Positions 1 through 64,000 of a stretch of DNA of 64,000 nt are shown in pieces. The position numbers and the translations under genes were made by a program. The notes beneath the pieces were generated by a model. That model did not search any database, was not told where the DNA came from, and worked only from the letters and a program-made list of their open reading frames with translations. The stretch comes from Roseobacter weihaiensis. GTDB lineage: Bacteria > Pseudomonadota > Alphaproteobacteria > Rhodobacterales > Rhodobacteraceae. Positions within the stretch are counted from its first letter, which is position 1; each line of letters begins with the position of its first letter. The stretch lies in assembly GCF_020622345.1 (NCBI RefSeq), contig NZ_JACNMO010000004.1, positions 62,001 through 126,000 on the forward strand, in the 5' to 3' direction.

Positions 1-1
1 G

Positions 2-268
2 GCCGCCAGTGTTCCAGGCGGCATGTATGAAGGAAGCCCTGACGACACTGCGACATTTGGTGTGAAGGCAACCTTTGTAACCTCGGCCGATGTCGATGAT
101 GAAGTCGTCTATCAGGTGGTCAAAGCGGTTTTTGATAACTTCGACCGTTTCAAGCGCCTGCACCCTGCTTTTGAAAACCTCACCGAGGAAGAGATGATCC
201 AGGCTGGGCTTTCGGCCCCTCTGCACCCCGGTGCGGAGCGCTACTATAAAGAGCGCGGCTGGATGTAA
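2..268 (+). CDS. TAXI-family TRAP transporter solute-binding protein, C-terminal part
   Basis: The frame is open from the window edge, so only the last 88 codons of the gene are visible. The segment ([18 protein letters not shown], then [15 protein letters not shown], ending in [16 protein letters not shown]) has the usual tail of TAXI-type periplasmic binding proteins, in which the mature protein presents a substrate to a TRAP permease. The next gene is the matching fused permease, 101 bp downstream on the same strand, with a stem-loop between them. The substrate cannot be read from this fragment. The signal peptide and ligand site lie outside the window. Confidence 0.85.
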
Positions 269-292
269 GCCTTTTATTTATTGATAAGGAAA

Positions 293-319
293 GATGCGGC
301 GGGTCAATCCCGGCGCATC
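293..319 (+). other. Intercistronic stem-loop between TRAP binding protein and permease
   Basis: An 11-bp stem with one mismatch (GATGCGGCGGG against CCCGGCGCATC) closes a 5-base loop. It lies 24 bases after the binding-protein stop and is followed by an A/T-rich stretch without a clear U run. Such hairpins often protect the mRNA of the abundant binding protein and lower permease expression. That role is inferred. Confidence 0.55.
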
Positions 320-369
320 GTACATTTAAAAAGTAGGCGCGCCTGAAAACGGGCGGCAGGGGGATTAAA

Positions 370-3141
370 ATGTCGGACACTTCAAACCAACAGCAGGCCG
401 CTGCTGTGGAAGCCACCGCCGACGGTCGCGGTGGCCTCAGCCAGGAAGAACTGGACGCGCTGGTCGCGTCCTCCGACACGGGCGGGCGCGGGGCGACAGG
501 CCCCGTTGGTGTGTTTCTGACCTGCGTGGCGCTTTGTTGGTCGCTGTTTCAGCTTTGGATCGCATCGCCGATCCCCTTTATGGTCGGCTGGGGCGTCTTC
601 AACGATACTGAAAGCCGGTCGATCCACCTTGCCTTTGCAATGTTCCTTGCCTTTGCAGCCTTCCCTGCGGCACGCACAAAATTTCAACTGGGGCTAGGGA
701 TCATCGTGCCCGTCGTCCTCGCGTTTCTGTTCATGACAGGGGCCAAGGCGGATACCAGCACGTGGTGGATTCCGTTGGTGGCGCTCGCTGTCGTGGGGGC
801 TGTGGTGCTCGGGTCACCCAAGGACAAGGTGCCGGTCTGGGAATGGGGCCTTGCCGTCGTCGGTGCCCTCGCGGCGCTCTATCTTTATGTCTACTACCGG
901 GACATTTCCGGACGGGTTGGCGCGCCGATTGCGCAGGATTTCGTGGTCGCGGTAATTGGCCTCATGCTGCTTCTCGAAGCCACACGCCGCGCGCTTGGCC
1001 CGGCCCTGATGATCGTGGCGTCGGTGTTTCTGGTCTACACCGTGCTGGGCCCATACATGCCCAGCATCATCGCGCACAAGGGCAACAGCCTCTCCGAGAT
1101 CGTGAACCATCAGTGGATCACCACCGAAGGTGTCTTTGGCATCGCCTTGGGGGTATCCACATCCTTCGTGTTTCTCTTCGTGCTCTTTGGTTCTCTGCTC
1201 GACCGGGCAGGGGCGGGCAACTACTTCATTCAGGTTGCCTTCAGCCTCATGGGGCATCTGAAAGGGGGCCCGGCCAAGGCTGCGGTCGTGTCCTCCGGCA
1301 TGACGGGGCTGATCTCGGGCTCGTCCATCGCGAATGTGGTGACCACGGGGACCTTCACCATTCCGCTGATGAAGAAAGTGGGCTTCAGCTCGGAAAAAGC
1401 GGGGGCTGTCGAAGTGGCGTCTTCCGTCAACGGGCAGATCATGCCGCCGGTGATGGGGGCCGCGGCGTTCCTGATGGTGGAATACGTGGGCATTCCCTAT
1501 TTCGACGTGGTCAAACACGCCTTCCTGCCGGCGGTGATTTCCTACATCGCGCTGGTCTATATCGTGCATCTGGAAGCGGTGAAGGCAGGCATGGAAGGCC
1601 TGCCACGCGCCTATACGCCCAAGCCGATTGTGCAGCGCCTGATCGGGATCGCCTTTACGGTGGCGGCGATCTGTGCGCTGTCCTTTGCTGTCTATTACGG
1701 CATGGGCTGGATACGGCCCGCCTTCCCGAATTCGGCAGGCTACATCATCTTTGGTTTCCTGACGTTGGTCTATGTCGGGCTGCTTTACGTTGCCTCGAAA
1801 GAGGAACCGCTGGAACTGGATGATCCCAACGCGCCGGTGACGACGCTGCCCCTGCCAGGGCCGACCGTCCGCTCCGGTTTGCATTTCATCTTGCCGGTGG
1901 TTGTCCTGGTCTGGGCGCTGATGGTGGACCGCCTGTCGCCGGGGCTCTCGGCCTTCTGGGCCACGACCTACATGGTGTTCATCCTTGTCACCCAACGCCC
2001 GCTGACTGCGCTGATGCGCAGGGACAGTGCCTTTGGGGCAGCGGTGGCGCAGGGTGGCAGAGATCTGATCGACGGATTGGAAACCGGCGCGCGCAACATG
2101 ATCGGTATCGGCATTGCGACCGCCACGGCGGGCATCATTGTTGGTGCTGTCAGCCAGACCGGCGTCGGCTCCGCCCTCGCAGATGTGGTTGAAGTGCTCT
2201 CGGGCGGCAATATTCTGGCCATCCTGCTGCTGACGGCGGTTTTGTCGCTGATCCTTGGGATGGGGCTGCCGACCACAGCAAACTATATCGTTGTCTCGGC
2301 CCTGCTGGCCCCGGTGATTGTGACGCTTGGCCAGCAAAATGGGTTGATCGTTCCCCTGATCGCAGTCCACCTTTTTGTGTTCTACTTTGGCATCATGGCA
2401 GATGTCACACCGCCCGTGGGTCTGGCAAGCTTTGCCGCCGCTGCCGTTTCGGGGGGGGATCCGATCAGAACCGGCGTCGTCGCCTTTTTCTACAGCCTGC
2501 GAACAGCGGCGCTGCCGTTTCTCTTTATCTTCAATACCGAGCTCTTGCTGATCGATGTCACCGCGGCCCAGGGGGTATTTGTCTTCATTGTCGCAACCAT
2601 AGCGATGCTGCTCTTTGCAGCGGCGACGCAGGGTTTTTTCCTCGCCAAAAACCGGTTTTACGAGAGCATCGCCCTGCTGCTGGTCGCGTTCACGCTGTTC
2701 CGGCCCGGATTCTGGATGGATATGGTCGCACCGCCCTATGCCGAGGTTGACCCGACAGAGATATCCCAGGCCGCGCTCGATACCGAGGTGGGAGAGTACC
2801 TGCGTCTGCGCGTTTCAGGGCTGAACGACCTTGGTGACCCGATCGAATTTGTCGCCCTGCTCGATATCGAAGAGGGGGCCACCGGGGAAGAACGGCTGGA
2901 GAACGCCGGCCTGGTGTTCCGAAGCGATGGTGACAGGCTGATCATTGATGACGTCAGTTTCGGCAGCGCTGCGGCGACCGCAGGGCTGGATTGGGATCAG
3001 GAGGTGTTGCGAGTGCTCCGCCCGGCGGATCAACCGACCAAGTACCTCATGTTCATCCCCGCGCTGATGGTGCTCGGCCTTATCGTGTTTCTTCAGCGCG
3101 GGCGCAATGAACGCAGCCAACGCACAGCCACTGCCGCATAG
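370..3141 (+). CDS. TRAP transporter fused permease (4TM/12TM, DctQM type) with DUF3394 tail
   Basis: This 923-residue inner-membrane protein fuses the small (DctQ-like) and large (DctM-like) TRAP permease subunits, the usual partner of TAXI binding proteins. Hydrophobic segments begin near residue 45 and run to about residue 780. The DctM core is recognisable by GGPAKAAVVSSGMTGLISGSS, NGQIMPPVMGAAAFLM and LGMGLPTTANYIV. After residue 780 comes a soluble region and a last membrane helix near residue 895, matching the DUF3394 tail of this family. The ATG is preceded by a purine-rich site (GCAGGGGGATT). Transport would be sodium or proton driven. Substrate is unknown; TAXI systems are often linked to dicarboxylates or glutamate, but nothing here decides that. 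Confidence 0.93.
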   Translation: MSDTSNQQQAAAVEATADGRGGLSQEELDALVASSDTGGRGATGPVGVFLTCVALCWSLFQLWIASPIPFMVGWGVFNDTESRSIHLAFAMFLAFAAFPAARTKFQLGLGIIVPVVLAFLFMTGAKADTSTWWIPLVALAVVGAVVLGSPKDKVPVWEWGLAVVGALAALYLYVYYRDISGRVGAPIAQDFVVAVIGLMLLLEATRRALGPALMIVASVFLVYTVLGPYMPSIIAHKGNSLSEIVNHQWITTEGVFGIALGVSTSFVFLFVLFGSLLDRAGAGNYFIQVAFSLMGHLKGGPAKAAVVSSGMTGLISGSSIANVVTTGTFTIPLMKKVGFSSEKAGAVEVASSVNGQIMPPVMGAAAFLMVEYVGIPYFDVVKHAFLPAVISYIALVYIVHLEAVKAGMEGLPRAYTPKPIVQRLIGIAFTVAAICALSFAVYYGMGWIRPAFPNSAGYIIFGFLTLVYVGLLYVASKEEPLELDDPNAPVTTLPLPGPTVRSGLHFILPVVVLVWALMVDRLSPGLSAFWATTYMVFILVTQRPLTALMRRDSAFGAAVAQGGRDLIDGLETGARNMIGIGIATATAGIIVGAVSQTGVGSALADVVEVLSGGNILAILLLTAVLSLILGMGLPTTANYIVVSALLAPVIVTLGQQNGLIVPLIAVHLFVFYFGIMADVTPPVGLASFAAAAVSGGDPIRTGVVAFFYSLRTAALPFLFIFNTELLLIDVTAAQGVFVFIVATIAMLLFAAATQGFFLAKNRFYESIALLLVAFTLFRPGFWMDMVAPPYAEVDPTEISQAALDTEVGEYLRLRVSGLNDLGDPIEFVALLDIEEGATGEERLENAGLVFRSDGDRLIIDDVSFGSAAATAGLDWDQEVLRVLRPADQPTKYLMFIPALMVLGLIVFLQRGRNERSQRTATAA

Positions 3142-3153
3142 AAAGGATATCTC

Positions 3154-3585
3154 TTGTTTAACTCTGTCCTGCTGACCGTTGACCTCAATCACGAAGCCTC
3201 CTGGCAGAAAGCCCTGCCGCAGGCGGTCGAGTTGGTGCGTGCCTCAAAGGGCCGGTTGCATGTTCTGTCGGTCGTGCCCGATCTGGGAACGCCCCTGGTA
3301 GAGAGCTTTTTCCCAAGCGATTTTGAGGCAAAGGCAGTCGCAGCGGCAAGCCAGGCTCTGAACGATCTCGTGACCCGCGAAGTGCCTGAGGATGTGACCG
3401 TTCAGCAGCATCTGGCCTTTGGTGACATCCATCAAAAGATCCTCGAGATCATCGATCAGTCCAAATGTGATCTGGTGGTGATGGCCTCGCATAAACCGGA
3501 CCGCGTGCGCGAGTTTCTCGTGGGCTCGAATGCGGATAGGGTCGTGCGCAGATCGGCCGTGTCGGTGTTGGTGGTCAGGGCGTGA
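3154..3585 (+). CDS. Universal stress protein, UspA family
   Basis: The 143-residue single Usp domain starts with the beta strand VLLTVDLNHE and ends with the nucleotide-binding signature GSNADRVVRRSAVSVLVV (G-x-S/N then a hydrophobic strand). The start is a TTG with an AAAGGA site just upstream; no better ATG is in frame. It begins 12 bp after the fused permease stop, so it is very probably in the same transcript. Usp genes are common next to TRAP permeases, where they are thought to bind ATP and modulate transport; that role here is inferred from position. Confidence 0.88.
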   Translation: MFNSVLLTVDLNHEASWQKALPQAVELVRASKGRLHVLSVVPDLGTPLVESFFPSDFEAKAVAAASQALNDLVTREVPEDVTVQQHLAFGDIHQKILEIIDQSKCDLVVMASHKPDRVREFLVGSNADRVVRRSAVSVLVVRA

Positions 3586-4362
3586 TGGCTCTGCTGGCTG
3601 CAGTCTAAAGGAAAAGTTCTGACCGGTGTATCCCTTGGCCGCGTGGTTGAGTGATCGCAGAAGGATCCGGCGGGTTGGCCGGGCTTTCTTGCAAAAAGAT
3701 TTTGACGAGCGGTCATCTGAATGGATCAGCACAAAGCTGAAAGATTCAGGTCGGGTCAAGGTGCCATTGTGCTTTTTGTCGCGTCCTTTCGACTGATGGG
3801 CACAATGCGGCGGGGGGCTGAAAAACTTGATGCGGCCCGGCCGATCTGAATATCGAAAGCTTGATAGCGCCATGTTATCCATGGTGAAAATCGACAAACT
3901 GAAGACGGGCTGCCAGGCTCGGTAATCGCTGCTGCCAGTCAAAGACCAACAACAGGGAAAAGCAACGCCAGAACCACGCTTTGCCGGTTTTGAGGGGCGT
4001 CTTCAAACCACGCTACGGTCCCTTTTCCGCCGAATGACCTGCCTTTTGGGGGTCTTTCCGACGGTCGGGCAAGGTGGGCGCTGCCCGCGACGATCTTCCT
4101 GATCTTGCCGCTCTTGAAGCCGCTGAGTTGATCGCCGCTGATGGCGCGTTCATTGATGAAACGGTCTGGTCCAGGGTCACCGCGCGGGCTGGCGTTGCTG
4201 GAACTCAGCCAGGGCGGAGCCGGTCCGCCCGGGTAGAGGCGGGCGTCGTCGCTTCAGCCCGACCAAAACGGTTCACGATCAGCAGGTCCGGTGAGGATGG
4301 GCGGCGTCCTGCGCGCTGCGAGGCCGTGAGGGGCTGTAGCTCCATCGCGGTGCGCCTGTTTG
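3586..4362. other. 777-bp stretch without a recognisable gene
   Basis: The stretch lies between two genes transcribed towards each other (usp and the HEAT-repeat gene). Short open frames exist on both strands but none has a good ribosome site, a recognisable domain or continuity. A weak hairpin with the arms CGGGCA and TGCCCG sits at 4066-4087. I could not recognise a transposase remnant, an RNA gene or a clear terminator in it. Confidence 0.5.
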
Positions 4363-6540
4363 TCAGGCTGTCATGCCCTGCGGTGACCTCTCGCCAGATG
4401 TCGGCGTGCAGGCGGCCAGCGCTTCCAAAAGCACATGGGCCTTGCGCGGGGCGAGGTCCTTTTGCGCCAGGGCCTGGATGCTCCGGGTCAGAATATGATC
4501 CGATCTGCTGCAGGCCTCTGCCAGGCTGTCGATGTGATCCGCATCGCTCAACGCGTCAAAGATGGGGGTGCTGTGCACCGCATCGGGATCATCGAGCAAC
4601 CGGTCCAGTGCTGCACCGCGCACCATCTTCGCGGGATCGGCCAGGGCCGAGACAGCTTCGACGTTTGTTGCCGCATGCCGCACGGCCACGGCGCGCAAGA
4701 GCGCATCACTGTCCTCAAGGCACGCCCGCAGGCCCCGCGCCGCCTCGGCATCCAAGGCCAGGATATCGGCGGCAACGGACCGGATTGCCGGGGTTTCATC
4801 TTTCAGCCCTGCGGTTGCCTGCGCCAAGGTCTCTGCTCCCCTCAGCCCTGTCCGGGCCCGGTTGAGCAGCGCGCGCCATGCCACAAGGCGCAAAGTTTCC
4901 TCTGCGTCGTTAAGCGCCCCCAGAACAGCGTCTGCGATACGTGGGTGATCCAGATCGCCTGCAATCCCAAGAGCAAGGACCCGCAGATCATCCGCAACCG
5001 CCTCCGGTCCCTCAACGGGTCTGCGGTGGCGGCGTTTGGCGGGGGTTTCTTCGGGGGTATCCGTCGCCTGGATCGGTTCAGGTGGCGTTTCGCGCCCCGC
5101 CTGCTGGATGACCTCCAGCGTGGAGCGAATGGCTTGCGGGGCCTCGGCAGCATCGGTTTCAATGATGTCGCCCTCGCGTGAAATGCGCAGATGCCCGCGC
5201 GGGGGCGCATCCGCTTTGGGCATGGTAACGTCTGGACCGCCAGCCTCCTGATGCGCCACAACGGCGTGCTCTGCGGATAAAAGCGTACCCGCCATGGCCA
5301 CGGCCAGCGCCTCTCCGGCCACGGCATCGCCTTGCCGGCAGAGCGTGGTCAGGCAGGTCAGCGCCACCGCGCGCACCTGTTGGCTTTCATTGCCAAGAAG
5401 CCCCGTCAGCCTTTCGGTGGCAGGCTCATCCTCAAGCCGGGCGATGGCTTTGACGGCCTCAAGCCGCGCGGCCAAGGGGCGGGCGGTGTCCTGCGCAAGC
5501 GCCAGTAAGGCCGGGGCCGATGTCTTCGGGGCGAGGTCGGGCAAAAGCCGTGCCGCCGCCGAGGCGAGTTTTTCATCGCCAACGCGGCACCATGCAAAGG
5601 CGTTTTCCGTGACGGTCGCGTGCAGCTTCGCCTCAAGCGGCAGCGCCAGATGATCGAGGGCCACGGCCTGAACCGCAGGGCTGTTGTCTGACAACGCCGA
5701 GATCGCCAGATCAGGGAGATGCGGAGCGATGCGCGCCAATGTCTCCGCGCGAATACCGGCCTCCGGGTCGCGTAGGGAAAGGGCCTCAAGACGCTTGTCA
5801 TCGGGGGCCAGCCACGTGATCGCAAGCCGCCGGACATCTGCCGCGCCGTCCTCCAGCACATAGTCGGCGTAGTCCTCCAACAGCGAGGGGGTCATTTCGG
5901 CCAAGCTCTCCAACGCACGCTTGCGCGACAGACCCTGTTCGGACTGGGCGATGGACAAAAGCCATGTCGCCCCCTCGCTGCCCATGGCGGCCAGAGCGGC
6001 AAAGACCGGACCATCAAGCACCTGCCCCTCTTCGTCGTCGCGGGCGGCGAGGATGTCTTCGATGGCGTCCGTGGCCTTGAGGTGCCCCAGCGCCTCGATT
6101 GCCATCACCTGCACATCGAGCCAGTCATCCCAGGCGTCCGTTTCGTCTTCCCAGGCGATGTCGCCTGATGCGCGGGACAGAGCGAGTTGGCGCAACACCG
6201 GGATGGAGCCCACGTCGCCCAGGGCTGCAAGTGTCAGGATCGCGGCGTGTTTGACCTCTCGCACGGGGTCGCCCATCAGGGATTTGCGCAAGACCGGCGC
6301 GTCTTCGGGCTGCGCGCACAGACGCAGACTATCCATCGCATCGGTGCGCACATCCGGGTCTTCGTCCAGCAGGCAGGCCAGCAGGGCTGCGCGCACCCGC
6401 GGATCGTCTGCTGCGACGGCTGCCGCCGCACGCACGGCCCCGGTGCGGATCACATCGTTCGGGCTTGCGATCTGATCCAGCAGCAAAGGTACGGGGTCGG
6501 GGCAATCAGTCCGCGAGGGAGGTTGGCTTTGGTCCAGCAT
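4363..6540 (-). CDS. HEAT-repeat protein linked to the iodate-reductase-like operon
   Basis: This 725-residue protein is built almost wholly of HEAT/PBS-lyase-type helical repeats of about 31 residues. They are visible as recurring PDVRTDAMDSL-, REVKHAAILTLAALGD-, QQVRAVALTCL- and PAIRSVAADILALD-type units. A low-complexity, Pro/Glu-rich and basic linker near residues 440-510 (ETPPEPIQATDTPEETPAKR) splits the array into two halves. The chosen ATG (MLDQSQ) has an AAGGAAG site; an upstream in-frame ATG would run into the stem-loop. There is no signal peptide, so it should be cytoplasmic. It is the last gene of the operon, 71 bp after the molybdoenzyme subunit. A role as a scaffold or chaperone in maturation of that enzyme is inferred from position only. 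Confidence 0.85.
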   Translation of the reverse strand: MLDQSQPPSRTDCPDPVPLLLDQIASPNDVIRTGAVRAAAAVAADDPRVRAALLACLLDEDPDVRTDAMDSLRLCAQPEDAPVLRKSLMGDPVREVKHAAILTLAALGDVGSIPVLRQLALSRASGDIAWEDETDAWDDWLDVQVMAIEALGHLKATDAIEDILAARDDEEGQVLDGPVFAALAAMGSEGATWLLSIAQSEQGLSRKRALESLAEMTPSLLEDYADYVLEDGAADVRRLAITWLAPDDKRLEALSLRDPEAGIRAETLARIAPHLPDLAISALSDNSPAVQAVALDHLALPLEAKLHATVTENAFAWCRVGDEKLASAAARLLPDLAPKTSAPALLALAQDTARPLAARLEAVKAIARLEDEPATERLTGLLGNESQQVRAVALTCLTTLCRQGDAVAGEALAVAMAGTLLSAEHAVVAHQEAGGPDVTMPKADAPPRGHLRISREGDIIETDAAEAPQAIRSTLEVIQQAGRETPPEPIQATDTPEETPAKRRHRRPVEGPEAVADDLRVLALGIAGDLDHPRIADAVLGALNDAEETLRLVAWRALLNRARTGLRGAETLAQATAGLKDETPAIRSVAADILALDAEAARGLRACLEDSDALLRAVAVRHAATNVEAVSALADPAKMVRGAALDRLLDDPDAVHSTPIFDALSDADHIDSLAEACSRSDHILTRSIQALAQKDLAPRKAHVLLEALAACTPTSGERSPQGMTA

Positions 6541-6563
6541 GGGTCTTCCTTGAAACAGCGTGA

Positions 6564-6607
6564 GGCCCTGTCTGCCTGGCCCGCGAAAGGGCCGGGCAGA
6601 CAGGGCC
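6564..6607 (-). other. Long stem-loop between idrA-like and HEAT-repeat genes
   Basis: A 19-bp stem, from GGCCCTGTCTGCC to GGCAGACAGGGCC with a single T/G mismatch, closes a 6-base GCGAAA loop. It starts 4 bases after the idrA-like stop and ends 23 bases before the HEAT-gene start. No U run follows, so it looks more like an mRNA-stabilising or attenuating element than a full terminator. Confidence 0.7.
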
Positions 6608-6611
6608 AAGA

Positions 6612-9287
6612 TCAGGCGATGTCGCGCCGCGCAAAGGACATGGAGCGGAATTGGTGCTTGTAGGGGCTTTCGCCCATCTTGCGCACCTTGCCCACACCCA
6701 TCTTGTAGTTGTAGTTGCCGCTGATCCAGTCCACCACACGACCCGACAAGGCGTTTGCGGGCTGCGACGTGTGCAGGAAATCCATATAGCCGAGGTTTTC
6801 CTTGACCGCAGGGGTGACGATGGCGACCGCCGTGATCGAGGCCTTGGTCAGCTCGATATGCCCGTTGCGGAGCAGCGAGGCGAAATCGAAATCAGAGCTT
6901 TCCACCCCGACGATGGTGTTGGTCTGCACCGGGATGCGGTCCGAATAGACCTGCACGTAGTCCCCGTTTTCGATGCCACGGGCTTCGGCCACGGTGGGAT
7001 GCAGTTCGATCCAGTTTTCGGGCCAGCGCTGCACGATGTAGGGCCGGCGCCGGTCGTCATAGCCTGACTGCCAGCGTTCGTTGATCCGGCCGGAGCTGAT
7101 CCAAATCTCGTCCTCGCGCGGCTTCATCCATTCCCAATAGCTCGAAAACAGATCCCACGGTGCTTTCTGGATATTGCATTTGCCGGTCTGGCTGTTGAAG
7201 TGGGTGAGTTTCTTGTTGAAGACATTCGCCCCCTGCGGGCCGGTATCCGGCAGCACGCGGTTGACGTCATGCAGCCGTTTGGTGCCCTCCAGCGAGCCGT
7301 CTGCCAGCATCATGACAGGGCCCTGAATGCCATTGGTGCCGAACTCTGCAAACTTCTCGTGCAGGGTCTTGCCCTCGCGTTTTGCCGCGACATGCACCAT
7401 GTTGAAATCCTTGCGGCTGCCGCGGGAATGGCGCGCGCCCTCTTCCAGCACATCGTTGGAGGTCTGCCAGTCGAAGCCCTCGAACCCCATCTTCTTGGCC
7501 AGATTGGCGATGATCCACCAGTCGGGCCTGGCCTCGCCGGGGGCGTCGTAGAATTTGGGGTAAAGCCGCAGGCGACGTTCGCCGTTGGCGCGGGTGAAGG
7601 TCTCCTCCCCCCAGCCAGAAGCGGGAAAGACGATGTCCGCGTAGCGCGCCCCGATAGGGTCCACCAGATAGATATCCTGATCCCAGACCACCATACCGCC
7701 GCTGTCGGTGCGCTTTTTCAGCGTGTCGATGATATCCTGTTTCTCGAAACTCTGGACCTGATGCGGGTTGCGCGTGGTCAGCTCGTCGAACTTGGCCTGC
7801 AAGGACTGCGAGCCGCACATCGCCTGCACCCAGGTGGTGCCGATGACATGGGCAAGCCGCGTGTGACCGCTCATCAGATAGCGGTCGGTGTCCATCGCGC
7901 GGCGCCGCCGTCCGGGCAGCTTTTCGGGTGATTTGTTGCGGGGATAGCCGCCGCCGCGCAGACCTCCGCGCTGATGACCCCCGGCGCGTCCGATGACCTG
8001 ACCGGGCCGCCCGCCCGCCCCCACAGTAATCCCCAAGGCAGAGATCGCCTGCGTGTTGCCGGTGTTGTTCGACCAGTAAAACCCTTTCTCGATCATGATC
8101 GAGGTCTTGGGGCGGGTGCCGTCTTCGCGGGGTTTGGCCATCCATTCGGCGGCGGTGTAGATTTTCTGCACGTCGATCTGGGCGATTTCAGCAGCCTTTT
8201 CAGGCTCGGCATAGTCCTGCGCCAGCAACCATTCCTTCCAGTCCTCGAACCCGTCGGTCTGAAATTTACCCCAGGTCGTGCGCCACTGCCACGGTGTGTT
8301 GCGGGTGCCCTGGCCAAAGCCCGAGGAGCTTTCCCATTTGTTGTTGACCCAGTTCTCGATCCAGGCGTCGTCCTGCCAGCCGTTCTCCACGATGACCCGC
8401 GCGATGGCCAGAACCACGGGCAGGTCGGTGCCGGGCTGGATGTCGAGCACAAGGCCGCCATTCTTTTCGGCAAAGGCGGTGCCGCCGGTGCGGCGCGGCA
8501 GCATGAAGATCGTCTTCTGGCCACCCTGAATGGCGGGCATGATGTAGTCGGTAAAAAGGATCGTCTTGGACTCGTAAGGGTCAGTGCCGCACATCATCAG
8601 CGTGTCGGCCTCGGCCCAGTCGTCGTAGCTGGGGCCGAAGTTGTCGAAGCCTGCATCCCGAAAGCCGGGGGTGGAAGACACATCCGACGGCGTGTCGTGG
8701 AAGGTGAAATTCGCGGTGCGCAGGTGGCGCAGGGCGTATTTGGTGATGGCGTAGGTATTCTCCATGTAACCATAAGAGAAAGTCTTGACGCCATAGGCAT
8801 TTGTGCCGTGTTTCTCAAGCACGTGATTGCCCACCTCTGCGGCAATCTCCAGCGCGAAATCCCAGGTGACCGGCATCAGCACGCCGAACATGCGCACCAT
8901 GGGGGATTTCAACCTGTCGCGGGTCGGTGTCTGCGGATTGTAGAGTTTCTTGGCCAGCGCCCCGCCCCGGATGGAGGAGTTGCCCGAGTAGTTGACGAAG
9001 TCCGTTTCCTTGTCGGGGATGATGACGATGTGGTGCGGCGCGCCATTGTGCAGCACGATATTGTGCTGGTTGGGCGCGACCCAGGCTCCTAGGGGGGCCA
9101 CGGGAAAATCCTCGCCAAAGGCGTTCTGATCGGCGGCGGGTCCGCCCACCTTGCCGCCCGCAACGGGCCAGCGGTAGACCTTGTAGCCGCAGGCCACGAC
9201 GCAGTAATCGCAAGCGGTCGAGATCACATCAGCGTCGGGCGGTGGCAGCGGAACGGATTGTTCGGGCACGTAATATGGTGTGGACAT
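6612..9287 (-). CDS. idrA: Molybdopterin oxidoreductase, arsenite-oxidase family, probable iodate reductase catalytic subunit
   Basis: The 891-residue protein belongs to the arsenite-oxidase branch of the DMSO-reductase family. An N-terminal cluster motif has C26, C29 and C33. The fourth position of the usual C-x-K/R-G motif is serine (S105 in SIRGG), as in AioA, which carries a 3Fe-4S cluster. Mo-bis-MGD-binding stretches such as WDFALEIAAEVG and the C-terminal nucleotide region (YMDFLHTSQPANALSGR) follow. It has no signal peptide and is expected to ride on the Tat signal of the adjacent Rieske subunit. Start: GAGGAG site 6 bases before the ATG. Two di-heme peroxidase genes in the same operon are typical of idrABP1P2 (iodate reductase) and not of aio operons. 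An arsenite oxidase homologue of other function remains possible. Confidence 0.72.
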   Translation of the reverse strand: MSTPYYVPEQSVPLPPPDADVISTACDYCVVACGYKVYRWPVAGGKVGGPAADQNAFGEDFPVAPLGAWVAPNQHNIVLHNGAPHHIVIIPDKETDFVNYSGNSSIRGGALAKKLYNPQTPTRDRLKSPMVRMFGVLMPVTWDFALEIAAEVGNHVLEKHGTNAYGVKTFSYGYMENTYAITKYALRHLRTANFTFHDTPSDVSSTPGFRDAGFDNFGPSYDDWAEADTLMMCGTDPYESKTILFTDYIMPAIQGGQKTIFMLPRRTGGTAFAEKNGGLVLDIQPGTDLPVVLAIARVIVENGWQDDAWIENWVNNKWESSSGFGQGTRNTPWQWRTTWGKFQTDGFEDWKEWLLAQDYAEPEKAAEIAQIDVQKIYTAAEWMAKPREDGTRPKTSIMIEKGFYWSNNTGNTQAISALGITVGAGGRPGQVIGRAGGHQRGGLRGGGYPRNKSPEKLPGRRRRAMDTDRYLMSGHTRLAHVIGTTWVQAMCGSQSLQAKFDELTTRNPHQVQSFEKQDIIDTLKKRTDSGGMVVWDQDIYLVDPIGARYADIVFPASGWGEETFTRANGERRLRLYPKFYDAPGEARPDWWIIANLAKKMGFEGFDWQTSNDVLEEGARHSRGSRKDFNMVHVAAKREGKTLHEKFAEFGTNGIQGPVMMLADGSLEGTKRLHDVNRVLPDTGPQGANVFNKKLTHFNSQTGKCNIQKAPWDLFSSYWEWMKPREDEIWISSGRINERWQSGYDDRRRPYIVQRWPENWIELHPTVAEARGIENGDYVQVYSDRIPVQTNTIVGVESSDFDFASLLRNGHIELTKASITAVAIVTPAVKENLGYMDFLHTSQPANALSGRVVDWISGNYNYKMGVGKVRKMGESPYKHQFRSMSFARRDIA

Positions 9288-9298
9288 TTTGTTTCTCC

Positions 9299-9886
9299 TC
9301 AGCCCTGCAGATTGTCGAAACGACCGTAGATCAGGCCAAACATGCCGACGGCGTAGATGTCATCGCCCTCCAGTTCCAGCAGGACCTGCGGCAGCGATTG
9401 ATAGGCCTGGCCCGAGATGAAGATGCCGTGCCGTGTCAGATCAAAGGTGGTCAGGTGCAGCGGGCAGGGGCCAAGCGCCTTGTCCGCCGCCTGATAGGTG
9501 CCCTGCAAAGGGCCACCCTGATGCGTGCAGGTGTAGTTGAAGGCCACCACATCCTTATCCGGGCCCAGACCCCCTCCGGCCTCCTGACCAAGCTTGACCA
9601 GAATGCTTTCGGCGTATTCGCCCTCGTCGGGGTATTCGAAATCAAAAGGGTCATCGACCATCAGCGTGCTGAGTTTTGTGATGAATTTGCGCTCATATGT
9701 CGAGACGACAGCGGGTGTCTGCGCCTCTGGCATGCCGGGCACACCCACCATGACCACGGTGGTCGCAATGCCGCTGGTCAGCAGGAACTGACGCCGGTTC
9801 ATCAGGCATTTGCGCGTGCCGGCTTTCGCGGCTTCGCCATTCTCACCGTTGATCGCGGCGAGGATTTTGGGATCAAGATCGTTCAT
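9299..9886 (-). CDS. idrB: Rieske iron-sulfur subunit with Tat signal, AioB/IdrB type
   Basis: This 195-residue protein has a twin-arginine signal (NRRQFLLTSG, R31-R32) after an unusually long 29-residue N-region. A Rieske 2Fe-2S fold follows, with C120-T-H122 and C141-P-L-H144 as ligands. Both boxes lack the extra cysteines that form the disulfide in bc1-type Rieske proteins (CTHQGG and CPLH here), which suggests a lower redox potential, as in some AioB proteins. It should be exported folded, together with the molybdenum subunit encoded 11 bp downstream, and pass electrons between that subunit and c-type cytochromes. An AGGAGACAGG site precedes the ATG. Family assignment is firm; the iodate role depends on the neighbouring genes. 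Confidence 0.78.
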   Translation of the reverse strand: MNDLDPKILAAINGENGEAAKAGTRKCLMNRRQFLLTSGIATTVVMVGVPGMPEAQTPAVVSTYERKFITKLSTLMVDDPFDFEYPDEGEYAESILVKLGQEAGGGLGPDKDVVAFNYTCTHQGGPLQGTYQAADKALGPCPLHLTTFDLTRHGIFISGQAYQSLPQVLLELEGDDIYAVGMFGLIYGRFDNLQG

Positions 9887-9902
9887 ATGTCCTGTCTCCT
9901 GC

Positions 9903-11027
9903 TTAGTTGTTGGCTGCGAGCGGCAGAGGTTCCATTACGGGCACCTCGGGCGCTTCGGGGAGGATTTCGTCACCGCTCAGGCTTTCCAGAAAGGCGACGA
10001 GGTCGTCGATTTCCGGGTCCGAAAGGCCCAGAGGCTGGATCAGCGATGACTTGTTGGCGGCAAATTCATTCTCGCCGCCTCCCTCATTGTAGAAGACCAC
10101 CACATCGCGCAGCGTCTCGATCATCCCGTTGTGCATGTAGGGGTAGGTATAGGCGGTGTAGCGCAGGCTGGGCGTGCGGAACTTGCCCTTGTCCGACTTC
10201 TGTTTGGTGCGGAAATAGAGCCCCGGATCATCCTTGGTGGTGCGGTACATCTCTTCGGTGGAGCCCTTGGCGAAAAGTTCGAACCGGAAGGTGATCTGCG
10301 CCAGGGCGTCGTCTTCCCAGCCGTCATAGGGCGGCACGCCGGTGTTGTAGTATTTCTCGTCACTCAGCAGCGGGCCGTTGTGACAGGTCGCGCAGTTTGC
10401 CTTGCCGGTAAAGAGATCCAGCCCGCGCTTTTGCGCCTCGTTCAGCGCGCCGTCATCGCCGTTCATGTAGTTGTCGAAAGGCGTATCGGTCTGAACAATC
10501 GTCCGCTGATAGGCGGCGATGGCCATATAGGCGTGGCGGATGCTGGGCCAGTCATCACCGAACACCTCGGCAAAGGCCGCGCGGTATTCCGGCACAAAGG
10601 CCAGACGGGCCTCCATCATGTCGTCTTCACCGTTGCCGGCGACCCCGCCGCGCGCGGCAGAGCGGGCCTGATGCTCCAGCGATCCTGAGGCTCCGGCCCA
10701 GAAGAGCTTGCCGTAATAGGCCGAGTTCACAATGGTCTGGCTGTTGCGCCAATGCGTGGTGCCGGGATAGCCAAAGCTGATCTTGTCCTGCACCGCCCAG
10801 CCTGCACTGGGCTCGTGGCAGGCCGAACACGGCATGCCGTTGTTACCTGACAGGATCGGGTCAAAGAACAGTTTTTCCCCCAGTGCGACCTTTTCAGGCG
10901 TCATCGGGTTGTCCGCCGGGATCGGGGGCGGCCCCAAGGCGGAAAGCTCTTCGGGGCGATCTTGTGCGGCCAGTGGTGACGCCACCAAAGTGGCCAGACC
11001 CAGAGCGTATAGGGTGAGATGTTTCAT
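9903..11027 (-). CDS. Di-heme cytochrome c peroxidase-family protein, IdrP type
   Basis: The 374-residue periplasmic protein has a signal peptide (MKHLTLYALGLATLVASPLAA) and two haem c sites, C67-S-A-C-H71 and C212-A-T-C-H216, in the bacterial cytochrome c peroxidase/MauG arrangement. The C-terminal region carries the usual RTPSLRYTAYTYPYMHNG stretch. In known idr operons two such proteins (IdrP1 and IdrP2) are proposed to remove hydrogen peroxide or partly reduced products formed during iodate reduction. I cannot tell which of the two this is. The ATG follows an AAGGAGG site, and the gene sits 12 bp after its paralogue and 16 bp before idrB, so co-translation in one operon is likely. Confidence 0.82.
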   Translation of the reverse strand: MKHLTLYALGLATLVASPLAAQDRPEELSALGPPPIPADNPMTPEKVALGEKLFFDPILSGNNGMPCSACHEPSAGWAVQDKISFGYPGTTHWRNSQTIVNSAYYGKLFWAGASGSLEHQARSAARGGVAGNGEDDMMEARLAFVPEYRAAFAEVFGDDWPSIRHAYMAIAAYQRTIVQTDTPFDNYMNGDDGALNEAQKRGLDLFTGKANCATCHNGPLLSDEKYYNTGVPPYDGWEDDALAQITFRFELFAKGSTEEMYRTTKDDPGLYFRTKQKSDKGKFRTPSLRYTAYTYPYMHNGMIETLRDVVVFYNEGGGENEFAANKSSLIQPLGLSDPEIDDLVAFLESLSGDEILPEAPEVPVMEPLPLAANN

Positions 11028-11039
11028 GGTCCTGCCTCC

Positions 11040-12113
11040 TTAGTTTTGGACGTTTTTCCAGTCTTCGATGACTTCGTAATCGTAGTCATCCTCGCGCCAG
11101 ACATAGGCGTCCGTGTCAAAGCTCTCGCCGGACATCGCTTCGAGATAGGCGATCAGGTCCGATTTCTCGCTCGGCACCAGACCCAGCGGTTGCAGACGCG
11201 GGTCCTTGAGAGCATCGCCGCCGCCCCCACCGTCGTAGAAATCGATCACATCCGCCAGCGTCTCAAAGGTGCCGTTGTGCATGTAGGGCGCGGTCCAGAC
11301 CAGTTCGCGCAGGGTGGGTGTCAGAAAGCTGCGTTTGGTCTCGGCCCGGTGGGTGCGGACATAGGCCCCGAGGTCTTCGCGCAGGTTCATGTAGTTTTCG
11401 ACTCCCATGAACTTGGCATAGGTCACAAAGGCGGAGTGACGCTCTGCCGAGGCCCAGATATCGGGGTTTGTCGGCACGCCGGTGTTGTGCGGCTTGTCGT
11501 CGGTATAGCGCGGGCCGGTGTGGCAGGCGGCGCAGTTGGCCTTGCCCTCAAAGATATCCTTGCCCCGTTCGGCGGCGGCGGAGAGGGTCCCGGTATCAAC
11601 CGGCGCGTCCCGCGAGACGATGGTTTTCATAAAATCCATCAGCGCGTTGCGCGCGCCGCCATTGCTCGGTTCTGACATGCCCGCTGCGGCGAACATCTCG
11701 ACATACTTCGGGTCCTGCTTGAGCCGCTCCTGCATGATGCGCATGTCCATGTTCATCAGGTAGGTTTCGGTGATCATCTCGCGGGCGACGTCGTTGAGGT
11801 TGGTGCCCAGACGCCCATCATGCATCCAGGCGTCGCGGTATCCGACATTGGCCAGCGTCGGAGTGTTGCGGAAATGGCCGGCCCCTGTGTAGGCCGCGCT
11901 CAGCGCTTCACCGTCGGTGAAGGCCTTGTCGGGCTGGTGGCAGCTGGCACAGCTCAGGAAGGTATCGCCAGACAGGCGCGTGTCGTAAAACAGACGTTTG
12001 CCAAGTTCGGCACGGGCCGCATCCACGTCCATCGGCGGGATCGGGACAGTGTCTTGGGCGAGGGTTGCGGTGCCGGCAAGGAGCGAGCAGATAAGGGTGA
12101 GGTTTTTGAGCAT
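11040..12113 (-). CDS. Di-heme cytochrome c peroxidase-family protein, IdrP type, first gene of operon
   Basis: This 357-residue protein has a short signal peptide ending near residue 20 (LLAGTATLAQ) and two haem c sites, C55-A-S-C-H59 and C194-A-A-C-H198. It is a paralogue of the next gene, sharing the LFYDTRLSGD and TPTLRELVWTAPYMHNG regions, but clearly diverged from it. It opens the operon after an AGGAGA site, with about 260 bp of regulatory DNA upstream. As with its neighbour, the family includes cytochrome c peroxidases, MauG and IdrP1/IdrP2; operon context favours the last. Confidence 0.82.
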   Translation of the reverse strand: MLKNLTLICSLLAGTATLAQDTVPIPPMDVDAARAELGKRLFYDTRLSGDTFLSCASCHQPDKAFTDGEALSAAYTGAGHFRNTPTLANVGYRDAWMHDGRLGTNLNDVAREMITETYLMNMDMRIMQERLKQDPKYVEMFAAAGMSEPSNGGARNALMDFMKTIVSRDAPVDTGTLSAAAERGKDIFEGKANCAACHTGPRYTDDKPHNTGVPTNPDIWASAERHSAFVTYAKFMGVENYMNLREDLGAYVRTHRAETKRSFLTPTLRELVWTAPYMHNGTFETLADVIDFYDGGGGGDALKDPRLQPLGLVPSEKSDLIAYLEAMSGESFDTDAYVWREDDYDYEVIEDWKNVQN

Positions 12114-12307
12114 AAACGTCTCCTGTTCCTGGGCCGCGGGACGACCTGGGTCATGCGGTGCTCACCGCGTCTTTAAACCTCTCAAGCGCCGATGGATTAG
12201 CGGTCAGAGATCGTCATGTTGAGGAAGTTTGCCCACTGTCTGCATTCTTCGCTTGCGTTAACCTTACGACGCAAACGCGTGATAAATGTTGCGAACAAGC
12301 CAATTTT

Positions 12308-12334
12308 TTGTGACTTTTTGTGACGGGTTGTGAC
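12308..12334 (-). promoter_or_regulatory. Triple TTGTGAC direct repeat upstream of the idr-like operon
   Basis: TTGTGAC occurs exactly at 12308-12314, 12318-12324 and 12328-12334, a strict 10-bp period that puts all copies on one face of the helix. The array lies about 195-220 bp upstream of the first idrP-type gene and just beyond the end of the histidine-kinase gene. OmpR-family regulators typically bind 10-11-bp-spaced direct repeats, and one is encoded nearby at 14675-15409. The rest of the 12114-12372 gap holds a TTGCGT-N10-ACGCAA inverted repeat at 12253-12274; no clear -35/-10 pair was found. Confidence 0.6.
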
Positions 12335-12372
12335 GAAACCGGCACTTTTACTTGATCCGGAGCAAGCAGGAC

Positions 12373-14589
12373 CTAATGCGCAGCATCCAGTAAGAATCGG
12401 ATGCGCTGTGCCAAGCGTGCAGGATCAATCGGTTTATGCATGACCTCTGGTTCAGGGCCATCGATCTTCAGCCCGCCAGGGTTGTAGCCGGTGCAAAAGA
12501 TCACCGGCAAATCGGATCGGATCGCGCGCAGTTCATTGACCAGCGCTTCGCCACTCATGTCCGGCATCACCATGTCGGAGATCAAAAGATCGGGGCGATC
12601 CGGTGCAGACTGAAAGTGCTCCAGCGCGACCAGCGGCGAGGTAAACGCCTCGACCCGGTAGCCCAGACGCAGCAGCAGCCGTCGGAAGGTCACGGCAATA
12701 TCGGGCTCATCGTCCACCAGCACGATCCGTTCATGCCCCCGGGGCATCTCTGCGGCGGCGGTTTCGGTTTTGGCCAGACCGGCCTCTGCGCGGGGCAGGT
12801 AGACCGTGAATGTCGCCCCCTGTTGCGGTGTGCTGTCAACGCTGATCCTGCCCCCCATTTCTTCAATCAGTCCGCAGACCACCGCGAGCCCAAGGCCCGA
12901 GCCTTTGCCAAGCGGTTTGGTCGTGTAGAACGGGTCGAACAGATGCTGTTTGGTCTCGGCACTCATGCCGGGGCCATTGTCCGAGACGCAGAAGACAATC
13001 CAGCCGCCCTCGCGCGGCTCAAGGCCTGCGGGTACATGGTCGTCGAGAACGCGCGCATCAATGGCAATCTGACCAGGCTCCGCGCCAATCGCTTCGACCG
13101 CATTGCGGCACAGGTTCATCACGATCTGGTGCAAGTAGGTGTCGTCCCCCAATACAGTCAGATCATCCCCGATCCCGTCGCGCTTGAGCGTAATCGTCGG
13201 TGGCATCGAGGCCTGCAGCAGGCGCGACACTTCTTCGATCACCGCGGTCAGGCTGGTCGGTTGCAAAGACCCCGGTGTCCGTCTTGCGAAGGTCAGCAGC
13301 CCCTGCACAAGGCTTTGGCCGCGCCGGGCCGCGATATCGATCTGATCGACCTCAACTTCGATATCACTGCCAGCAGGCGCATCCATCGCGGCCAGATGGG
13401 CAGCCCCCACGATCGTAGTCAGGATATTGTTGAAGTCATGGGCGATGCCGCCCGCGAGCAGCCCCACGGCTTCCAGCTTCTGGGCGCGGGCCACCTGCTC
13501 GCGGGCCTGACGTTTTTCGGTGATGTCCTCGCCCATGCCGATGAAGTTGCGCACGCTGCCATCTTCGCCCAGCAGCGGCAGGATCTTGGTCTCTGCCCAA
13601 TAGCTCGACCCGTCCTTGCAGCGGTTGCGGAACACGCCTTGCCAGTCTTCGCCCTTGTCCAGACGACGCCGTATTGCGGCATATTCCGATGCTGGCGTGT
13701 CGCCGGATTGCAAAAACCGCGGTGTCTGGCCGATGACCTCGTCGCGCTGCCAGCCGGTGATCTTTTCGAACTGGCGATTGGCATAGATAATCTTGGCGTC
13801 GGTGTCGGTCATGAAGATCGTGGCGGGGCTTTGTTCAACGGCCTGGGCGAGCCGTTCATTGGATTTCTGCAACTCCCGCCTCCGGTGCAATTCGTCCGAC
13901 AGCCGCAGAACGGCGTCGCGCATGTCGCGCAGCAGCAAAACCAGCAGATACCCGATCAGCAGCGCAAGACAGACCAGCGCCGCGATGGACAGAAAGCCGA
14001 TCCAGATCAGCGTTTGCCCGCGATTGACCGCCGCCAGCATCCGGTCTGCGCTGGTCTGACGATTCACGCTCCAGATCTGTTCGAGGTCTGCCAGGGCCTG
14101 CAACGCTTCGGTATCCGAAATCCGGACCGCGGTATCTGTGCGCTCGGTGGGCCATCCCTGTTCGGCGGCCCGGACCGCGACGGGCAGGGCGGCGCTATAG
14201 CGCAAAATCGTCTCCCGGACGATCTGCAGGGCCTCCCGTTCGCGCGGATCTGCGGTTGCGGTCAGGTAGAGGTCAGTGACCGCAAGAAACTGATCGATCT
14301 GTTCTTCGGTGCGGTGCAGGTAGATGGGATCTTTGCGCAGGACGTAGTTTTTGAAATTGTGGATGATGCCGCCATAGCCCAGGTGGCCGCGAATGGCGCT
14401 GATCCATTCTCCCTTCTGACCGATGTCGAGGGAATACTCGTTCCAGTTCTCTTCGACTTCGCGGAACTGCTCGCGGGTCTGGACGCCCAGAAAGAGGCCG
14501 AGGCCCACGGTGATAAACAAAGACGCCAGCGAGGCCAGACCAATGCGCCGGGTTCTCGACAAGGCGTTCGAGTGAACATTCTCCGGCAT
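12373..14589 (-). CDS. Hybrid sensor histidine kinase with periplasmic sensor, PAS and receiver domains
   Basis: The 738-residue protein has a membrane helix at about 16-37, a periplasmic region of about 155 residues and a second helix near 194-220. A short coiled segment, a PAS domain (about 252-357) and a HisKA domain of the HDFNN type with H384 follow. The HATPase domain shows N496 in its N box, DNGPGM (537-542) and the GSGLGLAVV G box. The C-terminal receiver has phosphoacceptor D672 and K719. I chose the ATG at 14589 (MPENVHS), which has an AAGAGG site; a start 60 bases further upstream is possible. It is divergent from the response regulator gene and lies just upstream of the idr-like operon, so it is a candidate sensor for that system. 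The ligand is unknown. Confidence 0.88.
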   Translation of the reverse strand: MPENVHSNALSRTRRIGLASLASLFITVGLGLFLGVQTREQFREVEENWNEYSLDIGQKGEWISAIRGHLGYGGIIHNFKNYVLRKDPIYLHRTEEQIDQFLAVTDLYLTATADPREREALQIVRETILRYSAALPVAVRAAEQGWPTERTDTAVRISDTEALQALADLEQIWSVNRQTSADRMLAAVNRGQTLIWIGFLSIAALVCLALLIGYLLVLLLRDMRDAVLRLSDELHRRRELQKSNERLAQAVEQSPATIFMTDTDAKIIYANRQFEKITGWQRDEVIGQTPRFLQSGDTPASEYAAIRRRLDKGEDWQGVFRNRCKDGSSYWAETKILPLLGEDGSVRNFIGMGEDITEKRQAREQVARAQKLEAVGLLAGGIAHDFNNILTTIVGAAHLAAMDAPAGSDIEVEVDQIDIAARRGQSLVQGLLTFARRTPGSLQPTSLTAVIEEVSRLLQASMPPTITLKRDGIGDDLTVLGDDTYLHQIVMNLCRNAVEAIGAEPGQIAIDARVLDDHVPAGLEPREGGWIVFCVSDNGPGMSAETKQHLFDPFYTTKPLGKGSGLGLAVVCGLIEEMGGRISVDSTPQQGATFTVYLPRAEAGLAKTETAAAEMPRGHERIVLVDDEPDIAVTFRRLLLRLGYRVEAFTSPLVALEHFQSAPDRPDLLISDMVMPDMSGEALVNELRAIRSDLPVIFCTGYNPGGLKIDGPEPEVMHKPIDPARLAQRIRFLLDAAH

Positions 14590-14674
14590 GGCTTTGACCT
14601 CTTGTTGCCCGCGCTGTTGTGAACAGGCCCGGAATTTGCAAGATACCATCTCATTGAAGAATGGGAAGAAGTGG
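14590..14674. promoter_or_regulatory. Divergent promoter region between kinase and response regulator
   Basis: The 85-bp gap contains a perfect CTGTT-GTG-AACAG inverted repeat at 14614-14626. TTGTGAA at 14617-14623 matches six of seven bases of the TTGTGAC repeat found upstream of the idr-like operon. This may be an autoregulatory site for the response regulator. Confidence 0.35.
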
Positions 14675-15409
14675 ATGGAAGCTCATATTCTTGTTGTAGA
14701 TGACGACGGGCAGCTGACGTCATTTCTAAAGCGGTTTTTGGACAAGCAGGGATTTCAGACAGACATCGCGGCAACTGCTGCAAAAGCGCGCGCGCGGCTT
14801 GCGGAAAACAACTATGCGCTGGTCGTGCTGGATCTGATCCTGCCCGATGCCGACGGTCTGGACATCGCCCGCGAGATCGGCAGCACATCGCAGACGCCCG
14901 TTATTATGCTGACGGCGCGTGATGACGTCTATGATCGTGTCGTGGGGCTTGAGATTGGCGCGGATGACTACGTCACCAAGCCCTATGAACCAAGAGAATT
15001 ACTGGCGCGCATCCGCTCGGTCCTGCGGCGCAGCACGGCAGGGCAAAAGGTGGCATTGGCCCCCAAGCCGACGAACATCAGGTTCATGGGTTTCGAACTC
15101 AACCCGGCTGAGCGGCTGTTGGTTAATGTTGACAAAAGTGAGCCGGTGCCGCTGACGGGCACTGAGTTCACCCTGTTGCATACGCTGGCCAGCAATGCGG
15201 GGGCTGTCTTGTCCCGTGCGGCGATCATGGATGCCCTTTACGGCAACAATATCACTGTCACGGATCGGGCAATCGATGCGCATGTGGCCCGGCTGCGAAA
15301 GAAAATCGACCCTGTGGATGGGCGCAACTCACTGATCCGGGCGGTGCACGGTCAGGGCTATGTTTTTGCGACAGAGCTGGACAATCCGGGGCGGGGAGAC
15401 CCGCGCTGA
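14675..15409 (+). CDS. OmpR/PhoB-family response regulator
   Basis: The 244-residue protein has a receiver domain with acidic pocket D9-D11, phosphoacceptor D53 (VLDLILPDADG) and K102 (TKPYEP). A winged-helix Trans_reg_C domain follows at about residues 135-235 (LTGTEFTLLHTLASNAGAVLS, then the recognition region RAIDAHVARLRKKID). The ATG of MEAHILVVDD follows a GGGAAGAAG site; the open frame extends upstream but without a good start. It is transcribed away from the hybrid kinase gene and probably forms a pair with it. Neighbouring TTGTGAC repeats are its likeliest targets. It could also regulate the xylose genes, which converge on it, but those have their own ROK regulator. Confidence 0.88.
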   Translation: MEAHILVVDDDGQLTSFLKRFLDKQGFQTDIAATAAKARARLAENNYALVVLDLILPDADGLDIAREIGSTSQTPVIMLTARDDVYDRVVGLEIGADDYVTKPYEPRELLARIRSVLRRSTAGQKVALAPKPTNIRFMGFELNPAERLLVNVDKSEPVPLTGTEFTLLHTLASNAGAVLSRAAIMDALYGNNITVTDRAIDAHVARLRKKIDPVDGRNSLIRAVHGQGYVFATELDNPGRGDPR

Positions 15410-15421
15410 AAGCTGTTGAGC

Positions 15422-16723
15422 TCAGAGGTAGCGGTTGACCAAGTTCTCCAACCGCTCCTGACGGCCCGAACGGGGGGCGGGGTTGATGTCTTCCGCGACC
15501 ACCCGTGCGGCGATGCTGTCGAGGTCTGATGTCATCAGGGCCTTGCCGGTCTCGTTGTCCCACCCTGCATAGCGTGCCGCCCGCGCCGCTTCGAGCTTGC
15601 CATCCTCCAGCATCGCCGCGGCGGCTTTCAGCCCCGCTGCACAGGCGTCCATCCCGCCCACATGTGCCAGGATCAGGTCTTCGGGGTCCAGCGACTGGCG
15701 GCGCAGCCTGGCATCGAAATTCGTCCCGCCGGTGGTAAAGCCGCCCGCCCGCAGCACCTCGTAATAAGCCAGCGCCATTTCGGGCACGTTGTTGGGGAAT
15801 TGATCGGTGTCCCAGCCTGATTGGTAATCGTTGCGGTTCATGTCGATCGAGCCAAAGATCCCCAGTTCGCGTGCCAGCGCCAGCTCATGCTCAAACGAAT
15901 GGCCCGCAAGAATGGCATGGCCCTGTTCGACGTTGACCTTGACCTCGCCTTCGAGACCGAAATCCTTGAGAAACCCGTAGACTGTCGCGACATCGTAGTC
16001 ATACTGATGCTTGGTCGGCTCCTGCGGTTTGGGCTCGATCAGGATCGCGCCCTTGAAGCCTGTCTTGTATTTGTAATCGACCACCATCTGCAGCATCCGG
16101 CCCGCCTGCGCCCGTTCCCGGCCCATGTCGGTGTTGAGCAGCGTCTCATAGCCCTCGCGCCCGCCCCAGAGCACGTAGTTCTCGCCGCCCAGCCTGATCG
16201 TGGCATCCATGCAGGATTTGATGGTCGCGGCCGAATAGGCAAAGACTTCCGGGTCGGGGTTGGTGGCCGCCCCCGCCATAAAACGGCGGTGCGAAAAGAG
16301 ATTGGCCGTCCCCCAGAGCAGTTTGACGCTGGTCTCGTCCATCTTTTGGGCAATGTAATCGACGATCTCTTCCAGATTGCGCAGGCTTGCGGCGAAAGTC
16401 TCCCCCTCGGGCCGCACATCCGCATCGTGAAAGCAGAAATAGGGCACGCCGAGGATCTGGAACATCTCAAAGGCCACATCGGCCTTGAGCCGCGCCAGAT
16501 CCATCGTATCGCCGAACCATGGCCGCTCGAAGGTCTGGCCGCCAAAGGGGTCCCCCCCCGGCCAGGCAAAGCTGTGCCAGTAGGCGCAGGCAAAGCGCAG
16601 GTGATCCTTCATCGGCTTGCCCATCACGATCTCATCGGGGTTGTAGTGCCGGAAGGCAAAGTCATTCGGGGTCTGAGGACCTTCGAACCGGACGGGCGGG
16701 ATGTTCTTGAAAAAGTCGGTCAT
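15422..16723 (-). CDS. xylA: Xylose isomerase
   Basis: At 433 residues this is a full-length class II xylose isomerase (D-xylose to D-xylulose, cytoplasmic, metal dependent). Catalytic H99 and D102 are in [12 protein letters not shown], and the metal-binding signature [14 protein letters not shown] has E230 and K232. [13 protein letters not shown] contributes E266 and H269; the G in EQGH replaces the common N. Positions agree within a few residues with the E. coli enzyme. It follows xylB by 3 bp and ends 12 bp from the response regulator that converges on it. It is the last gene of the xyl operon. Confidence 0.97.
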
Positions 16724-16726
16724 AGC

Positions 16727-18163
16727 TCAAAGATCCTTCAGGACGGAATAGGCGTGTTGGTAGCGATCATGGCCCTCGGCCATGGCGGGGACGAGGGTCG
16801 GATCGGGGTCAACCGAATGATCCAGCGGCGGCTGTGTGGCGATCTCCGGCCCGGCACCGGTGCTGGCCATCATCCCCAACCGGGCCGCGCCAAGAGCGGC
16901 GCCAAAATCACCGTCTCGGGGCACGTCGAGCGTGATATCGAGCGTGCTGGCCAGCATCTGCGTCCAGTGTCGGGATTTGGTCCCGCCCCCCAGGGCAAGC
17001 GCGCGGTTGAGGGTCGTGCCGGTCTGTGCCAAGGCCGCCTTGCAGTCGGCAAAGGCATAGCTGACCCCCTGGAGGACGGCGCGGGCGGCTTCCTTGGCGT
17101 CGGTCGCATGCTCCAGATGCAGGAACTGACCCCGGATGGCGGCATCGTTATGTGGCGTGCGTTCCCCGCCGAGATAGGGCAGAAACAGGGTCTTGCCGGG
17201 GGCGCGGACCGGGCCCAGATCCTGCGTCAGCGCGGCGGCTGTCTGACCGGTCAGGCGGCACAACCATTCCAGCGCGTCTGTCGCGGCCAGGATCACGCCC
17301 ATCTGGTGCCAGGTGTCGGGCAGGGCGTGGCAGAACGTGTGCACCGCCGAAGCGGGATCAGGGCGGTAGCCTGCATTGGCGGCAAAGAGCACGCCCGACG
17401 TGCCCAGCGACAAAAAGGCCGTGCCATCCCGGACCACACCGGCCCCGATGGCGGCAGCCGCATTGTCGCCGGCGCCCCCTGCAATGATACACTGCGGCAG
17501 ACCAAGGGTTGCGGCAAGACCCGCGCGCAGCGTGCCGGATGCCGCCGCCCCTTCGACGAGTGCCGGCATGTGATCGCGGCTCAGCGCACAGGCTGACAAA
17601 AGCGCTGTCGACCAGTCCCGCTGGCCCGTGTCGAGCCAGGAGGTGCCTGCGGCGTCCGACATCTCTGACACATGCTCTCCGGTCAGAAAGAGGCGCAGGA
17701 AATCTTTCGGCAGCAAGATTTTTGCGGTCTGTTTAAAGGTCTCCGGCTCGTTTTGGCGGACCCATTCGACCTTGGGGGCGGTGAACCCCGGAAAGACGAT
17801 ATTGCCGGTGATCTCGCGAAACTGCGGGTCCGCGTCCATCTCGGTGGCTTGGCGATGGCTGCGCGTATCGTTCCAGAGCATGCAGGGCCGCAGGGACCGG
17901 TCATCTGCCCCGACCAGGGTCGCCCCATGCATGTGACCCGACAGGCCGATCCCGCGCACCGCACTGCAATCTGCTGCGCTGGACAGGGCGCTGAGCGCTT
18001 CGACGGCGGCATCGCACCAGCTTTGAGGGTCCTGCTCAGACCAGCCGTCGTGCTTGCGCTGGACCGACAAGGGCACGGCATGTTCGGCCAGAATCTCCTG
18101 ATGGTCGTTGATAAGGATCGCCTTGAGAGAGGAGGTCCCGAGATCCAGGCCGATGAATGTCAT
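16727..18163 (-). CDS. xylB: Xylulokinase
   Basis: The 478-residue FGGY-family kinase phosphorylates D-xylulose to D-xylulose 5-phosphate, which enters the pentose phosphate pathway. It starts with the nucleotide-binding strand FIGLDLGTSSLKAIL, has the xylulose-site stretch GLSGHMHGA (73-81), and the catalytic base D233 in AGGAGDNAAAAIG falls at the same residue number as in E. coli XylB. LALGGGTKSRHWTQMLA marks the second ATP-binding lobe. Its ATG overlaps the stop of the upstream ABC ATPase by 4 bases, so the two are translationally coupled. Confidence 0.96.
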   Translation of the reverse strand: MTFIGLDLGTSSLKAILINDHQEILAEHAVPLSVQRKHDGWSEQDPQSWCDAAVEALSALSSAADCSAVRGIGLSGHMHGATLVGADDRSLRPCMLWNDTRSHRQATEMDADPQFREITGNIVFPGFTAPKVEWVRQNEPETFKQTAKILLPKDFLRLFLTGEHVSEMSDAAGTSWLDTGQRDWSTALLSACALSRDHMPALVEGAAASGTLRAGLAATLGLPQCIIAGGAGDNAAAAIGAGVVRDGTAFLSLGTSGVLFAANAGYRPDPASAVHTFCHALPDTWHQMGVILAATDALEWLCRLTGQTAAALTQDLGPVRAPGKTLFLPYLGGERTPHNDAAIRGQFLHLEHATDAKEAARAVLQGVSYAFADCKAALAQTGTTLNRALALGGGTKSRHWTQMLASTLDITLDVPRDGDFGAALGAARLGMMASTGAGPEIATQPPLDHSVDPDPTLVPAMAEGHDRYQHAYSVLKDL

Positions 18164-18906
18164 GCTGCCACTTTCGGGTTCTTGCCCAGGATGATCATCG
18201 ACAGGATATCATCTTCGGTGACGTCCTCAACCCGTTCGGCCCCGATCATTCGACCGTTTTTCATCACCGCCACACGGTCGCAAAGCTCCATCATCTCGCG
18301 CGTGTCATGGCTGATGAGAAAGATGCCAAGCCCCTGTTTCTTCAGCTCCTGAATAAGGTCCGCCACCATCGCTGTCTCATGCACTCCGAGGGCGGCGGTT
18401 GGCTCATCCATGATGAGAATCTTGGCGTTGAAATAGACCGCCCGCGCAATTGCAACGGACTGGCGCTGACCGCCTGAAAGGGCGGAGACCGGCTCCTTGA
18501 GCTTTTTGAAGTTGGGGTTCAGCCGGGCCATGATCTTGCGGGTCTCCGCCTCCATCCGGTCATCGTCGACAAAGCCCAGCGGCGTCGTCAGTTCGCGGCC
18601 CAGAAACAGGTTGGAGGCGGCATCCAGATTATCTGCGAGTGCCAGAGTCTGATAAATCGTCTCGATGTTGTAATCGCGCGCGTCGCGCGGTGAGGTGATC
18701 TGCGCCTTTTGGCCATCGATCCAGATCTCGCCGCTGTCCATCTTGTAAGCCCCCGAGAGGATCTTGATGAGGGTGGATTTGCCTGCACCATTGTGCCCCA
18801 GCAGCCCCACCACCTCGCCCGCCTCCAGCGAGATGCTCACGTCATCCACCGCCTGCACACCGCCAAATGCGATGGAGATGTTCTTCATCTCTACCAGAGG
18901 AGCCAT
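18160..18906 (-). CDS. xylG: Xylose ABC transporter ATP-binding protein (single-cassette)
   Basis: The 248-residue protein is one ABC cassette: Walker A GHNGAGKS (37-44), signature LSGGQRQ, Walker B ILIMDEPTAAL and switch histidine in ISHDTREM. The E. coli XylG has two fused cassettes; this one has one and would dimerise, as FrcA-type ATPases do in alphaproteobacteria. It overlaps xylB by 4 bases and directly abuts the permease stop. Assignment to xylose uptake comes from the operon. Confidence 0.9.
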   Translation of the reverse strand: MAPLVEMKNISIAFGGVQAVDDVSISLEAGEVVGLLGHNGAGKSTLIKILSGAYKMDSGEIWIDGQKAQITSPRDARDYNIETIYQTLALADNLDAASNLFLGRELTTPLGFVDDDRMEAETRKIMARLNPNFKKLKEPVSALSGGQRQSVAIARAVYFNAKILIMDEPTAALGVHETAMVADLIQELKKQGLGIFLISHDTREMMELCDRVAVMKNGRMIGAERVEDVTEDDILSMIILGKNPKVAA

Positions 18907-20199
18907 CTACTTGCCTCCCACACGTTTGCGGTACTGGATATCGATAAAGACCGCGACCACCAGAACAACCCCCACCACGATGTTCTGCAAGGGCGCATCG
19001 ACGCCGACCATGGCCATGCCCGATTGCAGGGATTGCATGATGAGCGCACCCAGGATTGCGCCGTAGATCGTACCGATGCCGCCTGACAGCGCCGTGCCGC
19101 CAATGACGGCGGCGGCGATGACGCGCAGCTCGTCCAGCGTGCCCAGGTCGTTGGAATGGTTGGCCAGCCGCGAGGAGGCCACCACGGCCGCAATGGCGCA
19201 TAGCACGCCCATCAGGGCAAAGATTTTCACCGTGAGCAGACGCGTGTTGATCCCCGAAAGGGCTGCCGCGTCCGGGTTGCCGCCGGTAGCAAAGATATAG
19301 CGGCCAAAGCGGGTCTTGCGGGCGATGACGGTCATGATCGCTGCAATCGCGATCAGCAGCAGCACGGAGATGGGCAGACCATAGACCGGGGTGCAGCCCT
19401 CGGCGATTTCGCAGCCGTATTTGGCCGGGTCACGCGCCACCACACGCTCCGGCACCTGGTAGCTTGTGAGGATGGCGATGAACCCGACGATGGCACTGGT
19501 CAGGATGCCAGCAAGCGCCACCTCGGCCCAGAGCGGTTTGACCGCAAAGCCATGCGAGGCCTTCGTGCGCCGGGCATTGAAGATCGCGAAGATGGTAAAG
19601 AGCACGGCCACAACGCCGACGATCCAGCTTGCGGTGCCGCCCAGCGTTCCGTTGATGCCGCCAAACATCATAAAGGTCTGATCCAGCGGTCCAATGGTCT
19701 GCCCGCCGGTCTGATACCAGCCGACGTTGCGCCAGATCAGAAAGCCGCCCAGCGTCACGATAAAGGCGGGGATGCCCTGGTAGCCCACCAACCATCCGTT
19801 CACCGCGCCGATAACGGCCCCCAGCGTGATGCCAACGGCAATGGTGATCCACGGGATCGCCCAATGGCCCAGCCCCAGCGTTTCGGGCAGGAACCGCACC
19901 TGTGTCATCGCCATCAAGGCAGAGCAGGCCGCCAGCACGGCCCCCACGGACAGGTCGATATGGCGTGTCACGATGATAAACACCATGCCGGTGGCCATGA
20001 TCGCAACGCTCACTGTCTGAATGGTCAGGTTAAAGATGTTCCGCGGCGTCAGAAAACGCCCGTCCGTCAGGATGTTGAAAACGAGGGCCACAAGAATGAA
20101 GGCCCCGATCATACCCAGCAGACGCGTGTCGAGTTCCAGCGTCTGAAAAAAGCTGCGCTTGGGGGATGAAGAGGGGGTGTCGGTGACGCTGTTGGACAT
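18907..20199 (-). CDS. xylH: Xylose ABC transporter permease
   Basis: The 430-residue protein has around ten hydrophobic segments in the BPD_transp_2 (ribose/xylose) permease pattern, including IMATGMVFIIVTRHIDLSVG near the N-terminus and LSGINTRLLTVKIFALMGV near the C-terminus. A longer hydrophilic stretch at about residues 210-275 (FNARRTKASHGF to YGCEIAEGCTPVY) is typical of XylH. It lies between the binding-protein gene and the ATPase gene, with a hairpin just ahead of it. Confidence 0.93.
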   Translation of the reverse strand: MSNSVTDTPSSSPKRSFFQTLELDTRLLGMIGAFILVALVFNILTDGRFLTPRNIFNLTIQTVSVAIMATGMVFIIVTRHIDLSVGAVLAACSALMAMTQVRFLPETLGLGHWAIPWITIAVGITLGAVIGAVNGWLVGYQGIPAFIVTLGGFLIWRNVGWYQTGGQTIGPLDQTFMMFGGINGTLGGTASWIVGVVAVLFTIFAIFNARRTKASHGFAVKPLWAEVALAGILTSAIVGFIAILTSYQVPERVVARDPAKYGCEIAEGCTPVYGLPISVLLLIAIAAIMTVIARKTRFGRYIFATGGNPDAAALSGINTRLLTVKIFALMGVLCAIAAVVASSRLANHSNDLGTLDELRVIAAAVIGGTALSGGIGTIYGAILGALIMQSLQSGMAMVGVDAPLQNIVVGVVLVVAVFIDIQYRKRVGGK

Positions 20200-20215
20200 T
20201 GTGAGGCTCCCGCTG

Positions 20216-20237
20216 GCGCTTGCGGTGTCGCAAGCGC
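20216..20237 (-). other. Perfect stem-loop just upstream of xylH
   Basis: GCGCTTGCG and CGCAAGCGC form a perfect 9-bp stem around GTGT, 16 bases before the xylH start. It may tune translation or protect the downstream mRNA. Confidence 0.5.
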
Positions 20238-20273
20238 TGCCTGAGGATAATCGATTTTTGGAGAATTGCGAGG

Positions 20274-20312
20274 GAGCGCGGCTCGTTTGCCCGTGGCAGT
20301 CGGGCCGCGCTC
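20274..20312 (-). other. Stem-loop after xylF stop
   Basis: GAGCGCGGC and GCCGCGCTC form a 9-bp stem with an inner GCCCG/CGGGC pairing, 9 bases after the xylF stop. No U run follows. Its place between a binding-protein gene and its permease gene suggests the common role of stabilising the binding-protein message. Confidence 0.5.
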
Positions 20313-20321
20313 AGGGAGGGA

Positions 20322-21356
20322 TCAGTTACAGGGGGCAGGGCCGTCCGTCACCCCTTGGCACAGCGCTTCCTGGGTGATCCAGCCTGCGTCCACCACTGCT
20401 GACAGGTTGTCTGCTGTCACCGGTACGGGGGCCAGAAACAGCGCTGTCATCTCGGTGCCGCCCGGCGACGTCCACGATGTGCTGCCCTCCACGGCCGTCA
20501 TGTCCCCGTCGCTGCCCGCGAGGGCCACGGCTATCTCGCCTGCCGCCTTGCCCAACGCGCGCGCGTCTTTCCAAACCGACACAGTCTGCGTGCCAAGGGC
20601 GACCCGGTTCAGCGCCGCATGATCGCCATCCTGACCGGAGACCGGGATGCCTTCCATGCCCTGTGCCGTCAGCGCGGCGACAACACCACCCGCAGTCCCG
20701 TCGTTGGAGGCGACAACCGCATCGACGCCATTGTCATTGGCGGTCAGGATCTGTTCCATGTTGCGTTGGGCGTTGGCGGGCAGCCATCCATCCGTGTAGG
20801 CTTCATCGACAATTGTGATATCGCCCGCATCAATGGCCGCCTGCAACACCTCTTGCTGACCGCCGCGCAGGAAATCCGCGTTGGGATCCGTGGGCGAGCC
20901 CTTGATCATCACGTAGCGGCCGGAGGGTTGGGCCTCCAGCACGGCCCGCGCCTGCATGCGCCCGACCTCGACATTGTCGAACGTCAGATAAAATGCCCGG
21001 CTGTCTTCGATCAGGCGGTCATAGCCGACCACCGGAATGCCTTCGGCGGCTGCTGCATCAACAGCCGGGCCGATGGCTGCGCTGTCCTGCGCCAGAATGA
21101 TGAGCGCATCCACGCCCTGTGCAATCAGGCTCTCCACATCCGAGAGCTGCTTGGCCGAAGAGGACTGCGCATCCGCCGAGATATAAGTGGCCCCGGCCGC
21201 CTCGAGAGCGGATTTGATCGCCGCTTCATCGGTTTTCCAGCGCTCTTCCTGAAAGTTGGACCAGCTCACGCCAACCGTGACGCCATCTCCCTCCGCGACT
21301 GCTGCCGTGCCAAAAGACGCGAGGCTGACCGCCGCCGCCATTACCAGTTTTTTCAT
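20322..21356 (-). CDS. xylF: Xylose ABC transporter periplasmic binding protein
   Basis: The 344-residue protein starts with a signal peptide (MKKLVMAAAVSLASFGTAAVA) and continues as a type I sugar-binding protein. Family stretches include VGVSWSNFQEERWKTDE, the hinge region VDALIILAQDSAAIGPAVD, YDRLIEDS and VVASNDGTAGGVVAAL, which match XylF. The chosen ATG has an AGGGAGGAAA site; the longer open frame upstream has no signal peptide at its start. It is the first gene of the xyl operon, divergent from the ROK regulator. Confidence 0.95.
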   Translation of the reverse strand: MKKLVMAAAVSLASFGTAAVAEGDGVTVGVSWSNFQEERWKTDEAAIKSALEAAGATYISADAQSSSAKQLSDVESLIAQGVDALIILAQDSAAIGPAVDAAAAEGIPVVGYDRLIEDSRAFYLTFDNVEVGRMQARAVLEAQPSGRYVMIKGSPTDPNADFLRGGQQEVLQAAIDAGDITIVDEAYTDGWLPANAQRNMEQILTANDNGVDAVVASNDGTAGGVVAALTAQGMEGIPVSGQDGDHAALNRVALGTQTVSVWKDARALGKAAGEIAVALAGSDGDMTAVEGSTSWTSPGGTEMTALFLAPVPVTADNLSAVVDAGWITQEALCQGVTDGPAPCN

Positions 21357-21556
21357 GTTTTCCTCCCTGTGATGCCCATCCCGTCCGACGACATGGGCCG
21401 AGTCGTTTTCAACCCGTTTCCGCAGTCTTGCTGAATTAAATTTAGGTGTCAAAATAAAAAATACCTCAAATAGGCGATATGTCGAAAAACCCATACGATA
21501 CCCACTTGTTTTAAGTTGATTTGACGGTACGCTGTAATGTGGAGGGGGTTTTTATT
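21357..21556. promoter_or_regulatory. Divergent promoter region of the xyl operon and ROK regulator
   Basis: The 200-bp gap is much richer in A/T than its surroundings. On the minus strand a TTGACA-like -35 lies at 21447-21452 (TGTCAA on plus). An imperfect AGGTGT/ATACCT inverted pair frames the A/T run at 21445-21466 and could be the ROK regulator site. No strong -10 was found. Confidence 0.4.
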
Positions 21557-22825
21557 TTGAACGAAAAAATAATTTTAAGCCGCGCGCTCACAACGCCGCG
21601 GGACGGCTGTGGGCCTTTGTTGCAGGGGAGCGGGGAGAACGCATTTTCCCTGCGGCAACAAGTCTTTGAGTATGTGCGCGCGCACGGGCAGGCGGCGCGG
21701 GCGGATATCACGACGGCTCTTGGCATCAGCCCGGGATCGGCCACAACCCTCACGGCTGATCTGATCACCAGCGGCTTTTTGCGTGAATTCGAGGGGCGCG
21801 CGCGCGAAACCGGGCGCGGGCGCCCCAAGGTCGGGCTCGAAGTTGTGCCGAATGCGGCCTATGTGATCGGCATCAAGCTGGCCTTCAACCGCCATACGGC
21901 CGTGCTTGCGGATTTTGCGGGCAAGGTCATTGCGGATGCTTCTTTCCCCTCTGGCGATACGCGCAGGCCGATGGCGCAACTGTTGCAGGAAACGCAAAAC
22001 CTCGTGGACCGGCTGCTCAAGGAGAGCGGCATATCACCATCGGACATCAAGGCGATGGGGATCGGCATGCCCGGCATCATCGATCACTCAACCGGTACGG
22101 TGGCGTGGTCCTCCTTGCTGGAGGTCCGCAACGAAGACCTGACGGCCGCCTTTTCTGAACGCTTTGGCATGCCACTGTTGTTGGACAATGACGCCAATAT
22201 GCTGACCCTCGCGGAGCTTTGGTTTGGCGAAGGTCGTGCAATGTCGGATTTTGCGGTTGTGACCGTGGAAAGCGGGGTGGGCATGGGGCTGGTGCTGCGC
22301 AATCAGCTTTACCGCGGGGCCCATGGCATGGGGCTGGAGCTGGGGCATACCAAGGTGCAACTGGACGGCGCACTTTGCCAATGCGGGCAACGGGGCTGTC
22401 TGGAGGCCTATGTGGCGGATTACGCGCTGATCCGCGAGGCCGCCACGGCGCTTGGCCATAGTTTCGATACCAGCAAAAACCCCGAAGATGTCCTGGCAAC
22501 CCTCTTCGAGCGGGCAAAATCCGGTCATACTGCGGCTGAGACGATCTTTCGCCGGGCTGGGAAATATCTGTCACTTGGTCTGTCGAATGTTGTGCAACTC
22601 TTTGATCCCGAGCTGATTATCCTGTCGGGCGAGCGCATGCAGAATGATTATTTCTACGCCGAGGAGGTGCTCGACACGATGGAGAAACTGACCCTCAACG
22701 AGGGGCGGCAATCCTGCCGGGTTGCGGTCAATGCCTGGGACGATCTGGTCTGGGCGCGCGGCGCGTCTGCCTTGGCCTTGTCCTCGGTGACGGCCACGTT
22801 GATTGATGAGATGCGCGCGGCATGA
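21557..22825 (+). CDS. ROK-family transcriptional regulator, probable xylose repressor
   Basis: The 422-residue protein has an N-terminal winged helix (about 30-90: LRQQVFEYVRAHGQAARADI, SPGSATTLTADLI) and a ROK sugar-kinase-like domain. That domain has the phosphate-binding-type GIGMPGIID and the zinc motif CQCGQRGCLEAY. I place the start at TTG 21557 because GGAGGGGG lies 8 bases before it; TTG 21521 and GTG 21539 are alternatives without a site. It is divergent from xylF and so most likely an XylR-type repressor relieved by xylose. Its stop overlaps the next gene (ATGA), so the FG-GAP protein is made from the same message. Confidence 0.9.
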   Translation: MNEKIILSRALTTPRDGCGPLLQGSGENAFSLRQQVFEYVRAHGQAARADITTALGISPGSATTLTADLITSGFLREFEGRARETGRGRPKVGLEVVPNAAYVIGIKLAFNRHTAVLADFAGKVIADASFPSGDTRRPMAQLLQETQNLVDRLLKESGISPSDIKAMGIGMPGIIDHSTGTVAWSSLLEVRNEDLTAAFSERFGMPLLLDNDANMLTLAELWFGEGRAMSDFAVVTVESGVGMGLVLRNQLYRGAHGMGLELGHTKVQLDGALCQCGQRGCLEAYVADYALIREAATALGHSFDTSKNPEDVLATLFERAKSGHTAAETIFRRAGKYLSLGLSNVVQLFDPELIILSGERMQNDYFYAEEVLDTMEKLTLNEGRQSCRVAVNAWDDLVWARGASALALSSVTATLIDEMRAA

Positions 22826-24306
22826 GATTGCTGTGCCTCCTGACCTGTCTGGTGGCGCAGCAGGGCAGCGCCGAGGTGCTGTTTGAAGACCGCTCGGCCG
22901 CGCTGCCACCTCATACCTATGAGGGAGGCTGGGAGCATTTTGTCGGTGGCGGTCTGGCCGTGTTCGACTGCAATGGGGACGGGCTTGCGGATATCTTTGC
23001 CGCCGGAGGCGAAAACCCGGCCAAGCTGATCGTCAACAAGGGGGCATTCCGGTTTGAAACCGCCGATCTGCCGGCCTTGACGCATGTCACGGGTGCCTAT
23101 CCGCTGGACATTGATGCGGATGGGATCAAGGATCTCTTTGTGCTGCGCGTCGGCGCGAATGTGGTACTGCGCGGGCACCCCTCCTGCCGTTTCGAGCGGG
23201 CAGATGATCTGTGGGGCGTGCCCGGAGATACGGCCTGGAGCACCGCTTTCACCGCCTGGTGGGAGGACGAAACGACCAAACCGGTGCTGGCCGTGGGCAA
23301 TTACGTGGATCGCAGCGCCCCCGATGGTCCGTTCGAGGCCTGTGACGATCATCGCATCCTTTTTCCAAAGACCGATGGCTATGATGCCATGACGCTGGCA
23401 CCGGGGTTTTGCGCGCTGTCGATCCTCGCGGCCCGTGACGCACGCGGAAAGATGGCCCTGCGTCTGTCGAACGACCGGCACTACTACGTCCGGGGCGGGC
23501 AGGAGCAGATGTGGGATATCGCGGAGCGTCGTTTTCTGACCGAAGCGGATGGCTGGGAAACGGTGGCCTTGTGGGGCATGGGGATTGCCAGCCGCGATCT
23601 GACCGGGGACGGTTTGGACGAGGTGATGCTCACCTCGATGGGCGATCAACTGATGCAGATTGCCCAAGGCGACGGCCGGTACAAAGCCGCCCCGTTTGAG
23701 ATCGGCACTTACGCGCAGCGCCCGCATGTGGGCGATGACGGGCGTCCCTCCACCGGGTGGCACGCCGAGTTTGGCGATGTGAACAACGACGGGCTGGCCG
23801 ATCTGTTCATTGCCAAGGGAAACGTGGATCAGATGCCGGGCATGGCGACGCGCGACCCGAACAATCTGCTGGTGCAAACGCCGGAGGGTCGCTTTGAGGA
23901 GGTCTCGGTGCGGGCCGGGGTCGCGTCGATGCAGCGATCCCGTGGCGCGGCGCTGGTTGATTTTGACGGCGACGGGCGGCTGGACCTGATCGTTTCGAAC
24001 CGTCGCGCGCCGCTGGAGCTCTATCGCAATGTCTCGCCCGAGGTCGGGAACTGGCTGCGCATTGAGCTGCGACAGGCCAACGCAAACCGCGATGCCATTG
24101 GCGCGCGGATCACGGTTGAAACGGGGCAGGCCACGCAATCCGTGCAGCAGGTGGTCGGCGGCGGACATGCTGGCGGCCAGTTGTTGCCGCGTCACTTTGG
24201 GGTGGGGGAGGCGCAGGACGCGACCATCATCGTTGATTGGCCCGATGGCACGCAAACCCGCACATCCGCGCGCGCAGGCGGCACCCATCTGATTGAAAAA
24301 CCTTAA
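22822..24306 (+). CDS. Exported CRTAC1-family protein (FG-GAP/VCBS repeats with ASPIC/UnbV domain)
   Basis: The 494-residue protein has a short signal peptide (MRLLCLLTCLVAQQGSA). Repeated calcium-type beta-propeller loops follow (DCNGDGLADIF, DIDADGIKDLF, DLTGDGLDEVM, DVNNDGLADLF, DFDGDGRLDLI), and then a C-terminal ASPIC/UnbV region (NWLRIELRQANANRDAIGAR, GQLLPRHFGVGEAQ). It overlaps the ROK regulator stop by 4 bases. Its stop codon shares the palindrome TTAA with the stop of the converging di-heme peroxidase gene. CRTAC1 proteins are often found with cytochrome c peroxidase genes; the biochemical role is unknown. Likely periplasmic or secreted. Confidence 0.85.
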   Translation: MRLLCLLTCLVAQQGSAEVLFEDRSAALPPHTYEGGWEHFVGGGLAVFDCNGDGLADIFAAGGENPAKLIVNKGAFRFETADLPALTHVTGAYPLDIDADGIKDLFVLRVGANVVLRGHPSCRFERADDLWGVPGDTAWSTAFTAWWEDETTKPVLAVGNYVDRSAPDGPFEACDDHRILFPKTDGYDAMTLAPGFCALSILAARDARGKMALRLSNDRHYYVRGGQEQMWDIAERRFLTEADGWETVALWGMGIASRDLTGDGLDEVMLTSMGDQLMQIAQGDGRYKAAPFEIGTYAQRPHVGDDGRPSTGWHAEFGDVNNDGLADLFIAKGNVDQMPGMATRDPNNLLVQTPEGRFEEVSVRAGVASMQRSRGAALVDFDGDGRLDLIVSNRRAPLELYRNVSPEVGNWLRIELRQANANRDAIGARITVETGQATQSVQQVVGGGHAGGQLLPRHFGVGEAQDATIIVDWPDGTQTRTSARAGGTHLIEKP

Positions 24307-25625
24307 GGCACGGCCAGGCCGCTGGGCACCGTTTCGGGGATGCCAAGACGGCCTGCAAGGCTCGCCTCATCCGTAAGCGTGCCCAGAAACGCCACCAGCG
24401 CCGCGATGTCATCCGGGCTAAGGGCAACGGGAGGCACCCCGACGGTTGCGGCAATGTCCTGCAGGGCCTCGGGGGTCTGCAGGATCGCGAAATCATCAGG
24501 CACCGCGCCCGACAAAAGCGCCTGCGCCGGATCATAGTTTTGCAGCTCCGCGACCGGGTCTGCGTGGTGGGCGATGAAACCGGCGAGCGTTCGATGCGCC
24601 CCCGCGTGCCCATAAGGTCCGGTGACGGCGACATTGCGCAGGGATGGCGTGCGAAAGGCGTAGGCGTCCTCCGCCCGGCCCGTCACCCGGAACCGACCAT
24701 CGTCGCGCTGGTGATCCTCAAAGGTGGCGGATTTGCCCGGCCCGATCTGGGGCGTCCCCATGGCGTGAAACCCGTGATCCGTCAGAAACTGGCCTGCATG
24801 GCAGGTGGCACACCCGGCGCTGCCATAGAAAAGCGCCAACCCTTCGAGAGCCGCGCCTTCAAACGTGACCTCTCCGCGCAGCAGCGCATCGAAAGGTGCG
24901 GTATCGGAGCGCCACTCAAAGGCGATGAAGGCCGCAATTGCGTTTGAGATATCCGTAAAGGCGATATCGGAGGGGGTGTCGATATGCGGATAGAGGGCTT
25001 GAAACTGTGCGGCATAGTCCGGGATCTGGGCCACCCGCTGAGAAAGCAGATCCCAGGCGCCCCCGGGGCCCGTGATGCGCCCCTGACGCACCGCCTGACC
25101 GATCTCGTTTTCGTTGTAGCTTCCGGCCATCTCGTCGCGGCTGAGCACCGGGAACATCGTCTGCGCGGAGAGCACCGAGGCAAACCCTTGCATCATATCG
25201 GCATCGAGCGGCGAGCGGAGGCCGCCGGGGGAGGCCGCATCAGCCTCCAGCCTGCCATCATGGAACATCACGGTGAAGTCCCGGGCCCCCAGATTGAAGA
25301 GGGCAGGCGAATTGCGGGGGATGCGCTGTTCCGGCGGATCGTCAGGGTCCGCCCGCCGCGCCGGGCCTAGCCCGATCCCGCCATCGCCGATGGAAAGAGA
25401 GACGCCATCCGACGTGCCAAAACGCGGGTGGTGACAGGTTGCACAGGCCACGGTCTTGTTGCCCGACAGGATCGGGTCGTAAAACAAGGCCTGCCCCAGC
25501 ATGGCCTCTGCCGGATTGACGGGCAGGTAGTCCGCGTCAGAGAGCGGCGGTGGCAACTCCTGCGCCAGAGCGGCCAGCGGCACGAAAAGCCCGGTCACCA
25601 GGCCTGAAAGCCACGTCTTTGTCAT
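24303..25625 (-). CDS. Di-heme cytochrome c peroxidase / MauG-family protein
   Basis: The 440-residue exported protein (signal peptide to about residue 21, LAALAQ) has two haem c sites, C61-A-T-C-H65 and C272-A-T-C-H276. The C-terminal FRTPSLRNVAVTGPYGHAG is typical of the family. It is longer than the two IdrP-type proteins in the window and has a distinct insert between the haem domains, so it belongs to another subfamily. It has a strong AGGAGG site and starts 69 bp after the Gfo/Idh/MocA gene, so it could be the last gene of that long operon or have its own promoter. It converges on the CRTAC1 gene with overlapping stops. Confidence 0.85.
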   Translation of the reverse strand: MTKTWLSGLVTGLFVPLAALAQELPPPLSDADYLPVNPAEAMLGQALFYDPILSGNKTVACATCHHPRFGTSDGVSLSIGDGGIGLGPARRADPDDPPEQRIPRNSPALFNLGARDFTVMFHDGRLEADAASPGGLRSPLDADMMQGFASVLSAQTMFPVLSRDEMAGSYNENEIGQAVRQGRITGPGGAWDLLSQRVAQIPDYAAQFQALYPHIDTPSDIAFTDISNAIAAFIAFEWRSDTAPFDALLRGEVTFEGAALEGLALFYGSAGCATCHAGQFLTDHGFHAMGTPQIGPGKSATFEDHQRDDGRFRVTGRAEDAYAFRTPSLRNVAVTGPYGHAGAHRTLAGFIAHHADPVAELQNYDPAQALLSGAVPDDFAILQTPEALQDIAATVGVPPVALSPDDIAALVAFLGTLTDEASLAGRLGIPETVPSGLAVP

Positions 25626-25694
25626 CTGGTCAAATACCTCCTGGCTCCATTTTGCACGGCTGTTATACGGGTTGCAAAGGGCGACGTTGCCGGG

Positions 25695-26819
25695 CTACAG
25701 CTTGACCCAGGCCGCGTTGCGGGCAGAGGACCGGACACAGGCGTCGATGAACTCCATCCCGCGTAACCCATCAAGGATCGTGGGATAGAGCACGTCGGCC
25801 CCGGGCGCGCGCCCGTCGCGACGCGCCTCGATGGCATCGGCAGCCTCTGCATAGATATTGGCAAAGCCCTCCAGATAGCCTTCGGGGTGGCCGGGCGGTA
25901 CACGGCTCATCCGCGCGGCGGCCTCGCCTGCGCCTGCGCCATTGCGGGTGATGAGCCGCTTGGGGGCCCCCAGCGGGGTGTGCCACAGATAATTCGGGTC
26001 TTCCTGCGCCCATTCCAGCCCCCCCTTGTCGCCATAGACGCGAATGCGCAGGGCGTTTTCATTGCCGGGGGCCACCTGGCTGCACCAGAGCATGCCCTTG
26101 GCGCCGCCCTCGAAGCGCAGCATCACATGGCCGTTGTCATCCACCCGCCGCCCCTGCACGAAGGCGTCAAGATCGGCGGCGAGGCTTTCCACCTCCAGCC
26201 CGGTGATGAACCGCGCCAGATTATGGGCGTGGGTGCCGATGTCCCCCGTCGATCCCCCTGCGCCTGAGCGTTCGGGGTCGGTGCGCCATGCGGCCTGCTT
26301 GAAATCCTGCGCCTCGGTCAGCCAGTCCTGCGGGTACTCCACCTGAACCACGCGGATCTTGCCGATCTCTCCATCGGCCACCATCTCGCGCGCCTGTCGA
26401 ACCATCGGATAGCCGGTGTAGTTATGGGTCAGGATGAACAGCGCGTCGGCGCTTTCGGCGGCCTTCACCAGCTTTTTTGCATCCGCGAGCGTGGAGGTCA
26501 GCGGCTTGTCGCAGATGACATGAATGCCGCGTTTGATAAATTCGCGCGCCACCGGGTAGTGCATATGATTGGGCGTCACGATGGAGACCGCTTCGATCCC
26601 GTTTTTCAGGCGCGCCTCGCGGATCGCCATCTGTTTGAAGTCATCATAGATGCGGGGCAGCCCCAAAGCCGCGCCCGAAGCCTGCGCCCGTTCCGGGGTT
26701 GAGGACAAGGCGCCCGCAAGCAGCTCATAGCGGTCGTCAAGGCGTGCGGCGATGCGGTGCACCCCGCCGATGAAAGCCTCATTGCCGCCGCCGACCATTC
26801 CCAATCTGATCCGCGCCAT
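25695..26819 (-). CDS. Gfo/Idh/MocA-family NAD(P)-dependent oxidoreductase
   Basis: The 374-residue protein starts with the Rossmann motif LGMVGGGNEAFIGGVH. It carries the family's catalytic-lysine segment CDKPLTSTLADAKKLV and the GGSTGDIGTHAHNLARF region with its conserved histidine. The ATG at 26819 follows the isomerase stop by one base, so the pair is coupled; a longer open frame overlaps that gene and was rejected. Such enzymes oxidise or reduce sugars and cyclitols. In this operon it may act on the sugar or polyol imported by the ABC system upstream; the substrate is unknown. Confidence 0.9.
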   Translation of the reverse strand: MARIRLGMVGGGNEAFIGGVHRIAARLDDRYELLAGALSSTPERAQASGAALGLPRIYDDFKQMAIREARLKNGIEAVSIVTPNHMHYPVAREFIKRGIHVICDKPLTSTLADAKKLVKAAESADALFILTHNYTGYPMVRQAREMVADGEIGKIRVVQVEYPQDWLTEAQDFKQAAWRTDPERSGAGGSTGDIGTHAHNLARFITGLEVESLAADLDAFVQGRRVDDNGHVMLRFEGGAKGMLWCSQVAPGNENALRIRVYGDKGGLEWAQEDPNYLWHTPLGAPKRLITRNGAGAGEAAARMSRVPPGHPEGYLEGFANIYAEAADAIEARRDGRAPGADVLYPTILDGLRGMEFIDACVRSSARNAAWVKL

Positions 26820-26820
26820 C

Positions 26821-27876
26821 TTACGAAATCCCCAGCATTTTGCGGTTCGCGGCCTCATCGGTGCCGCCGTCTGCAAAATCGTCAAAGGCGCGTTCGGTCA
26901 CGCGGATGATGTGATCCTTTACGAATTGCGCGCCTTCGCGGGCGCCGTCTTCGGGATGTTTGAGGCAGCACTCCCATTCCACAACCGCCCAGCCGTCGAA
27001 GTCATTGGCGGCCATCTTGGAAAAGATCGCCGCGAAATCCACCTGCCCGTCGCCCAAGGACCGGAACCGCCCGGCGCGATCCACCCAGGGCTGATAGCCC
27101 GAATAGACGCCCTGCCGCCCTGTCGGGTTGAACTCCGCGTCCTTGACGTGGAACATCTTGATGCGCTCGGCGTAGATGTCGATGTGATCGAGATAATCGA
27201 GGCATTGCAGCACGAAATGTGACGGATCATAGAGCATGTTGCAGCGGGCATGATTGTCCACACGCTCCAGGAACATCTCAAAGGTCACGCCATCGTGCAG
27301 GTCTTCGCCGGGGTGGATTTCATAGCAGATGTTGACGTCATTGTCCTCGGCATGGTCGAGTATGGGCCGCCAGCGCCTGGCCAACTCATCAAAGGCGGTT
27401 TCAATGAGGCCCGCAGGCCGCTGCGGCCAGGGGTAGACATAGGGCCAGGCCAGCGCACCCGAGAAGGAGACGTGGTTCTTGATGCCCATGTTGGCGGAGG
27501 CGGAAATGGCCTTCATCACCTGATCGACGGCCCAGGTCTGCCGGGCAGCGGGGTTGCCATGCACGGCAGGGTCGGCAAAGCCGTCAAAGGCGGTGTCATA
27601 GGCGGGATGCACGGCGACGAGCTGACCCTGCAAATGGGTCGAAAGCTCGGTCACCTCAATGCCGTTCTCCGCTGCCTGACCTTTGAAGGTGTCGCAATAA
27701 TCCTTGCTTTCCGCCGCCTGTGCCAGATCGAAAAGTCGCGCGTCCCAACTGGGAACCTGCACGCCCTTGTAGCCGCAGTCCGCCGCCCATTTGGTGATCG
27801 TATCCCACGTGTTGAATGGGGCCGCATCCCCGGCGAATTGCGCCAGAAACAGCGCCGGGCCTTTGATCGTTTTCAT
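26821..27876 (-). CDS. Sugar phosphate isomerase/epimerase (AP endonuclease 2-like TIM barrel)
   Basis: The 351-residue protein is a xylose-isomerase-like TIM barrel. Metal- and substrate-site stretches are visible as ICYEIHPGEDLHDG, NMLYDPSHFVLQCLDYLDHI, MFHVKDAEF and GWAVVEWECCLKHPEDGA. It pairs with the Gfo/Idh/MocA dehydrogenase (1-bp gap), a very common pairing in sugar and inositol degradation. It starts 24 bp after the LacI gene. The reaction is probably an aldose-ketose isomerisation or epimerisation; the exact sugar cannot be told from sequence. Confidence 0.88.
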   Translation of the reverse strand: MKTIKGPALFLAQFAGDAAPFNTWDTITKWAADCGYKGVQVPSWDARLFDLAQAAESKDYCDTFKGQAAENGIEVTELSTHLQGQLVAVHPAYDTAFDGFADPAVHGNPAARQTWAVDQVMKAISASANMGIKNHVSFSGALAWPYVYPWPQRPAGLIETAFDELARRWRPILDHAEDNDVNICYEIHPGEDLHDGVTFEMFLERVDNHARCNMLYDPSHFVLQCLDYLDHIDIYAERIKMFHVKDAEFNPTGRQGVYSGYQPWVDRAGRFRSLGDGQVDFAAIFSKMAANDFDGWAVVEWECCLKHPEDGAREGAQFVKDHIIRVTERAFDDFADGGTDEAANRKMLGIS

Positions 27877-27900
27877 GTTGGATCCTCCCAGTTCCGCCCC

Positions 27901-28956
27901 CTATTCGGGAGGCATGTTTTCCTTTAGATAGACATCAATGCGAATACGCTCCTGTGCTGCGTTGATCGGCATCTTGTCCCTTTTGGCCCGCATCACGCGC
28001 ACGGCGCTGCGCACAAGATGGCCGGTGTCCTGGCTGATGACAGCGTCAAACAGCCCGCCCGCCAGTGCCTCCCGCGACAGTGGCGTCAGCTCATGCGCCA
28101 CCACGACCGGCTTGGGATGACAGGCGCCTGAGCGAAAAAACCGCAACAACCCCTCGTTGCCCGCCGCCGATGAATAAATACCGATCACGTTACCATTGTC
28201 GAAGAGCGCGCCGGGGATCAACCTTTCGATCAGATCGGGATCGTCACGCCCTTCTAGTGAAGCGAGCACCTGAAGATGCGGGAAATCCCGCGCCATGACC
28301 TCGTCGAACCCCAGCCGACGCTCCAGATGATCGCGGGCCAGCATGGAGCCGGTAAGGATCAGGATTTTGCCCTGCTGCGGCCCCAGAAAGCGCCCCAGCA
28401 GCTGTGCGGCCGTTCGGCCTGCGGCGATATTGTCGATGCCCACGTAGTGATCGCGCTCTGAACTGGGGATATCCGCCACCAGGGAGACCACCGTCACGCC
28501 GTTTTCTTTCAGATGCGCAATGGAATCGCGCACCGAGGGCGTCTCGGGGCCGAGGATGGCAACCCCGTCGATGGCCTGCGTGTCCAGACTGTCGATGGCT
28601 TTGGCCAGCGCGACGGGGTCGAAGGCCGCCACATGGATAAAGCTGAGCCGCGTCCGTTCGTGCCTCAGCCCGCGGCTCAACGCGTCGATCTGCGTCTCCA
28701 GCGACGACAGGAATTCATTGCTGTTTGAGGGTAGAATGAAGACGAAATTATAGATGCGCCCGCGCGCCAGATTGGCAGCGGCGGTGTCGCGCACATAGCC
28801 CAGATCCGCAATCGCCTTGTGGACCTTCTGAACCGTTTTGTCCCGCACGCCGGGGCGCGCGTTCAGAACCCGGTCAACCGTGGCCAGGCTGACTTTGGCG
28901 ACCCGCGCAATATCGTTGATCGTCGGGTTCAGAGGGGTGTCTTGTCCTGTCTTCAT
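27901..28956 (-). CDS. LacI-family transcriptional regulator
   Basis: The 351-residue protein has an N-terminal LacI helix-turn-helix (TINDIARVAKVSLATVDRVLN, then the hinge VQKVHKAIADLGY). A periplasmic-binding-protein-like effector domain follows (FVFILPSNSNEFLSSLE, DGVAILGPETP, YVGIDNIAAGRTAAQLL). It is embedded in the operon between the DhaK-type kinase and the isomerase. The natural target is the pair of palindromic operators upstream of the binding-protein gene at 36400-36446, which have the LacI-type symmetric shape. The effector is probably the imported sugar or its phosphate. Confidence 0.9.
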   Translation of the reverse strand: MKTGQDTPLNPTINDIARVAKVSLATVDRVLNARPGVRDKTVQKVHKAIADLGYVRDTAAANLARGRIYNFVFILPSNSNEFLSSLETQIDALSRGLRHERTRLSFIHVAAFDPVALAKAIDSLDTQAIDGVAILGPETPSVRDSIAHLKENGVTVVSLVADIPSSERDHYVGIDNIAAGRTAAQLLGRFLGPQQGKILILTGSMLARDHLERRLGFDEVMARDFPHLQVLASLEGRDDPDLIERLIPGALFDNGNVIGIYSSAAGNEGLLRFFRSGACHPKPVVVAHELTPLSREALAGGLFDAVISQDTGHLVRSAVRVMRAKRDKMPINAAQERIRIDVYLKENMPPE

Positions 28957-28973
28957 CAGATCCTGTTGCGTCT

Positions 28974-30599
28974 TTACATGGCCTTCGCCAGCCCTTCAAA
29001 GAGCCGTGCGACGGCCTCCGCGCCGGGATCATTGTGACCCAGCAGGTTCTCCTCCGGCACGTAGGAGGCGCGCCCCGCCTTGGCCCGCCCCATCGACGCT
29101 GTCGCGGCGGCGCCGGCACGGGCGGCATGGGCCGCGGCCTGCAGGCCCTCGGGCAGGGCGCGCAGGGCCGGATCAAGCGCGTCGATCATCGTGCGATCTC
29201 CCTTGCCGGCACCGCCCACCTGACTGATCCGGTCCAGCCCGGCCAGCAGCGCCTTGGCTGTGGGCTTGCCACTGGCGCAGGCGTCACCTGTCGCCCCAAA
29301 GAAGATGGCGAGGATCACGCCTGAAGATCCCCCCATGGTCTGGCTCAATTCATTGCTCACCGCGCGGAAAAGCTGTGTTGCATCCGCCAGCGGCAGCCTG
29401 TCGAGCGCCTCTTTCAACGCGCGGGCCGCCGTGGCAAGCGTACTGCCGGTATCGCCATCGCCTGATTTGGCATCCAGCGTGTTCAGATCCGTCTCGGCGG
29501 CAATCAGCAGATCACAGCACTGCGCAAGGATCGCGCGCGTTTTGGCGTTCTCCGACGGGATCGGCTGAATCGGGCTCAGCCCATCGGGCAGGGGGCGCAG
29601 CGGCACCGGTGTGATCGCCTTCATGCCAGGCCAGGCGGCCAGATCGACGGGGGCGTCCAGATGCGCTTTTGTGCTGTTGTCCAGCGGCAGGACAGACACG
29701 GAAAAGCCATGCATGTCGAGCGATGTCATCAACGGGGCGGGTCCGATCAGATACTGGATGTTTTTTGCCCTGGCAGAGGTCGCCAGCTCTTGCGTGAGGA
29801 TGCTCATTTCCAGTGGCGTGGTGGCCCCGAGATTGTTGAGAAGCGCCACATGCGGGCCTGTCCCGATTTTGGGCTCAAGCTTTTCCAGCACCAGATCCAT
29901 GGCGTTTTTGGCGTCCTTGAAGGCGACCTGCTCCACGCCCGCCTCACCGTGGATCCCAAGGCCCAGTTCAGCCATGCCCACGGCGATGCGGTTTTCCTTC
30001 GCAGAGCCCGGAACGGTGCAGGTGTCGAGGGATTTGCCAATTGACGCCATGTTGGCAATCGCCGCCTGCGCCGCCTTTGTGATCGCTGCCAGATCGGCAC
30101 CAGCCTCGGCCAGCGCGCCGGCAATTTTGTGCACAAAGAGCGTGCCCGCAACACCGCGGGGTTGTGGCAGGTCGGGCAGGGCGATGTCATCATCGACCAC
30201 CACCATCGAGACCTTCAGGCCAAAGGCACGCGCGCGCTCTGCCGCAAGACCGAAATTGAGCCGGTCGCCGGTGTAGTTCTTGACGATCAGCAGACAGCCC
30301 GCCGGGCCGGTGACCGCAAGGATACCCGCCAGCACCGCATCGACGGAAGGAGAGGCAAAGACCTCGCCGCAGACGGCGGCTGTCAGCATGCCCTGGCCCA
30401 CAAATCCTGCGTGCGCCGGCTCGTGGCCCGACCCCCCGCCGGAGATCAGGGCCACGCGGGATTTGTCCCAATCCGTGCGGCAGACAACCTTGATATGGGG
30501 ATAGCCATCGAGGCGGCAGAGGGCCCCGCCCGCGCTGGCCAGAACGCCGTCGATTGCATCTGTGACAAGCGTTTCCCTATCATTGATAAACTGCGCCAT
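28974..30599 (-). CDS. Dihydroxyacetone kinase-type ATP-dependent kinase (DhaK-DhaL fusion)
   Basis: At 541 residues this is the single-chain ATP-dependent form. The DhaK part (1-330) has GGGSGHEPAHAGFVG (54-68) and the hemiaminal-forming histidine H217 in GIHGEAG. The DhaL part (from about 355) has the Mg-ATP aspartates in SGDGDTGSTL and SGVILAIFFGA. Family members phosphorylate dihydroxyacetone, but close relatives act on C4 ketoses such as erythrulose or on apulose. With a sugar ABC transporter, an isomerase and a dehydrogenase in the operon, a tetrose or branched-pentose substrate is as plausible as dihydroxyacetone. Confidence 0.9.
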   Translation of the reverse strand: MAQFINDRETLVTDAIDGVLASAGGALCRLDGYPHIKVVCRTDWDKSRVALISGGGSGHEPAHAGFVGQGMLTAAVCGEVFASPSVDAVLAGILAVTGPAGCLLIVKNYTGDRLNFGLAAERARAFGLKVSMVVVDDDIALPDLPQPRGVAGTLFVHKIAGALAEAGADLAAITKAAQAAIANMASIGKSLDTCTVPGSAKENRIAVGMAELGLGIHGEAGVEQVAFKDAKNAMDLVLEKLEPKIGTGPHVALLNNLGATTPLEMSILTQELATSARAKNIQYLIGPAPLMTSLDMHGFSVSVLPLDNSTKAHLDAPVDLAAWPGMKAITPVPLRPLPDGLSPIQPIPSENAKTRAILAQCCDLLIAAETDLNTLDAKSGDGDTGSTLATAARALKEALDRLPLADATQLFRAVSNELSQTMGGSSGVILAIFFGATGDACASGKPTAKALLAGLDRISQVGGAGKGDRTMIDALDPALRALPEGLQAAAHAARAGAAATASMGRAKAGRASYVPEENLLGHNDPGAEAVARLFEGLAKAM

Positions 30600-30613
30600 C
30601 CTCTTGTCTCCCT

Positions 30614-31609
30614 TCAGTAAATTCGGTCGCCGGACGCGTCAAAGCACAGGGGTTCGCGGGGCGCGATCTTGACGTGGGTACCGGGGGTGTACTCGGCATG
30701 CGGGTCTGCGAGCGTTATGATGTCGTGACCCTCAAGGCTCAGATGCAGGCGGGTGTGATCGCCCAGACGTTCGATCCGTCCGACGGTCGCCTCCCGGCCT
30801 TCGCCCTGGGTGACATGCTCGGGCCGCAGACCGATCTGATGCGCGCCTTTGGGCGCTGGGCCAAAAAGGTCGCCCGGCAGAATGTTGATCCGTGGCAGGC
30901 CCAGCCGGGAGGCCACATAGACCGAGTTCGGGTTTTCGTAGATCTCGCGCGGGGTGCCGTATTGCACCAACCTGCCTGCGTTCAGCACGCCCACATGGGT
31001 GGCCATGGTCATCGCCTCGATCTGGTCATGGGTCACATAAAGGATCGTGGCCCCCAGGCTGGCCTGTATGCGTTTCAGCTCGATCCTGAGATCGGTCCGC
31101 AGCTTGGCATCAAGCGAGCTCAAGGGTTCGTCCATCAGGTAGACTTGGGGATCACGCACCAGCGCCCGCCCGATGGAGACCCGCTGCATCTCGCCGCCCG
31201 ACAAGGCCGTGGCCTTGTTTTCGAGCTTGTGGGAGATTTGCAGCACGTCCGCCACCTCACCCACCTTGCGGGCGATCTCCTCCTTGGGGGTCTTGAGGAT
31301 CGGGGATTTCAGCGGAAACTCCAGATTCTCGCGCACGGTCAGATGCGGATAAAGCGAATACTGCTGGAACACCATCGCCACATCGCGCTGCGCCGGTGTC
31401 TCATCTTTGACCGCCCGCCCGCCGATGCTGATCTCGCCCGCGTCGAGCTTTTCCAGCCCTGAAATCAAACGCAATGTCGTGGTCTTGCCCGCCCCCGTCG
31501 GCCCCAGCAGCACGACGAAAGCCCCGTCCGGGATCGTCATGTCGACGTCGGTGACGGCGGCCGTGGCCCCGAAAGATTTCGAGACACCTCTGAGGATGAC
31601 TTCAGCCAT
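30614..31609 (-). CDS. Sugar ABC transporter ATP-binding protein (MalK/UgpC type), second copy
   Basis: The 331-residue ATPase has Walker A GPTGAGKT, Q-loop FQQYSLYPH, signature LSGGEMQ, Walker B VYLMDEPLSSLDAK and the switch histidine in YVTHDQIEAM. A C-terminal TOBE-type regulatory domain follows (IGLRPEHV). It overlaps the other ATPase gene by 8 bases and differs strongly from it in sequence, so the transporter probably uses a heterodimer of two ATPases, as in the rhizobial glycerol ABC system (GlpS/GlpT). It ends 14 bp before the kinase gene start. Confidence 0.92.
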   Translation of the reverse strand: MAEVILRGVSKSFGATAAVTDVDMTIPDGAFVVLLGPTGAGKTTTLRLISGLEKLDAGEISIGGRAVKDETPAQRDVAMVFQQYSLYPHLTVRENLEFPLKSPILKTPKEEIARKVGEVADVLQISHKLENKATALSGGEMQRVSIGRALVRDPQVYLMDEPLSSLDAKLRTDLRIELKRIQASLGATILYVTHDQIEAMTMATHVGVLNAGRLVQYGTPREIYENPNSVYVASRLGLPRINILPGDLFGPAPKGAHQIGLRPEHVTQGEGREATVGRIERLGDHTRLHLSLEGHDIITLADPHAEYTPGTHVKIAPREPLCFDASGDRIY

Positions 31610-32699
31610 GGGTCAGCACCTCGTGGTTCAACTCTGATCGCAACGCCTGCCCGCTGGCTTGCTCGAAAAGCGTGATGGTTCTGGCGTCAAATCCCAACCC
31701 GACCGTTTCACCGACGGTCGCCACCTGTCCTGCCGGGACCCGCGCCTTGATCTCGCCATTGGCGGTCTCCAGCGTGATGATCTGTGTTGTGCCGAGGTAC
31801 TCTGTCGCAATCACCTCCCCGCGATAGCCGCCGCTGTCGGTCAGCTTCACGTGCTCGGGTCGGACACCAAAGACAAGCTTGCCGTCGGCCCCCTGCCTTT
31901 GCTGCGGCACACCAAGGGTCTGGCCGTTCAACTCAACGCTTTGCGCCCCTTCAGCGACCTTGCCGTCAAAGCCGAGGAAATTCATCGAGGGCGAGCCGAT
32001 GAAATCCGCGACGAACATAGTCGCGGGCTTGTCGTAGATTTCTTGCGGGGTGCCGAACTGTTCGACGACGGCATTGTTCATCACCACGATCTTGTCGCCC
32101 ATCTGCATCGCCTCGAGCTGGTCGTGGGTCACGTAGACCGTCGTGGCGTTCATCCGGTCGTGCAGGGCGCGCAGCTCTTCGGACATGCGCTCGCGGAATT
32201 CCGCGTCGAGCGCGCCCAGGGGCTCGTCCATCATGAAGGCCTTCGGGTCGCGCACGATGGCCCGGCCCAGAGCGACGCGCTGCCGGTCCCCCCCCGACAG
32301 CCCGCCCACCGGTTTTTTCAGGATGCCCTCGATGCCGAGGATGCCGGCCACCTCATCCACCTTTGCACGCACGTCCCGGCGTGCCATGCCCTGGCTGACC
32401 AGCGGATAGCTGAGGTTCTTGTAGACATTCATATGTGGGTAGAGCGCGAACATCTGGAAGACAAAGGCAATATCGCGCTGGCTGGGGGGCTTTTGGCTGA
32501 TCTCCTCACCGTCGAGGTAAATCTCACCACTGGTGGGCAGTTCCAGCCCCGCGATCATGCGCAGGGTGGTGGTCTTGCCGCAGCCCGAGGGGCCCAGCAG
32601 CATGAAGAACTCGCCGTCCTCGATGGTAAACGAGCTTTCCTTGACAGCGGTGAAATCGCCGAATTCCTTGCGGATGTTTTTGATGATGATCTGGGCCAA
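31602..32699 (-). CDS. Sugar ABC transporter ATP-binding protein (MalK/UgpC type), first copy
   Basis: The 365-residue ATPase shows Walker A GPSGCGKT, Q-loop FQMFALYPH, signature LSGGDRQ, Walker B AFMMDEPLGALDAE and switch histidine in YVTHDQLEAM. C-terminal TOBE elements are present (FGVRPEHVK). It follows the 62-residue membrane protein by 4 bp and overlaps the second ATPase by 8 bases. Together with that gene it would energise the permease pair upstream. Confidence 0.93.
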   Translation of the reverse strand: MAQIIIKNIRKEFGDFTAVKESSFTIEDGEFFMLLGPSGCGKTTTLRMIAGLELPTSGEIYLDGEEISQKPPSQRDIAFVFQMFALYPHMNVYKNLSYPLVSQGMARRDVRAKVDEVAGILGIEGILKKPVGGLSGGDRQRVALGRAIVRDPKAFMMDEPLGALDAEFRERMSEELRALHDRMNATTVYVTHDQLEAMQMGDKIVVMNNAVVEQFGTPQEIYDKPATMFVADFIGSPSMNFLGFDGKVAEGAQSVELNGQTLGVPQQRQGADGKLVFGVRPEHVKLTDSGGYRGEVIATEYLGTTQIITLETANGEIKARVPAGQVATVGETVGLGFDARTITLFEQASGQALRSELNHEVLTHG

Positions 32700-32703
32700 G
32701 GGG

Positions 32704-32892
32704 CTACTCCGGGAAGTGGCTGACGATGATGAACATCACCGTACCAACCAGCGTTGTGATGAAGGAGTAGGTGAAGGCCCACATCACGAAGGGTTGCATC
32801 AGCATGAAGACACCAAGGGCGATCAGCACGGTGGCCACGATCTCCCACGGGCCACGGCGCAGACAAAGAAGGCCAGAGACGAAGTTTCTCAT
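32704..32892 (-). CDS. Small two-helix membrane protein of the ABC operon
   Basis: The 62-residue protein has two hydrophobic segments, at about 17-38 (EIVATVLIALGVFMLMQPFV) and 40-58 (FTYSFITTLVGTVMFIIV), with a short positively charged N-terminus (MRNFVSGLLCLRRG). Its ATG overlaps the upstream permease stop by 4 bases and it ends 4 bp before the first ATPase, so it is clearly a translated operon member. Rhizobial glycerol ABC operons also carry a small membrane protein (GlpU) next to two ATPases, but I cannot confirm homology. It could be an accessory subunit of the transporter. Confidence 0.75.
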   Translation of the reverse strand: MRNFVSGLLCLRRGPWEIVATVLIALGVFMLMQPFVMWAFTYSFITTLVGTVMFIIVSHFPE

Positions 32893-33827
32893 TTGCGGAC
32901 CGCTCCGAAGGTGATGCCGCGCAGCAGGTGTTTGCGCAGGGCGACGGTGAAGATCATGACCGGCAGCAGGAAGATGGTGGCCCCTGCGGCCACGGCGGGC
33001 CAGTCGAGACCGCCCACGCCGATGATCGTGGGGATGAAGGGCGGCGCGGTTTGCGCGGTGCCGGACGTGAGCAGTACCGCGAAGGCGTATTCGTTCCAGG
33101 CAAAGATCAGGCAGAAGATCGCGGTGGAGGCGATGCCGGTGGCGGCCTGGGGAAGGACGACTTTGTAGAAGGCCTGGAAGCGGGTGTAGCCGTCGATGAG
33201 GGCGGCTTCTTCGTATTCGCGGGGGATTTCGTCGATGAAGCCTTTCAGCAGCCAGACCGCGAGGCTGATGTTCACCGCCGTATAGAGCAGGATCATGCCC
33301 AGATGCGTGTCCGACAGGCCCAATTGGCGGTACATCAGAAAGATCGGGATCGCCACGGCGATGGGCGGCATCATCCTTGTACTGAGGATGAAGAACAGCA
33401 AGTCATCGGCCAGCGGGATCTTGAAGCGGCTGAAGGCATAGGCCGCGAGGGTGCCCAGAAAGATGCTGAGAAAGGTCGAGCCAAAGCCGATGATGACGGA
33501 ATTGAGGAAGCGTTCTCCGAACTTCGAGGGGCCTGCGATAACCATGTCGTATTGGCGCACGATCTCCTCGTACCAGGTCTCCGGTGGATTGGCGGTGAGG
33601 AACTCATCGGTCTGCCGGGTGCGGGTGGTGAAGAGGTTGACGTAGCCTTCGAGTGTCGGTTCAAACAACACCTTCGGCGGGTAGCTGATGGCATCGGCGG
33701 GCGATTTGAACCCGGTGAGCATGATCCAGGCCAGCGGGATCATGGTGATCAGCGCGTAGGTTATCACCAGCGTGCCGGCAAACCATTTGGACCGCTTGCT
33801 GGGTTCGGTGACGGAGAAGCTGCTCAT
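32889..33827 (-). CDS. Carbohydrate ABC transporter permease (MalG type)
   Basis: The 312-residue inner-membrane protein has about six hydrophobic segments and the cytoplasmic EAA loop EEAALIDGYTRFQAFYKVVLPQ that docks with the ATPase. An N-terminal helix (LVITYALITMIPLAWIMLTGF) is followed by a sizeable periplasmic loop. Its start overlaps the stop of a 46-residue open frame by 4 bases and its end overlaps the 62-residue membrane protein. It is the second of the permease pair. Confidence 0.93.
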   Translation of the reverse strand: MSSFSVTEPSKRSKWFAGTLVITYALITMIPLAWIMLTGFKSPADAISYPPKVLFEPTLEGYVNLFTTRTRQTDEFLTANPPETWYEEIVRQYDMVIAGPSKFGERFLNSVIIGFGSTFLSIFLGTLAAYAFSRFKIPLADDLLFFILSTRMMPPIAVAIPIFLMYRQLGLSDTHLGMILLYTAVNISLAVWLLKGFIDEIPREYEEAALIDGYTRFQAFYKVVLPQAATGIASTAIFCLIFAWNEYAFAVLLTSGTAQTAPPFIPTIIGVGGLDWPAVAAGATIFLLPVMIFTVALRKHLLRGITFGAVRK

Positions 33828-33964
33828 GAGGGGGGCTCCGGGTGATCGGGCGCGGCGTTGACGTTGGCGTGATGGGCCATGGCAGCACAGGCAGTGGCCA
33901 CTCTGGAGAGCGGCGCCGCTTCGCGCAGCCTGCGTTTGGGCAAACGGATTTCGCTGACGGACAT
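33824..33964 (-). CDS. Translationally coupled small ORF (46 residues) between the two permease genes
   Basis: The frame begins with ATG fused to the upstream permease stop (TGATG) and ends in a TGA fused to the next permease start (ATGA), filling the 136-bp gap exactly. A GAAGGAACGG site precedes the ATG. The product (MSVSEIRLPKRRLREAAPL, then an Ala/His-rich tail) is basic at its N-terminus, has no membrane helix and resembles nothing I recognise. It may be a real small protein or a coupling leader that carries ribosomes between the permease genes. Confidence 0.5.
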   Translation of the reverse strand: MSVSEIRLPKRRLREAAPLSRVATACAAMAHHANVNAAPDHPEPPS

Positions 33965-34911
33965 CACCGTTCCTTCACTTTGTTCAGAGCTTTGACGTAG
34001 ATGCTGGCCAGACCGAACACGGTGACAAAGAGGATGATGGCGTAGGCGGAGGCATAGCCCGTGCGCCATTTCTCGAAGGCTTCGCGTTTGAGGTTGATCG
34101 AGGTCAGTTCGGTGGTCGATCCGGGGCCCCTGCCAGTCAGCTGCACCACCAGATCGAACATCTTGAAGTTCTCGATGCCGCGAAACAGCACCGCCAGCAT
34201 CAGGAACGGCAGGATCATCGGGATGGTGATGGTGAAGAACTGCCGCAGCTTCGAGGCGCGGTCCACCTCCGCCGCCTCGTAGATGTAATCGGGGATGGAG
34301 CGGAGCCCTGCGAGGCAGATCAGCATCACAAACGGCGTCCACATCCAGGTGTCCACGATCACGATGGACCAGGGGGCCAGATCGACGGAGCCCAGCATTT
34401 CGAAACTCGACGGCTCCTTGCCGGTGAAAAACGCCACAATGTAATTAAAGAGCCCGATCTGCGGCTGGTAGAGGAATTTCCAGAAGTTGCCGACAACAGC
34501 CGGCGACAGCATCATGGGCAGCACGATGATCGTGGTCCAGAGATCATTGCCCTTGAATTTCTTGTTGATGAGATAGGCCAGCGTAAAGCCGATCAGCACC
34601 TGAAAGAAGATCGTCCAGAACAGGAAATGTGCGGTGGCCTGCATGTTCAGCCAGATGTCACTGTCGTTCAGGATGCGCTCGTAGTTGCGCAGGCCGACAT
34701 ATTCGACCTCGCGGTTGGGGCGGTTGGCGCGGAAGTTGGTGAAGCTGAGGTTGATCGTCCAGATCAGCGGGAAGATGTTGATCGCCAGCAACAGGAAAAT
34801 CGTGGGGCCCACGAAGATCCAGGCGATGGCCCGGTCGCTGAGCCCCCTGATCTTGCGGGCGACAGAGGGGGGCGTGGCCGAGGCGGCGCGATTGAGGGGC
34901 GTGTCTGACAT
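33964..34911 (-). CDS. Carbohydrate ABC transporter permease (MalF/UgpA type)
   Basis: The 315-residue protein has about six membrane segments (first at AIAWIFVGPTIFLLLAINIF) and the EAA loop EAAEVDRASKLRQFFTITIPM for ATPase contact. I chose ATG 34911 (MSDTPLN) over TTG 34920, since GGGAAAG is better spaced for it. It lies 93 bp after the binding-protein gene, with a repeat-type hairpin between them, and is followed by the 46-residue open frame. Confidence 0.93.
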   Translation of the reverse strand: MSDTPLNRAASATPPSVARKIRGLSDRAIAWIFVGPTIFLLLAINIFPLIWTINLSFTNFRANRPNREVEYVGLRNYERILNDSDIWLNMQATAHFLFWTIFFQVLIGFTLAYLINKKFKGNDLWTTIIVLPMMLSPAVVGNFWKFLYQPQIGLFNYIVAFFTGKEPSSFEMLGSVDLAPWSIVIVDTWMWTPFVMLICLAGLRSIPDYIYEAAEVDRASKLRQFFTITIPMILPFLMLAVLFRGIENFKMFDLVVQLTGRGPGSTTELTSINLKREAFEKWRTGYASAYAIILFVTVFGLASIYVKALNKVKER

Positions 34912-34960
34912 AAGACGCAACTTTCCCGGGGCCAGACGGGCGGTGCCCGACGTGCCGGTT

Positions 34961-35000
34961 GAGAAGGGGGCAAGGCGGGTGCGTGCCCCACCTCACGTTG
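34961..35000 (-). repeat. Short palindromic repeat, copy A, after the sugar-binding-protein gene
   Basis: The segment starts GAGAAGGGGGCAAGGCGGGT and ends CCTCACGTTG. Arms GGGGCA and TGCCCC can pair. It is a diverged, shorter version of the element at 39995-40043 and begins 4 bases from the binding-protein stop, so it may also act as an mRNA-stabilising hairpin. Confidence 0.5.
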
Positions 35001-35004
35001 ATTT

Positions 35005-36324
35005 TCAGAGCTTGCCTTCGTCCTCGAAGGTCTCTGTCCAGTCTTCGATCAGCTTGTCCAGGGCTTCCTGGGCCGTGCCTTGATCGGCCACGACGTAGTC
35101 GTGGATGCGTTTCTGCATGGCCAGCAGCAGTTCGGCATAGGCAGGTTCCTGCCAGAAATCCTGTACCGCGCCCATGGCCTCGAGGAAATCCCCGGCAAAG
35201 GGGGCGCTGTCCACGAAATCGGGGCTTTCCAGCACAGCCTTATGGGCCGAATAGCCGCCCAGATCCCACCATTTCTGCTGCACATCCGGCTGTGCGAACC
35301 ACTTGATGTACTCAAGGGCGGCATCCTGCTTGTCGGAATAAGCGACCACCGAAATCCCCTGACCCCCCAGCGTGGAGCCGGCCTGATTCTGCGGCGGGTT
35401 CACGAAGAAGTCGATCTTGTCGCCGCCCGTGTTCGGGTCGGCATAGAGGCCGGGAAAGAACGCAAACCAGTTCATCGCCATGGCCACCTGACCGGATTTG
35501 AACGCGTCAAGGCTTTCCCCCATATAGGAGTTCGTGTAGCCCGGCGGAGTTGCCGTCTCGTAGAACTCTTTATAGAATTCAAGCGCTTCGACAGCTTCCG
35601 CGGAGTTCACGGCCCCTTCCATGTCATAAGAACCGGGCGTGTTCTCGTATTTAAAGCCCCAAGGGTAGAGCGCGGATGTCACGCCCATCGTGATCCCCTC
35701 AGAGCCCCGTTCGGTAAAGATGGCGGCCCCGTAAACCGTCTGACCGTCAATCTCGCGGCCCTGGAAGAATTGTGCGATCTCCAGCATTTCCTTTTGGGTT
35801 TGCGGCTCGCCCAATTCGCGGCCCGTGGCCTCCAGGAAGGCCGCACGGATGTCATCCCGCGCGAACCAGTCCTTGCGGTAAAACCAACCGTTCGCATCCC
35901 CCATGGCGGGCAGGGCGTAGTAGTTCTCTGATCCTTTGGGCCATGTCGAATAGGCGTAGACGGTCGCATCGGCGAAATCGCTCATGGAGATGCCTTCGGC
36001 GTCAAAGAAATCGTTCAACTTGACGTAATGGCCGTTCTCGGCCCCGCCGCCGATCCATTGGCTGTCACCGATCAGCAGGTCGCAGAGCTTCCCGCCCGAG
36101 TTCAATTCATTCAGCATGCGGTCCGCGAAATTGGGCCATGGGATGAACTCAAAGCTCATGGTGTGGCCTGATTGTGCCTCGAACTCCTTGCTCAGTTCCA
36201 CGAGGGCGTTGGCAGGATCCCAAGCGGCCCAGCAGAGCGTTAATTCTTCGGCTTGCGCGCTGCCCGCAAAGGATGCGGCGGCAAGGGCAATTGCGCTGGC
36301 GGATGCCAGTTTAAAGGTTTTCAT
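35005..36324 (-). CDS. Sugar ABC transporter periplasmic binding protein
   Basis: The 439-residue protein has a signal peptide (MKTFKLASASAIALAAASFA to GSAQA) and a type 1 extracellular solute-binding fold (LVELSKEFEAQSGHTMSF, CDLLIGDSQWIGGGAENG, AMNWFAFFPGLY). Two cysteines occur early in the mature protein. A GGGAGGAG site precedes the ATG. It is the first gene of the operon and the two LacI-like operators lie 76-122 bp upstream. Ligand unknown; operon content suggests a sugar or polyol processed by a DhaK-type kinase. Confidence 0.92.
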   Translation of the reverse strand: MKTFKLASASAIALAAASFAGSAQAEELTLCWAAWDPANALVELSKEFEAQSGHTMSFEFIPWPNFADRMLNELNSGGKLCDLLIGDSQWIGGGAENGHYVKLNDFFDAEGISMSDFADATVYAYSTWPKGSENYYALPAMGDANGWFYRKDWFARDDIRAAFLEATGRELGEPQTQKEMLEIAQFFQGREIDGQTVYGAAIFTERGSEGITMGVTSALYPWGFKYENTPGSYDMEGAVNSAEAVEALEFYKEFYETATPPGYTNSYMGESLDAFKSGQVAMAMNWFAFFPGLYADPNTGGDKIDFFVNPPQNQAGSTLGGQGISVVAYSDKQDAALEYIKWFAQPDVQQKWWDLGGYSAHKAVLESPDFVDSAPFAGDFLEAMGAVQDFWQEPAYAELLLAMQKRIHDYVVADQGTAQEALDKLIEDWTETFEDEGKL

Positions 36325-36792
36325 TCATTCTCCTCCCAGTGTGAAATCGGCTTGTTATTCTGATCGCCGAATCGTCAACCTGACCTCTGGAACGCTATTT
36401 GAGGGGCGCACCTCATGTCTACTCATTTTTTGAGGTGCGCCCCTCAGGGTTAGGGGTGAAGGCTGATAATATTTTGATTTTATTTGGATAAACTCATTCG
36501 GAATTTAGCGGACCGGTGCGCGGATTGAGCCTCTATCCGGTCGTGGTTCAATGACGGGTTACGGCCAGAAGTCAGAATGGCCATGGATCAAAAAGGCAGC
36601 ATTGCCAGTGCCAAGTTGCAAACCCGGACAGGGGCCAACCGGAATCCACATTTTTCAACGAGGCGCTTGCGCTGTCTTGTTAGAGGGATTTCTGTATCCT
36701 ACCTAGAACTGCGACGGTGTTCCGGAATGCTTCGTTTCACCAGTTGCAACGCGCAGGCTCCCCCGGAGAGTGCGCAAGAGGTAACATTATCC
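36325..36792. other. 468-bp divergent intergenic region
   Basis: The region separates the sugar-binding-protein gene (minus) from the AraC gene (plus). Its main content is the operator pair at 36400-36446, with the A/T-rich 36450-36500 beside it. An open frame in phase with the AraC gene extends back to 36577 but lacks a ribosome site. No other gene seen. Confidence 0.6.
36400..36446 (-). promoter_or_regulatory. Two LacI-type palindromic operators 31 bp apart
   Basis: TGAGGGGCGCACCTCA (36400-36415) and TGAGGTGCGCCCCTCA (36431-36446) are exact reverse complements of each other. Each is itself a 14-of-16 palindrome around a central GCGC, the shape of LacI-family operators. The centres are 31 bp apart, close to three helical turns. 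They lie upstream of the binding-protein gene, and the operon encodes a LacI-family protein. Confidence 0.75.
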
Positions 36793-37671
36793 ATGTCCCG
36801 GCGCTATCAGGATATCTACCCGTCGCTGCCGCTGTACGACAGCGACGGTATGAAACACATCTCGGCGGCGTCATTGATGTCTGTGCAGTATTTTCAGGCG
36901 GCACCAGACCGCATGGCTGAGGATGTATTTGCCGAACACCACATTCTTTTGAATCTTAAAGAGCAACCACACAGGGTGCAGAATACGCGTGATGGCGTGA
37001 TGCGGGATTTCACATTCCGTAAAAATGAAATCATCGTGACACCTGCCGGGGTCCGTTCAGGCTGGCGCTGGTTTGAAACATCGGATGTGGTTGTCGTGAC
37101 GCTTGATCCTGCCAAGGTGGAACGCTTTGCAGAACGAGAACTGGGCATGCTTCTGCACAGCCGACAGTTGCGGGATCTGCCGCAGTTCTCTGACGCTGAT
37201 CTTTGTGTGGCCGGTGTCATGCTGCGGGATGCCCTGTCAGAGGACAACATCACCTCCGGTGTGATGTTCGAAGCGATGAGCCGCGTGTTTCTGGTGAAAC
37301 TCTTGCAGCGCTACGGCCAGCGGCGACCCGAAGAGGTCTCGCTGAGTGCGCGTTTCACCTCCGCCCATTACAAACGCATTCTGGCCTATATCCGGGCCCG
37401 GCTTGATCAGACCATTTCGGTGGATGACCTGGCACAGCAGGCAGGCCTCAGCCCTTCTCATTTTGCCCGGGTGTTCAAGCAGACGATGGGGTCGACCCCG
37501 ATGCAATATGTTCTCGCCTACCGGATCGAGCAGGCGGCCAAGATGATCGAAGAGGACAGCCGTCCCCTGGGGGACATCGCGTTGGCCTGCGGCTTTGCCG
37601 ATCAGGCCCATTTTTCGCGGAGTTTCAAAAAGGTCACGGGCCAGACCCCGCGGCAATACCGCGCCGGCTAA
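36793..37671 (+). CDS. AraC-family transcriptional regulator
   Basis: The 292-residue protein has a cupin-like N-terminal effector domain (about 1-170) and a C-terminal AraC/XylS double helix-turn-helix (TISVDDLAQQAGLSPSHFARVF, then LGDIALACGFADQAHFSRSFKKVTG). I start at ATG 36793 (MSRRYQD), preceded by AGAGGTAAC; the longer frame from 36577 adds 72 residues unlike the family. It is transcribed towards three genes of the same orientation (hydrolase, SnoaL-like, SDR), which it probably controls. Confidence 0.9.
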   Translation: MSRRYQDIYPSLPLYDSDGMKHISAASLMSVQYFQAAPDRMAEDVFAEHHILLNLKEQPHRVQNTRDGVMRDFTFRKNEIIVTPAGVRSGWRWFETSDVVVVTLDPAKVERFAERELGMLLHSRQLRDLPQFSDADLCVAGVMLRDALSEDNITSGVMFEAMSRVFLVKLLQRYGQRRPEEVSLSARFTSAHYKRILAYIRARLDQTISVDDLAQQAGLSPSHFARVFKQTMGSTPMQYVLAYRIEQAAKMIEEDSRPLGDIALACGFADQAHFSRSFKKVTGQTPRQYRAG

Positions 37672-37802
37672 AGCCGTTCTGGTCAAAAAGCAGTATCCTT
37701 CAAAAATCACGCAGGCCGGTTCAATAAATGCGCCCCGGCGCGCCGTATCTCTTGTGTCAACGGGCAGGACGCCCCGCGATTTCACAGATGGGAGATAGGA
37801 CG

Positions 37803-38483
37803 ATGAAAACCTTCACACCGACCTCCGCCGCACTGCTTTTGGCCTCCACCGCGGCGATTGCACAGGTCGAGACCCGCATCATCACCTTCGAGAATGAGGG
37901 CGCGATCCTGTCGGGGACGCTGTATTTGCCCGAGGGGCATAGCGGTGCGGCCTTGCCGGCGGTTGTGGTCACGGGCGCCTGCGCCACGGTCGAAGAACAG
38001 ATGCCCCGGCTTTACGCCGAAGAGCTGGTCGAGGCGGTCTATGGCGGAGCGGACGGTGTCGTTGGGCTCATTGAAATAGGCCGTGCGGCGCAAGCGGCGA
38101 GCGGCCAGATCATTCCCGCCGCGGGACCGGAAGGCGCCGAGGGGGTGCTGATGCCGATGGATGGCTACGATGTTGACCCGGCGCGCGGGACGATCCCCGA
38201 GTATGACAACCAGTGGAACCGAGCAATCTGGGAGGGCTGGCTGACCTATTATCCGGTGTCCAGCGCGGGGCAACTTACCCAACCTCTGGCCATCGTGCAT
38301 TCCGACGCAGCGACCATTCCACGGGGTGTCGAGGCCTTTCTGCAAGGTTTTGCGGGGGCGGCGATGCTGGAAATGTTTGAGGCGGTGACGCAGTTCGACT
38401 TCTACGACAAACCCGAAGATGTGACACGTGCCGCCGATACCATGGCGCGGCATTTCTTGGCTGTACCTGCTCAGGACAGCTGA
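37803..38483 (+). pseudogene. Internally deleted alpha/beta hydrolase
   Basis: The reading frame codes for 226 residues with a signal peptide (MKTFTPTSAALLLASTAAIA). It starts like an exported dienelactone-hydrolase-type alpha/beta hydrolase (GAILSGTLYLPEG, PAVVVTGACATVEEQMPRLYAEEL) and ends like one (PLAIVHSDAATIP, FYDKPEDVTRAADTMARHF). As I recall, full-length relatives are about 300 residues. The segment carrying the oxyanion/FRGWGxS region and the G-x-S-x-G nucleophile elbow is absent, with the join near LYAEELVEAVYGG, yet the frame is intact. It therefore looks catalytically dead. A good GGGAGATAGG site is present. A novel short family is possible but less likely. Confidence 0.6.
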
Positions 38484-38553
38484 ACGCAGTGGGGCTGTGG
38501 CAGGCTGTTGCGGCCCAAACACCTTTCATCTCTTGCAACAAGGAGTTCCTCAA

Positions 38554-39096
38554 ATGAAACATGCAATCTTTGCTTTTACCCTCGCCGCCAGCCCGGCTCT
38601 TGCGGATGTATCCGGCGACCCGGTGACCCTTGAGACACTGGTAGACCAGGCCGAGATGATCCGCATTGCGGATGCCATCGACGCGGCAGTGGATGCCAAG
38701 GACTGGAGGGCTGCCCGCGCTCAATTCACCGATGAGATATCCGTGGATTTTACGTCGCTTACAGGAGGCTCCCCCGCGACCATCCCGGCTGACGCCTTGA
38801 TCGAGGGGTGGTCGGCAAACCTGTCGGGCGAAAAGCAGAGCTTTCACCTGCGCGGCAACCACCGGATCACGTTCGACGGGGCTGATGCTGCTGTCCTGCA
38901 CAGCCATGGGTATGCCTGGAACCAGATGGCATCCGGCGCGCTGGCCGAAAACGGTGGCGATGCCCTTTGGGAGGTTTGGGGCACCTACGTGCATGGATTT
39001 GAGCGCACCCAAGATGGGTGGCGCGTCAACGCCATGACCTTCACAGCCACGGCCGAACGCGGAAATGCTTACGTTCGCAACACGCCCGGCGGTTGA
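38554..39096 (+). CDS. Exported SnoaL-like / NTF2-fold protein
   Basis: The 180-residue protein has a short signal peptide (MKHAIFAFTLAASPALA). A SnoaL-like domain of about 140 residues follows (ADAIDAAVDAKDWRAARAQF, ISVDFTSLTGG, LRGNHRITFDGADAAVLHSHG, TYVHGFERTQDGWRVNAMTF). An AAGGAG site precedes the ATG. It sits between the deleted hydrolase and the SDR gene. Members of the fold act as small-molecule isomerases, hydrolases or non-enzymatic binding proteins; no specific role can be given. Confidence 0.82.
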   Translation: MKHAIFAFTLAASPALADVSGDPVTLETLVDQAEMIRIADAIDAAVDAKDWRAARAQFTDEISVDFTSLTGGSPATIPADALIEGWSANLSGEKQSFHLRGNHRITFDGADAAVLHSHGYAWNQMASGALAENGGDALWEVWGTYVHGFERTQDGWRVNAMTFTATAERGNAYVRNTPGG

Positions 39097-39136
39097 AGAA
39101 ACCTCGAAAACCATTTGTATATAAAGGAAAAGTGTA

Positions 39137-39979
39137 ATGACACAGACATGGTTCATCACGGGTGCATCGTCTGGCCTTGGGGCCGCATTCGCCCATCATG
39201 CCGTTGCAAAGGGTGACAATGTGGTTGTCGCGGCGCGGCGGCTGGACAAGTTGCAAGCCCTTGCCGCGACCGCACCGGATCAGGTGCTGGCCCAGCCTTT
39301 GGACGTCACCGACCCCGGGCAGATCGCGGTCGCCGTTCAGGCCGCAGAAGATCGGTTTGGCGGCATTGATGTCCTGATAAACAACGCAGGCTACGGAATT
39401 GTCGGTGCTGTCGAAGAAACACCCGTGGCCGAAATGCGGGCGATGATGGAGACGAATTTCTTCGGGGCCTTTGCCGTTACCCGCGCGGCTCTGCCGATGA
39501 TGCGTCAGCGCCGTAAGGGATCAATCGTGATGATCTCCTCGCTGGGCGGTCAGATGTCCTTTGCCGGCTTTGGCCCATATTCGGCAACCAAATTTGCGAT
39601 GGAAGGTCTGACCGAAGCGCTTGCCCAGGAAATTGCGCCCTTTGGGCTGAACGCCATGATCGTGGAGCCCGGCGAATTCCGCACTGAGTTTGCGGCCATC
39701 GCGCTGCGTCACATGCCAGTGCTCGCACCCTATGCAGATGTTGTCGGAGGCACGCGCGATTTTGCCCGTGACATGCATGGCACCCAGGCCGGCGATCCCA
39801 AAAAGGCAGCCGCCGCGATCGACAGGGCGCTCGCGGCTGAAACAGTGCCCCTGCGTCTGCCGCTGGGCGAAGATGCGGTAGACGCAATTCGCACACATGC
39901 GCAGGACTTGCTGGCCGAGCTTGCCCAGTGGGAGCAGACCGCCCGTCGTGTCAGGCATGACGAAGACGCAGTGACTTGA
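39137..39979 (+). CDS. Short-chain dehydrogenase/reductase
   Basis: The 280-residue classical SDR has the cofactor motif TGASSGLG (8-15), NNAG (82-85), catalytic serine in SS134-135 and Y148-x3-K152. The basic residues after the second strand (AARRLDKL) suggest NADP. An AAAGGAAAA site precedes the ATG. It is probably the last gene of the AraC-linked set. Substrate unknown. Confidence 0.92.
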   Translation: MTQTWFITGASSGLGAAFAHHAVAKGDNVVVAARRLDKLQALAATAPDQVLAQPLDVTDPGQIAVAVQAAEDRFGGIDVLINNAGYGIVGAVEETPVAEMRAMMETNFFGAFAVTRAALPMMRQRRKGSIVMISSLGGQMSFAGFGPYSATKFAMEGLTEALAQEIAPFGLNAMIVEPGEFRTEFAAIALRHMPVLAPYADVVGGTRDFARDMHGTQAGDPKKAAAAIDRALAAETVPLRLPLGEDAVDAIRTHAQDLLAELAQWEQTARRVRHDEDAVT

Positions 39980-39994
39980 AGCAATTTCTCGGGG

Positions 39995-40043
39995 GAGAGA
40001 GGGCAAGGCGGGTTATCGGCGCGCCTTGCCCTACATCACGTTG
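39995..40043 (+). repeat. Short palindromic repeat, copy B, between SDR and adenylate cyclase genes
   Basis: GGGCAAGGCG (40001-40010) and CGCCTTGCCC (40022-40031) form a perfect 10-bp stem. Flanks GAGAGA and TACATCACGTTG match copy A at 34961-35000. It lies 15 bases after the SDR stop and may also weaken read-through, though no U run follows. Confidence 0.55.
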
Positions 40044-40057
40044 GGAAAGATCCGTTT

Positions 40058-41437
40058 ATGTCCGACACGACACCCGCCGATTACGCAGAAGAATCCGCAG
40101 CGCGCCTGCTGCGGGCCGAGCAGAATGGCCTGCGTCTTGCTATCGCCTGCCGGACCCTGGTCGTCGGGGCCGCCTTTATCTGGTATGTGGCAGCCCCCTT
40201 CCTCTTTTCCGATTTCGAGCCGCGCCTTGCAGTGATCTTCATCCTGCTGGCGTTCACGGCGGTGGGCGTCGCGCATCTCAAAATCATCGGCACAGGTCTC
40301 GACCGCTGGTGGATGAAATATGCCGTCTATGCACTTGATACACTTGCTATTTGTGCGACCTTCGTGCTGATCCCGATCAGCCGGGCGGAGGACGTGCCGC
40401 AGATCATCGCCTTTCGCGCATATGGTATCTATTACCTCTTCCCGATCCTCGCGGTCTCCTGCCTCAGCCTGTCATGGCGGTTGGTGATCTGGGTCGGCTG
40501 CATGTGTGTTTTTGGATGGTGGGCTGCCTTTCTCTGGGTGTCTGCCCAGATGGACCGGACCCTGTCCTGGGCGGATATCCCGGCTCAGGCAACCCGCCAG
40601 GATTACGAAAGCATCTTTCTCTCCATTGACTTCATCGGACGCGGTAACAGGATCGAGGAAAGCGCGATGCTGCTGTTTGCGGCCTTGGGGTTGGCTGTGG
40701 CGGTCTACCGCGCCCGCGGGGTGTTTTTTGCGCAGGTCGCGTCAGAGCTGGACTGGCGCAGGGAGCGAGCAGCCCGGGAACACATCAGTGATCTTCTGGG
40801 CAAATACGTGCCAGAGGAGATTGCCCAAAAGCTCATTGCCGACGCTGCACCGCTCAAGCCGCAGCGGTCGATTGGGGCGGCGCTGGTCATGGATATCGCC
40901 GGATTCACCCGGTATTCCGCGCGCCACGACCCCGAACATGTCATCGGCGCGCTGAATGCCTTTCTGGCGGATGCCACGCAGGCCGTCTCGGGTGCGGGTG
41001 GGATCGTCATCACCTATCTGGGCGATGGTTTTCTGGTGACGTTCAATGCGCCCGTGAAAATCGATGACCCGTCGCAGGCAGCGTTGCGCGCGGCGTCCTT
41101 CTTGAGGCAGACAGCCCGCACGCACCGTTTTGAGATCCGCATCGGGATCGCCACCGGAGAGCTTGTGACAGGCATCATCGGCAATGACGCGCGGCAGTCC
41201 TTTACGGTTTACGGCGATGCCGTCAATCTTGCGTCGCGGCTGGAGGGGCTTTGCAAGCAGGCAGGCGTCGATGTGCTGACCGACGAGGCGACCTATAATG
41301 CTGTTCGCGGGACGATGTCGCTACGCCGGATCGGGGCGTTTGACATCAGAGGGTTCAGCGCCCAGACCAGCGTCTTTGCGCCAGCACAGCAGGGCGCGGC
41401 TGAGACCGATCGAAAAAGCGCAGCACTGGAAGGGTAG
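40058..41437 (+). CDS. Membrane-bound class III adenylate/guanylate cyclase
   Basis: The 459-residue protein has about six membrane helices in residues 27-225 and then a HAMP-less linker (ELDWRRERAAREHISDLLGKYVPEEI). The catalytic domain follows: metal aspartates D279 (VMDIAGFTRYS) and D323 (YLGDGFLVTF), GIATGELVTGIIG, and transition-state residues N390 and R394 in YGDAVNLASRLE. All key residues for a homodimeric cyclase are present. It would make cAMP (or cGMP) in response to a membrane-sensed signal. It stands alone between two operons. Confidence 0.92.
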   Translation: MSDTTPADYAEESAARLLRAEQNGLRLAIACRTLVVGAAFIWYVAAPFLFSDFEPRLAVIFILLAFTAVGVAHLKIIGTGLDRWWMKYAVYALDTLAICATFVLIPISRAEDVPQIIAFRAYGIYYLFPILAVSCLSLSWRLVIWVGCMCVFGWWAAFLWVSAQMDRTLSWADIPAQATRQDYESIFLSIDFIGRGNRIEESAMLLFAALGLAVAVYRARGVFFAQVASELDWRRERAAREHISDLLGKYVPEEIAQKLIADAAPLKPQRSIGAALVMDIAGFTRYSARHDPEHVIGALNAFLADATQAVSGAGGIVITYLGDGFLVTFNAPVKIDDPSQAALRAASFLRQTARTHRFEIRIGIATGELVTGIIGNDARQSFTVYGDAVNLASRLEGLCKQAGVDVLTDEATYNAVRGTMSLRRIGAFDIRGFSAQTSVFAPAQQGAAETDRKSAALEG

Positions 41438-41456
41438 ACCATAACCTTTGATCCTG

Positions 41457-42767
41457 CTACCGAAATGCCCCCGGCATCAGTGTTTTGGGCAACCAGAGTG
41501 TGATCTCCGGAAATGCGATAATCAGCAGCAGGATCACCAGCATCGGCAGCAGAATAATGGCCACGTCCCGCATCACCTGCACCACGTTGAGCCCGCCAAT
41601 CGCCGCCGAGATCAGCAAACAGAGCCCGTAGGGCGGGGTGACCAGCCCAAAGGCGAGCGAGACGATCCCGATGATGGCAAAGGCGATGGGGTCGATCCCC
41701 GCCGTTTGCGCCACGGGCATCAGCACGGTCCCGAGGATGATGATGGTCGGGATGGCGTCGATAAAGAGCCCAAAGATCAGGAACAGCGCGGCAATGACAA
41801 TCGCGGTGCCAAAGGGGCCAAACTCCAGCGCGGTCATGGTGCCGACGATCAGCCGGGGCACATTGTAAAACGACAGCATCCACCCAAAGGCCGAAGCTGT
41901 GCCGATGGCAAAAAGCGAGATCGCGGCAAAGCGGGCGGTATCGTAGAAAATGAACCCCAGATCACGCGGTTTGACCGTGCGGTAGACAAACATGCCCAGG
42001 ATCAGCGCATAACCTGCGGCGATGATCGCGCTTTCGGTGGGGGTGACGATGCCGCCGACAATCCCGCCGATCACAAAGATCGGTGTCAGCATCGCCAGAG
42101 AGGCCCCTTTGAGCGCCGACCAGAAGTCGGCGAGGGTTGGTCGGCCGGCAATCGGGTAGTCGCAGACCTTGGCATAGCCATAGACCGTGGCCATCAGGGC
42201 CAGCCCGATCATCAGGCCGGGGATGGCGCCTCCCAGGAATAGCGCGCCCACGGAGACCTGCATGATCCCGCCCCAGACCACCATCAGGATCGACGGCGGA
42301 ATGATGACCCCCATCACTGACGAGCAGGCGGTGATGGCCACGGCAAACCGGGTGTCGTAACCTTCGCGCTGCATGGCGGGGATCAGGATTTTGCCGCAGC
42401 CTGCAGCGTCCGCCGTCGACGATCCGGAGATGCCCGCAAAGAGCATCGACACCGCCACATTCACATGGCCCAACCCGCCGGGCATCCACCCCGTCAGGAC
42501 GCGGGCGAACTCGATCAGCCGGTCGGTGACCTTGCCGGAATTCATCAGGTTGGCGGCCAGCAGAAAAAACGGCACCGCCAGCAGAATGAAGGAGTTGTAG
42601 GACTGGAACATCCGGTCCAGCACGATGAAGGGCGTGAGCCGCAGCTCAAGCAGCACCACCGGGATCGTGGCAATCCCGAGGGCAAAGGCCACCGGCACCC
42701 TGATGGCCACCAGAAAGATGAACCCGCCCACCAGAATGGCGCAGGCGAGGCCGGTGCCGACGATCAT
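41457..42767 (-). CDS. TRAP transporter large permease subunit (DctM type)
   Basis: The 436-residue protein has about 12 hydrophobic segments with the DctM signatures GMSGSSTADAAG-like ISGSSTADAAGCGKILIPAM, IPPSILMVVWG, FIDAIPTIIILGTVLMPVA and VTPPYGLCLLI. It overlaps the small subunit by 4 bases. With DctQ and DctP it forms a sodium-driven uptake system, probably for an organic or sugar acid, since SDR and FadR-type genes flank it. Confidence 0.95.
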   Translation of the reverse strand: MIVGTGLACAILVGGFIFLVAIRVPVAFALGIATIPVVLLELRLTPFIVLDRMFQSYNSFILLAVPFFLLAANLMNSGKVTDRLIEFARVLTGWMPGGLGHVNVAVSMLFAGISGSSTADAAGCGKILIPAMQREGYDTRFAVAITACSSVMGVIIPPSILMVVWGGIMQVSVGALFLGGAIPGLMIGLALMATVYGYAKVCDYPIAGRPTLADFWSALKGASLAMLTPIFVIGGIVGGIVTPTESAIIAAGYALILGMFVYRTVKPRDLGFIFYDTARFAAISLFAIGTASAFGWMLSFYNVPRLIVGTMTALEFGPFGTAIVIAALFLIFGLFIDAIPTIIILGTVLMPVAQTAGIDPIAFAIIGIVSLAFGLVTPPYGLCLLISAAIGGLNVVQVMRDVAIILLPMLVILLLIIAFPEITLWLPKTLMPGAFR

Positions 42768-43258
42768 GTCTGAGCCTTCCGCGCGCGGCGGAAGATGTCA
42801 ATCTCCTGCCACAGTCTGTAGCTCGCGAAGACCGCCCAGATCAGCCCGGCGACGGGGACGGAGATATAGATAACCATCAGGTTGGCACGCATCATCACAG
42901 AGCGCTGGTTGTTGCCAAATTCCGCGTATTCAATGCCGTAGATCGCAAAGAGAATGGCAAAGAGCAGGATCAACACCAGCACCACACCCTGTTGTATCAG
43001 ACGCCCGAGGGGGGATTTGGCATCGGGCACCACGCGCACGTCAAAATGCGTGCCATCCCAGACCGCGACCATGGAGCCGATCATGACAATCCAGATGAAG
43101 ATGAAGGTGGAGAGTTCTTCGGTCCAGAGATAGGTGGGCACCAGCCCGGTGTAGCGCGATAGCACCTGCATCGCGACAGGGATCGCCAGCGCCCCCATCA
43201 AGCCCCCCAAAAGGACGCGCAGGAGGTTGCAAAACTGCTCGAGGGCTCGTCCGACCAT
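42764..43258 (-). CDS. TRAP transporter small permease subunit (DctQ type)
   Basis: The 164-residue protein has four hydrophobic segments, including LGGLMGALAIPVAMQVLSRY and LSTFIFIWIVMIGSMVAVWDGTHFDV, the usual DctQ pattern. Its stop overlaps the DctM start. It lies 90 bp after the binding-protein gene, with two small hairpins in the gap. Confidence 0.92.
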   Translation of the reverse strand: MVGRALEQFCNLLRVLLGGLMGALAIPVAMQVLSRYTGLVPTYLWTEELSTFIFIWIVMIGSMVAVWDGTHFDVRVVPDAKSPLGRLIQQGVVLVLILLFAILFAIYGIEYAEFGNNQRSVMMRANLMVIYISVPVAGLIWAVFASYRLWQEIDIFRRARKAQT

Positions 43259-43311
43259 GAGTGCTGCCTGTCTTGAAAAATGTCTGTGCGGGGCAATCCC
43301 GCAGGATGCCG

Positions 43312-43336
43312 GGGCGGCGCGACACGCACACCGCCC
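43312..43336 (-). other. Stem-loops between TRAP binding-protein and small-permease genes
   Basis: GGGCGG (43312-43317) can pair with CCGCCC (43331-43336). A second 6-bp hairpin TGCGGG/CCCGCA sits at 43287-43303. Both are downstream of the binding-protein stop, consistent with a role in differential expression. Confidence 0.35.
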
Positions 43337-43348
43337 TGACCTTAGGGT

Positions 43349-44338
43349 TTACATGCCCCGGATCGCGTCCAGCAGCTCCGTTGCGCCAAGCTCTTCGGCA
43401 TAGGCATCCTGCACCGGTTTCACGAGGTCGAGCATCTTTTCCCGACCCTCGAAATCAATCAGTGTGATCTGGCCCGCCTCCACCATCTCCTTGAGCTTTT
43501 CGCCGTCCTGGCGGCTTTCAAGCTCCCGGCCAAAGGCTCCGGCTTCGGCCCCGGCCTCCAGGATAGCGCTTTGCAGATCGGCAGGCAGAGCGTCGAAGGT
43601 TTTGGCAGACATCACGATGGGCCGCACGGTGATCGTGTGCTGGGTCAGCGTGACGTAGGGGGCAACCTCGTAGAACTTTAGGTTCTGGACCGAGGCGGCC
43701 TCGTTCTCGAACCCGGCAATGACGCCGGTCTGGATCGCGTTATAGACCTCATTATAGGCAATCGCGGAGGGGGCTGCCCCGACAGCGGAGAATGTCTGCG
43801 CCTGAATGGGCGCGCCCATCACCCGCATGCGGTGGCCCGAAAGCTCCTCCATATCGGCAATCGGTTCAGCCGAGACCAGGTTGCGCACACCGCCGCCATG
43901 GTAGCCGACAATCACGATGCCCGCCTTTTCGCGCAGGTCCGTTTCCAGCGGCTTCAGTGCGTCAGAGGACAGAACCGCATCCCAGTGATCGAGATCGCGG
44001 AACAAAAAGGGCATGTCCATCAGCGGGATTGAGTCCGCGAAAACGGCCATGTTGGACGGCGCGATGATCGTATAGTCGACTGCGACCCCCTGGTTGAGAT
44101 AGGTGACATAGTCGCTCTCGACCCCTAGCTCCCCATTCAGGCGCATGTCGAAGGTGACGTCGCCTTCGTATTTCGCCTGCACCAGCTCTTCGAACTTGCG
44201 CAGGGTCTTGGTGAAGGCGTGCTCCTCATCGAACATGCTCGCCCCGCGCAAGGTGACATCCTGCGCCTGCGCCGATCCCAGCGTCGACACGGCGATGGCT
44301 GCTGCCGCCAGCGCGCCTTTCAAATTGATATGTGACAT
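43349..44338 (-). CDS. TRAP transporter substrate-binding protein (DctP type)
   Basis: The 329-residue protein has a signal peptide (MSHINLKGALAAAAIAVSTL to GSAQA). DctP-family stretches follow, including DWxAVLS-like HWDAVLSSDALK, GVRNLVSAEPIADMEELSGHRMRV with the carboxylate-binding arginine, and YNEVYNAIQTGVIAGFENEAAS. I start at 44338 behind GGGAGGAAG; the longer frame lacks a signal peptide at its start. First gene of the dctPQM set, 102 bp downstream of the SDR gene. Confidence 0.94.
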   Translation of the reverse strand: MSHINLKGALAAAAIAVSTLGSAQAQDVTLRGASMFDEEHAFTKTLRKFEELVQAKYEGDVTFDMRLNGELGVESDYVTYLNQGVAVDYTIIAPSNMAVFADSIPLMDMPFLFRDLDHWDAVLSSDALKPLETDLREKAGIVIVGYHGGGVRNLVSAEPIADMEELSGHRMRVMGAPIQAQTFSAVGAAPSAIAYNEVYNAIQTGVIAGFENEAASVQNLKFYEVAPYVTLTQHTITVRPIVMSAKTFDALPADLQSAILEAGAEAGAFGRELESRQDGEKLKEMVEAGQITLIDFEGREKMLDLVKPVQDAYAEELGATELLDAIRGM

Positions 44339-44440
44339 GACTTCCTCCCTTGGGCCGCTGTTATCTCGAAACTCCGGGCAGACCGGCCAATCCTGCCAGG
44401 AGATGTTCAGTTTCCGGGGCACTCACATCCCTGTGGCCCG

Positions 44441-45187
44441 TTATGAAAAAGCGACCCCGCCGTTGACGTCGATGCAGGCCCCGTTGATGAAGCCCGCGCC
44501 CTCCGTGGCCAGAAATGTCACGACAGCCCCGATTTCCTCCGGTTGGCCTTCGCGTTTCAGCGGCGTGGCTGCGGCCACGTTTGCGCGCACCGCGTCCTTG
44601 GTAAAGACATTGTGGAAATCCGTATCGATCATACCGGGGTTCAAGGCGTTGACGCGAATATCGGGGCCCAGCTCCTTGGCCAGACCGCGTGTCATGGTGA
44701 TCACGGCGCCCTTTGACGTCGCATAGGCGATGGCCCCCGGCCCGCCGCCGTCGCGTCCGGCGAGGCTGGCCATATTGATGATGGTCCCACCGGACCGAAA
44801 ATGGGGCAGGGCGGCTTTTATCGTCATGAAAATGCTCGTCACATTCAGGTCCATGACCGTGTTCCAATGTTCGAGATCGGCCTCTGCCATGGTTTTCCGG
44901 GCCACCAGACCGCCGGTATTGTTCACCAGAATGTCCACACCGCCAAAACGCTCAACCACCGCGGCGATCAGAGCATCCACCCCGGCCTGGGTGGTCAGAT
45001 CCCCCTTGAGGGCGATGGCCTGACCGCCCGCCGCTTCGATGTCCGATACGGCGCTGTCCGCCCCGGCCGCGCTTGAGTGGTAGTTTATGACAACATTTGC
45101 CCCTTCCGCGGCCAGAGCCATCACGCAGGCTCTGCCGATATCGCGCCCGCCACCGGTGACGATGGCTGTTTTGCCTTTCAGTTTCAT
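44441..45187 (-). CDS. Short-chain dehydrogenase linked to the TRAP system
   Basis: The 248-residue SDR has TGGGRDIG (11-18) for cofactor, NNTGG (89-93, with T for the usual A), S141, Y155 and K159 as catalytic residues. The frame is open further upstream, but ATG 45187 (MKLKGKT) has the AAGGGAAGATCC site and is the family start. It is read in the same direction as dctPQM and faces the GntR gene across the operator at 45419-45430. It probably oxidises the imported hydroxy or sugar acid. Confidence 0.92.
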   Translation of the reverse strand: MKLKGKTAIVTGGGRDIGRACVMALAAEGANVVINYHSSAAGADSAVSDIEAAGGQAIALKGDLTTQAGVDALIAAVVERFGGVDILVNNTGGLVARKTMAEADLEHWNTVMDLNVTSIFMTIKAALPHFRSGGTIINMASLAGRDGGGPGAIAYATSKGAVITMTRGLAKELGPDIRVNALNPGMIDTDFHNVFTKDAVRANVAAATPLKREGQPEEIGAVVTFLATEGAGFINGACIDVNGGVAFS

Positions 45188-45651
45188 ATGGATCTTCCCT
45201 TGTTGGCAAATGCTTGTTGCAAGGGCCGCGGGGCCTTTTGCAGGTGACCTGAAAGGGCTTGAGCGCACGGGGCGCAAGGCACCGCAGTGATGTATTTTTC
45301 GCGTGCCAAATAGGCTCCTCCCAAAGCTTGTTGCGCCCAGATTGGGACGTCTCCGGTATCTTTTCGGATCACCGATCCTTACTGCGGAAACTGACCAATA
45401 TCTCCCTTGAAACAAAAGCTAGTATACTAGTATTGTAATAAGCAAGGAATTTTTTGTGCCCAGCACATCACCCAAGGATAGGCCTTGTGAAAAGAGTGAG
45501 ATTTCCGGTCGATTGGGCCGTGCCGCACTTTTAATCCGGGCAGGTATTCCACAGTGTCTGGAAAATTTCTTTTTGAAGGCGTTGACTGGATGACACAGTT
45601 GAAAGTTACTATTACTGGCCCCCGGTACTGGATCGGGCAGAGGAGACACCG
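45188..45651. other. 464-bp divergent region between SDR/TRAP operon and GntR gene
   Basis: Apart from the operator palindrome at 45419-45430, the part from 45400 to 45650 is A/T-richer than the genes and must hold the two divergent promoters. I saw no further gene or clear -35/-10 pair. Confidence 0.5.
45419..45430. promoter_or_regulatory. Perfect GntR/FadR-type operator palindrome
   Basis: CTAGTATACTAG is a perfect 12-bp palindrome. Its core TAGTATACTA fits the FadR-subfamily consensus TNGT-N(0-3)-ACNA exactly. It lies between the SDR/TRAP genes and a gene for a FadR-type GntR regulator. Confidence 0.7.
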
Positions 45652-46335
45652 ATGGACGTCATGCGCGAACTGAACGACAGGCGCACAAGCGCTGATATTG
45701 TTTTTGAGGCGCTCTACAAGCAGATCGTTGGTCTGGAGCTGCTGCCCGGCACCAAGATGTCCGAGGTGGAAGTTGCCAAGCGATTTGACCTGTCGCGTCA
45801 GCCGGTGCGTGACGCCTTCAGCCGCCTGAGCAATCTGGGTCTGTTGATGGTGCGTCCGCAAAGATCGACCATTGTGCGCCACTTTTCACTGATCGCTGTT
45901 CGCAATGCCCGGTTCATCCGGACTGCCATTGAGGTAGAGGTCTTGCGTCAGGCCTGCGCAGACCGGGACGTCAGTTATGACGATGCGCTGCGGGAAAACC
46001 TCGAGATGCAGCGCAAGGTGATCGCGCTGAACAATGCAGAGGCGTTCCACGAACTCGATTACGAATTTCACCGCCTGCTGTGCAATGCCGCACGGGCCGA
46101 CTTTGCCTTTGATGTGATTTCATCGGAAAAGGCGCAGGTAGACCGGCTGTGTATGCTCAGCCTGACAAGCAAGTCCGCCATGGAAGATCTGTTTCAGGAC
46201 CATGAAAGAATTGTCGACGGCCTCTTTGAAAGTGATGCAGAAACCGCAGACACTGCGCTCCGCTGCCATCTTGAGCGCCTGACGCCGATCATCAAGAAAA
46301 TACACGAGACACATCGCGATTTTTTCGAAAACTGA
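45652..46335 (+). CDS. GntR-family regulator, FadR/FCD subfamily
   Basis: The 227-residue protein has an N-terminal winged helix (LPGTKMSEVEVAKRFDLSRQ, PVRDAFSRLSNLGLLMVRPQ). An all-helical FCD effector domain follows, with metal-type residues in ELDYEFHRLLCNAA and ALRCHLERL. Divergent from the SDR-dctPQM genes, it most likely represses them until the imported acid or a product binds. Confidence 0.93.
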   Translation: MDVMRELNDRRTSADIVFEALYKQIVGLELLPGTKMSEVEVAKRFDLSRQPVRDAFSRLSNLGLLMVRPQRSTIVRHFSLIAVRNARFIRTAIEVEVLRQACADRDVSYDDALRENLEMQRKVIALNNAEAFHELDYEFHRLLCNAARADFAFDVISSEKAQVDRLCMLSLTSKSAMEDLFQDHERIVDGLFESDAETADTALRCHLERLTPIIKKIHETHRDFFEN

Positions 46336-46352
46336 CCTGTTTTCGACTCGCA

Positions 46353-46398
46353 GCCCGAAAGGGCCGAGCGCACAACATCAGAACTGCCGCGCGCTCGG
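46353..46398. terminator. Possible bidirectional terminator between gntR and coxG
   Basis: CCGAGCGC (46364-46371) pairs with GCGCTCGG (46391-46398), and a GCCC-GAAA-GGGC hairpin lies at 46353-46364. The two flanking genes converge here. No U run is present, so efficiency is uncertain. Confidence 0.4.
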
Positions 46399-46404
46399 GT
46401 CGGG

Positions 46405-46857
46405 TTACGCGGTCTCAGTGGACCCCACACGATCCGCAAAACTCTTGAAAAACTTCGCGGCAAGTTTTTTGGCCGTGCTCTGGATCAGGCGGCTGCCCAG
46501 TTGCGCAAGCTTGCCACCGATGTCTGCATGGGCGTCGTAGCGCAGCAGGGTCCCTTCCGGGTGCTCCTCCAGCTCGACCACCGCGCCGCCCTTGGCAAAT
46601 CCTGCCGGGCCGCCATTGCCCGAGCCGGTGAGCGAGAACCGCTCCGGCGGGGCGTCGGGTGACAGCGTGACATCGCCGTTGAATTTCGCTTTCACCGGGC
46701 CGATTTTCAGCACGACTTTGGCCTCCAGCTCGGTGTCGGAGTGCTTTATCAGTTCCTCGCAGCCGGGAATGCAATCCTGCAGTATCTCGGGATCGTTCAG
46801 CGCGGCGTAAACCGTGTCGCGAGGGGCGTTGATGATGATTTCGTCTTTGAGATCCAT
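46405..46857 (-). CDS. coxG: CoxG, SRPBCC-family CO dehydrogenase membrane-recruitment protein
   Basis: The 150-residue protein is a polyketide cyclase/SRPBCC (CoxG) domain: INAPRDTVYAALNDPEILQDCIPGCE, VVLKIGPVKAKFNGDVTL, LRYDAHADIGGKLAQLGSRLI. Oligotropha CoxG has been linked to anchoring CO dehydrogenase at the membrane. It is the last gene of the operon, with an AAAGGAAAG site directly after the stop of the small frame upstream. Confidence 0.92.
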   Translation of the reverse strand: MDLKDEIIINAPRDTVYAALNDPEILQDCIPGCEELIKHSDTELEAKVVLKIGPVKAKFNGDVTLSPDAPPERFSLTGSGNGGPAGFAKGGAVVELEEHPEGTLLRYDAHADIGGKLAQLGSRLIQSTAKKLAAKFFKSFADRVGSTETA

Positions 46858-46872
46858 TTCAGGTTCTTTCCT

Positions 46873-47028
46873 TTAGCAGCATGGGAACTTTATCGCGGCC
46901 AGTACGTCGGCCTGCTGTGGGCCGGGTCCTTGCAGGAGGCCGAGGCGCCACCTCCTGATCCTCTTTGCAATACGTTTCACAAGGTTGGGATACGGGGCCG
47001 GCGGTGTCGGCTTGGGCACCTCATTCAT
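46873..47028 (-). CDS. Small basic protein gene (51 residues) between coxF and coxG
   Basis: The ATG overlaps the coxF stop (ATGA) and the TAA lies at 46873-46875, immediately before the coxG ribosome site, so the frame fills the 167-bp gap. The product begins MNEVPKPTPPAPYPNLVKRI and continues AKRIRRWRLGLLQGPG. It thus has a Pro-rich start and then a strongly basic, amphipathic helix-like part, ending KFPCC with two cysteines. I recognise no family. Membrane or CoxG/CODH binding by the basic helix is a guess. Confidence 0.6.
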   Translation of the reverse strand: MNEVPKPTPPAPYPNLVKRIAKRIRRWRLGLLQGPGPQQADVLAAIKFPCC

Positions 47029-47852
47029 TTTCGCTCTCCAATGCGCTGGCTGCGACGGACCTGCGTGATCTGGGCCAGAATGGACAGGGCGATCTCTTCA
47101 GGTGTGATGGCATTGATATCGAGGCCCGCAGGCGCATGGATCATGCGCAGCCGATTGCCAAGCTTGGGGTCTTCCTCGGTCAGCTGACGCGCGAGGGTGT
47201 CAAATTTCTTCGTGCTGCCAACAAAGCTGATGTAGGACGCATCGGTCGACACGGCCTGCCGCAACGCATCCCTGTCGCCCTGTCCCTGAGTGGCGACAAC
47301 GACAAAACCACGGGTTGCAAAGCCAAACCCCTGGGTCAGCGTTACATTTCCGGTTGGCGAGACATCTGCCGTGGACGTCACGCAGAGCCTGACCTTGAAG
47401 TCAAACCGGTCACCAAGATCTGCCAGCGCCAGCGCCACCAGACCTGATCCGCAGATCACCAGTTCCGGCAGCGGCAGGACCGGTTCGACAAAGACATCCA
47501 TCGTGCCTTTGGACGGACAGCCGTTGCGCGCAAAATGCACCCCGTCGCGGGTCTCGCCCGCCGCCAGACCTTCGGTGTCCAAAAGCTCTTGCGGGCGAAG
47601 GGAGATGAACCTGGGCTCGCCGGTGCGGATGGCCTCGCGGGCGGCTTTGCCGATCGCGCCGCGCGCACAGCCGCCGCCAACCCAGCCCATCAGGATCGCA
47701 CCCTCCGCGTCCAGCAGTGCCTTGCCCCCCGGTTTGGCGGAGGTGGCATTAACCGTGCGCACAACGGTCGCCATGGCAAAGGGCAGCCCGCAGCCTTTGA
47801 GGGACTGCATCTTGGCTTCAAGTTCCGCATGGGTGTTGTGTGACAGCATCAT
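47025..47852 (-). CDS. coxF: XdhC/CoxI-family molybdoenzyme maturation protein
   Basis: The 275-residue protein has an N-terminal XdhC domain (FAMATVVRTVNATSAKPGGKAL, GWVGGGCARGAIGKAA). A C-terminal Rossmann-like domain follows (LVICGSGLVALALADLG, FVVVATQGQGDRDAL, SYISFVGSTKKF). Such proteins bind molybdenum cofactor and help to insert or mature it. Its start overlaps the coxE stop by 4 bases (an ATG three bases further in is also possible). Position after coxD-coxE matches Oligotropha coxF. Confidence 0.9.
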   Translation of the reverse strand: MMLSHNTHAELEAKMQSLKGCGLPFAMATVVRTVNATSAKPGGKALLDAEGAILMGWVGGGCARGAIGKAAREAIRTGEPRFISLRPQELLDTEGLAAGETRDGVHFARNGCPSKGTMDVFVEPVLPLPELVICGSGLVALALADLGDRFDFKVRLCVTSTADVSPTGNVTLTQGFGFATRGFVVVATQGQGDRDALRQAVSTDASYISFVGSTKKFDTLARQLTEEDPKLGNRLRMIHAPAGLDINAITPEEIALSILAQITQVRRSQRIGERK

Positions 47853-49036
47853 AACCGCGCCAGCCTGTGTTCAAGGGCGGCAAGGTCGTTCAGGGTCGCG
47901 GCAGCGGCAAAATCATCCAGATGGGGCAGGGCGGCGGCCATACCTTGGGCAACAGGCGCATAGTCCCGCCATCCCTTCAGCGGGTTCAGCCAGATGATCC
48001 GGCATCCACGTCGTTTGAGCTTTGCCAGCGCGCCGTCGATGCGCGTCGGCGTGTCGCTGTCATAGCCGTCCGACAGGATCAGGACGACGCTTCGACCGTC
48101 CACGAATTTCCGCGCGTAGCTTCTGGCGAAATGGGCGAGGTTTTCACCGATCCTTGAGCCGCCGCCAAATCCATCGGCCAACAGGGTGATGCGGTTGAGC
48201 GCCCGCAGCGGATCAGGATCGCGCAAGGGCTCGGTGATCCTCACAAGGCGGGTGTGAAAGAGATAGGCGTCGCTGGCGTCATCCGCGCGCATCAGCCCTG
48301 CCAGAAATGCCAGAAAGGGCCGGGCGTAGTGCATCATTGACCCCGACACATCGCAAAGCGCCACGATTTTCAGGGGCCGGTCGGGACGTGTTCGGCGGGC
48401 CAGCCGCAGAGGTTCCCCCCCCGACGACAGGCTCAGCCGCATGGTGCGGCGCATGTCCAGCGCGCGCCCCGTGCGGGCCGCTTTTCGGCGCCGTGATCGT
48501 TGATCTCTCAGTGCCTTTCCCAGACGAATGGCGACATCCTCAGCCGCCCTTATATCCTCTTTCGAGACAAGCTCGCGCAGGTCTTTTTTCATCAGGTTAG
48601 CGGCTTTCGAGGCCATCAGTTCACCGGTGCCGTCGGCGTCCGTTTCGCCCATGTCCGCGCCATCCTCCGGCGTATGGATCGCCCCTTTGCCGCTGGACTG
48701 CCGGGTGTTGTCTTGGCGCGTCGATCTGGTGTTTTGCGGTGTGGTCAGGTGAGCAGACGGGATCACCTTGTGGCGGACCCGTCCCTTGGCCATCCAGAAC
48801 GCATCAAAGAGCACGTCGAACTGACGGCTGTCCTCAAGGCATCCGGCACAGACCGATTTGAGCGCAAGCCGCGCTTCGACAGGGTCAATCGGATTGACAC
48901 AGCACAGCGCGCGCAGGGCAGTATCGGTTTCGGAAACGCCGAGGTTGAATCCATTGTCGCGCAGATGGGAGATAAAGCCGGAAACCCGCGCCGCAGCACC
49001 CGGATCAGCAGCCGCAAAGCGCGTTACCCGGCTCAT
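47849..49036 (-). CDS. coxE: CoxE, VWA-domain maturation protein
   Basis: The 395-residue protein has a C-terminal von Willebrand A domain with the metal site DVSGSMM, followed by FGGGSRIGENLAHF and LILSDGYDSDTP. A poorly conserved acidic linker separates this from the N-terminal region (CAGCLEDSRQFDVLFDAFW). With the CoxD AAA+ protein it is thought to act in assembly of the copper-sulfur-molybdenum site. It overlaps both coxD and coxF by 4 bases. Confidence 0.94.
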   Translation of the reverse strand: MSRVTRFAAADPGAAARVSGFISHLRDNGFNLGVSETDTALRALCCVNPIDPVEARLALKSVCAGCLEDSRQFDVLFDAFWMAKGRVRHKVIPSAHLTTPQNTRSTRQDNTRQSSGKGAIHTPEDGADMGETDADGTGELMASKAANLMKKDLRELVSKEDIRAAEDVAIRLGKALRDQRSRRRKAARTGRALDMRRTMRLSLSSGGEPLRLARRTRPDRPLKIVALCDVSGSMMHYARPFLAFLAGLMRADDASDAYLFHTRLVRITEPLRDPDPLRALNRITLLADGFGGGSRIGENLAHFARSYARKFVDGRSVVLILSDGYDSDTPTRIDGALAKLKRRGCRIIWLNPLKGWRDYAPVAQGMAAALPHLDDFAAAATLNDLAALEHRLARL

Positions 49037-49911
49037 GCCGCTTTGCCCGCAAGACGCGCCGCGACCTCGATGGGGACCGCAAGCCGGTCGCTTTGGGTCT
49101 TGAGCAAGGTTGCAAGGGCTGCCTGCAAAACCGCCGGATCTTCGGTCAGGTCCTTGATGCCGAGCCCGCCGAGGGCGGCGGCAAAGTCAAGCATCTCTGC
49201 CACGCCCGGTACCTTTTCCAGCTCTTCCTCGCGCAGCTTCTGGACGAAGCCTATGATCTGCTGAGAGAGATGCGCCTCCAGGCCGGGGCACCGCGCGGCC
49301 AGAATGGCGAGCTCCGTCTGGCGATCGGGATAGTCCACATGGGCATAGATGCACCGCCGGCGCAGCGCATCCGATAGATCACGCGTGCCATTGGCTGTCA
49401 GGATGACATGCGGCCGGGTTGTCGCCGTGAGCGTCCCCAGCTCGGGAATTGTAATCTGATAGTCCGAGAGCACTTCAAGCAGATAGGCTTCGAACTCCTC
49501 ATCCGCGCGGTCAATCTCGTCAATCAGCAAGACCGGAGCCTTATCCTGCCGGATCGCCTTGAGCAGGGGGCGTTCCAGCAGGTAGTCTTGTGAAAAAATC
49601 CGCGCCTCGACCGCAGCGCCCGTCTCGCCGGCCTCTGACGCCGCGCGGATCGACAAGAGCTGTCGCTGGTAGTTCCATTCATAGATTGCTTGCGCGGCGT
49701 CCAATCCTTCATAACACTGCAGGCGGATCAACTGGGTGTCCTGTACCGTGGCAAGGCTGCGGGCTACTTCGGTCTTACCGACGCCGGCCGCCCCCTCCAG
49801 CAGTAACGGGCGGCCCAGTGAGGTCGCGATATGTAACGCCATCGCCAGATCATCAGAGGCGATGTATCCGGTGGTGGCGAGCGCTTTTTGAAGGTCGGTT
49901 GAGGATGCCAT
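49033..49911 (-). CDS. coxD: CoxD, MoxR-type AAA+ ATPase
   Basis: The 292-residue ATPase has Walker A GAAGVGKT (40-47), Walker B LLIDEIDRADEEFEAYLLEVL and the sensor region VILTANGTRDLSDALRRRC, the MoxR/CoxD type. In Oligotropha, CoxD is needed for sulfuration and copper insertion at the active site of CO dehydrogenase. It starts 41 bp after coxL and overlaps coxE by 4 bases. The ribosome site at the chosen ATG is weak. Confidence 0.93.
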   Translation of the reverse strand: MASSTDLQKALATTGYIASDDLAMALHIATSLGRPLLLEGAAGVGKTEVARSLATVQDTQLIRLQCYEGLDAAQAIYEWNYQRQLLSIRAASEAGETGAAVEARIFSQDYLLERPLLKAIRQDKAPVLLIDEIDRADEEFEAYLLEVLSDYQITIPELGTLTATTRPHVILTANGTRDLSDALRRRCIYAHVDYPDRQTELAILAARCPGLEAHLSQQIIGFVQKLREEELEKVPGVAEMLDFAAALGGLGIKDLTEDPAVLQAALATLLKTQSDRLAVPIEVAARLAGKAA

Positions 49912-49952
49912 GGTGAAAACCGGCGGGGTGCGACGTTGCACCCCGCGCTCTC

Positions 49953-52367
49953 CTAGTCGTGCAGACCAAGGCTGTTGGCCGCCTGCCAGATGCGCCAATG
50001 GTCATGCGGCATGTTGGTATGGCGCAATCCAAAGGGGCGGAAAGCATCCTGCACCGCGTTCGAGAAACAGGGCACACCGCCCACATGCGGGCTCTCGCCC
50101 ACGCCCTTGGCGCCGATGGGGTGGTGCGGCGAGGGGGTGACCGTGTGGTCGGTCTCGTAGTTGGGAACTTCCCAGGCGGTGGGCAGGAAGAAGTCCATCA
50201 GCGTCGCGGTTTTGACGTTGCCCATGTCGTCATAGGCAATCTCCTGCCCCATTGCGACCGCCAGGGCTTCGGTCAACCCGCCGTGGATCTGCCCCTCGAT
50301 CACCATCGGGTTGATCCGCGTGCCGCAGTCATCCAGCGCGTAGAAGCGTCGGATGTCCGTCACGCCGGTGTCCACGTCAATGTCCATGACGCAGACATAG
50401 GCCCCGAAGGGATAGGTCATATTGGGCGGGTCGTAGTAACTCACCGCTTCGAGGCCCGGTTCAATGCCGGGGATGGCCTGGTTGTAGGCGGCGTAGGCGA
50501 TCTCGCCCATGGTCTTGAACCGTTCCGGCGCGCCCTTGACCACAAAGCGGTCGACGTCGAACTCCACATCATCGTCATGCACTTCCAAGAGATAGGCGGC
50601 GATCATCTGCGCCTTGGCGCGGATCTTGCGCCCCGCCATTGCCGTGGCCGCGCCGGCAACCGGCGTCGAACGCGAGCCGTAGGTGCCCAGACCATACGGT
50701 GCTGTATCTGTGTCGCCTTCCTCGATGGTGATGCTGTCGGCGGGAATGCCGATCTCTGACGCTAGGATCTGTGCGAAGGTTGTTGCATGGCCCTGACCCT
50801 GGCTGATCGTGCCAAGGCGCGCAATCGCGGACCCTGTCGGGTGAATCCGGATCTCGCAACTGTCGAACATCCCCATGCCGAGGATGTCGCAGTTCTTGAC
50901 CGGACCGGCGCCGACGATCTCGGTAAAGAACGACAGACCGATGCCCATGAGCGTCCGCGTCTCGCCGCGTTTGAAAGCCGCGACCCGTTCGGCCTGCTCC
51001 GCGCGCAGACCGGCATAGTCAACAGCTTTCAGCGCCTTGTCCCAGGCGGTGTGATAGTCCCCGCTGTCATATTCCCACCCGAGGGCGGACTGGTAGGGGA
51101 ATTGTTCCTTCTTGATGAAGTTGATGCGCCGCAGCTCTGCGGGGTCCATGTCGAGCTCGATCGCGAGCACCTCGATCATCCGTTCGATGAAATACACCGC
51201 TTCGGTGACGCGGAATGAGCAGCGATAGCTGACCCCACCGGGGGCCTTGTTGGTGTAGACCCCGTCGACCGCCAGATAGGCTGTCGGGATGTCATAGGAG
51301 CCGGTGCAGATGTTCATGAAACCCGCGGGGTATTTGGTCGGGTCCGCGCAGGCGTCGAATGCGCCGTGATCGGCGGTCACATGGCAGTGCAGCCCGGTGA
51401 TCTTGCCCTCCTTGGTGGCGGAGATCTTGCCGGTCATCCAGTAATCCCGCGCAAAGGCGGTGGACATCAGGTTTTCCATCCGGTCCTCGACCCATTTCAC
51501 CGGTACGCCCGTGACGATGGAGGCGACGATGGAACAGATATAGCCCGGATAGACGCCGACCTTGTTGCCGAAACCGCCGCCGATGTCCGGGGACACGACA
51601 CGGATGTTGTGCTCCTCGATGCCCGACAGCAGCGAGGCCACGGTGCGCACCACATGCGGCGCCTGAAACGTGCCGTAGAGCGTCAGCTTGCCGTTGACCT
51701 TGTCCATGCTGGCGACCGAGCCGCAAGGCTCCAGCGGGCAAGGGTGGGTGCGGTGGTAATACATGGTTTCTTCGGCCACCACATCCGCGTCGTCGATGAC
51801 TGCGTTCGTTGCCTCTTCTTCGCCCACTTCCCAGGTAAAGATATGGTTGTGGTGCTTGCGCGGGCCATGGGCGCCTTCGGTCTGACCTTCGAGGTCCTCG
51901 CGCAGCACGACATCCGACTCCAATGCCTTGAACGGATCCACGACCACCGGCAGCTCTTCGTATTCGACCTCGACCAGTTCGACGGCATCCGCCGCGATAT
52001 AGCGGTCGCGGGCCACCACAAAAGCCACTTCCTGCCCTTGAAACAGCACCTTGCCGTCAGCCAGCACCATTTGCTTGTCACCCGCCAGCGTCGGCATCCA
52101 GTGCAGCGACAGCGGTTCCAGATCCTTTGCTGTCAGCACGGCGGTCACACCGTCCAGCGCCATCGCCGCATCGATGTTGATCGACTTGATCCGGGCGTGG
52201 GCGTAGGGGGAGCGGACGAAATCGCCATGCAGCATGCCGGGCAGACTGATGTCGTCGATGTAGTTGCCCTTGCCCTGCGTAAAACGCGCGTCTTCCACGC
52301 GTTTGCGCGAACAGCCCAGACCCTTGAGATTGGCGACGCGTTCGTCGCGTGTGACCTCGTCTTTCAT
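49953..52367 (-). CDS. coxL: Aerobic CO dehydrogenase large subunit, form I
   Basis: The 804-residue molybdopterin-cytosine-dinucleotide subunit oxidises CO to CO2. The active-site loop reads VSYRCSFR with C383 (ligand of the copper in the Mo-Cu site). This is the form I pattern AYxCSFR with S in place of A, and not the form II AYRGAGR. The catalytic glutamate is E758 in GAKGVGESP. Other family stretches include [13 protein letters not shown] and [10 protein letters not shown]. The start at 52367 overlaps the coxS stop by 4 bases; the open frame upstream belongs to another phase of coxS. It forms a (LMS)2 complex with CoxM and CoxS. Confidence 0.96.
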
Positions 52368-52855
52368 TGCGCTGCCTCCTTGGATGCGTTCATTTCCGCT
52401 GCCGCCGAAAGAATGGACTTCACAATGTTCTGGTAGCCGGTGCAGCGGCAGATGTTGCCTGCCATACCAATGCGTACGTCCTCTTCGGTCGGGTCCGGGT
52501 TCTCCTCCAGCAGCCGGTGCGCACGGGTGATCATGCCGGGTGTGCAATAACCGCACTGCAGCCCGTGGTGTTCCTTGAAGCTCTCCTGCAGAACGTGCAG
52601 CGCGTCGGGGCTGCCCAGCCCTTCGATGGTGGTGATCTCCGCGCCCTGGGCCTGGGCGGCGAACATGGTGCAGGATTTGACCGACTTGCCGTCGATATCG
52701 ACGGTGCAGGCCCCACAATGAGAGGTCTCGCAGCCCACGTGCGGCCCCGTCATCCCGAGCTTTTCGCGCAGCACGTAGATCAGCAGTTCGCGCGGCTCAG
52801 CGATCACTTCCTGAACCTCGCCATTGACGGTCATCTTGATGATTTGCTTGGTCAT
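52364..52855 (-). CDS. coxS: CO dehydrogenase small subunit (two 2Fe-2S clusters)
   Basis: The 163-residue protein has the plant-type ferredoxin cluster ligands C42, C47, C50 and C62 and the second cluster ligands C101, C104, C136 and C138 ([20 protein letters not shown]). It carries electrons from the Mo-Cu site of CoxL to the FAD of CoxM. The ATG at 52855 lies 10 bp after coxM. Confidence 0.96.
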
Positions 52856-52865
52856 AATCTTGTCC

Positions 52866-53720
52866 TTACGCCCGTGAAGCCGCGCGCTCGATGGCGCGTT
52901 TGATGATGATACCCGCCACGTGTTTCTTGAACGCAACAGGGCCGCGGTTGTCCTCTGTCGGGTCGATGTCTTCCAATGCGGCAGCGACAGCGGCTTTGAT
53001 ATCGGCAGTGTCACAGGAGGTGCCGACCAGAACCGCGTTCGCGGCCTCCGAAAATACAGGGGTGTCGCTGAGGTTCGTCATCGCAACGGATGCCGCGGTC
53101 ACCGTGCCGTTTTCCTTTGTTATCGAAACGGCGCAGGCCGCGGTGGCATAGTCACCGATCTTTCGTTTCTGTTTTTCATAGGCATACCCGCCCTGCTGTA
53201 CAGCAAAGCTGATCTGCGTCAGGATTTCTTCGTCATCGCGCTCTGTCATATAGGCCGCTTCGTAGAAATCGCGGGCCGGAACCGTCCGTTTGCCCTCCGC
53301 GCCCTCAAGGGTAAACTGCGCATCCAGACATTGCATCAATCCGGGCATGTCGTTGCCAGGATCACCGTTTGCCACATTGCCGCCGATTGTGCCCATGTAG
53401 CGCACTTGCGGATCCGCGATCTGCAGTGAGGCTTCCCGGATAATGGGGGCTGCCGCATGGAGAGCGGTATCGGCAATCAGTTCATGCTGGGTCGTCATCG
53501 CCCCGATGGTGATCTGACCGCCCGCGATCTTGATGCCCTTCAGCGCTTCGATGTCCTGCAGGTCGATCAGATGAGGCACGTCGGCCATTCGCAGTTTCAT
53601 CATCGGTATCAGACTGTGCCCGCCTGCAAGAACGCGCGCATCGTCGCCATGTTCGGCCAGCACCGCCAAGGCCCCTGCCATGTCTGCTGGACGATGATAT
53701 TCGAATTGAGATGGTATCAT
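52866..53720 (-). CDS. coxM: CO dehydrogenase medium subunit (FAD)
   Basis: The 284-residue FAD protein has the two FAD motifs AGGHS (32-36) and TIGGN (111-115) at the same residue numbers as Oligotropha CoxM. It passes electrons to quinone or cytochromes. The start at 53720 ([11 protein letters not shown]) is the family start; a longer open frame runs back into the regulatory gap. The three direct repeats at 53791-53843 lie just upstream. Confidence 0.96.
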
Positions 53721-53790
53721 GTGAGGCCCTCCCTGACGCTGACATGTGCGGAAAGATGACCAAAATGTCGCAGGTCGCTCTAGGCAAGAA

Positions 53791-53843
53791 GCCTGAAATG
53801 CGGGGCTTTGCGCACGAAATGCGAATAAGCTGCACGAGTTGCG
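53791..53843 (-). promoter_or_regulatory. Three 12-bp direct repeats upstream of coxM (candidate LytTR sites)
   Basis: On the minus strand CGCATTTCAGGC (53802-53791), CGCATTTCGTGC (53823-53812) and CGCAACTCGTGC (53843-53832) share the pattern CGCAxxTCxxGC and are spaced 21 and 20 bp. LytTR proteins bind direct repeats about two helical turns apart, and coxC upstream encodes a LytTR protein. Confidence 0.65.
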
Positions 53844-53853
53844 CAGCGCCTTT

Positions 53854-54975
53854 TCAGACACCGAGCCGTTCGCGGACGGCTTTCAGGTAGGATCGGCTCA
53901 CCGGTGCCTTTTCAATCTGGGAGGTGTCTTCAAAGTAGCAAACCCCATTGTCTTTCTTGCGTTCGAAACCTGAGACGAATTTGGGATTGATGAGGTAGCT
54001 GCGGTGACACCGTATGAAACCGGCCTCTGCCAGCTTTGTGTCCATCTCTGAAATCGACCATGGCGAAAACAAACGGCCTGCGGCATTATAGATAAAAGTG
54101 TAGCGCCCTTCGGCCCGTACGGCAGTGACCTCCTGAGACGAGGCGAAATGAATACGGCCGTTTTGCTCGAACGGGATTTTTACATCCGCCTGCGGCGCGA
54201 GGGTGCTTTCGGTCGCCGGGAGATCTTCGGCGGCATCGGTTTGCGCTGGAAGTGGCTCCTGTTGGGGGTGCCCTGCGAAAGACACGCTGACAAGCAGAAA
54301 GGCACCCGAGATCACAAAAGACGACACCGTGACCCCAAAGGCCAGAATACTGTTGTCGAGCCAGAAGCCCGCATGTTCGTTCATGCCCTCGACAAGCTCG
54401 AAATGCGTCCCGGCCATCGCCACGAAATGAACTGAGACAACGGCGACCCCAAACCCAAGAGTGCCGATGAGGATATTGCGGTTTTCGCGGCCCCCGTAGC
54501 TGATCCAGAAGGAGGCAATACATAGGACAAAAGCAGCAAGGATGGCAATGCCGAGCCCTGCCGCGGAGTAGATCGGCCGGACACCCTGAATGCCGGACAT
54601 GCCGATGTAGTGCATCGCCAGGATACCGGCAGCAAGGCAGATACCGGCCAGGGTGATCCGCAGCCCCGTGCGGGTCCCGAAGTGGACCAGCAACAAAGCG
54701 ATGCCAGTCAACAGAATGGCCACGAAAGCCGAGATCAGCGTGATCAGGGCATCGTAGTAGAACTGCACGGGCAGGGTCATGCCGAGCATTGCCACGAAGT
54801 GCATCGACCAGATGCCGCTGCCCAGGGCAATGGCGGACATGCTGACCACCAGCTTTCGGCGCGCGATGCTCATGCGCGACGCCCCTTGCGTCAGCGACAG
54901 CCCGGTGAACCCCGACATCAGCGCAATCGCCAGCGAGGCAACTACGAGGTAATGGTCGTGCCCGTGTTGCAGCAT
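53854..54975 (-). CDS. coxC: CoxC-type MHYT-LytTR membrane regulator
   Basis: The 373-residue protein has seven membrane helices in residues 1-235. MHYT-type repeats with membrane-edge histidines and methionines are visible (SMHFVAMLGM, AMHYIGMSG, SVHFVAMAG); these have been proposed to bind copper and sense diatomic gases. After a Pro-rich linker comes a LytTR DNA-binding domain (about 268-372: GRIHFASSQEVTAVRAEGRY, FIRCHRSYLINPKFV). Oligotropha coxC has the same architecture and position. It probably controls coxM-G through the repeats in the 133-bp gap. No strong ribosome site is seen at the ATG. Confidence 0.93.
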   Translation of the reverse strand: MLQHGHDHYLVVASLAIALMSGFTGLSLTQGASRMSIARRKLVVSMSAIALGSGIWSMHFVAMLGMTLPVQFYYDALITLISAFVAILLTGIALLLVHFGTRTGLRITLAGICLAAGILAMHYIGMSGIQGVRPIYSAAGLGIAILAAFVLCIASFWISYGGRENRNILIGTLGFGVAVVSVHFVAMAGTHFELVEGMNEHAGFWLDNSILAFGVTVSSFVISGAFLLVSVSFAGHPQQEPLPAQTDAAEDLPATESTLAPQADVKIPFEQNGRIHFASSQEVTAVRAEGRYTFIYNAAGRLFSPWSISEMDTKLAEAGFIRCHRSYLINPKFVSGFERKKDNGVCYFEDTSQIEKAPVSRSYLKAVRERLGV

Positions 54976-55046
54976 GTTACTGTTCTATACCCACCTTCAA
55001 ATTTTGCAATCTGCGGGGCCGGGCGGCAAGAGGGCTTCCTGGTGCT

Positions 55047-56642
55047 TCAAAACCCCATCGCGGCGCCGTCTTTGCGCGGATCTGACCCTGCGACATATCC
55101 CCTGTCTCCCAGCCGTTGGATCAGTTGCGCGCCCCCAAACCCAAAGGCATTGTCCGGGGCCTCAAGGGCAATCTGATGCCCCATCTCGCGCAGCCGCGCG
55201 AGCGTTTGTGTCGGCAGGCTTGTCTCGCAGGCGACGCCCAAGCCGTCGGTCACCCGCCAGCGGGGTGCGTCCGCCGCCATCTGCGGGTCCTGTCCAAAAA
55301 GCTGTGTGCGCAGAACCATTTGCACATGGCCCTGTGCCTGCATGGGGCCGCCCATCACGCCAAAGCTCATCAAGGGGGCGCTGTCTTTCATAAGAAACCC
55401 CGGAATGATCGTATGAAAGGGCCGTTTTCCAGCTGCCACATAGTTCTGATGTCCGGGCTTGAGCGAAAATCCGGCACCGCGGTTTTGCAAAGCGACGCCC
55501 GTGCCCGGAACCACCACACCCGACCCGAAGCCTGCGTAGTTTGACTGGATGAAGGAGACCATCATGCCCGATGCATCCGCAGCGGTCAGATAGACAGTGC
55601 CGCCCCGCTTCGGTGCGCCTGATCCGAAGTCGGAGGCATGATTGACGTCAATTTCACGGGCCCGGTCCGCAAGATACCCGTCGTCCAGCAGATCCTCGAC
55701 CGTAATCTCCGTCATGTGATCGGGATCGGCCACATAGCTTTCGGCATCCCTGAGCGCGAGTTTCATCGCCTCGATCTGCAGATGCAGGGCTTGAGGGTCA
55801 TCCACGTGCAGATCGCGGATGCCGGTGTTCGCAAGAATACCCAGGCCCATCAGGGCCGCAATCCCCTGGCCATTTGGGGGGATCTCATGCAAATCGACGG
55901 CGTCAAAGGATTTGGAAATCGTGCCACACCACTCAGCCTGGTGGGTCGCGAGGTCCTCGACCGTGAGCGCCGCGTCATGCGCCTTGGCGTGATGCGCAAT
56001 CTTCTCGGCGATTTCACCGCGGTAGAAGGCCCCTCCCTCGGTTTCCGCGATCAGCTTCAGGGTGCGTGCATGGCCGGGACTTTTGAAGTAAGCGCCGGCC
56101 AGTGGCGCGCGCCCGTCAGGCAGGAATGTCTCTGCAAAGCCCGGCTGCGCGTGCAACTCCGCTGCCGCCCGGTCCCAGAGCGTTGCGATGACGGGGGTGA
56201 CGGGAAAGCCACCTTCAGCGTAGCCCATTGCAGGCTCGAAAAGAGTCTCGAACGGCAGCTTGCCAAAGCGTTCAGAGAGCGCGACCCAGGCAGACACCGC
56301 ACCTGGCACCGTGACGCTTTCCCACCCTCGAAACGGCATTGCAGCGTGGCCAGCAAAGCGATCCGCCGTCCATGCGGCCGGAGCCCGGCCAGAGGCGTTC
56401 AGCCCGTGCAGGCGCTGCCCATCCCAAAGGATCGCAAAAGCGTCCGATCCGATGCCATTGCCGGTCGGTTCGACCACCGTCAGCGTGATGGCCATGGCGA
56501 GTGCGGCATCCACCGCATTGCCGCCGCGTGCCATCATCGACAATCCCGCCTGTGCGGCGAGCGGATGGGAGGTGGCCACCAGATTGTCTGCGGCGACAGG
56601 CGACCGACGGGATGGGTAGTCATGTGTTGCGCGAAGCTGCAT
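55047..56642 (-). CDS. Gamma-glutamyltransferase-family Ntn hydrolase
   Basis: The 531-residue protein has the full family fold: VATSHPLAAQAGLSMMARGGNAVDAALA near the start, GIGSDAFAILWDG, the autocleavage and catalytic threonine T349 in KRGGTVYLTAADASG, and NRGAGFSLKPGH. The GGTVYLTAAD form resembles cytoplasmic members such as oxamate amidohydrolase (HpxW) as much as glutathione hydrolases. No signal peptide is present, which supports a cytoplasmic amide hydrolase. Start ATG 56642 has an AAGGAAGA site. It is divergent from the amino acid ABC genes. Confidence 0.85.
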   Translation of the reverse strand: MQLRATHDYPSRRSPVAADNLVATSHPLAAQAGLSMMARGGNAVDAALAMAITLTVVEPTGNGIGSDAFAILWDGQRLHGLNASGRAPAAWTADRFAGHAAMPFRGWESVTVPGAVSAWVALSERFGKLPFETLFEPAMGYAEGGFPVTPVIATLWDRAAAELHAQPGFAETFLPDGRAPLAGAYFKSPGHARTLKLIAETEGGAFYRGEIAEKIAHHAKAHDAALTVEDLATHQAEWCGTISKSFDAVDLHEIPPNGQGIAALMGLGILANTGIRDLHVDDPQALHLQIEAMKLALRDAESYVADPDHMTEITVEDLLDDGYLADRAREIDVNHASDFGSGAPKRGGTVYLTAADASGMMVSFIQSNYAGFGSGVVVPGTGVALQNRGAGFSLKPGHQNYVAAGKRPFHTIIPGFLMKDSAPLMSFGVMGGPMQAQGHVQMVLRTQLFGQDPQMAADAPRWRVTDGLGVACETSLPTQTLARLREMGHQIALEAPDNAFGFGGAQLIQRLGDRGYVAGSDPRKDGAAMGF

Positions 56643-57147
56643 GCGGCTGTCTTCCTTCTTGCATCCGGTTGCGGGCGCGGCACATGTCAAAGCCGGCCTC
56701 ACTGGGCCATACATCTCCCAAGCCCGGGCCGTATGCAATGACCAGCTGCGTTGGAAAACAGCTTCCGGACAGGAGCGTTTCTGATCTCGACCGCAAGGCC
56801 CGGAATCATCAGGGCCGTTTTGGTGCTTGAAGATATCGGCCTCCTCAATGGCCTTTGTGGGCTTGGTGGGCGATATCCCAACGCCGACAGGGCCGCCAAA
56901 GAGCCCCCGCGATACCGATGCAAACAAGACCTGGCCGGCAAACGCGCACAGGTCGGGAGCGTTGCCGGGGCATCCGGCGCGCGTCTGTCAGGTGTTCAGG
57001 CGCACCCATTGCCGGGTGCTGCCGAAGCTTTCATCGCGAGGCCCCCGCGCGCGCGGCCACAGGCCGGCTTTGCGCGGCCTTCTGACTTGCGCGGTCGACC
57101 GGCAAGCGCGATAAAAGGCAGATAACCGCTTTGCAGGAGGTGTCTTG
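56643..57147. other. 505-bp divergent region between GGT-family and amino acid ABC genes
   Basis: Open frames on both strands here lack ribosome sites and recognisable domains. A palindromic element with GGTCGACC at its centre and CTTGC/GCAAG flanks lies at 57086-57106, about 40 bp before the binding-protein start, and may be an operator. Nothing else recognised. Confidence 0.45.
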
Positions 57148-57957
57148 ATGCGCAAAAGACTGATGGTTTCCGTTCTGACGGCCATGCTGGCCAGTGGTGT
57201 CGCGGCGGCACAAAGCTGTCACGAGGGCAAAACCCTGACCGCCGGAAAGCTGACCATCGCGACAGGCAACCCGGCCTTTTACCCTTGGGTTATCGACGAC
57301 GCACCTGAGAGCGGGGAGGGTTTTGAAGCTGCCGTGGCTTACGCGCTGGCCGCCGAGATGGGCATTGCCCGTGACGATGTGGTCTGGACCCGCACCTCCT
57401 TCGATCAGGCGATCCAGCCGGGTGCAAAGGATTTTGACCTGAACATGCAGCAATTCTCCATCACCGAGCAGCGCGATCAGGTGGTGGATTTTTCGATCCC
57501 TTACTACACGGCGCCGATGGCCGTGCTGGTCCGCGGGATCGATGGGCTGGTGCCTGAAATGGAAACGCTGAAAGGCTTGAAATGGGGGGTGGTGGCCTCG
57601 ACCACGGCGCTGCCGGTCGTGTTGCAGACAATCGCACCGGAAGAGAGCCCGCTTGTCTATGACGACAACATCAACACGGTTGAGGCGATGAAGGCGGGCC
57701 AGATCGACGCGGCCCTCTTTGATCTTCCCACGGCGCTCTATCTGGCGGCTGTTGTGTTGGAGGGCGGGCAGGTTCTGGGCCAGTTCGCCCCGGAGCAAAG
57801 CGACAATCCCGACCATTTCGGCGCGTTGATGACCGAGGGCAACCCGCTCAAGGAATGTGTCGATACAGCTCTCGCAACGCTCAAGGAAAACGGCACACTG
57901 GCTGCGATCGAGGCCGAATGGTTGCAGGAAGCGACCGGTGTGCCCCTGATCCGATAG
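57148..57957 (+). CDS. Polar amino acid-type ABC transporter binding protein
   Basis: The 269-residue protein has a signal peptide (MRKRLMVSVLTAMLASGVAAA) and the SBP_bac_3 fold (LTIATGNPAFYPWVID, GFEAAVAYALAAEMG, DFDLNMQQFSITEQRDQVVDFS). ATG 57148 follows an AGGAGGTG site; a TTG one codon earlier is less likely. It heads a three-gene transporter. The ligand may be an N-methylated amino acid, judging from the demethylase genes opposite, but that is inference. Confidence 0.92.
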   Translation: MRKRLMVSVLTAMLASGVAAAQSCHEGKTLTAGKLTIATGNPAFYPWVIDDAPESGEGFEAAVAYALAAEMGIARDDVVWTRTSFDQAIQPGAKDFDLNMQQFSITEQRDQVVDFSIPYYTAPMAVLVRGIDGLVPEMETLKGLKWGVVASTTALPVVLQTIAPEESPLVYDDNINTVEAMKAGQIDAALFDLPTALYLAAVVLEGGQVLGQFAPEQSDNPDHFGALMTEGNPLKECVDTALATLKENGTLAAIEAEWLQEATGVPLIR

Positions 57958-57964
57958 GCCCCGC

Positions 57965-58774
57965 GTGAACCGCAGACAGGCATATGAAGCAGCCCAGCGC
58001 AGGCGGTCCCTGACCGTTGCCGCGCTAAGCACAGGGGGCGTGCTGGCGGGTCTCATCCTGCTGGTGCCGCTGGCCCCGGGGTGGCCCGCTGTCAAGGCCA
58101 GCTTCTTTGATGCCACCGTCTTTGCCGAGACGTTTCCCACACTGCTGCAGGCCTTTCTGATCGACGTGATGATCTTTGCCTGGTCCGTGCCGCTCATCCT
58201 GGCGCTGGGGCTGGCCATTGCCCTTGCCCGCGGGGCCCGTGCGCCCGCGCTCTTTCCGCTGCGGATTTTCGGCGCGGTCTATGTGGATGTGTTTCGGGGC
58301 GTGCCGGTGGTGCTGACGATCTACCTCATCGGCTTTGGCGTGCCGGGGCTTGGCCTGTCGCGCCCGTGGAATTCACCCTATATCTGGGGCACGGTCGCGC
58401 TGGTGCTGACCTACTCGGCCTATGTCGCCGAGGTCTTGCGCTCCGGCATTGAAAGCGTGCACGCCAGCCAGCGCAATGCCGCCATCTGTCTGGGGCTGAG
58501 CGAGGGGGACACCCTGCGTTACGTGATCCTGCCACAGGCGATCCGACGCGTCGTGCCCGCTAATATGAACATGCTGGTCGCTCTGCAAAAGGACGTGGCC
58601 CTGCTGAGTTTTATCGGCCCGGTGGAGATTTTGCGTCAAGCCGGCATTTACAAAAGCCTGCTGGCCAATTTCACGCCCTATGTCGTGGCCGCGGTGATCT
58701 TCTTGTTGGTGACCGTGCCTGCGACACGCTACGCGGATTATCTGCTGAACCGGGACCGCAATGCCAGAAGCTAA
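57965..58774 (+). CDS. Polar amino acid-type ABC transporter permease
   Basis: The 269-residue protein has about five membrane segments and the HisM-type EAA loop [24 protein letters not shown], with the [20 protein letters not shown] region ahead of it. The start is GTG, 7 bp after the binding-protein stop. It overlaps the ATPase gene by 14 bases. A single permease gene implies a homodimer. Confidence 0.92.
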
Positions 58775-59498
58775 GCTCGTCCTGCAGGGGGTGAAAAAAT
58801 CCTTTGGCGAGAACCCTGTGCTCTGCGGGATCGACCTCAGCATCGCGCGCGGCGATATGATCTGCCTGATCGGTGCGTCGGGGTCTGGTAAATCAACGCT
58901 GCTGCGCTGCATCAACCAGTTGGAGCCCATAGATGAAGGCACCATCCTGCTCGACGGGCAGGATATCTCCGAGCCGGGGATCGACCTTGCGCCGGTGCGC
59001 CGGCGCATCGGGATCGTCTTTCAGTCCTACAACCTCTTTCCGCATATGTCGGCGCTGGACAACGTGGTGCTGGCCCCGCGACGGGTCCTGCACGAGGCCT
59101 CCGAGGCGCTGCATGCAAGGGCTGCGGCGCTTTTCGACCGCTTTGGTCTGGCGCCCCATATGGCGAAATACCCCGATCAGCTGTCGGGCGGTCAGCAGCA
59201 GCGGGTCGCGGTCATCCGCGCATTGGCGATGCAGCCGGAGATCATGCTTTTTGACGAAATCACCGCTGCCCTCGACCCGGAGCTTGTGGGCGAGGTCTTG
59301 AACCTTCTGCGGCAGCTGCGCGGGGAGGGGATGACGATGCTGTTGGCCACCCACGAGATGGGGTTCGCGCGCGAAGTGGCGGACCGGGTGTGTTTCATGG
59401 ATGGTGGTGTCATTGTGGAAGAGGGCCCGCCGAAAGAGATCTTTGCCGCCCCGAAGCACGTCCGCACGCAAGCCTTCCTCGGGGCGGTGCTGCGGTAG
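58761..59498 (+). CDS. Polar amino acid-type ABC transporter ATP-binding protein
   Basis: The 245-residue GlnQ-type ATPase has Walker [10 protein letters not shown]-loop FQSYNLFPH, signature LSGGQQQ, Walker [15 protein letters not shown] and switch histidine in LATHEMGF. It is the last gene of the transporter and its stop is 2 bp from the stop of the converging flavoprotein gene. Confidence 0.95.
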
Positions 59499-59500
59499 CC

Positions 59501-61546
59501 TCAGAGGTCCTTGACTAGTCGCAGCGCGTCGTAGATCGCGGCATGGGTATTGCGCGCCGAGACCGCGTCCCCGATCCTGAAGAGCTGAAACTGCCCCTCG
59601 GCATTGCGGGTCACGCTTTGCGGCGCGCCCGCGATCAACGCATCGTAGTTGAGCGCACCTTCATTCACGCTCAGCGGTTTGAGCGCGTGGTAGAGATCAT
59701 CCAGCGGCAGCGTGCCATAATTCACCACGACCTGATCATATTCCGCCTGATAGCTGTGGCGGCTGTAATCCGTGCCGATGGTGGCGATCAGTTTGTTGCC
59801 GCGTCGCTCAACGCCCAGCAAGCGGCGCGTTACGGTAAAGGTGACGTCCCTTTCCTGTAGCGTGCGCATATAGGGTGTCAGGTTCATGGCCATGATGTCG
59901 GGCGCAAAGACCCGGTCGGGTGTCATGACCTCGACCCTGGCGCCCGCAAGCGCCGCAATCTCGGCCGCCTGAAGTCCCGGATGATCGCCGCTTTCGTCAT
60001 AGATCAGCACCGTCTCCGCCGGTTTCACATCGCCGGAGATGATATCCCAGGTCGTCACCACATGGGCGGCTTCCGTGCCGGTCTCAAACAGCCGGGTGTT
60101 CGGCAGGCCGCCGGTCGCAATGATCACTGCATCGGGGGATTGATTATTAATATCAGAAAGTTCAGCCATTATGTTAAAGTGAAACATCACATCCCGCGCC
60201 GCGCATTGTGCCATCCGCCAGTCGATGATCGACATCATCTCGCGCCGTCGCGGGGTCTGCGCGGTCAGGCGGATTTGCCCGCCGGGATGAGGTTGGGCCT
60301 CGAAGACGGTCACGCGGTGGCCCCGCTCCGCCGCGACCCGCGCCGCTTCAAGCCCGGCGGGACCAGCGCCCACGATGACCACGGTCTTTGAGGCCTTCGC
60401 CGGAGCGATCTGGTGCGGCATGGTCAACTCGCGCCCGGTGGCGGCGTTGTGAATGCACAGGGCCTCGCCGCCCTGATAGATGCGATCCAGGCAGAAGGTC
60501 GCGCCCACACAGGGCCGGATATCCTCCTCTCGGCCCTGCATGATCTTCTGCACGATATGTGGGTCCGCCATATGCGCCCGCGTCATGCCCACCATATCCA
60601 GTAGCCCGGCGGCGACCGCATGGCGCGCCGTTGCCACGTCGGGAATCCGCGCGGCGTGAAAGGTGGGCAGCCCGCTGGCGCGGCGGACTTCACCGGCGAA
60701 ATCGAGGTGCGGGGCGCTTTTCATGCCCTGCACCGGGATCACATCCACCATCGCGGGGTCCGTGTGGATGCGCCCCCGGATGACGTTCAGAAAGTCGAGC
60801 TGTCCTGTGGCCGCGAGCCGTTGGGAGATTTCGATCCCTTCTTGGGCCGTGATGCCGCCCTTTTGCACCTCATCGGCGGTGAAGCGAAACCCCACGATGA
60901 AATCGGCCCCAACACGGGCGCGGATCGCTTGCAGCACGTCGAGCGGAAAGCGCAGGCGGTTCTCCAGCGTATCGGCCCCGTAGGGGCCTTGCAGCTCGTT
61001 GGTCAGGGGCGACCAGAATTGGTCCAGCAGATGGCCGTAGACCTGCAGCTCGATCCCGTCCATCCCGCCTGCCTGCATCCGTTCCGCCGCATCGGCAAAG
61101 TCACCGATGATCCGCGCGATGTCCCAATCCTCGATCAGCTTGGGAAAGGCCCGGTGCGCGGGCTCGCGATCACGGGTGGAGGACACCGACGGCAGCCAAT
61201 CGCCCTTGTTCCACGTGGTGCGGCGACCCAGATGGGTGAGCTGGATCATCACCGCGCAGCCGTGTTCGTGGCAGGCGTCTGTCAGCTCGCGGGTCCAGGG
61301 CACCACCTCGTCCTTGTAGGCCAGCACATTGTTGAAAGCGGGCGGGCTGTCGCGCGACACGGTGGCCGACCCCGCCGTCATCGCAAGGGCCACGCCCGCG
61401 CGGGCCCGCTCGGCATGGTAGGCGCGGTAGCGGGCCTTTGGCATCCCGTCCTCGGGGTAGGCCGGTTCGTGACTGGTGGTCATGACCCGGTTCTTCAGGG
61501 TCAGATGCTTGAGCTGAAAGGGCTGGAGCAGTGGATCGGTGGACAT
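59501..61546 (-). CDS. NADH:flavin oxidoreductase / TMADH-family demethylase, DgcA-like
   Basis: The 681-residue protein has an N-terminal Old-yellow-enzyme FMN barrel (LKNRVMTTSHEPAYPEDG, IQLTHLGRR, GIELQVYGHLLDQFWSP) and a C-terminal FAD/NAD domain (VVIVGAGPAGLEAARVAAERGH). The Fe-S motif has C346, C352 and C364; the position of TMADH C348 is alanine (A349). Length and layout fit DgcA of dimethylglycine catabolism and N-methylproline demethylases. It follows the DMGDH-like gene by 69 bp on the same strand. Likely role: oxidative removal of an N-methyl group. Confidence 0.85.
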   Translation of the reverse strand: MSTDPLLQPFQLKHLTLKNRVMTTSHEPAYPEDGMPKARYRAYHAERARAGVALAMTAGSATVSRDSPPAFNNVLAYKDEVVPWTRELTDACHEHGCAVMIQLTHLGRRTTWNKGDWLPSVSSTRDREPAHRAFPKLIEDWDIARIIGDFADAAERMQAGGMDGIELQVYGHLLDQFWSPLTNELQGPYGADTLENRLRFPLDVLQAIRARVGADFIVGFRFTADEVQKGGITAQEGIEISQRLAATGQLDFLNVIRGRIHTDPAMVDVIPVQGMKSAPHLDFAGEVRRASGLPTFHAARIPDVATARHAVAAGLLDMVGMTRAHMADPHIVQKIMQGREEDIRPCVGATFCLDRIYQGGEALCIHNAATGRELTMPHQIAPAKASKTVVIVGAGPAGLEAARVAAERGHRVTVFEAQPHPGGQIRLTAQTPRRREMMSIIDWRMAQCAARDVMFHFNIMAELSDINNQSPDAVIIATGGLPNTRLFETGTEAAHVVTTWDIISGDVKPAETVLIYDESGDHPGLQAAEIAALAGARVEVMTPDRVFAPDIMAMNLTPYMRTLQERDVTFTVTRRLLGVERRGNKLIATIGTDYSRHSYQAEYDQVVVNYGTLPLDDLYHALKPLSVNEGALNYDALIAGAPQSVTRNAEGQFQLFRIGDAVSARNTHAAIYDALRLVKDL

Positions 61547-61615
61547 GGGGCGCAGGCTCGCGTGTGGGTGACATCACCACACGCCGCCAGTGCCGGCCTG
61601 TCAAGCCACTGCGGC

Positions 61616-64000
61616 TTACCGATTGTGCGGGATCGACATTTGCGGATCGTAGAGCGCCTGTTCCGTCACCTGGGCTGCAACCCGCAGGCCGATCACATCG
61701 ACTTCCAGCGCGGTGCCCTTTGCCGCATGGGCGGGGTCGATGAACGCATAGGCGATGTTCTTGCCCACCCGGTGGCCCCAGGCCCCCGATGTGACGGTAC
61801 CCACGACCGCGTCGCCCAGCATCACCGATGCGCCGCCATGCGCCGGTGCAGTGTCCGTGTCGAGCACCAGGGTAGCCAGTTTGCGCCGCAGCCCTTCGGC
61901 CTGGCGTTTCTCAAGGGCTGCCTTGCCCACGAAATCCGCCTTGTTCATCCGCACAAACCGGTCGAGGCCTGTCTCGAAGGGATCGAACTCGGTCAGGATA
62001 TCCGCCTTCCAATGCAGGAACCCCTTTTCCATGCGCATGGAGTCCACCGCATGAGAGCCAAAGGGCACCATGCCATGCGCTGCGCCTGCCTCCCGAAGCG
62101 CCAGATAGGCGGCGTAGAGCTGCGCGTCGGGCACGTGGATTTCATAAGCTTTTTCGCCCGAAAAGCTGACCGCCAGCACGGTGGCCGGGGCAATGCCGAT
62201 GAAACATTCCCGGACCGAGAGCCAGGGAAAGGCCGCGTCCGACCAATCCGCGCGGCTCACGGCCTGCAGGACGGCCTGCGCCTTGGGACCGGCCAGCACC
62301 AGGATTGTCTGATCCTTGGTCAGCGAGGTGATCTTGACGTCCTGATCCGGGCTGATGTGCTGCTGCAGCCAGTCCATGTCGTGCACCTCGGAGGCTGCGG
62401 CAGAGCCATACCAGATCCGATCAGGCCCGCGGTCCGAGGCGGGGATATTGGCGACCGTCGCCTCGCCCTTGACCATGCCGTGATCGTTGAGCAGATAGGT
62501 CAGTCCCACACGGCCCGGCTTGCGCGTCAGGTGGCCGCAGACCATGTAATCGAGAAAGTCAGCCGCATCGGCCCCCGTGATCTCGAACCGGTTGAAGCCG
62601 TTGACCTCGCAGAGGCCCACGGTCGTCTGAACCGCGTTGACCTCCTTTGCCACCAGATCGAAGCTTTCGTCAAAGCGGAATGTATGCGTGACCTCGAAAT
62701 CGGGCGAGGGCTTGAAAAACTCGACGCGCTCCCAGCCATTGACCACGGCAAACGCCGCGCCCTCGGCGGCCAGCACCGGGGTGAGCGGGGTTGTCCGGGC
62801 CATGCGGCCCGCCGGGCGATGTTCATTGGGGAAGTGAAACCGGAACTCGTTTTGATAATCCTCGATGGCCTTCAGGGCGGTCAGCTCAGTGGTGCAGTGA
62901 TCGGCAAAGCGGCGCGGGTCGATGACCCAGGTGTCATAGCAAGCTTCGCCGTGCACGATCTGTTGCGCCAGCAGCCAGCCGTGGCCGCCGCCTTCGCCCA
63001 GACCGGCGCGCAGCCCGATGATGCAAAAGGCGTTGCGCTTGCCGGGGATCGGACCCACCAGCGGTGCCCCGTCGATGGTATAGGTGATCGGCCCGTTGAC
63101 CACCGTGTGGATGCCCACTTCCGTCAACGCCGGCATGCGCGCGAAGGCGCCTTCGAGCACATCGGTGATGCGCTCCAGATCGTCGGGGCAGAGCGCGTTG
63201 ACGAAATTGGGGTCGATCCCGTCCATGCCCCAGGTTTTGCAATCCTGCTCATAAAACCCGACCAGCAGGCCGTTTCTCTCCTGACGGCAGTAGTAATCGC
63301 TGATCGGGCAGCGCAGCAGGGGCATGCGGTGACCGGCGTCCTTGATCGCGGGGATATCCTCGGTCAGGAAATACTGGTGCTCCATCGAGGTGACGGGATG
63401 CCGCACACCCATCATCGCGGCCACCTCGTTGACCCGGTAGCCGCAGGCATTCACGATGATGTCGCAGTCGATATCGCCCTTTTCGGTATGCACGGTCCAG
63501 GTGTCATCCTTGTGCTGCGTCAGATCGGTCACCGGGGTGTTGCGATAAACCTCTGCGCCGGCCTTGCGGGCGCGCCGCGCCAGAGCCTGACAGAGCTGCG
63601 CGGGGTCGATGTCGCCGTCGCTGGCGTCCCAGAGCCCGCCCAGCAGGTTGTCGGTGGAAATCAGCGGGTGACGCCGGGCGCATTCCGCTGCGTCGATCAC
63701 TTCGAACTCCACCCCCATGCCGCGCGCCATGGAGGCGAAATGGCGGTAGCCCTCCATCCGGGCCTCGGTATTGGCCAGCCGGATGCCGCCATCGCCGTGG
63801 TGGTAGTTGATTGGGTAGTCGGGATCCTCTGCCAGTTCCTGATAGAGCGCGATCGAGTGCGACTTCAGCCCCACCATCGTCTGGGTCATGCCAAAGTTGG
63901 TGACCTGCGCCGCCGAATGCCAGGTGGTGCCGGAGGTCAGCTCATTGCGTTCGACCAGGACAACATCCGTCCAGCCTTCTTGCGTGAGGTGATAGAGGGT
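61616..64000 (-). CDS. Dimethylglycine/sarcosine dehydrogenase-type FAD-GcvT protein (5' end outside window)
   Basis: The frame is still open at the window edge; 794 residues are visible, so only a short N-terminus with the first FAD-binding strand is missing. ERNELTSGTTWHSAAQVTNFG contains the W-H pair whose histidine carries covalent FAD in DMGDH. The DAO domain continues with YQELAEDPDYPINYHHGDGG, CGYRVNEVAAMMG and GLRAGLGEGGGHGWLLAQQI. A C-terminal GcvT folate-binding domain follows (GCDAADF-like GADAADFLDYMVCG, KAYEIHVPDAQLYAAYLAL, MRMEKGFLHWKADI). The enzyme probably demethylates an N-methyl amino acid and passes formaldehyde to tetrahydrofolate. Confidence 0.92.
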   Translation of the reverse strand, partial: TLYHLTQEGWTDVVLVERNELTSGTTWHSAAQVTNFGMTQTMVGLKSHSIALYQELAEDPDYPINYHHGDGGIRLANTEARMEGYRHFASMARGMGVEFEVIDAAECARRHPLISTDNLLGGLWDASDGDIDPAQLCQALARRARKAGAEVYRNTPVTDLTQHKDDTWTVHTEKGDIDCDIIVNACGYRVNEVAAMMGVRHPVTSMEHQYFLTEDIPAIKDAGHRMPLLRCPISDYYCRQERNGLLVGFYEQDCKTWGMDGIDPNFVNALCPDDLERITDVLEGAFARMPALTEVGIHTVVNGPITYTIDGAPLVGPIPGKRNAFCIIGLRAGLGEGGGHGWLLAQQIVHGEACYDTWVIDPRRFADHCTTELTALKAIEDYQNEFRFHFPNEHRPAGRMARTTPLTPVLAAEGAAFAVVNGWERVEFFKPSPDFEVTHTFRFDESFDLVAKEVNAVQTTVGLCEVNGFNRFEITGADAADFLDYMVCGHLTRKPGRVGLTYLLNDHGMVKGEATVANIPASDRGPDRIWYGSAAASEVHDMDWLQQHISPDQDVKITSLTKDQTILVLAGPKAQAVLQAVSRADWSDAAFPWLSVRECFIGIAPATVLAVSFSGEKAYEIHVPDAQLYAAYLALREAGAAHGMVPFGSHAVDSMRMEKGFLHWKADILTEFDPFETGLDRFVRMNKADFVGKAALEKRQAEGLRRKLATLVLDTDTAPAHGGASVMLGDAVVGTVTSGAWGHRVGKNIAYAFIDPAHAAKGTALEVDVIGLRVAAQVTEQALYDPQMSIPHNR

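Follow-up and report, generated by a model that had tools for sequence, protein, structure and literature searches.

A window of 64,000 nucleotides from Roseobacter weihaiensis, the whole stretch of DNA that we analysed, is best read as holding an iodate-reductase locus that is complete and of the marine alphaproteobacterial form, and we consider this reading, together with the mechanism proposed below, very likely from its sequence. We also propose, as what is new here, that a HEAT-repeat gene is the fifth member of the marine alphaproteobacterial idr operon. A first-pass annotation of this DNA had recognised the four core genes and their families, and these stand; it also described an unusual gene order, which does not, and it overlooked the HEAT gene, the kinase and the regulator. 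The features of the locus are as follows.

4363..6540, minus strand: HEAT-repeat gene (putative fifth idr gene, marine alphaproteobacterial clade), 725 aa; PF13646, 4.4e-21
6541..6611, minus strand: 71-bp spacer from idrA to the HEAT gene, with a strong RNA hairpin and no ensuing T run (folded as the 83-nt stretch 6538-6620)
6612..9287, minus strand: idrA, AioA-family molybdenum subunit, 891 aa; TIGR02693, 423 bits (cutoff 359); tree; residues
9299..9886, minus strand: idrB, Rieske subunit; TIGR02694, 112.4 bits (cutoff 95.65); Tat motif RRQFL; CxHx18CxxH
9903..11027, minus strand: idrP1, di-heme cytochrome c peroxidase/MauG-like, 374 aa; PF03150, 5.6e-43; TIGR04039, 229 bits (below its cutoff)
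11040..12113, minus strand: idrP2, di-heme cytochrome c peroxidase/MauG-like, 357 aa; PF03150, 6.1e-37; TIGR03791, 181 bits (below its cutoff)
12309..12335, minus strand: GTCACA in three copies with 10-bp spacing, 196-222 bp before idrP2 starts
12373..14589, minus strand: hybrid sensor histidine kinase (PAS, HisKA, HATPase_c and receiver, from domain searches)
14675..15409, plus strand: OmpR/PhoB-type response regulator, divergent from the kinase; PF00072 and PF00486

Identity and order of the core genes

Family searches, which covered about ten genes of the window, bear out the earlier assignments. The molybdenum subunit matches TIGR02693, has C26, C29 and C33 in place, and aligns its S105 with the AioA serine. 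The Rieske subunit matches TIGR02694 and carries both CxHx18CxxH and a Tat motif, the latter in keeping with its description as Tat-exported. Both peroxidase-family proteins match CCP_MauG, carry two CxxCH motifs each, and are encoded on the same minus strand as the rest. Judged by eye, the N-termini of the idrP1 and idrP2 products resemble signal peptides, and IdrA, which contains the [3Fe-4S] motif, lacks a signal peptide of its own. From the coordinates, the gaps idrA-idrB, idrB-idrP1 and idrP1-idrP2 come to 11, 16 and 12 bp; the idrP1 and idrP2 labels follow the gene order given in the literature, P2,P1,B,A.

Could the locus instead encode an arsenite oxidase, or another molybdenum oxidoreductase that resembles Idr? 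Proteins of this kind carry the database label arsenate reductase (azurin) large subunit, and the large subunit in the window exceeds the TIGR02693 cutoff. However, 43 Idr-type rows split from 9 AioA-type rows in the IdrA tree with an SH-aLRT of 100 (a quick search under LG+G4, in which the program warned of long branches, the Idr/AioA split among them). The earlier reading of the locus as an iodate reductase turned on whether the large subunit falls inside the AioA clade; the tree places it outside, at 27-30% identity to the AioA-type clade. Residues that are invariant in AioA are also altered, such as the Glu after GGHQ, which is Arg in the window (R440), an Arg shared by 40 or more of the 41 Idr rows. 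Of the aio loci that we read, most carry aioXSR, glp or ars genes, and peroxidases are listed for none of these loci in source gene tables that are themselves incomplete. The window locus has the peroxidase pair, and the genes on either side of its idrA do not form the aio-type neighbourhood (aioXSR, glp and ars genes without peroxidases). AioBA of Sinorhizobium pSinA and NT-26 shares with the window its superfamily, the Rieske and molybdenum subunits and the [3Fe-4S] motif, but is 29% identical, has no peroxidases listed, and is flanked by aioX, a kinase and aioR upstream and by cytochrome c and glp genes downstream. We reject an arsenite oxidase identity on the position of IdrA outside the AioA clade and on its changed AioA-invariant residues, and we hold this alternative, an arsenite oxidase or another look-alike oxidoreductase, to be highly improbable.

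The iodate-reductase reading is thus well supported by the IdrA clade, both peroxidases, the absence of an AioA-type neighbourhood and a near match to a published idr carrier. In the window we found the features that mark Idr membership: a separate IdrA clade, two di-heme peroxidase genes adjoining idrB and idrA in the order idrP2, idrP1, idrB, idrA, the [3Fe-4S] motif in IdrA, and the Rieske and Tat motifs in IdrB (motif definitions for all three from PMC10149662). The nearest named relatives of the window IdrA are idr carriers. The closest, Thalassovita taeanensis, has an IdrA that is 90% identical and is listed as a predicted idr carrier under the name Litorimicrobium taeanense (PMC8692401); this nearest named anchor is a carrier by prediction, and the names of proven IdrA proteins are absent among the matches listed, which makes any measure of distance to proven enzymes an indirect one. 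They are likewise absent from the 120 matches listed in a search with the Azonexus protein. Identity between the window IdrA and the Azonexus-type clade, which probably contains the proven beta- and gammaproteobacterial Idr enzymes, is only about 50%.

The first-pass annotation had remarked that the peroxidase genes come first, unlike the described order. This apparent oddity arises because the name idrABP1P2 was misread as an order. The printed genomic order is already idrP2,P1,B,A (PMC10989891), which that source also gives for Pseudomonas SCT and Denitromonas IR-12, and PMC8801600 likewise matches idrP2, idrP1, idrB, idrA. The arrangement is complete in 85 of the 96 idr loci that we read, and 10 of the 11 others have less than 2 kb of sequence upstream of idrA. 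The remaining locus (L165, whose idrA in genome G634 is partial) lacks idrB, idrP1 and idrP2 in the 10 kb upstream. We therefore reject an unusual gene order, since both the published order and these 85 loci agree with the window.

How does the locus compare with known iodate reducers? The idrABP1P2 island of Pseudomonas SCT, Denitromonas IR-12, Azoarcus DN11 and Aromatoleum TC-10 has the same four core genes in the order P2,P1,B,A (PMC8692401, PMC8801600, PMC10149662), and shares with the window the IdrB Tat signal, the [3Fe-4S] motif and, in several strains, a two-component system nearby. The accessory genes described for the island are a c551-type cytochrome and moaA, whereas the window instead has the HEAT-repeat gene. 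Roseovarius azorensis, Notoacmeibacter marinus and Aliiroseovarius sediminilitoris, marine aerobic Alphaproteobacteria that we liken to the window by description, carry the same four genes (PMC11445184). Iodate reduction is on record for R. azorensis together with two further marine aerobes, and the R. azorensis idr cluster is induced by iodate and static growth: when the strain is cultured statically, its idr genes go up 59-102-fold in response to iodate (PMC11445184). The novelty of the window locus is reduced because idr genes and iodate reduction are already in print for marine aerobic Alphaproteobacteria (PMC11445184, PMC8692401). The available part of the marine-aerobe description names no HEAT gene, regulator or operator (PMC11445184).

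The HEAT-repeat gene after idrA

The HEAT gene starts 71 bp past idrA on the same strand and may share its transcript. Counted by profile, a HEAT gene follows idrA in all 76 marine alphaproteobacterial IdrA-clade loci whose downstream sequence reaches 2 kb or more (74 of them distinct), and in none of 9 other idr loci or 12 aio loci. Among 99 related genomes it is present in exactly 7, the same 7 that carry marine-clade IdrA. In the class of genome G111, 48 genomes were searched and 2 have IdrA. The slot after idrA in other idr lineages holds a c-type cytochrome and moaA, or a DUF2478 protein. Our literature search did not find a paper naming the HEAT gene.

What might this protein do? It has no signal peptide that we could see and a pI of 4.7, and is probably cytoplasmic. 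Its family matches are to HEAT, Arm and similar helical-repeat families, with NblB/CpeY weak and far below cutoff. The structure model (pLDDT 87.7) retrieved generic helical solenoids, a point against our best explanation; the matches listed were mostly scaffolds, importins and designed repeat proteins, with one enzyme subunit, the phycocyanin lyase CpcE/F, at rank 43 among many ties. These fold matches point to no function. Searches against the TorD/NarJ-type molybdenum-enzyme chaperone families in Pfam and NCBIfam gave zero matches, and membership of those families was rejected for want of a sequence match.

Because no export signal is visible, a cytoplasmic scaffold role seems most likely, and the protein may be needed to build or run iodate reductase. 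Tentatively, we propose that it could be dedicated to marine IdrAB as an obligate factor for assembly and quality control, a molybdoenzyme-maturation partner unrelated in sequence to TorD/NarJ that was recruited at the base of the marine clade into the slot held elsewhere by moaA and cytochrome or DUF2478 genes. Alternatively, the HEAT protein might be a regulator or signalling scaffold, for example one that couples redox state to idr expression. Its apparently cytoplasmic location, its fast evolution and the resemblance of its model to binding solenoids (the PP2A scaffold, importins and designed binders) would suit such a role. However, the gene is constant across the 76 clade loci with 2 kb of downstream sequence, whereas the kinase and regulator were found in 34 of the 78 idr loci examined, so the HEAT protein is not tied to that two-component system, and we think a regulatory role unlikely.

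Two further observations concern this gene and its upstream gap. HEAT proteins are 36-61% identical to the copy in the window where IdrA is 92-95% identical; such fast evolution would be unusual for the partner of a slowly evolving enzyme and counts against a dedicated partnership. The 83-nt stretch around the gap folds with an MFE of -46.4 kcal/mol (z -5.5), and a strong hairpin parting idrA from the HEAT gene counts against our best explanation. Among relatives, z falls below -2 in only 43 of 84 (75 nt from the idrA stop, with a rough shuffle), and the significance of the hairpin is suggestive only.

Regulation and proposed physiology

The hybrid kinase is a candidate sensor of iodate or low oxygen. 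A motif in its sensor region, GYGG.IH.FKNYVLR, is conserved in 90% or more of the 37 idr-linked kinases compared, that of the window included. Azoarcus DN11 pairs its kinase with a sigma-54 type regulator, whereas the window pairs an OmpR-type regulator with a hybrid kinase (PMC8692401, PMC8801600, PMC10149662). The GTCACA triplet is the sole match in the 5.35-Mb genome with up to 2 mismatches allowed. It tracks with the two-component system across idr loci, and is absent at the threshold used from 7 of the 34 loci that have the kinase and regulator, which weighs against our best explanation. We read the triplet as a probable response-regulator operator.

Drawing on published work on relatives, we propose that at low oxygen and in the presence of iodate the two-component system would turn the operon on via the GTCACA repeats. 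While still in the cytoplasm, IdrA would be loaded with Mo-bisMGD and a [3Fe-4S] cluster; loaded IdrA would bind IdrB, whose Tat signal would carry it to the periplasm, where P1 and P2 may clear peroxide arising during the reaction. The HEAT protein would most likely act as a cytoplasmic scaffold that aids IdrAB maturation or restrains IdrAB until it is loaded.

Would iodate reduction support growth? In strains of Denitromonas, Azoarcus and Aromatoleum, respiration of iodate does sustain growth (PMC8692401, PMC10149662, PMC8801600). However, three idr-bearing marine aerobes reduce iodate almost fully only in static culture (PMC11445184), and under N2 they neither grew nor reduced iodate (same source, data not shown there). 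We lean towards a modified form of our best explanation, one that does not contradict it, in which the cluster would serve as an iodate electron sink or for detoxification at low oxygen, without growth-supporting respiration.

Distribution and significance

The idr cluster is patchy, being carried by 4 of 19 congeneric genomes. In the three other idr-bearing congeners, the neighbour genes of the window are absent from about 18 kb around the cluster. The left-hand TRAP gene has orthologues of 91-92% in two congeners (G003 and G017), and xylA turned up in all 18 of the genomes searched for it. A clean empty site could not be defined because the two flanks do not occur together in the five congeners compared. 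As for signs of a mobile island, RNA-family and tRNA matches in the window were zero, and G+C runs from 0.59 to 0.66 over positions 1-30000, highest in the HEAT gene stretch; nothing here is decisive.

Why does this locus matter? It has been argued that iodate reduction by bacteria may contribute to surface iodide and hence to sea-surface ozone loss (PMC11445184). The marine alphaproteobacterial form of Idr is common in the genomes searched and little studied, and databases still label marine IdrA arsenate reductase or arsenite oxidase. The HEAT gene would provide an extra marker for marine idr operons in metagenomes. The HEAT gene and the probable operator are two points at which genetics could directly address how iodate reductase is built and turned on in marine bacteria.

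The cluster and its assignment to iodate reductase

Five genes of the window lie on the minus strand and are transcribed in the order idrP2, idrP1, idrB, idrA and a HEAT-repeat gene.

Features of the idr locus
12113-11040, minus: idrP2, di-heme peroxidase, two CxxCH
11027-9903, minus: idrP1, di-heme peroxidase, two CxxCH
9886-9299, minus: idrB, Rieske subunit; TIGR02694 112.4 bits (cutoff 95.65); RRQFL and CxHx18CxxH
9287-6612, minus: idrA, molybdenum subunit; TIGR02693 423 bits (cutoff 359.05); CxxCxxxC at 26-33
6540-4363, minus: HEAT-repeat gene, last of the five in transcription order; start based on the ATG at 6540 and on this protein's own database entry (725 aa)
14589-12373, minus: hybrid histidine kinase, upstream of idrP2; start chosen among possible ones
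14675-15409, divergent from the kinase: OmpR-type regulator; start chosen among possible ones

The first-pass annotation described a molybdenum subunit with C26/C29/C33 and S105, a Tat-motif Rieske subunit and two di-heme peroxidases, and motifs and family scores agree. In the alignment S105 falls at the AioA serine and is conserved in the five Idr rows compared; S104 is not conserved. The reading as an iodate reductase also stands: in the large-subunit phylogeny proposed there, the protein falls outside the AioA (arsenite oxidase) clade. Nine AioA-type rows of 52 split off and the window groups with the other 42, with support 100 in a quick-search tree that carries long-branch warnings for the AioA side, loci L096 and L120, and the junction of the two halves. 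The 52 rows remained from 101 usable ones after near copies (≥92% identity) were dropped; repeats of the same locus and sequences whose crude frame contains a stop, or of <700 aa or <200 bits, had been left out before thinning.

An arsenite oxidase is rejected on the strength of this split, of the 27-30% identity of the window IdrA to the nine AioA-type rows, and of 45 alignment columns that are invariant in the eight AioA rows aligned but have another fixed state, a gap in some cases, in ≥40 of 41 Idr rows. AioA GGHQE reads GGHQR in Idr rows and GGHQC in Azonexus, and S205 of the window IdrA sits, as we read the alignment, at AioA Glu203, an active-site residue. In the tree a congener lies nearest (95%). 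Roseovarius sp. 2305UL8-3 shares 93% identity with the window IdrA, and Thalassovita taeanensis, presumably the same organism as Litorimicrobium taeanense, 90%. The latter is listed among organisms with idr genes (PMC8692401, in part). Judged by sequence, the window locus is almost certainly an Idr locus, and we regard this identity as secure; the whole proposed mechanism, excepting the HEAT role, is very probable.

The first-pass annotation also called the P-P-B-A order unlike the described A-B-P1-P2 one, a claim that must be withdrawn. The printed order is idrP2, P1, B, A, shared by Pseudomonas SCT and Denitromonas IR-12 (PMC10989891, in part), and the two peroxidases always precede idrAB (PMC8801600, in part). 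Of the 96 idr loci examined, 85 have the full P-P-B-A set (three of the 96 repeat others, all three complete), including Vibrio THAF190c and Azonexus records filed as plasmids. In ten of the 11 incomplete loci less than 2 kb is available upstream of idrA; L165, a 457-aa partial idrA in genome G634, has no idrB or peroxidase within 10 kb upstream. The name 'idrABP1P2' lists the cluster in reverse, and the window order is ordinary. Idr-type genes of Thiothrix subterranea (L098) and Azonexus hydrophilus (L097), on records filed as plasmids, carry no annotation beyond arsenate reductase (azurin) or molybdopterin-dependent oxidoreductase.

Linkage of the HEAT gene to idrA

A HEAT-family profile was run on the 4 kb downstream of idrA, locus by locus, in a sample that leans to relatives close to the window because most of it was drawn from the 80 top-ranking of 461 loci in the homologue search. 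The HEAT gene was found in 76/76 loci with IdrA at ≥69% identity and ≥2 kb downstream (74/74 distinct, two being repeats) and in 10/11 such loci with <2 kb (9/10 distinct, one being a repeat); the single miss, L040, has 348 bases downstream. The same search found it in none of nine idr loci whose IdrA is 46-66% identical, one of these being the partial L165, and in none of 12 aio loci, 10 with 2 kb downstream.

In the genome searches, no more than 11 first-look candidates per genome in a set of 99, and no more than four in a set of 228, went on to scoring, so absences hold as the search reports them. Ten of 99 related genomes carry an A-family protein, seven of them IdrA of this marine alphaproteobacterial clade and three AioA-like. 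The HEAT protein (E 1e-10) occurs in exactly those seven, which are not independent because four belong to one genus, and in 0/92 others. In a family-wide set of 228 genomes, each from a different genus, IdrA of this clade occurs in nine and the HEAT protein in eight of these; in the ninth, G541, idrA is truncated at a contig end and a HEAT match is found nowhere else. The three genomes with deeper IdrA (47-52%) and the 14 with AioA-like proteins only gave no HEAT protein, and the 202 without an A-family protein gave one weak partial match (G606, 1.9e-11).

The HEAT protein is 36-61% identical where IdrA is 92-95%, indicating fast evolution. Its model has a mean pLDDT of 87.7; 23 columns are invariant among 58 HEAT sequences, with those at D59-D67 and W130-Q144 lying near each other, and no signal peptide was seen. 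An assembly-type role for Idr is a possible, somewhat doubtful, function. Searches of the open-access literature (main texts) gave nothing relevant on a HEAT repeat with iodate, arsenite oxidase or a molybdoenzyme, the matches for iodate dealing with eye disorders. A long inverted repeat without a T-run lies between idrA and the HEAT gene (6541-6611), and the corresponding stretch scores z below -2 in 43/84 relatives; the repeat may set transcript processing or dosage.

In Azonexus and Thiothrix, idrA is followed by a c-type cytochrome gene and moaA. In deep-branching alphaproteobacterial loci a DUF2478-type gene comes next, directly after idrA in L165 (PF10649, 3.3e-40) and, by resemblance to that gene judged by eye, in L120 and L163. 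Bosea sp. AS-1 (L105) likewise has a DUF2478 gene annotated near its aioBA. Neither arrangement was recognised after idrA in L164, L119 and L096. The idr accessory genes named in print are a two-component system, a c551 cytochrome and moaA, with no HEAT gene in the text available (PMC8801600, in part).

A putative operator and a nearby two-component system

Three GTCACA units with exact 10 bp spacing lie at 12309-12335, upstream of idrP2, and are the sole match in the 5.35-Mb genome at ≤2 mismatches (reversed control, 0). We scored 78 other idr loci, the window and two duplicates having been dropped, against a cutoff of 14, the 99th percentile of a shuffled null. Scores of ≥14 were found in 27/34 loci with kinase and regulator versus 2/44 lacking one or both (Fisher 2e-12). 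This value is optimistic, since the window itself supplied the consensus, the null preserves no more than dinucleotide blocks, close species were left unthinned and a regulator at any position in the locus was counted. Seven kinase-and-regulator loci fall below 14 (L019, L021, L030, L077, L087, L094 and L120); in L076, one of the two extras, kinase and regulator matches lie below the cut used for calling these genes. We propose the triplet as a putative operator of the idr switch.

A two-component system near idr has been described as the probable iodate sensor (PMC8801600, in part). That of DN11, to which a literature search on the kinase also led, is of the sigma-54 type (PMC10149662, in part), whereas the window has an OmpR-type regulator with a hybrid kinase; in the accessible text of the idr papers cited here we found neither this version nor the GTCACA operator. 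In the N-terminal sensor region of the kinase, to which no Pfam domain was assigned, GYGG.IH.FKNYVLR is conserved in ≥90% of 37 idr-linked kinases and is a candidate ligand or redox site.

Distribution and iodate reduction in relatives

Within the genus, idr is present in four of 19 genomes. The three other idr-bearing congeners keep the regulator-to-HEAT module intact, and none of the window's neighbouring genes was found in the ~18 kb examined around their idr; in Roseobacter litoralis, xylA is ~1.5 Mb from idr on the same contig. This pattern is consistent with transfer or relocation of the regulator-to-HEAT block as one unit; no clean empty site was pinned down. Elsewhere in the window, an UnbV/ASPIC FG-GAP protein (22822-24306, plus) converges, with a 4-bp overlap, with a third CCP_MauG di-heme protein (24303-25625, minus). 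The two may form a MauG-type pair of enzyme and substrate; nothing seen connects them with idr.

Static cultures of three idr-bearing marine aerobes reduced 2 mM iodate almost wholly and shaken ones 0.1-0.5 mM; under N2 the strains neither grew nor reduced iodate (data not shown there); in Roseovarius azorensis, iodate raised idr genes 59-102-fold in static culture and induced idrA from 0.1 uM (PMC11445184, in part). In Denitromonas IR-12, idrA is required (PMC8692401, in part). Iodate reduction by such marine bacteria is already known, and as first framed the locus is a further example of Idr clusters already described. We found no earlier description of the clade-wide HEAT gene and operator, and it is these that raise the interest of the locus.
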